Positions 1 to 33,638 of a stretch of DNA of 33,638 bases are shown in pieces. A program made the translations under genes and the position numbers. This DNA comes from Acidobacteriota bacterium (GTDB lineage Bacteria > Acidobacteriota > Vicinamibacteria > Vicinamibacterales > UBA2999): contig JAIVJN010000026.1 of NCBI GenBank assembly GCA_020200025.1, forward strand, positions 1 through 33,638. Direction: 5' to 3'. Numbering within the stretch: position 1 is the first letter of the stretch; each line of letters opens with the position of its first letter. Under the pieces are notes generated by a model. The model ran no database searches. It saw only the letters and a list, made by a program, of their open reading frames with translations, and had not been told where the DNA came from.

Positions 1-1094
1 AGAATGCTCTGCGGCTGCGCCTGGTTCAGTCCGATGCGCCGGCTGAAGAACGGGGGGGTGTCGGGGGTGGGCGGGAACTCATAGAAGTTCGCGCCCGCCA
101 GGAAGAACTCGCGCTTCTCGGGAAAGAAAAGTGGATAACGCGTGAGGTTCACTTGCCGATCATCCACTTCGGTCTCGGCGAAGTCGGTGTTGACCGTGAA
201 ATTCGCGCGGAGCGCCGGCGTGATGTTGTAGAAGAGGTCGATGCCCGCTTCCACGTCTCCTTCCGTCGCGGGGGCGCCGAATCCCGGTGCGGCCTGCAGG
301 CTGCCCAACGCATAAGGCTTGACGTCGAGGCCGACGCCCTGCGAGATGTCGGCAAGACCGACCACCCGGCCGGCGTTCGACATTCTCAACAAGCCTTCGT
401 TGCGCAGCCAACCGGTCCACAAGCTCTCTTCGTTCTTCCGCCGCACCGTGCGCTGGAAGTTGGCGCCCCACGTGTCGCTCGACGGGTTGAAGTTGAGCGT
501 CTTGAAGGGCAGCTCGATCTCCGCGGTCCAGCCCTCGGGCGTGCGGCGGACGCGCGCCGTCCAGATGCCGTCCCACGACTTGTTCACATTCCCTCCGAGA
601 TCGTCGCCGCCGGGACCCGAGACGATGCCGTCGCCCATGGCGCCGGCGGGATTGATCTCGAAAAAGTAACCGGTGCGACCGTCCAGATAGGGATCGAGGC
701 CCCACATGAAGCGATCGTCAGCCTCGAAGGGCTGATCGCGCTGCATCTGATTGCCCAAGAGCCGCGTCGGTTCCGAATCGAAACAGATGACGCCCAAGAC
801 GAGGCGATCGCGATCGAACGCCATCCGTACTTCGGTACGTTCGGTGGCCGGCTCGCCGTTATTGGGATCGAGCTGGCGGAAATCGGTGGCGGGTTCCGCG
901 CGACGCCACACGGTCTCGTCCAGCACGCCGTCGACGACGAGCAACTCGCTGTCGGCGACGCGAGCGGCCTGTATCGTGGCTGTTGCCTGTACCGCGGCCT
1001 CGACCGCCGGCATGCCGTCCTGCGCCCTGGCAGGCACACTGCCGGCGATTCCGATGAGGACCGCCAGGAGCGCGGTCCCGATACGAATCTGCAT
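1..1094 (-). CDS. DUF5916 / CBM9-like secreted protein, C-terminal part cut by window edge
   Basis: Reverse-strand translation reads MQIRIGTALLAVLIGIAGSVPARAQ (signal peptide) ... LVLGVICFDSEP ... FEINPAGAMGDGIVSGPGGD ... PLFFPEKREFFLAGANFYEFPPTPDTPPFFSRRIGLNQAQPQSI. Not in the ORF track because it runs off the window. Start codon overlaps the upstream stop (TGATG). Confidence 0.85.
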   Translation of the reverse strand, partial: MQIRIGTALLAVLIGIAGSVPARAQDGMPAVEAAVQATATIQAARVADSELLVVDGVLDETVWRRAEPATDFRQLDPNNGEPATERTEVRMAFDRDRLVLGVICFDSEPTRLLGNQMQRDQPFEADDRFMWGLDPYLDGRTGYFFEINPAGAMGDGIVSGPGGDDLGGNVNKSWDGIWTARVRRTPEGWTAEIELPFKTLNFNPSSDTWGANFQRTVRRKNEESLWTGWLRNEGLLRMSNAGRVVGLADISQGVGLDVKPYALGSLQAAPGFGAPATEGDVEAGIDLFYNITPALRANFTVNTDFAETEVDDRQVNLTRYPLFFPEKREFFLAGANFYEFPPTPDTPPFFSRRIGLNQAQPQSI

Positions 1095-2530
1095 CACTCG
1101 ATCTCGAACGAAAGGAAGAGGAGCTGCCCCTCACGCTGGATCTGGAGCGTGCAGGCGGCATTGGTCGGAAGCCGGCCGATCATACTTCTGAGCTCGTCCA
1201 GGGCGCGAACCGGCGTGGCATTCACGCTGAAAATCACGTCGCCGGGCTCGAGGCCGTATTCGGCGGCGGCGTTGACGGCGCGCGCCGCCACGAGGACCCC
1301 GCCCTTCAAGCGCACGCCCCCGAGCGCGTCGGCCAATGTCTCGGTCATGTCGAGCGCGAGGACGCCCAGACGCTCGATGACATTGCGCTCGGGGCTGACG
1401 AGATCCGCAAATCGGAACGGGTCGTCTGCGCGCTCGGCGACGGCGACCGGAATCTTCAGACGCTCCTTCCCGCGCAGCACGTCGAGGTTGGCGACGTCGC
1501 CCGCGGCCCGTCGATAGAGGTTGACATCGAACTGCCGGCCGTTCTCCATCGGCTTGCCGTCGAGCGATACGATGATGTCGCCCACGCGCAATCCTGCGGC
1601 CTCGGCCGTGGATCCCGGCAACACATCCCCGAGAATGACGCCGGCCTCCTGCGGCAGCTTCAACGTCTGGACGAGGAGTGGAGAAATCGTTTGCGCGTAG
1701 ACGCCGATGGTGCCGCGCCGCACACGCCCGCTCCCCCGGATCTGCTCGAATACGGATTGAACGATGTTGCTCGGCGCCGCAAAGCCCAAGCCTTCGTTGC
1801 CGCCGCCGGTCGACAGGATCAGCGTGTTGATGCCAATCAAACGTCCTTCCGTGTCGACGAGCGGACCGCCGCTGTTGCCGGGATTGATGGGCGCATCCGT
1901 CTGGATGTAGACCATCGGATCGTCCGCTTCGAGTTGGCGGCCCACTGCGCTCACGACGCCCATCGAGACGGAATTCTCGAGCCCCAAGGGGCTCCCGAAG
2001 GCGCAGACGATCTGCCCTGGCCGCAGGGCATCGGAGTCACCGAACGTCAGAGCGGGCAGCCCCGTCTCGGCCACCCGAATGACGGCAAGGTCGGTCTCTT
2101 CGTCGACCCCAACAATCGTGGCATCGACCGAGCGTCCGCGCGGCCTGACGATCGACCGGCCCGTTCTCGAATCACGGACGACGGGCAGCACCACGCGCAC
2201 GCGTCGCGCGCCGGCGACCACGTGGTGACTGGTGACGATGTAGCCACCGGAGTTGACGATGACGCCGGAGCCGGTGCTGCGACGTCGCTCGAGCAGGGCC
2301 CCCGAGCCCGCGTCCACGCCGTCCGGAAGGCCGTAGCCGAGCACGATCACTTGAACGACCGAGGGGCTGACGCGTTCGGCCAGCCCTTCGAGGGCCCTGC
2401 TCAGCCCGCCCAGGGTGGGTGCTTCGCGGCCGACCGTCGCGGCCGATTGCGCGGATGCCACGGACGGTGTCAGGGTCGTCAGCGCGATGAGTAGCCAGAT
2501 CCACGGCGTGACGCTTCCGAGACGGCTCAT
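1094..2530 (-). CDS. HtrA/DegP-like trypsin-fold serine protease with two C-terminal PDZ-like domains, secreted
   Basis: Catalytic motifs TSHHVV, ETDLAVIR and NPGNSGGPLVD; two PDZ-like segments (GVILGDVLPGSTAEAAGLRVGDIIVSLDG; AAEYGLEPGDVIFSVN). Start set at MSRLGSVTPWIWLLIALTTLTPSVASAQS (signal peptide), not at the longer ORF start. Confidence 0.9.
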   Translation of the reverse strand: MSRLGSVTPWIWLLIALTTLTPSVASAQSAATVGREAPTLGGLSRALEGLAERVSPSVVQVIVLGYGLPDGVDAGSGALLERRRSTGSGVIVNSGGYIVTSHHVVAGARRVRVVLPVVRDSRTGRSIVRPRGRSVDATIVGVDEETDLAVIRVAETGLPALTFGDSDALRPGQIVCAFGSPLGLENSVSMGVVSAVGRQLEADDPMVYIQTDAPINPGNSGGPLVDTEGRLIGINTLILSTGGGNEGLGFAAPSNIVQSVFEQIRGSGRVRRGTIGVYAQTISPLLVQTLKLPQEAGVILGDVLPGSTAEAAGLRVGDIIVSLDGKPMENGRQFDVNLYRRAAGDVANLDVLRGKERLKIPVAVAERADDPFRFADLVSPERNVIERLGVLALDMTETLADALGGVRLKGGVLVAARAVNAAAEYGLEPGDVIFSVNATPVRALDELRSMIGRLPTNAACTLQIQREGQLLFLSFEIE

Positions 2531-2758
2531 CACCCCCCGCGCCCGTCCAGCTCTCGACAGGCTCCGGCGCTCTGGCCCTTCGACCGGTTCGAAGTCACCG
2601 TGAGCTTGCCGCACGAGTAAGGTTCTCGACCGACGCAGCCTGCCTATCGAAACGAGCTGCGGGTTGAGCGTGACGTCGCACGGCATTAGTGGCATGTGGC
2701 GGAAGGTCAAAAGGGTCGAGTGAACGGTCGACCGCCTAGATTTTAGTAGAGTGCCACG

Positions 2759-4147
2759 ATGGCGACATTGACGTTTCTCGGCGCCGCCCGAACGGTCACC
2801 GGTTCCAAATACCTGCTCGACGCAGGGGCGCACCGGCTACTCGTCGATTGTGGTCTGTTCCAAGGGCTCAAAGACCTGCGCCTGCGAAACTGGGCGGCGC
2901 TGCCGCTTCATCCCGCCGCGCTCCACGCCGTCGTGCTCACGCACGCGCACATCGATCATTCGGGTTGGCTGCCGCGGCTGGTGGCCGGAGGCTTTCGCGG
3001 GCCGATCCACTGCACGCCGGCGACCGCCGACTTGTGCCGTCTCGTGCTGCCGGACGCTGGCCGTCTGCAGGAGGAAGACGCGAGAGGCGCGAATCGTGGC
3101 CGCTACTCGCGCCACACGCCGGCCTTGCCGCTCTTCACCGAAGCCGATGCCCTGAATACGCTGACACGCCTCCAGCCGGTGGGTTTCGGCCGGCGGACAC
3201 CGGTTGCCCCCGGCCTCGAGGCCGAGTTCATCAATGCGGGACACCTGCTCGGGTCGGCATTCGTGCGCATGAGGCGGGCGGGCTCGGCCGAGCCGTGCGT
3301 ACTTTTCGGCGGCGACCTGGGCCGATACAACCGGCCCGTGTTGCCGGATCCGTCGCCGGCACCCGCCGCCGATGTGCTGTTGCTCGAGTCCACCTACGGC
3401 GATCGCGTCCATCCGCGCGGCGACGAGCACGCGCGCTTGATCGACATCGTCACGAAAGCGCACGCGTCGAAAGGCAAGGTGATCATCCCGGCGTTCGCGA
3501 TCGGCCGCGTGGAGGAAGTGCTCTACGTGCTCCGCGTGCTCGAGCGTGACGGCAAGATTCCTCCGCTGCCGGTCTATGTCGACAGCCCGATGGCGACGGC
3601 CGCCCTCGATTACTATCGCCGTCACGCCTTCGAGCTCGACCGCGATGCGCGCCCCGAGCACGGCGAGGTGTCGGCGTTTGCGACGTCTCGGTTTCAGCCC
3701 GTCACCTCCGCGCGCGAGTCCCGAGACATCGTCGGGTTGCCCGGACCGGCCATCGTGATCTCGTCGAGCGGAATGGCGACCGGCGGACGAGTCTTGAACC
3801 ATCTCGAGGTGGCGCTTCCCGACAGTCGCAACACCGTCATGTTCGTGGGCTTTCAGGCGGCCGGCACGCGCGGGCGAAAGCTGGTCGATGGTGTGAAGGT
3901 CGTGACGATCCATGGGCGCGACGTCGCGGTGAATGCGAGAGTCGAACGGCTCGACAGCATGTCGGCGCACGCCGACGCGGACGAGATTCTGCGCTGGCTG
4001 CGAACGTGTCCGCGTGCGCCGGCGATGACGTATCTCGTTCACGGCGAGCCGGTGGCGCAGGATGCGCTGAAGGCCCGCATCAGCCGCGAGCTGGGGTGGA
4101 CCGTCCACGCCCCCGCACACGGCGAGCGCGTCGATTTGCCACTCTAG
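2759..4147 (+). CDS. MBL-fold beta-CASP RNA-processing exonuclease-like protein
   Basis: N-terminal FLGAARTVTGSKYLL, HAHIDHSG, ESTYGDR, PAFAIGRVEE, SSSGMATGGR, MSAHAD: classic MBL/beta-CASP motifs. Confidence 0.92.
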   Translation: MATLTFLGAARTVTGSKYLLDAGAHRLLVDCGLFQGLKDLRLRNWAALPLHPAALHAVVLTHAHIDHSGWLPRLVAGGFRGPIHCTPATADLCRLVLPDAGRLQEEDARGANRGRYSRHTPALPLFTEADALNTLTRLQPVGFGRRTPVAPGLEAEFINAGHLLGSAFVRMRRAGSAEPCVLFGGDLGRYNRPVLPDPSPAPAADVLLLESTYGDRVHPRGDEHARLIDIVTKAHASKGKVIIPAFAIGRVEEVLYVLRVLERDGKIPPLPVYVDSPMATAALDYYRRHAFELDRDARPEHGEVSAFATSRFQPVTSARESRDIVGLPGPAIVISSSGMATGGRVLNHLEVALPDSRNTVMFVGFQAAGTRGRKLVDGVKVVTIHGRDVAVNARVERLDSMSAHADADEILRWLRTCPRAPAMTYLVHGEPVAQDALKARISRELGWTVHAPAHGERVDLPL

Positions 4148-4220
4148 ACTCGGCGGGTAGGCCAGGTGGGGCAGGTAGGGCCGGTGGGGCCGGCAGGGCT
4201 GGGTGGCGGGTAGCGCGGGT
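4148..4220. repeat. Degenerate G-rich low-complexity repeat (GGTnGGG/GGCnGGG-like)
   Basis: actcggcgggtaggccaggtggggcaggtagggccggtggggccggcagggctgggtggcgggtagcgcggg, immediately after the stop of the MBL gene. Confidence 0.75.
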
Positions 4221-4236
4221 TCGCCGTCGAACCTTA

Positions 4237-4270
4237 TTGCCGCTTGCCGCTTGCCGCTTGCCGCTTGCCG
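4237..4270. repeat. Heptamer tandem repeat (TTGCCGC)x~4.9
   Basis: ttgccgc ttgccgc ttgccgc ttgccgc ttgccg, read directly. Confidence 0.95.
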
Positions 4271-4348
4271 TCAGTCTTGGTCCGCGCGCCAACGTGTGCA
4301 ACGATGCCCGCGCGCAAGCAGCTCGCGCCGCGGCGGTAGAATCGATCG

Positions 4349-6304
4349 ATGTCCGGCAAGCCCGCCACCTCCGCGCCACCCGATCGCCGCTACCGCCTCG
4401 AGCAGATCGACGATGCCGCCGTCGTGCAGTTGTATGCGGACGGCTTCGCGACGCTCGGCGCCGACGACAAGCGGCTCGTGTGGCATCTCTACCAAGCCGC
4501 GCTCGCCGGGCGCGACATCTATTACGACCAGCGCTACCCCCACAACCTCGCCATGCGGGACATTCTCGAAGCGATCCTCACGCATGCCGATGGTGTGGAC
4601 GACGCGGCCCTGCGCGAGATTACGCGATATACCAAGCTGTTTTGGCTGAACACCGGACCGTACAACAATCTCACCGCGCGCAAGTTCACCCTCGCGCTCG
4701 CGCCGCGGGATCTCATCGACGCGGCCGAGCAGGCGTGGCGTAACGGCGCCCGCTTCACCCTCGATCGAGGTGAATCGATCGAGGATCTGATTCGACGCTA
4801 CGAGCCGATGTTCTTCGATGCGACGTTCCAGCCGTTCGTCACCAACAAGACGCCTGGCCCGGGCCGCGATCTGCTGACCGAGAGCGCCAACAACTTCTAC
4901 CAGGGAGTGACGCTCGCCGACCTCGAGCACTTCGTCGAGCGTCATCCACTCAACTCCCGCGTCGTCAGCCGTGACGGTGCCATCGTCGAAGAGGTCTACA
5001 GGATCGGCGGCCTCTACGGCAAAGAGCTGTCGCGGGTCGTGGAGCATCTCGAGGCCGCGCTCGCCTACGCGCCGGAGTCGCTCGCGCGGGCGTTGCGGGC
5101 GCTCATCCAGTGGTACCGCAGCGGCGACGATCGCGACCGCGAGGCGCTCGATATCGCCTGGGTGCAGAACCGCGATTCGTCCGTTGACACGATGAATGGC
5201 TTCATCGAGGTCTACCTCGATGCGCGCGGGATCAAGGGCGCCTGGGAAGGCGTCGTCTACTACGTCAACCACGCGAAGACGTGGAAGATTCAGCAACTGG
5301 CCGAGCACGCGCAGTGGTTCGAGGATCACCTGCCGATCGACCCACGGTTTCGCAAGCCGACCGTGCAGGGCATCTCCGCGACGGCGATCGAGGTTGTTAT
5401 CGAAACCGGGGATTCCGGACCGATTACGCCGATCGGCGTCAACCTGCCCAACGATCAACGCATTCGCGAGGAGTACGGGAGTAAGTCCGTGTCGCTCGCC
5501 AATGTCATCGAGGCGTATGACAAGTCAACACCGGACAGCTTCCGCGAGGAGTTCTCGTGGAGCAGCGAGGAGGCGAGCCGTGCGCATCAGTGGGCGGCGT
5601 TTGCCAACGAGCTGACGACCGAGATCCACGAGGTGCTGGGCCATGGCTCGGGTCGCATGGCGGAGCACGTGACCCATCAGCCGCAAGAGCTTCTCAAGGA
5701 GCAATACTCTGCGCTCGAGGAAACGCGAGCCGACCTGGTCGCCCTCTATTTCGTCGCCGATCCATACGTGGTGGCGCTCGGGCTCGTTCCCGCGGAGCAC
5801 CATGCCGCAATCGTGCGCACCGAGTATGAGGCGTTTGCCCGAAACGCTCTCGTGCAGCTCCGGCGTGTTCGCGAGGGAAGCCAACTCGAAGAAGACCACA
5901 TGCGCAATCGGCAGGCGGTTGTGCATTGGCTGATGAGGCACAGTTGCGCGATCGAGCTGCGGCGCCGAGAGGGCAGGACGTTCTACGTGATGACCGATGT
6001 GGCGGCGTTTCGCGACGGTGTGGCGCGGCTCCTCGCCGAGGTGCAGCGCATCAAGTCGGAAGGTGACTACGCCGCCGCGCGCGGGTTCTTCGAGACTTAC
6101 GGCGTCCACTTCGACCCGGTTATCCGGGATGAGATCGTCACACGCGTCGATCGGCTGAAGCTGCCGTCGTATACCGGCTTTGTCATGCCGAAGCTCGAGC
6201 CGGTGCACGACGATCGTGGAACGATCGTCGATGTCGCCATTTCCTACCCGTGCGACTTGATGACGCAGATGCTCGAGTATTCGCAGGAGCGACGGAGGCG
6301 ATGA
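4349..6304 (+). CDS. Peptidase family M49 (dipeptidyl peptidase III-like) zinc metallopeptidase
   Basis: HEVLGHGSG (HExxxH signature of M49) followed by EETRADLVAL; 651 aa. Confidence 0.88.
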   Translation: MSGKPATSAPPDRRYRLEQIDDAAVVQLYADGFATLGADDKRLVWHLYQAALAGRDIYYDQRYPHNLAMRDILEAILTHADGVDDAALREITRYTKLFWLNTGPYNNLTARKFTLALAPRDLIDAAEQAWRNGARFTLDRGESIEDLIRRYEPMFFDATFQPFVTNKTPGPGRDLLTESANNFYQGVTLADLEHFVERHPLNSRVVSRDGAIVEEVYRIGGLYGKELSRVVEHLEAALAYAPESLARALRALIQWYRSGDDRDREALDIAWVQNRDSSVDTMNGFIEVYLDARGIKGAWEGVVYYVNHAKTWKIQQLAEHAQWFEDHLPIDPRFRKPTVQGISATAIEVVIETGDSGPITPIGVNLPNDQRIREEYGSKSVSLANVIEAYDKSTPDSFREEFSWSSEEASRAHQWAAFANELTTEIHEVLGHGSGRMAEHVTHQPQELLKEQYSALEETRADLVALYFVADPYVVALGLVPAEHHAAIVRTEYEAFARNALVQLRRVREGSQLEEDHMRNRQAVVHWLMRHSCAIELRRREGRTFYVMTDVAAFRDGVARLLAEVQRIKSEGDYAAARGFFETYGVHFDPVIRDEIVTRVDRLKLPSYTGFVMPKLEPVHDDRGTIVDVAISYPCDLMTQMLEYSQERRRR

Positions 6305-8412
6305 GGATTTTGTTGGCCCTGGCCGGCGCGCTGCTGGCGTCGGCCGTCGATGCGCAGTCGTTGCGCGAGCGGATGATCGCGGCTGAAGATTCGCGTCCAC
6401 AGACGGCGGAGGGTCTCGCTCCGCTCATGGAGGGTCTGAAAAGCTCTCACGCGTCGCTGCGGCGACAGGCCGTACGGGGGTTGGGCCGGCTCGAGCGCGA
6501 AGATCTCATCGCCACGATCGCGTCTCGTGTATCCGACGACGACCCGACCGTGAGAGGCGCGGCCTACAACGCGCTCGGCCAGGTGGCGCGCTCCACTGCG
6601 GCCGTGGCCGACGTGCACGCCCGCATGCTGGCGGCGATGAAATCAGAGCCGGAGGTGGTCGCCTGGGGTGTGGGGGCGGCCACGTTGGGACGCTTGCCTT
6701 ATGCGGACGCGGCGCTCGTGAAGCACACGGAAGAGATCGTCGCGGCTGTGCTGCCGGCACCCGCTGAACGATCGAGCCGACCCGCGTTCTACGGTCAAGC
6801 CGACGCTATGCTGGGCGCCGCGCGCGGCCTCGAGGCGCTCGTGCGCACCAGCCGCAAGGTGTCGTCTCCGCTATCGCCGACCGTGACGAGCCTCAAAGCC
6901 GCAGCGATCCTCGAGCCGAGCGCCACCGACGAACGAGTGATCCGGGTCAGACGCTTGGCGTGGCTGGCGCTGACCACGCTCGGCGCGGTCGACGCGACCC
7001 TGCTGCAGTCGGGCGTCGCCGACAGCGACGAGGAAGTGCGACGCCTCGCGATGGCCGCGGCCGGCGCCGACATCCCACTCGAACCTCGTCAGGCGGTGCT
7101 CGAGAAGGGGCTGAGTGACGCGAGCCCCCGAGTCCGCTACGAGGCGCTCAAGAGCTGGGGCCGGCAACTGCAAAGGACATCGTGCGAGGCGTTGCGCGCA
7201 GGGCTGCGCGACGCCAGCCCGCACGTGCGGTTGCTCGCCATCGACCTTCTGGGCAACGGGTGTGTCGATGAGGCTCCGACGGCGCTACTGCAGGCTCTGG
7301 CCGAGGTCGTGACGAGCCGGCCGGGCGAGTGGCACGCCCCAGCGCACGGCTTGGTTGCGCTCGCGCAGGTCGCGCCAGCCAAAGCGCGTGAGCTGATGCC
7401 TCGCTACACGAGGCACGCCACGTGGCAGGTACGGATGTACGCCGCTCGCGCCGCAGGGACGCTGCAGGCGTTCGACGAGCTGAGCACGCTCGCGCGCGAC
7501 GTCCACGATAACGTTCGGGAAGCGGCGATGGCGGCCCTGGCCGAACTGAAACGTCCGGAAGCCGTCACAGCCGCACTCGAAGCGCTCGCGACCCGTGGCG
7601 ACTATCAACTGCTCCTCACCTCGGCTCGCGCACTCTCGGTGGTTCCCACTGACCGGCGGCCTCGCGCCCGCCAGGTGCTCGTGGACGCGTTGGCGCGGCT
7701 CAGTGCTGACGCGCGCGAGACATCTCGCGATCCACGCATGGCAATTCTCGATCGGCTGAGCGAGATGAGACCGGTCGATGTGTCCGACGGCGGCGACGAT
7801 CTCGGAGCCGCTCTTCGGGCTCGGCTCGCCGATTTCGATCCCGCGGTGGCGAGAAAGGCCGCCGAGATTCTGCAAGCGTGGACCGGCACGCCGCACGAAG
7901 CAACGCCGCAGCGCCCGCCGCCGGCAAGAACGGATCTCGTCCCCCTGGCTTCGGAGCACGACGTGCAACTCCGCATCACGATGGCGGGAAAGGGGGCATT
8001 CACGATGCGGCTGCTCCTCGACGACGCGCCCGCGTCGGCGGGTCGCGTTCTCGCGCTGGCGCAAAAGGGTTACTACAACGGCCTCACGTTCCACCGCGTC
8101 GCTGCCAATTTCGTCATCCAAGGCGGCAGTCCAGGCGCCAACGAGTACATGGGTGACGGTCCGTTCATGCGCGACGAAGTAGGTCTGGTGTCGCACTCAC
8201 GCGGCACCGTCGGCATCTCCACACGAGGACGCGATACCGGCGACGCGCAGCTCTTCGTCAATCTGATCGACTCGCCACGCTTGGATCACATCTACACGGT
8301 CCTGGCCGTGGTCGTCGACGGCATGGACGTGATCGACGCCGTGATCGAGGGCGACGTCATCGATCGGGTGGAGGTGGTGGGGGAAGTGATGAGACCGGTA
8401 TGCGGCCCCTAA
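6301..8412 (+). CDS. Secreted HEAT-repeat protein fused to a C-terminal cyclophilin-type peptidyl-prolyl isomerase
   Basis: Start ATG overlaps the M49 stop (ATGA). Signal peptide MRILLALAGALLASAVDAQS; HEAT-like helical repeats; cyclophilin motifs YYNGLTFHRVAANFVIQGGSPGANEYMGDGPFMRDE ... GTVGISTRGRDTGDAQLFVNLIDSPRLDHIYTVLAVVVDGMDVIDAV. Confidence 0.9.
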   Translation: MRILLALAGALLASAVDAQSLRERMIAAEDSRPQTAEGLAPLMEGLKSSHASLRRQAVRGLGRLEREDLIATIASRVSDDDPTVRGAAYNALGQVARSTAAVADVHARMLAAMKSEPEVVAWGVGAATLGRLPYADAALVKHTEEIVAAVLPAPAERSSRPAFYGQADAMLGAARGLEALVRTSRKVSSPLSPTVTSLKAAAILEPSATDERVIRVRRLAWLALTTLGAVDATLLQSGVADSDEEVRRLAMAAAGADIPLEPRQAVLEKGLSDASPRVRYEALKSWGRQLQRTSCEALRAGLRDASPHVRLLAIDLLGNGCVDEAPTALLQALAEVVTSRPGEWHAPAHGLVALAQVAPAKARELMPRYTRHATWQVRMYAARAAGTLQAFDELSTLARDVHDNVREAAMAALAELKRPEAVTAALEALATRGDYQLLLTSARALSVVPTDRRPRARQVLVDALARLSADARETSRDPRMAILDRLSEMRPVDVSDGGDDLGAALRARLADFDPAVARKAAEILQAWTGTPHEATPQRPPPARTDLVPLASEHDVQLRITMAGKGAFTMRLLLDDAPASAGRVLALAQKGYYNGLTFHRVAANFVIQGGSPGANEYMGDGPFMRDEVGLVSHSRGTVGISTRGRDTGDAQLFVNLIDSPRLDHIYTVLAVVVDGMDVIDAVIEGDVIDRVEVVGEVMRPVCGP

Positions 8413-8451
8413 ACGAGAATTCTGTACTCGTTGTGGATCCGCAGAACGATC

Positions 8452-8472
8452 TTGGCGCGCGGAGCGCGCCAA
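8452..8472. terminator. Perfect 9-bp hairpin (TTGGCGCGC-GGA-GCGCGCCAA), possible terminator of the cyclophilin gene
   Basis: Inverted repeat read directly, 40 nt after the stop codon; no T-tract. Confidence 0.6.
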
Positions 8473-8483
8473 AGAGACAACGC

Positions 8484-8534
8484 GAACTAGCCAAGGGCTT
8501 CGCGAGATATCAAGGGCAAGCCCTTGGCGAGTTC
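8484..8534 (+). promoter_or_regulatory. 17-bp inverted repeat with one mismatch, ending 5 nt before the aminotransferase start codon
   Basis: GAACTAGCCAAGGGCTT ... 17-nt loop ... AAGCCCTTGGCGAGTTC; ATG at 8540. Confidence 0.6.
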
Positions 8535-8539
8535 ATCCG

Positions 8540-9715
8540 ATGCTCTCTTCCCGCGTTCCTCGTGATCTCACGCTCAATGCCACCGCGCGGGCCGTGGCGG
8601 CGCTCAGACGGCGCGGCGGCCCCCTGCTCGACTTGACCGAGTCGAATCCCACCCGAGTGGGCATCGCCTATCCACCGGATCTGCTGACGTCGCTGGCGGA
8701 CCCACGCGCGCTTGTTTACGACCCCGACCCGCTTGGTCTGTCCGTTGCCCGCGACGCGGTGGCGCGAGACTACGCACGCCGCGGACTCTCGGTGGACGCG
8801 TCGACCGTCGCGCTCACGGCGAGCACGAGCGAAGCCTACGCGCTCGTCTTCAAGCTCCTCTGCGATGCGGGAGACGCCGTGCTCGTTCCGCGGCCGAGCT
8901 ACCCGCTCTTCGACTACCTGACCAGACTCGAGCTCGTCGACGCGATTCCCTACCCACTCGAGTATCACGGCTCGTGGCGCATCGACGTCGACGAGCTCCG
9001 CCGGCGGCTGACCCCGCGCGTAAAGGCCGTGCTCGTCGTTTCTCCCAACAACCCCACCGGCTCGTTCCTGCACGGCGATGACCTTGATCTGATGGTGTCG
9101 ATCTTGAGCGAGCATGGCGCCGTGCTGATCGGCGACGAGGTGTTTGCGGACTATGGACTCGACCCTGCGCCGCACGCGCGATCCGTGCTGTCGCAACAAG
9201 CGGTGCCGGCTTTCGCGCTCGGCGGTCTCTCGAAGTCGGTTGGGTTGCCGCAGGTCAAGCTCGGCTGGTTCGCGCTCGCCGGGCCCGCGCACGTGGTACG
9301 AGACCTGCTGAACGCGTATGAAGTGATTGCGGACACGTACCTCTCGGTTTCGACGCCCGTGCAAGTGGCCGCGCCTGTCTTGCTGGAACGAGGCCGGGTT
9401 GTCAGGACGGCGATTCAAGAGCGGCTGACACGTAATCTCGGTACACTCAGGGCCCTCGTCGCTGAGGGTCCCGAGCTCTCGATTCTGCCCGTCGAGGGCG
9501 GCTGGTCGGCAGTGGTGCACGTGCCAACGACGCAGACGGAGGAGGAGCTCGTGCTGCAGTTGCTGGCAGAACGTGGCGTCCTCGTGCACCCCGGATATTT
9601 TTTCGACTTCCCACGAGAATCGTTCGTGATTGTCAGCCTTCTTCCTCACCCGAACGTGTTCGATCAAGCGATCGCCGGGCTCACCGCCCACGTACGAGGA
9701 GCGCTCGGCGGATGA
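8540..9715 (+). CDS. Pyridoxal-phosphate-dependent class I/II aminotransferase
   Basis: LTESNPTRVG, SPNNPTGSF, GDEVFADYG, GGLSKSVGLPQVKLGW (PLP lysine), 391 aa. Confidence 0.9.
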   Translation: MLSSRVPRDLTLNATARAVAALRRRGGPLLDLTESNPTRVGIAYPPDLLTSLADPRALVYDPDPLGLSVARDAVARDYARRGLSVDASTVALTASTSEAYALVFKLLCDAGDAVLVPRPSYPLFDYLTRLELVDAIPYPLEYHGSWRIDVDELRRRLTPRVKAVLVVSPNNPTGSFLHGDDLDLMVSILSEHGAVLIGDEVFADYGLDPAPHARSVLSQQAVPAFALGGLSKSVGLPQVKLGWFALAGPAHVVRDLLNAYEVIADTYLSVSTPVQVAAPVLLERGRVVRTAIQERLTRNLGTLRALVAEGPELSILPVEGGWSAVVHVPTTQTEEELVLQLLAERGVLVHPGYFFDFPRESFVIVSLLPHPNVFDQAIAGLTAHVRGALGG

Positions 9716-11235
9716 TCGGCGGCCGTCGGTCGGGGGTGCTCCTTCCGCTCTTCTCGATGCGCTCCGCGCAGAGCTGGGGCATCGGAGAGTTTGCGGATCT
9801 CGCCGGCGTCGCTCGCTGGCTGGCGCTCGCGGGACAGTCATTCGTCCAGTTTCTGCCGATCAACGAGATGCCGCCGGGCGAGCGGTCGCCGTACTCGTCG
9901 ATGACGGCGATGGCGCTCGATCCGATCTTCGTTGCCGTGCCGCGTGTGCCAGATTTCGCCGGCATTGGTGGCGAAGCGGCGCTCGAGCCGTCGGAACGCT
10001 CGGCGCTCGAAAGTCTGCGCGAGCAAGCAGGGCTCGACTATCGAGGTGTCCGCGCCCTCAAGGACCAATGCTTGCGGCGCGCGTGGGAGCGCTTCGTGCG
10101 CGTGGAGTACGCGCGAGGCTCCAGCCGAGCGGCCAGACTCGACCGGTTCGAAGCCGAGGAAGCATGGTGGCTCGACGAGTACGCGCTCTTTCGCGCGTTG
10201 TCCGCGCATTTTGCCGATCGCGCCTGGTGGGATTGGCCCGAAGTCATCGCCACGCGGCGGCCCGAGGCTCTGCGCGAAGCCTTGGCCGTGCTCGACGGCG
10301 AGATTCGCTATCGCAAGTACCTGCAATGGTTGGCCGCTGACCAATGGAACGAGGCGCGGCGCCTGGCCTGGCCGGTCCGCGTCTTTGGCGATCTGCCGTT
10401 CATGGTGTCGGCCAATAGCCCCGACGTCTGGGCCAGACAAGATCAATTTCGCCGCGACGCCTCCGTCGGCGTGCCTCCCGATGCCTTCAGCGAGAGCGGG
10501 CAAGATTGGGGCCTACCGCCCTGGCGCTGGGAGACGATGGCCGCCACCGACTTTGCGTGGGTGCGTGCCCGGGCCACGCGCTCGGCGGCCATCTACGACG
10601 GCTTCCGTCTCGATCATCTGGTGGGGCTGTATCGCACCTACGTGCGCCCGCTCGACGCGCAGGCCCCGTTCTTCGCTCCCATCGACGAGCCGTCCCAACT
10701 CGCACTCGGCGAGACGCTCGTGAAAATCTACCAGGCCAGTGGGGCCGAGATTACCGCCGAGGATCTAGGGACCGTGCCCGACTTCGTGCGCGACTCTCTA
10801 CGCCACCTCGAAGTGCCTGGCTACAAGGTGCTGCGCTGGGAGCGGCAATGGAACGAGCCTGGCCAACCCTTCATCGATCCGTCCGCGTACCCCGAGATCG
10901 CCGTCGCGACACCGGGCACGCACGATAGCGAGACGCTGGCCGAGTGGTGGACGACACTCGATGACCACGATCGGGCCGCGGTGTTGGGCATGCCGAGCAT
11001 CGCGCGCGAGCTTCCCGACGACGCCAAGCTGGCGAGCAGATCCACATTGCCCGGGCCGGTGCTCGACGCCTTCATCAAGGCGCTCCTCACCTCGCCGGCG
11101 CGGATCGTCATCCTCCCGATGCAGGATCTCTTCGGCTGGTCCGACCGCATCAACACACCCGCCACCGTGGGCGAGACCAACTGGTCGTGGCGGATGCCCT
11201 GGGGCGCCGAAGGACTGATGCAGGAACGCGCAATC
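9712..11235 (+). CDS. malQ: 4-alpha-glucanotransferase (GH77); C-terminal end lost at a junction near 11215-11237
   Basis: SWGIGEFADL, FGDLPFMVSANSPDVWARQDQF, GVPPDAFSESGQDWGLPPW, DGFRLDHLVGLYRTYVRP, ITAEDLGTVPDFVRDSL, ATPGTHDSETLAEWW, TPATVGETNWSWRMPW. Past ~11235 the ORF (to 11757) reads antisense of the BNR gene. Confidence 0.88.
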
Positions 11236-13854
11236 GAGCGACGGGTCTTGCGTGTACTCGAATCGCAGTTGGGCGTTGCGGCCCTGCATGCCGGGCAAGC
11301 GCAGTCGCACGTGCTTCACACCGTTCGAGCGGCCGGCCCATGCCGACATGTCCTGAAAGTACGCTTGGTTGCCGCTGCGCGGCAAGTGGCGCGGATAGTG
11401 CTGGATGTCGCCGGTCGTGAACTCTTGCTCGAACGCCTCGACGAGAACGGAGCGAAGCGTCTGGCCCGGCGTGAGGTCCGCCACCCTCAAGAAGAAGCCG
11501 TCGTAGGCCAGCACGTCGAAGTTCGGCTCGTCTTCCGTGTCATAGCAGACGTCGAACTCCACCTCCACGTAGTCCGCAGCGTTCGGGACGTTGAAGGCGG
11601 GGCTGAAGAGGCGCTCCCAGCGAACCGGCGATCCCATCGGATTGTCGTTGGCGTTCTGATGGAACGCGCCGTTCGAGGTCCCACAGAACGTGTTCGACGT
11701 CGTCCATGGGACGATGTTGGCGCCGCCACCATGGGCGGTTTGCCAGCCGAGGGGTAATGCTCCCGTTGCGACCGCATCGAAATTCTCCTCGAGCAAAGTG
11801 GTTTTCACCGGTGTGCCGGTGAACAGTGTGTGATGGAGCCGAGTCACACCATCGAGGCTGATCACCAGCAGCTCGAGCTCGATCGGCGTCCCCGCAACGA
11901 ACGTCGGCGCCAGTCGAATCGCGAACGGCAGAAATCCGTTCGCGGTTTGGCCGGGCAGAACGTTGGGATAAACCGTGATCGCCCAGGTAACTTCGACACC
12001 CGGCGTCGAGGTCCCAAGGATGCCGACAGGAAAGCGGACGGGTCTGGCGCTGATGGGATTCGTGACGTAGTTGAAGAGCGGCAGGTGCACGCCGATGGCT
12101 TCGCCAGGATCGGCGAAGGCATTGCCTCCCGTGACGGCGGTGGCGGCGCCGCGTACGGCCACCGTCGCATACGGCGTCAGATGCTCGAAGAGCGGGACGA
12201 TACGCACGACGGCGTCGGGCACCGTCAGGGCGGTGCTCGGCTGCCCGTCGGCGAAGCCTTCCGGTGGGGGGCTCGGGAGCGAGTAGGCCGCCCAGACTTG
12301 CCCGCCCGCCGCCACCATCTGGTTGTAGTCGCCCAGATTCGGCTGACTGGTGTCGTTGCCGTGCCCGGCTTTGAACGGCCGTTCTGTCAATGGACGCGGA
12401 GCCGACCACGTGCTGCCGCCATTGTCGGAAAACACGTAGCTCGTCTCGGTGCGATGCCCGCTGGTATCGACACCTTGGTCGTAGAAAAAGATCGAGACTC
12501 GGCCAGTCAGCGAGTCGACCGTTATCGTTGGGAACCACTGGGCCCGATCGTCACCAGGCCGACTGTTCACGGCGACCGGCGCGCTGAAGGTCGTTCCTCG
12601 GTCGATACTCCGCTGGAAGACGACATCGGCGCCGTCCAGCCCGTTGTTGCTGGCGTAGACGGCGTAGATATGGCCATCACGGGCGCCACCCGTGCGGTCG
12701 ACTGCCAACGCGGGCGAGTTATTGATGCGGTCGTTGCCAAGGACCTGATCCATCGTGATGAATTCTGGCGATAGCTCGATGGGCGGCTGCCATGTTTCGC
12801 CATTGTCCAACGATCGCGCGAAGGCGATGGTGTTGCCAAACCCGCCAAACACGCCGGGCGACGGGAAGCGTTCCCATGCGGCATAGACGTCGGCCGATCC
12901 TGCGGCAAAGCGCGGAATCGAGCTCTGTCCATCGGCGGCCACGCGGGAGATGATTCGGCCGTTGTCGACAGGCCAGGTGAGGCCGCCGTCAATGGAAAAC
13001 GCCGAGCGGATCTCAACCCCACCTGGCGCCGTCGCCGTGAAGTTGCTCCACGTCATGATGAGGCGCCCGGTGTCGGGATCCACATCGATAAACTCCTTGT
13101 CGGCCGCGTCGGCCGGAGCCGCGCCAACGGTGAGACCATTCGGATTGGTCGCGGGCACGACCTCGTAGGGGCCTTGCCATGTCTTGCCGCAGTCGGTCGA
13201 TCGATGCACTCCCATGGTTTGCACGGCGGTCGTGGCCGAGAACTTCCTCACGAGGATCGACGAGTAGACGAAGGTACAGCCGCCGAGATGCTTCACGTCA
13301 GGATCACCAAAGACCTGCGGGAAGATTGTGGTGCCGATGCTTTCGGTCGGCGCCGTAATCGGCAACGAACCTCCATCGGTGAAGGTGCGGCCACCGTCGC
13401 TGGAGTACATGAAGCCGGAGACCGAGGTTGGATTCAAGGCAAAGCCGCGGGTGTCGTTGAAGCCCACGACAACGAACTGTCGTGTGTGATCGATGGCGAT
13501 GGAGAGCTCGGCCTGCCCACCCGATGGACCTTCACGCAATCCAGCCGGGCAGCGCGGATCGTTCAGGCACAGATCATCATCCTCCTTGTCGTCCGATGCC
13601 TCGATGCCCGCGTCGAGACGTCCAGCCGCGTTGTCGCGGCCCGCGAGTGCTGCCGCCGCGCGTTCGGCCACGACCTCGCGCGCTCGCGCCGCAAGTTGCC
13701 CCATGGGGGACATCCGATCGTCGGTCGCTTTTGCGCGCACGGTTTGCGATGGTTGCGCGGCGGCCGGCGTGGCGATGGCGATGAGAGCGGCAAGGGTCAG
13801 CCCGAGGCAACATGCCGACCTTCCCGAGCGACGCGGCGGAAATACCATCACCAT
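11228..13854 (-). CDS. Secreted Asp-box (BNR/sialidase-like) beta-propeller protein; C-terminus truncated at a junction near 11215-11237
   Basis: Signal peptide MVMVFPPRRSGRSACCLGLTLAALIAIATPAAAQ; repeated Asp boxes SSDGGRTF, STDCGKTW, SIDGGLTW, SLDNGETW, SIDRGTTF, SDNGGSTW; C-terminal module ends ..LRFEYTQDPSLDCA, then antisense malQ. The ORF-track N-terminal extension (PHSLIPSLPHS...) is translated tandem repeat. Confidence 0.85.
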
Positions 13855-13960
13855 GGACGCCTCCTGTTGAGCCACGACCGGAACGCGGTGTGGGAGCGCG
13901 GCGAGCCTATGCCTCTCCGGGGATGGTGTCAACAGCGGCAGTAGTGTGAAGATCAAAAAT

Positions 13961-14064
13961 GAGGGAATGAGGGAGTGAGGGAGTGAGGGAATGAGGGAGT
14001 GCGGGAGTGAGGGAATGAGGGAGTGCGGGAGTGAGGGAATGAGGGAGTGCGGGAATGAAGGAGT
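13961..14064. repeat. Octamer tandem repeat, 13 units of GAGGGAGT/GAGGGAAT/GCGGGAGT
   Basis: 13 consecutive 8-mers read directly, with higher-order ~24-bp periodicity (gagggaat gagggagt gcgggagt). Confidence 0.95.
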
Positions 14065-14084
14065 CATTCCGTCACTCCTTCATT
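14054..14084. repeat. 11-bp perfect inverted repeat capping the octamer array
   Basis: AATGAAGGAGT cattccgtc ACTCCTTCATT. Confidence 0.9.
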
Positions 14085-14137
14085 GTGCAATTCTCGCCAC
14101 CGCCGTCGCTGAGGCGGTTCGAGTAGGATGACGCGGT

Positions 14138-15190
14138 GTGGAGGATCGCATGATGACGAGCTCGTCCCCGCGACGTTCGGCTGCCTTGACCGTTGGCCTC
14201 GTGGCGCTCGTCACGGCATTCATCTGGACGTCTGCCGCTGCCGCCCAGACTCAGCCACCTCCGCTGAAGGGCGCGGCGGAGCCGCCGCCTCACGCCGTGC
14301 CGGTCAGCATCTCACTGGAGGATTTGCCCTATCCGCACCCGGTCTCCTATTTGCCGCTCACGGTGTACGGCCAAGACGTTCGCCTGGCGTACATGGACGT
14401 GCCGGCAGCGGGGGCGGGCAACGGCAAGACGATCGTCCTGTTCCATGGATTGAACTTCTTCGGCGAGGCGTGGGGCCCGACGATCGACGTCTTTCGCAAG
14501 GAAGGCTACCGCGTCGTCGTGCCGGATCAGATCGGCTTCGGGCGTTCGTCGAAACCCGACATTCCATACACGTTGAACGACATGGCGAGAAACACGCGCG
14601 CTCTGCTCGAGCACGTCGGAGTGAAACAGGCGATCGTGCTCGGTCACTCGATGGGCGGGATGGTCGCCACGCGCTTTTCCCTGTTCTATCCCGACCTCGC
14701 CACACACCTCGTCATCGAGAACCAGATTGGGCTCGAGGACGCGCGCTTGCAGCGGCCGTGGGGTGGCTTCGACGCCACGTTCAAGAGCAGCCTCGCGCGT
14801 GACTGGGTCGAGATTCGCCGCAACATCGAGCGCTATTTCGTGACATGGAAGCCTGAGTACGAGAAGTACGTGCTCATTCACTACGGCTGGACGCTCAGCG
14901 GCGATTGGCCGCGACTGGCGAAAATTCGCGCCGCCCTACAGCAGATGGTCTACCAGGAGCCGGTCGTCTACGACTGGCCTTTCATCAAAGTGAGAACGCT
15001 CGTCATCGGCGGAACCGAGGATGGGCCCAACTTCCCAGCGCTGGCCAAGCGAACCGCCGACACGATTCCCGGCGCCACGCTCGTCCTGTTTCCCAAGATC
15101 GGCCACAACCCGCACATGGAGGCGCCCGATCAATTCTTCCCGGCGGTGCTCAAGTGGCTGTCATCGGGAGCGCCATCCACTGCGCAATGA
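14138..15190 (+). CDS. Secreted alpha/beta-hydrolase
   Basis: Signal-like N-terminus; VLFHGLNFFGEAW, GHSMGGMVATRFS nucleophile elbow, LVIGGTEDGPNFP, KIGHNPHMEAPDQF. GTG start 14138 or ATG 14150. Confidence 0.9.
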   Translation: MEDRMMTSSSPRRSAALTVGLVALVTAFIWTSAAAAQTQPPPLKGAAEPPPHAVPVSISLEDLPYPHPVSYLPLTVYGQDVRLAYMDVPAAGAGNGKTIVLFHGLNFFGEAWGPTIDVFRKEGYRVVVPDQIGFGRSSKPDIPYTLNDMARNTRALLEHVGVKQAIVLGHSMGGMVATRFSLFYPDLATHLVIENQIGLEDARLQRPWGGFDATFKSSLARDWVEIRRNIERYFVTWKPEYEKYVLIHYGWTLSGDWPRLAKIRAALQQMVYQEPVVYDWPFIKVRTLVIGGTEDGPNFPALAKRTADTIPGATLVLFPKIGHNPHMEAPDQFFPAVLKWLSSGAPSTAQ

Positions 15191-15198
15191 TCCCCGAT

Positions 15199-15271
15199 AA
15201 CACGAAGACCACGAAGACCACCAAGGAAAGGAACTGAGGGTCGCCCTCAACCCTTCGTGTCCTTCGTGTTG
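15199..15271. terminator. Inverted word repeat between convergent genes (AACACGAAGACCACGAAG... / ...CCTTCGTGTCCTTCGTGTTG)
   Basis: Left arm 15199-15231, right arm 15252-15271; lies between the stops at 15190 (+) and 15273 (-). Confidence 0.7.
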
Positions 15272-15272
15272 T

Positions 15273-16090
15273 CTATTTCTTCATCCGTTGTAAATCTGCC
15301 TCGGCGGCGATGAACCCGAAGGCGTTCCACTGCCGGCCTGCCACGACCTTTTCAAAGGTCTGCTTGGCCCGTGCCTGGTCACCGGTGACGAAGTAGTAGT
15401 TCCCCACGCCGTACCCTTGGGTGGCAATCGTCAGATCGTCGGCTTTCGCCGGATCGAGGAGCGCCTCCGGTTTCTCGATCCCTTTGTACATGAGCAGCCG
15501 GCGATGGTAGGAACCATTCTCGAGGATGTCCATCTTCGGCGTGATCCGCTCCAGCAGCTTTGCGGCCTCCGCCTTGCGATTCATCCGCATCAGCGTCATC
15601 CACTGCCAGTCGCTCGTGGCCGCCACCGAGTCGTCGTTGTTCGACACCTTCATGCACTCGTGATAGGCGTCGAGGGCTTTCGCATAGTTGCCGGTGAGGT
15701 AGTACGCGAGGCCGAGGTGATACCAGATGTTGAACTGCAGCGTGCTGCGCGGCTTGCCGGCTGCATTCGGCGCGCCGTCTGGCTCGATCTCGTCGGCCGC
15801 GCCCTTGACGAGCGAGGCGGCCTTCTCGAAATCGGCGGTCGCCCGGTCGAACTGGCGCACCGTGATGTAGCGGTGCCCGCGGTGACGATAGAGCTTTGGG
15901 TCGTCGCCGGCGGGATGAGCGGTTTGCCGGCCAACGACGTCGCCTCAGGCTTCCCCGTCTGGGCGCGCTCGGTCGGGGCCGCTGCCGCCAGCCCCGTCCC
16001 GAGGATCGCGGCGAGCGCGAGAACGCTGAGGACCCGTCCGGGAATAGGAGTGCCGAGTCTGGGCGCCGAACAGGTCCTAAGTGTCTTCAT
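15273..16090 (-). pseudogene. TPR-like secreted protein with an internal frameshift/deletion near 15900-15910
   Basis: N-terminal frame MKTLRTCSAPRLGTPIPGRVLSVLALAAILGTGLAAAAPTERAQTGKPEATSLAGKPLIPPA; C-terminal frame DPKLYRHRGHRYITVRQFDRATADFEKAASLVKG...SNIWYHLGLAYYLTG-like...FGFIAAEADLQRMKK. The two frames meet at ~15905. Confidence 0.75.
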
Positions 16091-17561
16091 AGATCACATC
16101 CTTCTGGCGCGGGACGTCGCTCGTGTTGCGCTGTGCGCCCGTGTCGTCTGACGCATTGATGAGTGTCTCGCCGTCGACGACGGCGTCTTCGGGGAGGCCG
16201 AGGAGGTTCGCGCTCTGCAGCACACGTGGGACGCTGTCGATCGCCTGCATGGGCTCAATCTCTGACTCGGTCGTCGCGCCGAGCGCCTTGAACTTGCGCG
16301 CCGTGACGAGCACGCGTGTCTCGTACGATCCAACCGTGTCATTGAAAGCACGGACGGTCGAGTCGAGCCGCGTCCTCAGGGTGTCGAGGTGCTCGGTCAT
16401 CTTCGAGACGCGCTCGTAGAGCTCACGCCCCAACTGGTGGATCTCCTGCGCGTTGTGCGCCATCTGCTCGTGCCGCCACCCTTGCGCCACGACGAGCAAC
16501 TGGCCGATGAGACTCATCGGCCCCGCCAGCACCACTCGGTGGCGGGCACTGAACTCGAGGAGCGTGGGATCCTCTTGCAGCGCCGCATGATAAATCGCCT
16601 CGGCGCCGAGGAACATCACCACGAACTCGGGCGAGGGCTGAAAGCTCTCCCAGTAACTCTTGGCGCCGAGCTTGACCACGTGATCCCGGACTTGCCGGGC
16701 GTGATCGCGCAGGCGCGCGTGCCGCGTCTCGTCGTCGGGCGCCTCGAGGGCGCTCAAATATGCGTCGAGCGGCACTTTCGCATCGACGATGACGCTGCGC
16801 CCGGCCGGCAGGCGGACGATGAGGTCGGGGCGTTGCCGCGCGCCGTCGAAGAGCGTGGTCGGCTGTTCCTCGAAGTCGCATTGCTCGAGCAGACCGGCAA
16901 GCTCGCACACGCGCCGCAACTGCACTTCGCCCCAACGGCCGCGGACCGCCGGCGTCCGAAGCGCGCGCACGAGGTTCTGTGTCTCGCCGCGCAGCTTGTC
17001 GTGCTGCAAACCCACTTCGCGGAGCAGCGTCGTGACCGCGCTCGCCGACGCGATGCGGCTTCGTTCCGCCTCGCCGAGCTTGTGATCGACCTCTGTGAGC
17101 GTGTCCCGGATCGGCTTGATCAGCTCATCGAGCGCCTGCTGCCGCTTGTGAATCTCTCCCAGCGCGGTGCTCTGCACGTTGGTCAGCTTCTGGTCGGCCA
17201 GCTTCAAGAACTCTTCCGTCGTCATTCGAAGCGCCTGCCCGGCGAGCGAATCGAATGACGCCTTGAGCTGATCCTGCGCCTGGCTGAGAAGGGTCAGCTT
17301 CTCCGGAACGGCTTCTCGCAGGTGCACCAGCTCGGTTCGATAGCGCATGTTGTCTTCGCGGAGCCGCACACCTTCGTGGCGGGATGCGTCGAGATGTTCA
17401 CGCGTGCGACGGAGCTCGTCTTGCACATCGGCGAGCGAGCTGCGCTGGAGTCTGGCAGCCGCCTCGATGTGCTGCCGGCCCGCCTGTCGGGAAATCAACC
17501 ACCCACCGAAGAGACCAGCGGCGAGAACGAGCAGCAAGACGGAGGCGCTGGACAGATCCAT
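16077..17561 (-). CDS. rmuC: RmuC family DNA recombination protein
   Basis: N-terminal TM MDLSSASVLLLVLAAGLFGGWLI, coiled coil, then LRTPAVRGRWGEVQLRRVCELAGLLEQCDFEEQ ... RPDLIVRLPAGRSVIVDAKVPLDAYLSALEA ... FVVMFLGAEAIYHAALQEDPTLLEF. Confidence 0.92.
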   Translation of the reverse strand: MDLSSASVLLLVLAAGLFGGWLISRQAGRQHIEAAARLQRSSLADVQDELRRTREHLDASRHEGVRLREDNMRYRTELVHLREAVPEKLTLLSQAQDQLKASFDSLAGQALRMTTEEFLKLADQKLTNVQSTALGEIHKRQQALDELIKPIRDTLTEVDHKLGEAERSRIASASAVTTLLREVGLQHDKLRGETQNLVRALRTPAVRGRWGEVQLRRVCELAGLLEQCDFEEQPTTLFDGARQRPDLIVRLPAGRSVIVDAKVPLDAYLSALEAPDDETRHARLRDHARQVRDHVVKLGAKSYWESFQPSPEFVVMFLGAEAIYHAALQEDPTLLEFSARHRVVLAGPMSLIGQLLVVAQGWRHEQMAHNAQEIHQLGRELYERVSKMTEHLDTLRTRLDSTVRAFNDTVGSYETRVLVTARKFKALGATTESEIEPMQAIDSVPRVLQSANLLGLPEDAVVDGETLINASDDTGAQRNTSDVPRQKDVIYEDT

Positions 17562-17720
17562 GGAGCTTCGGTTGAGAGATTCGCCAAAAACGTGATCGGG
17601 CGCCGTTTTTTGTAAAGCCGGTCGCGAGGACGCCCGCCCGTCGATCAATCTTAACCTGCGGGAAACACGAGTCTTGTCATCCATCGACCACATGGACAAG
17701 CCGTTGCTCTGCGATCGAGG

Positions 17721-19352
17721 GTGAACCAGGTGCTCGATCGCCCAGGCGCCATGACCCTCCCGCTCTTCGAGGACGGGTTCGGCCGCCGCGTCCTCGCGCT
17801 CGATCCCGACGGCGGTGAGCCGATCGAGCGGCTCTCATTCAGTCCGGCGTTGGCACAGGTCGACGAGTTTGCGCCGGCGCTCGGCGATCTCGTGTCCCGC
17901 TATGCGAGCGCCCGACACGCCTCGTACTTGCGCGTGAGGCGTGTGGATCGGCCCGACGCGGGCGAGCTGGTCATGGTGTCCGACCGAGTCGCGGGCTGGC
18001 GCCTTTCCGAGGTCTTGCGCGTCTCGGCGCGAGAGCACCTGAAAGTCGACCTCAGCGCGGTCATAAACGTGCTGCGGCAGTTGCTGCCGGCCGTGACGCT
18101 CTTCTCGCGCCATCAAAAGGATCTGGGAATCGGTAACGTGGCGCCCGAGCGATTGCTCATCACCCCGCAGGGACGCCTCGTCATTGTCGAACACCTGTTG
18201 GGCGCGGCGCTCGAGTCGCTGCACTATAGCCGGGAACGCTACTGGCGCGACCTGCGTGTGGCGCTGCCGCCTGCACCGCGCATCAGCCCGCGAGCCGACG
18301 CCACGGGTATCGGGCTCGTGGCGCTGTCGCTCGTTCTGGGCCGGACGCTCGACGAGGACGAGTATCCCGAGCGCCTGACCGAGCTCATCGAATCGGCCAG
18401 CGAGACCATCGACGGCACCTCGCGTCCCTTGAGTGCAGGTTTCAGATCGTGGTTGTCGCGATCGCTTCAGATCGATGTGCGTACCGCGTTCCAGTCGCCA
18501 CGCGAAGCACAGGTCGCCTTCGAGGCTGTGCTCGCGAGCGACCGCGCCTACGTGACGAGCTCGCCGGCGCTCGAGGAATGGCTGCGACGCTATGCCGCGC
18601 TCGCGGGATCTCCCGCCGCCCTCGTTTTCGCGGCGACCGAAGACTCTCCCGCGCCGCCCTCACCTGGGTCGACACGCGAACCCACATTGTCCGGCTCTCG
18701 ATCGCCAGCGATCACACCGGTCGTGCTGGAGGTTCCGGAATCGGCGCTGCCCGCTTCGCCGACAGCGACCGGCTTCGACGAGGCGCCGGCAGAGCGCAAC
18801 TCGACCAAAATCGTGTCGGCAGTGCCCCGTCCGTCACGCGCAGTCGCCGTGCTGGCGGCGGTGGCGATTCTCGAAGCGACGGCTATCGGGTGGCTGTGGC
18901 TGCGCGATCCGGCGCCGCCGCTCTCGACTGAAGGTGAGCTGGTCGTTCAGACCCGCCCTCAATCGGCTCGGGTGAGCATCGACGGGGAAGAGCGTGGCGT
19001 CACCCCACTGACCGTTGGCTTGTCGCCGGGTACGCACGTTCTCGAGATACGCGTGGGACGCTCGGAGCCGCGCGTCATCCCGCTCACCATCCGCGCCGGT
19101 GTCCAATCCTCTCAGTACATCGAGCTCCAGAGTGTGCCGACGACGGGTGGGCTGGAAGTTCGGAGCGAGCCGACCCGCGCCAGCGTGACGGTGGATGGGC
19201 GGGCGCGCGGGTCCACGCCCCTGACGCTTCGCGACCTGCCGCCCGGAGATCATGAGGTGACGCTGCAGACGAGCGGCGGCAAGCCGGTCAAGCAAGTGGT
19301 TCGCATCGAAGCCGGTGTCACGGCGCAACTCGTGGTGCCGCTGGCGCGTTGA
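17721..19352 (+). CDS. Membrane protein: degenerate kinase-like N-terminal domain, one TM helix, two PEGA domains
   Basis: Kinase-C-lobe-like ...GIGNVAPERLLITPQGRLVIVEH...ADATGIGLVALSLVLGRTLDEDEYP; TM AVAVLAAVAILEATAIGWLWL; PEGA repeats GELVVQTRPQSARVSIDGEERGVTPLTVGLSPGTHVLEI and GGLEVRSEPTRASVTVDGRARGSTPLTLRDLPPGDHEVTL. Confidence 0.8.
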   Translation: MNQVLDRPGAMTLPLFEDGFGRRVLALDPDGGEPIERLSFSPALAQVDEFAPALGDLVSRYASARHASYLRVRRVDRPDAGELVMVSDRVAGWRLSEVLRVSAREHLKVDLSAVINVLRQLLPAVTLFSRHQKDLGIGNVAPERLLITPQGRLVIVEHLLGAALESLHYSRERYWRDLRVALPPAPRISPRADATGIGLVALSLVLGRTLDEDEYPERLTELIESASETIDGTSRPLSAGFRSWLSRSLQIDVRTAFQSPREAQVAFEAVLASDRAYVTSSPALEEWLRRYAALAGSPAALVFAATEDSPAPPSPGSTREPTLSGSRSPAITPVVLEVPESALPASPTATGFDEAPAERNSTKIVSAVPRPSRAVAVLAAVAILEATAIGWLWLRDPAPPLSTEGELVVQTRPQSARVSIDGEERGVTPLTVGLSPGTHVLEIRVGRSEPRVIPLTIRAGVQSSQYIELQSVPTTGGLEVRSEPTRASVTVDGRARGSTPLTLRDLPPGDHEVTLQTSGGKPVKQVVRIEAGVTAQLVVPLAR

Positions 19353-19394
19353 GGAACCAGCCGGATCGGCGCACGGCTCCTGGATCAGAACGAG

Positions 19395-19477
19395 GAAGTC
19401 AAAAGGAAGAAGCAGAAATCCGATCGCAAGCGAGTTTCGGTTCTGACTTCAGCCTCTTGCCTTTTCCCTTTGACTTC
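19395..19477. terminator. Inverted word repeat between convergent genes (GAAGTCAAAAGGAAGAAG / CCTTTTCCCTTTGACTTC)
   Basis: Arms 19395-19411 and 19460-19477; an additional CAGAAC/GTTCTG pair at 19386/19440. Confidence 0.6.
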
Positions 19478-19503
19478 AGGCACAGGCTTTGTTCATCAGC
19501 CTG

Positions 19504-20052
19504 TTAGCGCCCCGGCGGCTTGGCTGTCTGCGCGCGCTCGGTCGACGGCGGCACCAGTCCCTTCAGCCGCATATACGTGACGATGTTGCCGTAGTGCTCG
19601 TTGTTGTGGCTGGCGTTCTGGATGAGGATCGCGCCACGCGGCACCTGTTGGGGCCCCGCAGATACGAGCTCGGCCAGCGTGGCATCGCTTTGGGCCGCGT
19701 AAATGGGCTCGCAGTAGGCGACCGCGGCTTTCATGGCGGCCACGAGCTTCGCCTTATCGCTGACTTTCTCGAAATCGTCCTTGTTCGGATTGGCCTCGCC
19801 TTTGGCCCGCGCACAGAAGTTGTAGTTGGCGTTGGCGACATGACCAACGAAGCCGGCGAACGTCCGCACGTCTTTCGTCGCCTGAAAGCCGTAGTCGGCC
19901 TCGGGCATCTTTTCTGCCGCCTCCATGACGTTGCGCGCCACGCCGTCGTGGTGGCGTTTCAGCGCCTCAGCCAGGGCCTTGGACTGTGCCAAGACAGGCA
20001 CCGCCGACGCGACGAACACACCGCACATACACACGATCATTACTCGCTTCAT
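19504..20052 (-). CDS. Secreted DinB-like (YfiT/DinB fold) protein
   Basis: Signal peptide MKRVMIVCMCGVFVASAVPVLAQ; FAGFVGHVANANYNFCARA and NASHNNEHYGNIVTYMRLKGLVPPS typical of DinB-like proteins. Confidence 0.8.
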   Translation of the reverse strand: MKRVMIVCMCGVFVASAVPVLAQSKALAEALKRHHDGVARNVMEAAEKMPEADYGFQATKDVRTFAGFVGHVANANYNFCARAKGEANPNKDDFEKVSDKAKLVAAMKAAVAYCEPIYAAQSDATLAELVSAGPQQVPRGAILIQNASHNNEHYGNIVTYMRLKGLVPPSTERAQTAKPPGR

Positions 20053-20089
20053 GCGCACTCGCCTCCTGTGAAAGAGGAATCCTAGCATG

Positions 20090-20139
20090 GGGTCGAAGCA
20101 ACCTGGTTGCTCTTAAGAAACCCGGTTTCGTCTCGACCC
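20090..20139 (-). terminator. Nested hairpin / three-way-junction structure directly after the TonB receptor stop codon
   Basis: Outer stem GGGTCGA/TCGACCC (20090-20096 with 20133-20139) enclosing AGCAAC-cag/ctg-GTTGCT (20097-20111) and GAAAC-ccg-GTTTC-type (20117-20129) hairpins. Confidence 0.6.
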
Positions 20140-22824
20140 TAGAACGAGAACTTCACCGCCAACTGGATGACTCGCTCGTTCACGCTCGTGAGCACGGTGC
20201 CGAACGCCGGGTTGGGCGTCAGCGTGGAGCCCGCCACCGAATAGAACGCCGAATCGGTCGACGACCACACATCGTCGTTGAACAGGTTGAACGCCTCGAC
20301 GATCAGCGTCAGGCGCTGCCGCCCGCCGAACGGGATATCCCGGGAAACCCGCGGGTCGAACGTCACCATGCCGGGCAACCTGAATTCGTTCCGGCTCGTG
20401 CCCGGCGCGATGTCGTTTCGCGTATTGCCGTCGTTGTTCAGGTCGACATTGCCGACGCGGGCCGTATATGGCTGGCCCGATTGCGCGGTCACGATCGCAC
20501 TCAGCGTCCACCTGCGCAACAGCGTGCCCAGCGCCCCTTCGAAGCCGCTCGCCCATTGATCGGTGGAGTAGATACCGCTCAGCACGAACCGATGGCGCTG
20601 GTCGTTGTTGCCGTCAGTACGGTCGGCGTCGAAGTCGGCGGGGTTCGAGGCGTACTTGAGATCGTCGCCGGCATTGCCCGGAACGACGGCCGTGGCGTCG
20701 GGCACGGTGTCTTCGACGCGTCCCAGCGTGTAGGCGGCGCGCGCCTGCAGTCCGCCCGAGAAGCGGCGATTGAGCTCGAAGGTCATCCCGTTGTAGCGCG
20801 ACTCGGCGGTCGATTCGAAGGCGATCACTCGCTGGAAATTTCGGAAGGGGCGGTCGCTGCCGAACGTGTGATAGGTGAAGGTTCGGCCCGTTCCCGCTTC
20901 GGTCAGCGTGCGCTGCCCGAGCGTGCCCAGGTTGCGATCGATCGAGCGCGGCAACTGCTGGCCATCGACGAACAGATAATTCACCGCCAGCGTCGTCTGC
21001 GGCAGCAGCTCCCACTCGAACCCCGCGCTCGCCTGCATCAAACGCGGATTGGCAAAGTCTTGATCGATGTAGAAGATCGATGGGGTGGTCAGCGTGCCCA
21101 CCGTTGGAATCGACGAGAACGTGTTGGGATAGGTCGGCACGGTATCGCCGCGGAAGATGAGCGACACGATGTTGATGCCGTTGTTGCTGTGCGCCGTACC
21201 GAGCATGATCGACGGGGTTCGCCCATAGAACAGACCCCAGCCGCCACGCACGACGTACTTGCGCCCGACCGGCGACCAGGCGAGACCGATCCGCGGACCC
21301 CAGTTGTTCGTGTCGGCGTCCAGGCGGCTCGTGTCGATTCCCGCCGCCGCGAGGTCGGCGTCAGGGTTTCGGACCGGCGGCTGCTGGGTCTTCATCAGGT
21401 CGTAGCGGACGCCGGCGTTGAGCGTGAGATCGCTGCGCAGCCTCCACTCGTCTTGAACGAAGAACGAATACTCCTGGATGTTCGGATTGGTTTCCGCCCC
21501 GGTCGTGTTGGGACCGGCAAAGTTCTGTTGATACTGCTCGTTGGTGCCGCTCGGCCTGCCGCCGTTGAACGAGGCGAGGCTGCGGAATGTGTACGAGCCG
21601 CCGAAGAAGCCGGGGAAAAAGTTGAGGATATCGTCGAATTGAAAATCGAAGCCGCCCTTCAGCTTGTGCTCGCCGCGCACCCACGTGAGCGTGTCGGCCG
21701 CCTGCCAGCGCTTGATGGTCGTCTCGCGAGGGCTGAAGTTGTTGCGCCCGATGATCGCGACCGTCGTGGCGCCCTCGAAGATGGTCGCCTCGGGGTCGTT
21801 GGTATTGGCGAAGCCCGGCTCTTCGTCTCTGGCCCATGCCGGGCACCGTCGTCGGCAAGTTCAAGAACGCGTCGTTCGGCTGCGTGTTGCGCTGGCCATC
21901 GTAGTTGAAGAAGAAGAAGTCGCGGTCGCGGCGGATGGGACCACCGACGACGGCGCCGAACTGATTGTAGTGATACGGCGATTTGGGCCGCCCGCGCAGC
22001 TCGTTGACGTAGCTGTTGGCGTTCAGCGCTTTGTCCCGATAGAACTCGAACACCGAGCCGGTGAACGCGTTGGTGCCCGACTTGGTGACGACGTTGATGA
22101 CGGCGCCGCCGGCCCGTCCGTACTCGGCGGAGTACGAGCTGGTGTTCACCTGGAACTCCTGCACGGCCTCCTGGCTGAATTGATACGGTGCTCGACCTGA
22201 TCCGGTGCGCCCAACCGTTTGCCCGAAGAACGTGTTGTTGTTGTCGGCACCGTCGACGACGAGGCTGTTCAACGTGCCGCGCTGGCCCGCGAAGCTGATG
22301 TCGCCGCCGCGAACGTCGCGCGTGACGCCAGGTGTGAGGAGCACGAAATCGATGAAGTTACGGCCGTTCACCGGCAGATTCGCCACCGCCGTCGAATTGA
22401 CCGTCGCCGCGATCTGCGAGCGGCTGGTTTCGAGCACGGGCGCCGTGGCGGAAACGGTGACCGTCTCGGCCACGCTCGCCACGCCGAGCTGCAGGCGCAA
22501 CGTCAAGGTCTGACCCACCGTGAGCTGCACATCAGGCTGCTTCCGACTGGTGAAGCCCGCGAGGGTCGCCGTCACGTCATAGGCGCCGACGGGAAGGAGC
22601 TCGGCCGCGAACAGGCCTTGCGCATCGGTGACGGTTTCGCGGACCGCCCCTGTTGCCGAGCTCGTGATGGCGATCGACACGCCCGGCAGCACGGCGCCCG
22701 ACTGATCGACGACGCTCCCCTGGATGGAACCGGTGACGCTCTGCGCCGACGCGCTGGAGCCGGCGAGCGCGAACAGCAAGCCGAGGACCACGCGCGTGCG
22801 CGCACAACGGATCAGCGCCAACAT
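20139..22824 (-). pseudogene. TonB-dependent receptor with N-terminal carboxypeptidase-regulatory-like domain; internal deletion/frameshift near 21828-21845
   Basis: MLALIRCARTRVVLGLLFALAGSSASAQSVTGSIQGSVVDQSGAVLPGVSIAI...NGRNFIDFVLLTPGVT...VVTKSGTNAFTGSVFEFYRDKALNANSY...FFFFNYDGQRNTQPNDAFLNLPTTVPG, then a frame change to ARDEEPGFANTNDPEATIFEGATTVAIIGRNNFSPRETTIKRWQ...KFSF stop. Confidence 0.85.
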
Positions 22825-23000
22825 AGGACCTCCCTGAGGGATACGGACAATCGCACGAACACTGACAGAGGCGCGCAACGGGAAAGTGAACGGCAGCCGA
22901 TCGTACTGTGGGTAGGGAAGCGGGTCAACGAGGCACTCGCGCAATGTCAAGGCCCGCGCGGCGTTCCCTGGCGCGACGTTCTGCCATAATCACGGTCCTT

Positions 23001-24215
23001 ATGGCCCTCATCTACCCCTTCGGGGCGTTGCGGCCGGCGCCGAGCGCCGCAGCAAACGTCGCGGCGGTCCCCTACGACGTGGTCACGACCGATGAAGCCC
23101 GGGAGCTGGCCACCGCAAACCCATTGAGCTTTCTGCACGTCTCGCGCGCCGAGGTCGACCTGCCGCTCGACACCGACCCGTACGGCGACGCGGTGTATGC
23201 TCGAGCGGCCGCCAACCTGACGACGCTCCGCGAACGCGCGCCCCTCATCGTCGAAGATCTCCCGAGCTTTTATGTCTACCGCTTGCACATGGAGAATCAT
23301 CGGCAGACCGGCGTCGCCGCGTGCTTCTCGCTCGACGAATACGAGAGCGACGCCATCAAGAAGCACGAGAAGACCCGCCCTGACAAGGAGGACGATCGCA
23401 CGCGGCACATGATCGCCATCGCCGCTCAAACCGGTCCGGTGTTTCTGACCTATCGCGATTCGGCCGCCGTCGCCGCCGTCGTCGAGCGGATCGCCGTCAC
23501 CGAGCCCCTCTACGATTTCACCGCCCCCGACGGCGTCCGCCACGTCGTGTGGCGCGCGCCGGCGGCGGAGAACCGTGCCATTCAAGAGGCCTTCGTCGCC
23601 ATCCCGACCTTGTATATTGCCGACGGGCATCATCGGGCCGCGAGCGCGGCTCGGGCGCGCCGTCATCTCGGTGCTCGTGGTGCGGGCGAACACGATCGGG
23701 TGCTGGCCGTGGCGTTCCCCGAAGGTCAGATGCAGATCCTTCCGTACAACCGCGTCGTTCGCGAGTTGAACGGACGAGACGCTGGCGCCTTTCTCGCGGC
23801 CTTGTCGCAACAGGTCCTGGTCAGCGAAGGCGGGTCGCCCACGCCCACTCGACGCGGCGAGGTGGCGATGTATCTTGCCGGCACATGGTACACGCTCGAC
23901 CTCGGCGAGCCGCTGTTTGGCGGCGATCCGACCGAGTCGCTCGACGTCAGCCGCCTGCAGGATGCCGTGCTCGCGCCGCTGCTCGGCATCGAGGACGTGC
24001 GCACCGACAAGCGGGTCGACTTCGTCGGCGGCGTACGGGGCACGAGCGAGTTGACGCGCCTGGTGGACAGCGGCCGCGCCGCGGTGGCGTTCTCGCTCGC
24101 ACCGGTCACCGTGGAAGACTTGATGCGGATCGCCGACGCCGGCGGCATCATGCCCCCGAAGTCGACCTGGTTCGAGCCGAAGCTACGCGATGGTCTGTTG
24201 TCGCACATGATCTGA
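23001..24215 (+). CDS. DUF1015 family protein
   Basis: MALIYPFGALRPAP...VPYDVVTTDEARELA...LYIADGHHRAASA...QILPYNRVVREL...DFVGGVRGTSELTRLVDSG; 404 aa. Confidence 0.85.
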   Translation: MALIYPFGALRPAPSAAANVAAVPYDVVTTDEARELATANPLSFLHVSRAEVDLPLDTDPYGDAVYARAAANLTTLRERAPLIVEDLPSFYVYRLHMENHRQTGVAACFSLDEYESDAIKKHEKTRPDKEDDRTRHMIAIAAQTGPVFLTYRDSAAVAAVVERIAVTEPLYDFTAPDGVRHVVWRAPAAENRAIQEAFVAIPTLYIADGHHRAASAARARRHLGARGAGEHDRVLAVAFPEGQMQILPYNRVVRELNGRDAGAFLAALSQQVLVSEGGSPTPTRRGEVAMYLAGTWYTLDLGEPLFGGDPTESLDVSRLQDAVLAPLLGIEDVRTDKRVDFVGGVRGTSELTRLVDSGRAAVAFSLAPVTVEDLMRIADAGGIMPPKSTWFEPKLRDGLLSHMI

Positions 24216-24290
24216 GGGCTGGTCGGGCTAGCGGGGCTGGTGTGGCGGGTCGGGTGGGCTGGTGGGCGGAGTTCAGGCTGGCAAGGCGGT
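24216..24290. repeat. Degenerate G-rich low-complexity repeat (GGGCTGGTCGGGCTAGCGGGGCTGGTG...)
   Basis: Read directly between the DUF1015 stop and serA; same composition class as 4148-4220 and 32641-32700. Confidence 0.7.
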
Positions 24291-25478
24291 TTCGGTCGGA
24301 TGAGTGTGCTGACGGGGCTTGGGTGCGAGGTGCTCTACCAGCCCGATGCCAAAGGCGACGGTCTCGTGGTGGCGATTCGGGAGAGTGGCGCGCACGTGCT
24401 CATCGTCCGCTCGACCGAGGTCAACGCCGCCATGCTCGATGCCGGGGCCCTCTCCCTCATCGTGCGCGCCGGCGCCGGCGTCAACACCATCGACGTCGCC
24501 GGCGCGTCGACACGAGGGATCTATGTGTCGAACTGCCCGGGAAAGAACGCCGTCGCGGTCGCGGAGCTGACCCTGGCGCTCATGTTGACGATCGATCGCC
24601 GTATTCCGGACAACGTCGCGGCCCTCCGTGCCGGCGAGTGGAACAAGAAGGAGTTCTCCAAGGCCCAGGGGCTCTTCGGCCGCACGCTCGGACTGCTTGG
24701 GTTCGGATCGATTGGACAGGAAGTCGCGCGGCGGGCGCGCGCGTTCGGTATGCCGGTTCTCGTCTGGAGTCGTCGGTTTGGCACTGACCCCGCGGCCTCG
24801 AGAGCCGCCGTGGAGGAGCTCGCCGTCGAGATTGTCGCGTCGCCCGACGAGGTCGTGCGCCGCGCCGACGTCGTGAGCGTGCACCTGGCGCTCAGCACGG
24901 ACACGCGCAGTTTCGTCGGCGCCGAGCTCCTGCGGCAGATGCGGCCGGGATCGATCTTCATCAACACGGCGCGGGGCGAAGTGGTCGATTACACGGCGCT
25001 GCAAGAGGCTGTCAGCGAGCGTCGCCTGCGCGTCGGGCTCGACGTCTTTGCCAACGAGCCGACATCGGCGTCCGGCGCCTTCAGCCCGCCCATCGTCGCG
25101 ATGCCGGGCGTGTACGGCACCCACCATATCGGTGCCTCGACCGATCAGGCGCAGGAAGCCATCGCCGCCGAGGCCGTGCGTATCGTGCGGACGTTTGTCG
25201 AGACCGGCCGTGTGCCCAACGTCGTCAATCTCGCACGGAAGACGCCGGCGACGCACATGCTGGTGGTGCGGCACCGCGATCGGCCGGGCGTGCTGGCGCA
25301 CGTGTTCGAGCGCCTGCGCGACGCCGACCTGAACGTCCAGGAGACGGAGAACATCATCTTCGAAGGCGCCCAAGCGGCCGTCGCCCGCATCAACCTCGAC
25401 GGAGAGCCGACCGCCGCCACTCTGGAAGCAGTGCGATCGCGGGAAGAGGTCCTGGACTTGCAGCTTGTAAGGCTCTAA
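24240..25478 (+). CDS. serA: D-3-phosphoglycerate dehydrogenase with ACT domain; N-terminus atypical (start may be 24240 or 24301)
   Basis: VRAGAGVNTIDVAGASTRGIYVSNCPGKNAVAVAELTLALML, LGLLGFGSIGQEVARRARAFGMPV, FINTARGEVVDYTAL, HHIGASTDQAQEA, C-terminal ACT HRDRPGVLAHVFERLRDADLNVQETENIIFEG. Confidence 0.88.
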   Translation: MWRVGWAGGRSSGWQGGFGRMSVLTGLGCEVLYQPDAKGDGLVVAIRESGAHVLIVRSTEVNAAMLDAGALSLIVRAGAGVNTIDVAGASTRGIYVSNCPGKNAVAVAELTLALMLTIDRRIPDNVAALRAGEWNKKEFSKAQGLFGRTLGLLGFGSIGQEVARRARAFGMPVLVWSRRFGTDPAASRAAVEELAVEIVASPDEVVRRADVVSVHLALSTDTRSFVGAELLRQMRPGSIFINTARGEVVDYTALQEAVSERRLRVGLDVFANEPTSASGAFSPPIVAMPGVYGTHHIGASTDQAQEAIAAEAVRIVRTFVETGRVPNVVNLARKTPATHMLVVRHRDRPGVLAHVFERLRDADLNVQETENIIFEGAQAAVARINLDGEPTAATLEAVRSREEVLDLQLVRL

Positions 25479-25483
25479 CCAGG

Positions 25484-25700
25484 TGCGACAGGTGCTTTGA
25501 CCAGGTGCGACCCGTGCGAACAGGTGCTTGGGTACTTTGGTGCGAGTGCTACCGATGCGGGCACCCGAACCCAGTATCCAAGCACCTGTTGCACCCGCAC
25601 CTAAGCACCTGTCACACCCGCACCCGAGTACCCCAGCACCTGTCACATCCGCACCCGAGTACCCCAGCACCCGTCGCACCTGTCGCACCCGTTCAATCTA
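25484..25700. repeat. Large inverted word-repeat array with a 31-bp tandem unit
   Basis: Left G-strand words CAGGTGCGACAGGTGC...AACAGGTGCTTGGGTACTTTGGTGC; right complement GGCACCCGAACCCAGTATCCAAGCACCTGTT...; perfect 13-bp AACAGGTGCTTGG/CCAAGCACCTGTT. 31-bp direct units at 25606-25636 and 25637-25667 with one mismatch. Confidence 0.9.
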
Positions 25701-25716
25701 GTACAATCCCCCGGTC

Positions 25717-26784
25717 ATGGCCACGACCGTTCATCGCATCTTCAACTTCTCGGCCGGCCCGGCCGTGTTGCCGTTGCCGGTCCTCGAAGAAGCGCAGCGC
25801 GATCTCGTCTCGCTGCCAGGCGTCGGGATGTCGATCCTCGAGATCAGCCACCGCTCGAAGGCCTTCGAGGCCGTGCTGGCGAAGACCGAAGCGGACCTCC
25901 GGACGCTTGGCGGCGTACCGGATGGCTACAGGGTGCTTTTCCTGCAAGGCGGCGCGTCGTTGCAGTTCTCGATGGTCCCGCTCAATCTACTTGCCCCCGG
26001 CGCGACGGCCGATTACATCGTCACTGGCGCGTGGTCGCAGAAGGCGGTGAAAGAGGCGCAGCGGGTTGGCACGGTCCATATCGCCGGCACCACTGAGCAC
26101 GAGCAGTTCACACGTATCCCTCGACAAGACGAGCTGAGGCTGACGCCCGGCGCCGCCTACGTGCACTTCACGACGAACAACACGATTTTCGGGACCGAGT
26201 GGCAGCGCGAGCCAGACGCTGGCGCGGTACCACTCGTGGCAGATACCTCGTCGGACATGTTCAGCCGTCCGATCGATATCGCGAAGTACGGGTTGATTTA
26301 TGCCGGGGCGCAGAAGAATCTCGGACCATCCGGCGTGACCTTGGTGATCGTCCGCGACGACCTCCTCGGGCGCTCCTCGAAGTCGTTGCACACGATGCTG
26401 AGCTATGCAGTTCAGGCAGAGAACGGCTCGATGTACAACACGCCGCCGTGCTTCGGAATCTATCTGATGGGTCTTGTCGCAAAATGGGCGCTGGCGCAGG
26501 GTGGTTTGACGACCATCGGCGACACCAACGCACGCAAAGCGGCGACGCTGTACGCCGAAATCGACCGAACGGGCTTTTATCGAGGCACGGCACGCGAAGA
26601 CAGCCGCTCGCGCATGAACATCACGTTCCGGCTCCCGAACGAGGAGCTCGAGAACGTGTTCGTCAAGGAATCGACGGCCGCGGGCTTCGACGGCCTCAAA
26701 GGCCATCGCTCGGTCGGCGGCATGCGTGCATCGATCTACAACGCGTTCCCCGAAGAGGGCGTCGACAATCTCGTCGCGGCCACG
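25717..26784 (+). CDS. serC: Phosphoserine aminotransferase; C-terminus lost at a junction near 26780
   Basis: IFNFSAGPAVLPLPVLEEAQRDL, GMSILEISHRSKAFE, FLQGGASLQFSMVPLNLL, HFTTNNTIFGTEW, SSDMFSRPIDIAKYGLIYAGAQKNLGPSGVTLVIVR, YNTPPCFGIYLMGLVAKW, GHRSVGGMRASIYNAFPEEGVDNLVA; then antisense pcnB. Confidence 0.9.
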
Positions 26785-28143
26785 CCGACCGCGTCGGCTC
26801 CCGCGGCGACGGCCGCGCCGCTGGGGATCGGGCGGTGCTTGCGTGCCATCGCCGCCCGCGTCGGTGGGGCTGGCCGGAGCGAGGCCGCTGGCCGCTTCCA
26901 CAAAGCCGCGCCAGTGCTCGAGCACTTCGGGCGCGCGTCCGTGAATATCGAGCCACGTCAGCGCGTCCTCGAATGGACCGCGATGCATGAGCGCACGTTT
27001 GGCCCGAGGCGACGAGTCGAGCTCCAGCAATCGACGCTGCAGAGAAAGGATCTGACGCAGGCGCTCGGTGTCGCGCCGCGCCACCGGCAAAATGCCGATC
27101 ATCAACAGCGGCTCCTTCGGCGGCCGCGGACGGCCGCGCGGCGCCGGTACGGGGTCGACAATCGGCTCCGATTCGAGGTCGAACAATCCGGGCCGCCGCC
27201 GCGGCATCAACCCCAGCGGCACGAGCAGGGTGCCGAGCAGCACCGGATTGGTGAGCGTGGCAGGAATGGTTGGGAATCGTCGCCGATAGGTGTCGAGCTG
27301 AGCGAGGGCAGGCCACAAGCCATTTCCGCCGTCGCGCTCCAGCAGATCGGGCGTGACCGCTTGCAATAAGCCATGCGCGGCCAAGCCGCGAAACGTCTTC
27401 TCGGCAGCGCCCGACCGCAGCACTTTGTAGTACTCCTCGATCAGCCGCGCCGGCGAGGCAAGGGCGAGCCGCTCGCCGTGCGCACCGAGCGCGTGGACGA
27501 TGGGCTTGTCGAGCGTGAAGTCGAGGCGTGCCGCCATGGCGACCGCCCGGAACATGCGAACCGGATCTTCCTGGAATCGCTGATTCGGATCGCCGATCGA
27601 GCGGATGAGACCCGCCCTGAGATCCTCGAGTCCGCCGACATAGTCGATGATCGAGAACGTGCCGATGTCGTAGAAGAGCGCGTTCACCGTGAAGTCCCGG
27701 CGGAACGCATCTTCTTCGGGTGTGCCGAAGGTGTTGTCGTGACGGATGAGCAAGTCCTGCGAGCTCTCGTCGCCAGAATCGGTGTCCGGGGGCGGCTCTG
27801 CCGGCTCGTTCTCCGTCCCCGGCGGAACGTGCCGCCTGAACGTCGCCACCTCGATGGCTTTGTTGCCGAAGCGAACGTGCGCCAGGCGAAAGCGCCGGCC
27901 GATGATCCAGCAGTTGCGAAACAGCTTCTTGACTTGATAGGGATGCGCCGATGTCCCGATATCGAAGTCCTTGGGCCGGCGGCCGAGAAGGAGGTCGCGA
28001 ACGCTTCCGCCCACGAGGTATGCGGCGTAGTGGAACTGATGGAGCCGGTGGAGCACTTTGAGGGCATCCGGGTCGATATCCCGGCGCGAAACCGTGTGCT
28101 CGGCGCGCGGCACGATGACCGGATCAGGCATCCGGACAGTCAT
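26776..28143 (-). CDS. pcnB: Poly(A) polymerase / CCA-adding-like nucleotidyltransferase; C-terminal stop lost at a junction near 26780
   Basis: AAYLVGGSVRDLLLGRRPKDFDIGTSAHPYQVKKLFRNCWIIGRRFRLAHVRFG..IEVATFRR, LIRHDNTFGTPEEDAFRRDFTVNALFYDIGTFSIIDYVGG..DL, FQEDPVRMFRAVAMAARLDF. Ends in basic tail RRGRRRGSRRGRRGR, then antisense serC. Confidence 0.88.
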
Positions 28144-28168
28144 TGTACAGCGTGTTACCATCGCGCAG

Positions 28169-28969
28169 ATGAGGCGTGCGCTGACGGTTGCCGTGGTGCT
28201 GTGCCTGGCGACGCCAATCGTCGCCACGGCGACACGCGCCGATCTGGCGCGGGCGCGCACGCTCTACAACGAGCGCCAGTTCGACGCCGCCATCGCCTTC
28301 GCGGAATTGGCGCGTCAGACGCCGGCCACCGCCGACGCCGCGGCGGTGGTGCTGGCACGCTCGCACCTCGAACGCTATCGCGAGCGCGTCGATCCCGCAG
28401 ACCTGGCCGCCGCCCGCGCGGCCTTGGCCGTTGTCCGTCCGGTGACACTCGAATCGCGCGACCAGGTCGAGTTCCTGCTCGCCTCTGGCGCGTCCTTGTT
28501 TCTCGAAGACGAGTTTGGCGCCGCCGCCGAGCTCTTCGAGAGCGGTCTTGTCCAAGCGCAGTCGGATCCTCTGCTGCGCGACAGCATGCTCGACTGGTGG
28601 GCCAGCGCCGTCGAGCGTCACGCGGCCGGCGCCGACCGAGAATTGCGGGTGCTCGAGTTCACGCGCCTCGGCGAGCGGATGCTGCGCGAGCTGCAGAGCA
28701 ACCCGGGCTCCGCGCCGGCAGGCTATTGGGTGGTCGTGGCCGCGCGCGGGAGCGGCGATGCCCAGCTTGCGTGGAGCGCAGCCGTCGCGAGCTGGGTGCG
28801 CGCCCGCCTCGCCGGCGAACATGCCGCGATGTTGCGCGCCGACCTCGACCGCCTGGTCCAGGAGGGCATCATCCCCGACCGCGTCCGCCCGATGCCAGCC
28901 GATCAGCGCACGCAGGCCGAGCTCGACCTACGCGCCGAGTGGGAGTTGATCAAGCAGAAATGGCAATAA
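28169..28969 (+). CDS. Small secreted TPR-like protein of unknown function
   Basis: Signal peptide MRRALTVAVVLCLATPIVATATRA; helical repeats LARARTLYNERQFDAAIAFAELARQ; ends KQKWQ. Confidence 0.75.
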   Translation: MRRALTVAVVLCLATPIVATATRADLARARTLYNERQFDAAIAFAELARQTPATADAAAVVLARSHLERYRERVDPADLAAARAALAVVRPVTLESRDQVEFLLASGASLFLEDEFGAAAELFESGLVQAQSDPLLRDSMLDWWASAVERHAAGADRELRVLEFTRLGERMLRELQSNPGSAPAGYWVVVAARGSGDAQLAWSAAVASWVRARLAGEHAAMLRADLDRLVQEGIIPDRVRPMPADQRTQAELDLRAEWELIKQKWQ

Positions 28970-28984
28970 ATCCCATTGCAGATC

Positions 28985-29155
28985 TTCAGATTGCAGATTG
29001 CAGATTGATCGCAGATGTTCGATCGAAGAATCGATTGAGTCGCTTGTCTGATCGGGTCTATTGGCTCACAGGGTCCAATCGAGCGCCACCCAATCGAATC
29101 CACGAGCGTCAATCTCTCTCTGGGACAATCTGCGATCTGCAATCTGCAACCTGAA
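28985..29155. terminator. Large inverted word repeat (TTCAGATTGCAGATTGCAGATT.. / ..ATCTGCAATCTGCAACCTGAA) filling the spacer between convergent genes
   Basis: Left arm 28985-29016, right arm 29126-29155; heptamer GCAGATT repeated in opposite orientations; AATCGA-type words between the arms. Confidence 0.85.
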
Positions 29156-29156
29156 A

Positions 29157-31841
29157 TTAATTCTTTGCGTCCTTCCAGGTCTCGCCGATCCCAACATCGA
29201 CATCGAGGGGGACAGCCAGCGGCACGGCGTTGGTCATCTTGTCGCGGACGAGCGTGGCGACCGCATCGGCCGCTGCGGCCGGCGCCTCGAAGAGCAGCTC
29301 GTCGTGCACTGTCAGGATCATGCGCGCCTCGGGGTAGCTCGACGCAAGCGCGGCGTGCACATCGATCATCGCGCGTTTCAGGATGTCGGCGGCGGTGCCC
29401 TGGATGGGCAGGTTGACGGCGACGCGCTCGGCCGCCGATCGGATCTGGCCGTTCTTGCTGGCAATCTCGGGGACCGGCCGGCGTCGACCGAACATCGTCT
29501 TGACGACGCCCGTGCGGCGAGCCTCGGCGAGCGTGTGGTCGATGAACGCGCGTACCCGGGGGAAGCCCGCGAAGTACGCGTCGATGAAGGCCTGCGCGGC
29601 TTGCTGGGTGACGCCGATATCGCGCGCGAGCGTGAAGGCGGTCTTGCCGTAGAGCAGCGCGTAGTTCACGATCTTTGCGCGCCGGCGCAGCTCGTGCGGG
29701 CTCAGGCCACTGCCGGCGCCGAACACCTTCAACGCCGTCTGGTCGTGGATGTCGTCGCCCCGCGCGAAGGCGGCGATGAGCGTCTCATCGCCCGACAGAT
29801 GGGCCAGCACCCGAAGCTCGATCTGCGAGTAGTCGGCCGAGATCAAGAGGTGGCCCGGCTCAGCGACGAACGCCCGCCGAATCTCGCGCCCGACCTCGGT
29901 GCGGATCGGGATGTTCTGCAGATTCGGATCGCTGCTCGACAGGCGCCCGGTCGCGGCCACCGCCTGGTTGATCGAGCTGTGCACGCGGCCGGTCTCCGGA
30001 TTGATGAGCTGCGGCAACGCGTCGATGTACGTCCCTTTCAGCTTGGCCAGCGCTCGCCACTCGAGCACCATACGGGGCAGATCGTGCGTCAAGGCGAGCT
30101 CTTCGAGGACTTCGACGCCCGTCGAGGGCGTCCGTGTCGTGCCGGTCCGTTTCAAGACCGGAAGCTTCAGCTTGTCGAACAGGATCTCGGCGAGCTGCTT
30201 CGGTGAGTTGATGTTGAACGCTTCGCCGGCTTGCGCGTAGATTGCCGCACTTCGCTCGGACAGCTCGCGGTCGACGAGCGTGGCCTGTGCCGACAGCACC
30301 CGCCCGTCGACGCGGACGCCAATCGCCTCGATGTCGGCGAGGATCGGCACGAGCGGCAGTTCCAGTTGCCGGTACACCGACTCGAGCTCGCCGCTGGCCA
30401 GAAGAGGCGCGAGCTCGGCGGCAAGCTGGAACGCCAGGTCGGCGCGCTCACCAGCGAAGTTCAGCAGCGATTCGACCGGCACTTGGGCGAAACGTAACGC
30501 CTTGACGCCCTTCCCACACACCTCATCTTGCGTCAACGCCTTGTAGCCAAGCTGTTCGAGAACAGTGGGCTCGAGAGCCTGACTCGACCGGGTCGCGTCG
30601 ATCAAATAGCTGGCGAGCATGGTGTCGAAGTCGAGGCCTCGCAGCGTGACGCCGTGGCGCGCCAGAACGACGACGTCGGCTTTGAGATCGTGGCCGACCT
30701 TCGCGATTGCCGCATCCTCGAGCACAGGACGGAGAACGTCGAGCGCTGCCCGACGATCCAACGACGCGCCGCTCGTCAAGCCCTCGTGGCCCAGAGGAAC
30801 GTAGCGCGCGTGCCGGGGCGCCACCGACACGACCAGGCCGACGAGCTGTGCCTGGCTACAGGTCGGACCCTCGGCGATCACGCGGAGGGAAAAGCGCCCG
30901 GCGGATGTCAGCTCGTGTCCGAGCGCTTCGAGCTCCGAAAGGCTCGCGATCAGCTGATAGTCGTTCGCGACCGAATCGGCCGTGGGCGCAAACTCCGTGA
31001 CGAGCGTGCGAAATCCAAGCTTCGCAAAGAGATCGTAGGCACGCTCGCGCGTGGGACCTCGGTAGCGGAACCGCTCGGGATCGAACGCGACGTCGACGTC
31101 GGTGCGGATGCGAACCAGCTCACGGCTCTGACGCGCGTCATCGCTGTGTGATTTGAGCGCCTCCCGATATTTCTTCTGCGTCACCTCGTCGGCCCGCTCG
31201 AGCAGCGCGTCGAGCGATCCGAACGTGGCGATGAGGTCGCGGCCGCCCTTTTCACCGATTCCGGGCACGCCTTTGACGTTGTCGATCGCATCGCCCACGA
31301 GCGCGAGCACGTCCACGACTTGCGCCGGCTCGACGCCGAACTTCTCGCGGACGCCCTTCGCGTCGTACCACGCGCCTTCGTCCCGAGGGTTATAAACACG
31401 CACATTCCCGCTCACGAGCTGGAAGAAGTCCTTGTCACCGGTCACGAGCGCGACCGAGAATCCCTGCTCGGCTGCCTGCCGCGCCAGGGTTCCCATCACA
31501 TCGTCGGCTTCGAACCCGGGTGCCGTGAAGACGGGGACACCGAGGGCGTCACAGGCTTGATGAATCCACGGAATCTGGTCGGCGAGATCGCCGGGCATCG
31601 CGGTGCGATTGGCCTTGTAGTCGGCGGCGAGCCCCGTACGGAATGTGACGTCGGAGAGATCGAACGCGCAGGCGATGAGCTCTGGTTTGTGGTCGGCAAT
31701 CAGCTTGCGCAGCATCGTGACGAACCCGTAGACGGCGTTGGTCGATCGTCCATCGGGACCGGTCAACCCGCGTATGGCGTGATACGCGCGGTACATCTGA
31801 TTGCTGCCGTCGATGAGGAACAGGGTGGGCGCGTCGGACAT
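29157..31841 (-). CDS. polA: DNA polymerase I
   Basis: LFLIDGSNQMYRAYHAIRGL, 5'-3' exonuclease and H3TH motifs (FEADDVMGTLA, VTGDKDFFQLV, DAIDNVKGVPGIGEKGGRDLI), palm DYSQIELRVLAHLSGD, RRRAKIVNYALLYGKTAFTLA, LTVHDELLFEAP. Confidence 0.97.
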   Translation of the reverse strand: MSDAPTLFLIDGSNQMYRAYHAIRGLTGPDGRSTNAVYGFVTMLRKLIADHKPELIACAFDLSDVTFRTGLAADYKANRTAMPGDLADQIPWIHQACDALGVPVFTAPGFEADDVMGTLARQAAEQGFSVALVTGDKDFFQLVSGNVRVYNPRDEGAWYDAKGVREKFGVEPAQVVDVLALVGDAIDNVKGVPGIGEKGGRDLIATFGSLDALLERADEVTQKKYREALKSHSDDARQSRELVRIRTDVDVAFDPERFRYRGPTRERAYDLFAKLGFRTLVTEFAPTADSVANDYQLIASLSELEALGHELTSAGRFSLRVIAEGPTCSQAQLVGLVVSVAPRHARYVPLGHEGLTSGASLDRRAALDVLRPVLEDAAIAKVGHDLKADVVVLARHGVTLRGLDFDTMLASYLIDATRSSQALEPTVLEQLGYKALTQDEVCGKGVKALRFAQVPVESLLNFAGERADLAFQLAAELAPLLASGELESVYRQLELPLVPILADIEAIGVRVDGRVLSAQATLVDRELSERSAAIYAQAGEAFNINSPKQLAEILFDKLKLPVLKRTGTTRTPSTGVEVLEELALTHDLPRMVLEWRALAKLKGTYIDALPQLINPETGRVHSSINQAVAATGRLSSSDPNLQNIPIRTEVGREIRRAFVAEPGHLLISADYSQIELRVLAHLSGDETLIAAFARGDDIHDQTALKVFGAGSGLSPHELRRRAKIVNYALLYGKTAFTLARDIGVTQQAAQAFIDAYFAGFPRVRAFIDHTLAEARRTGVVKTMFGRRRPVPEIASKNGQIRSAAERVAVNLPIQGTAADILKRAMIDVHAALASSYPEARMILTVHDELLFEAPAAAADAVATLVRDKMTNAVPLAVPLDVDVGIGETWKDAKN

Positions 31842-31876
31842 GGAGCGTAGCCCAGTATTATCATTCGAATCTGTCC

Positions 31877-32701
31877 ATGGTCGTCGGGTCGCGCCGTTGC
31901 GCGCCTCTCGTGTTGCTCGCTCTGCTGGCGCTAGTCACGCTCAACGCCTGCAGTGGAACGTTCTCGCGCAAATACGAGTACGAAGAAGACGTGTATCTCC
32001 GCATCGATGGCTCGGCGACCATCTACGTCAACGCGTCGGTGCCAGCCCTGGTCGCCTTGCGCGGCGCGAGTCTCCCCCTCGACCCATTGGCGCGGTTGGA
32101 TCGGCAGGACGTGCGCGCGCTCTATGAGTCACGCGTGAGCGACGTCGCCAGCGTCACCCTGTCCCGGCGCGACAACCGTCGCTATGTGCACGTGCGAATC
32201 ACGGTGGCGGATATCCGCCGACTCTCGCAGACCGCGCCGTTCGCGTGGTCGGCCTATCACTTGTCGGTCGGCCCCGAGGGTGACCTGATCTACGAGCAGA
32301 ATGTCAGCGCCGCCACGGGACGCGAGGTGGGGGAGGTCGGATGGACCGGCTCTGAGCTCGTGGCCTTCCGCCTGCACCTGCCGAGTCGAGTGCTCGACGA
32401 GAATTCCGAAACGGGCAACGTGGAGCGCGGCAACATCGTCGCATGGGAACAGCCGCTCCGAGCGAGAGTGCGCGGAGAGCCGATCAATATTCGCGCGGTG
32501 ATGGAGCGCGACTCGATCCTCGCCAAGACCCTGACGCTTTTCGCCCTGATGGTCGTGCTGGTCGGGCTCACATTCGCTGTTGTGGTCTGGTTGATCGTGA
32601 AGAGAGGCCGAGCGGACGCCGATGGGGCGGATGACCTGGTGCAGCCGAGTGGCTCGGGCCAGGCTGGGGGGGCAGGTCGGGCGGGTCGCCCCGGCGGGTG
32701 A
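31877..32701 (+). CDS. Putative lipoprotein with C-terminal TM helix; last residues encoded by an intergenic-type G-rich repeat
   Basis: Lipobox-like LVTLNAC; TM TLTLFALMVVLVGLTFAVVVWLIVKRGR; tail PSGSGQAGGAGRAGRPGG. Confidence 0.7.
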   Translation: MVVGSRRCAPLVLLALLALVTLNACSGTFSRKYEYEEDVYLRIDGSATIYVNASVPALVALRGASLPLDPLARLDRQDVRALYESRVSDVASVTLSRRDNRRYVHVRITVADIRRLSQTAPFAWSAYHLSVGPEGDLIYEQNVSAATGREVGEVGWTGSELVAFRLHLPSRVLDENSETGNVERGNIVAWEQPLRARVRGEPINIRAVMERDSILAKTLTLFALMVVLVGLTFAVVVWLIVKRGRADADGADDLVQPSGSGQAGGAGRAGRPGG

Positions 32702-32790
32702 TCGGCGGACGGCGACAGCGGGTAAAGCCGCCGGCATTAGCCGACCAGCCCTACCCGCTTCCACCCGCCTCGGCTCGCTCGAACACGGGC
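32641..32790. repeat. G-rich then C-rich low-complexity tract (imperfect inverted word repeat)
   Basis: gccaggctgggggggcaggtcgggcgggtcgccccggcgggtgatcggcgg ... ccgaccagccctacccgcttccacccgcc between convergent genes. Confidence 0.55.
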
Positions 32791-32924
32791 GAGCGTCGGC
32801 GCAGCCAAACGACCTAACGGGTCCAACCCGCCCTAGGCGCGGCCGACAATCTGCGCGCGTTACGGCGGACCCACCGTGGCAGCCCCGCGGCGGCGCGGCG
32901 GGAGAACCTTACCTGCCTACCCGG

Positions 32925-33476
32925 CTAGTTCGAGATCTTCTCCAATTCGGCCTGCACTTCCGCGTCCGTCTTCAGCTCGTTCTTGACGTCGAAGGCGCCA
33001 AAGCCCGTGGCGAGCGATCGTGCGAGCACGCGCTCGACGTGGCTGTTCACGGTGCCGACGAGCGTGACCCGGCCGCGATTGACCACGATGTGAATCGGCG
33101 GATTCGCCATGGCGGCATAGTTCCAGAACGACGAGTTGCCGTAGATGGCACGCGCAATCCGAAAGCGCAGCTCGTCGTCGAACTGCGAGACGGGAAGCAC
33201 GCCGATGTCATTTTGAACGGTAGCCACGCCTTCGACGCGGCGGACGCGACGCTCGATGTCGTCCTTTTTGTACGGCATCGTGACCCAACCGCTCAGCACG
33301 ACCTCGCCGTCCTTGACCGACGCGGCCACGCTGTCGAAAATGGTGAATTGCGTATACCCGTTCACCTGATCCGAGATGTCGCGAAACATCTGCAGGTCTT
33401 CGCGCTCCTGCGCGAACACTGCGGGTGACCCGAGCAGTGCCAGAGCGAACATGATGGCGACTGCCTTCCTGACCAT
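32925..33476 (-). CDS. Secreted BON-domain protein
   Basis: Signal peptide MVRKAVAIMFALALLGSPAVFAQ; BON-type VKDGEVVLSGWVTMPYKKDDIERRVRRVEGVATVQNDI and NRGRVTLVGTVNSHVERVLARSLATG. Confidence 0.88.
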   Translation of the reverse strand: MVRKAVAIMFALALLGSPAVFAQEREDLQMFRDISDQVNGYTQFTIFDSVAASVKDGEVVLSGWVTMPYKKDDIERRVRRVEGVATVQNDIGVLPVSQFDDELRFRIARAIYGNSSFWNYAAMANPPIHIVVNRGRVTLVGTVNSHVERVLARSLATGFGAFDVKNELKTDAEVQAELEKISN

Positions 33477-33638
33477 GACTTTCGACTCCTCTCTCAACAG
33501 CTCATTCGGCTGCGGTGCGCGGGAACGCTGCACGCTTTCCTCTACAGCGAGCCTCGTGCCAATCACTAGGCACCGGAAGTCACCAATAGGATGCCGACTC
33601 TCGACGGAAAGGTTTCGCGAACCGTCGTCTGCTGAGGA

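Follow-up and report, generated by a model that had tools for sequence, protein, structure and literature searches.

Two serine biosynthetic genes of a Vicinamibacterales-like Acidobacteriota bacterium, serA and serC, follow each other in the same orientation and are separated by a spacer full of short words that recur in inverted form. An earlier note on this DNA read the spacer as an inverted array that could fold into a very large hairpin, might split the operon, and might tune the expression of serC through a variable number of units. This raises the question of whether the array is a private device of this gene pair or one copy of something more general. The window, i.e. the whole stretch of DNA analysed here, is 33,638 nucleotides long, and coordinates without a label refer to it.

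The serA and serC genes and the signals between them

On the plus strand, the serA gene for D-3-phosphoglycerate dehydrogenase occupies positions 24240–25478, including the TAA stop codon at 25476–25478. The first start of its open reading frame (ORF) is at 24240, and the coding model places the start at 24300. The assignment relies on the Pfam domains 2-Hacid_dh and 2-Hacid_dh_C, a weak ACT match, and 58–74% identity to relatives. The serC ORF, encoding phosphoserine aminotransferase, extends on the same strand from its ATG at 25717 to 27369 and was assigned by Pfam (Aminotran_5) and by comparison with relatives. The homology stops at residue 353 (about 26775), and the remainder up to 27369 appears to be open-frame read-through. 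A convergent poly(A) polymerase-like gene (minus strand, ORF 25990–28260) likewise has a frame that is open far into serC.

Nine nucleotides 5' of the serC ATG lies TACAAT (25702–25707, plus strand), a −10-like hexamer without a −35 match, which on its sequence is only suggestive of a promoter element. A consensus scan around the serA–serC spacer returned no sigma-70-type promoter pair, and no intrinsic terminator, that is, a GC-rich stem followed by a U-tract, is present within 25300–25800. Rfam 15 gave no match above the gathering score in the window.

Anatomy and folding of the array

The array fills positions 25480–25690 (211 bp) and starts one nucleotide past the serA stop codon. The inverted array that had been described at 25484–25700 is real, with a slightly different extent. 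Its left arm (25480–25550, plus strand) is built of GGTGC/GGTAC words (CAGGTGCGACAGGTGCTTTGACCAGGTGCGACCCGTGCGAACAGGTGCTTGGGTACTTTGGTGCGAG...), which follow the pattern RGGTRC plus 2–4 variable bases. A loop or central part without strand assignment (25551–25572) leads to the right arm (25573–25690, minus strand), which is longer than the left arm and consists of the complementary GCACC/GTACC words. The left arm contains CAGGTGC four times and the right arm contains the complementary word four times, while GGGTACT occurs once on the left and its complement twice on the right. The perfect 13-bp core reported in the earlier note is exact, with its left half AACAGGTGCTTGG at 25519–25531 (plus strand) and its right half CCAAGCACCTGTT at 25578–25590 (minus strand). 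The same holds for the two 31-bp direct units at 25605–25635 and 25636–25666 (both minus strand), which differ from each other by one mismatch. A quadruplex motif (four G-tracts of at least three) is absent from both strands of this RGGTRC copy.

The RNA fold of the array reaches −105.2 kcal/mol, as against −69.7 kcal/mol for dinucleotide shuffles (z −7.7). The corresponding z values are −6.7 for the fold as DNA and −8.6 for the RNA of the opposite strand, and in each of the three cases none of 200 shuffles matched the native fold. The very large potential hairpin that had been proposed is thus confirmed, at the level of both DNA and RNA. Transcripts crossing the spacer in either direction would be expected to form a long imperfect hairpin.

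A dispersed family in the source genome

A BLASTN search with the spacer gave about 45 additional matches, spread over many contigs of the source genome. Within a regular sample comprising 60 of its contigs (512 kb), RGGTRC words cluster at array density 18 times, versus no such cluster in 2 Mb of order-3 Markov sequence. The 18 clusters merge into 15 elements, which extrapolate to about 127 copies in the whole genome. This number is rough, given that the assembly comprises 501 contigs, is 82% complete, and has several arrays at contig ends. Arrays at or near contig ends are located at L156:9542-9679, L159:2-57, L181:7-68, L183:40-152, L188:49-257, and L194:14-68. The assembly seems to break at such arrays, and the copy number is therefore likely underestimated.

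Forty elements from the regular sample and from contigs picked for their BLAST hits were examined, and 38 of them are noncoding, as against about 82% of bases being coding according to our own gene caller. The copies adjoin unrelated genes, with a median distance of 17 nt to the nearest one, and the orientations of the flanking genes (++ 13, −+ 9, +− 7, −− 5) are much like those of ordinary spacers. The G-rich arm comes first in every one of the 22 two-armed copies, and all but two of these fold with z below −3; one-armed copies also exist. Within this family, G outnumbers C in the 5' arm in 24 of 26 cases, and the words are mostly spaced 8–10 nt apart.

The arms of a given copy complement one another no better than arms taken from different copies do (44.7 versus 43.9; permutation p = 0.33), and a locus-specific co-evolution of the arms is thus unsupported in the RGGTRC family. 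The complementarity thus stems from a common polarised vocabulary and not from recent pairing locus by locus. Conserved loops are likewise unsupported, the loops being unrelated between copies. Altogether, the array looks like part of a genome-wide repeat phenomenon and not like a private serC switch.

Arrays of other words

De novo scanning uncovered arrays of other words in the source genome, some of them inside the window, and in relatives. At D ≥ 4, this detection gives many chance hits in GC-rich coding DNA, and only hits with D ≥ 5 or in noncoding DNA were used. Within the window, an inverted array at 13960–14078 has about ten TGAGGGA(A/G) units followed by TCATTCCGTCACTCC at the right, and a CACGAAG inverted element at 15201–15268 comprises two words, the loop GAACTGAGGGTCGCCCTCAACC, two complementary words, and a TTGTC end. 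A TTGCCGC array of five tandem units with a weak partner lies at 4237–4361, and a GCAGATT array at 28978–29147.

The sampled contigs of the source genome contain about 15 CACGAAG elements. Among 247 Acidobacteriota genomes, CACGAAG..CTTCGTG has 19 strict matches in the source genome and a few in six others, counts that include overlapping matches, and the reverse polarity has none in these 247 genomes. Many CACGAAG copies of the source genome have the ends GACAACACGAAG...CTTCGTGTTGTC in common, and some have the loop GAGGG..GCCCTC; array ends are ACAGGTGCGAC or GACAACACGAAG. A different dispersed hairpin, GCAACCGGGTTGCTCTC..GAGAGCAACCCGGTTGC, occurs at L137:16705-16793 and in L009 (about 1281–1510), once nested within a CACGAAG element. 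L101:344-491 contains four irregularly spaced copies of GGCTCACCCCGTGAGCC, a palindromic repeat of a further type.

Relatives have the same architecture with other words, such as CACGAAG, GTCCAA, ATTGCC, and CAGTAG. Examination of 80 serA-containing loci of other genomes yielded 41 noncoding inverted arrays, a set that leaves out seven hits judged by eye as coding or non-word-array. In relatives, arms of the same element match with a mean score of 48.7, as against 11.8 for arms of other elements, and the own partner surpasses every other element of the same genome in 17 of 19 cases. The best period in the wider class is 7 or 14 in 38 of 61 elements, followed by 8 and 9. Polarity is kept in 58 of 59 related word pairs, and in relatives G outnumbers C in the 5' arm of 35 of 39 elements. 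Since words are shared by descent, neither count can be taken as fully independent. As controls, 50 kb of E. coli DNA contained no hit at D ≥ 5, and loci labelled as other phyla (116 kb in all) yielded a single candidate hit. −10 hexamers are located just 3' of 3 of 13 arrays, compared with 0.05–0.23 in other classes.

Locus L065 has three GATTTTA arrays within 11 kb (844–930, 5829–5947, and 11313–11415), which have the loop GATTGGAAGAAGCGGAAAGCTTTTAAATC in common; two are in the same orientation and one is inverted. This arrangement suggests a local dispersal of whole elements.

Turnover at orthologous spacers

Of 35 relatives, 15 have serA and serC at most 15 nt apart or overlapping. An array is missing from this spacer in most relatives, and those that have one use different words, namely TAGGTCC (L032), AGGAGCT (L053), and CACGAAG-like words (L050, L051). 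Upstream of serA, ten stringent arrays (k = 8, D ≥ 4) with several vocabularies occupy the same spacer in Blastocatellia-like genomes. Relaxed settings gave hits in 20 of 30 cases there, but also in 27% of null windows, which makes this number unusable as a count.

Some of the arrays upstream of serA can be compared directly. In L069 and L085, the serA genes of which are 95% identical, they are one 7-nt unit apart in the left arm, and the loop differs by one 7-nt block. The orthologous arrays of L087 and L097 (serA 75%) are about two units apart and have changed inter-word bases. Orthologous arrays differing by whole 7-nt units imply that copy number does change between species. The variable copy number suspected in the earlier note is therefore plausible, although it was seen in relatives and not in the source species itself.

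The other functional suggestions fared differently. The potential hairpin does separate two genes that lie within 15 nt of each other or overlap in 15 of 35 relatives, but a rheostat in which the number of units tunes serC expression relative to serA is very improbable. The position of the array between the two genes and the variation in unit number between species would agree with such a device. However, about 127 such copies, this array among them, lie beside unrelated genes in all orientations, and at this site most relatives do without it or, in the remainder, use other words. That divergent, convergent, and co-directional spacers are used alike argues against a dedicated terminator as well as against a serC-specific device. 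The effect on serA–serC co-transcription is probably incidental.

Origin and possible function

We favour, at roughly an even chance, an origin as dispersed, non-coding, polarity-fixed inverted arrays that would be generated by slippage, arm-to-arm template switching, and some dispersal, with an incidental effect on serA and serC. In such an array, tandem near-heptameric words would form a G-richer arm, followed by a loop and a complementary arm. Replication slippage would lengthen or shorten it by whole units, and arm-to-arm copying, i.e. template switching at the hairpin, which would have to form in the cell, would build or keep one vocabulary in both arms. Copies would additionally spread from spacer to spacer and would persist, nearly neutrally, wherever genes stay undisrupted. 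Since within-copy and between-copy complementarity are so close in the RGGTRC family, recent arm-to-arm copying is not visible there, and this step may be limited to early or rare events. Slippage alone does not predict that a word keeps its polarity in distant genomes, which hints at dispersal or recognition of the word, and pure neutrality does not explain why arrays recur at some orthologous spacers. Neutrality has most difficulty with the fixed polarity, for which dispersal from common ancestors and selection on a symmetric boundary element are the alternatives.

A boundary of this kind could be a bidirectional transcription insulator or terminator, or a stabiliser of mRNA ends, that separates neighbouring transcription units in any orientation. 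A polymerase arriving from either side would make the G-rich arm first and then its complement, whereupon the hairpin would stall transcription or protect the upstream mRNA. This is in line with a fixed polarity that is identical for both strands, with the folding of 20 of the 22 two-armed copies, with the median of 17 nt to the nearest gene, with the parting of serA and serC, which are at most 15 nt apart in 15 of 35 relatives, and with the recurrence of different-word arrays at orthologous spacers. We nevertheless consider it unlikely: a U-tract or terminator match is missing within 25300–25800, gene orientations resemble those of ordinary spacers, nine copies lie between divergent genes, a setting that does not call for a terminator, and some copies have one arm. 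Less likely still is an Acidobacteriota-wide class of orientation-symmetric hairpins with selected architecture and polarity but replaceable words, in which the polarised hairpin marks the boundary of a transcription unit. The spacer upstream of serA in Blastocatellia-like genomes, refilled with different vocabularies, is what would be expected if the polarised hairpin were such a functional boundary.

High copy number, intergenic location, and fixed polarity would also suit a mobile hairpin element that, like a REP/BIME or MITE, is non-autonomous and relies on a transposase acting on single-stranded or duplex ends. The common ends of the CACGAAG copies, the loop found in some of them, and the same loop in inverse orientation in two L065 elements point in this direction. 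On the other hand, the genome, at 82% completeness, has a single weak and partial Y1 transposase match (PF01797), which is not flanked by arrays; by eye, no target-site duplication was seen in the flanks inspected; RGGTRC-family loops are unrelated; and words and ends vary from genome to genome. Such an element is as unlikely as the insulator. The array could also be a series of sites at which a protein recognises the word (RGGTRC in this case) in DNA or RNA, a reading that would account for the many spacer variants of a single core word and for a word polarity kept between genera. It is improbable, as words differ among elements of one genome and between genera, and variation is not significantly concentrated in spacer positions (7–9 nt arrays, combined p = 0.87 in the phase test of constant word against variable spacer, with low power).

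Comparison with known repeat systems

Inverted word arrays of fixed polarity make up a visible share of acidobacterial spacers, and their scale, polarity, and word replacement make them of moderate interest. They offer many natural replicates, more than one vocabulary within a genome, and orthologous sites at which words have been replaced, and can be used to study the part of slippage, template switching, dispersal, and selection in shaping long bacterial hairpins, as well as the possible splitting of operons by them. A search of the open literature, which excluded subscription journals, found no description of such arrays in Acidobacteriota.

REP/BIME and TIR elements are associated with RAYT/TIRYT transposases, among which are acidobacterial TIR transposases (Di Nocera et al. 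2013, PMC3733652). Like the arrays, REP/BIME elements are palindromic, intergenic, and present in many copies, but REPs are 20–40 bp long with GTAG or CGTC tags, whereas the word arrays measure 60–260 bp and no associated transposase was found. Length, end tags, and the search for a RAYT (Y1 transposase) gene flanked by repeats do not support membership in this group. Nor do tags, transposase, or duplications, the last judged by eye in the flanks inspected, support a MITE. The arrays do have complementary ends that might be compared with its terminal inverted repeats, but these ends coincide with the arms. Template switching in the form of quasi-palindrome correction is a mutational route that makes and keeps complementary arms (Monttinen and Loytynoja 2022, PMC8794818). 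It is a mechanism and not an element family, and alone it yields neither tandem units nor a fixed polarity.

TAACTGA direct repeats occur in Beggiatoaceae, Cyanobacteria, and Bacteroidetes with a patchy phylogeny (MacGregor 2015, PMC4679880). They are likewise multi-copy tandem heptamers between genes but differ in being almost exclusively direct and in lying mostly just upstream of start codons. Heterocystous cyanobacteria have STRR, or heptanucleotide, repeats, and heptamer repeats are also found in the stems of tRNA-Leu introns. By description, these are similarly degenerate heptamer arrays in spacers.

Among known systems, the convergent heptamer arrays of Xanthomonas come closest, together with related repeats of Nostoc. 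The GGGAATC heptamers of Xanthomonas are 89–93% intergenic, and 70–75 convergent pairs per genome form inverted repeats (Rehm et al. 2015, PMC4692102). Like the arrays described here, theirs lie between neighbours of all orientations and vary in length between species, the Nostoc repeats read GGGGA(C/T)T, and the authors found no regulatory role (PMC4692102). The acidobacterial arrays differ in having units of 7–10 nt, several vocabularies per genome, and a different phylum as their host, and the RGGTRC copy of the window has neither a canonical G-quadruplex motif nor strict 7-nt units. The unit length agrees for part of the wider class (best period 7 or 14 in 38 of 61 elements), the words of the window family being mostly 8–10 nt apart. 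The acidobacterial arrays resemble those of Xanthomonas and Nostoc as intergenic tandem short units (38 of 40 noncoding here) in many dispersed copies, and as convergent pairs with the G-rich strand first (22 of 22 here; 5' arm richer in G than C in 35 of 39 elements of relatives).
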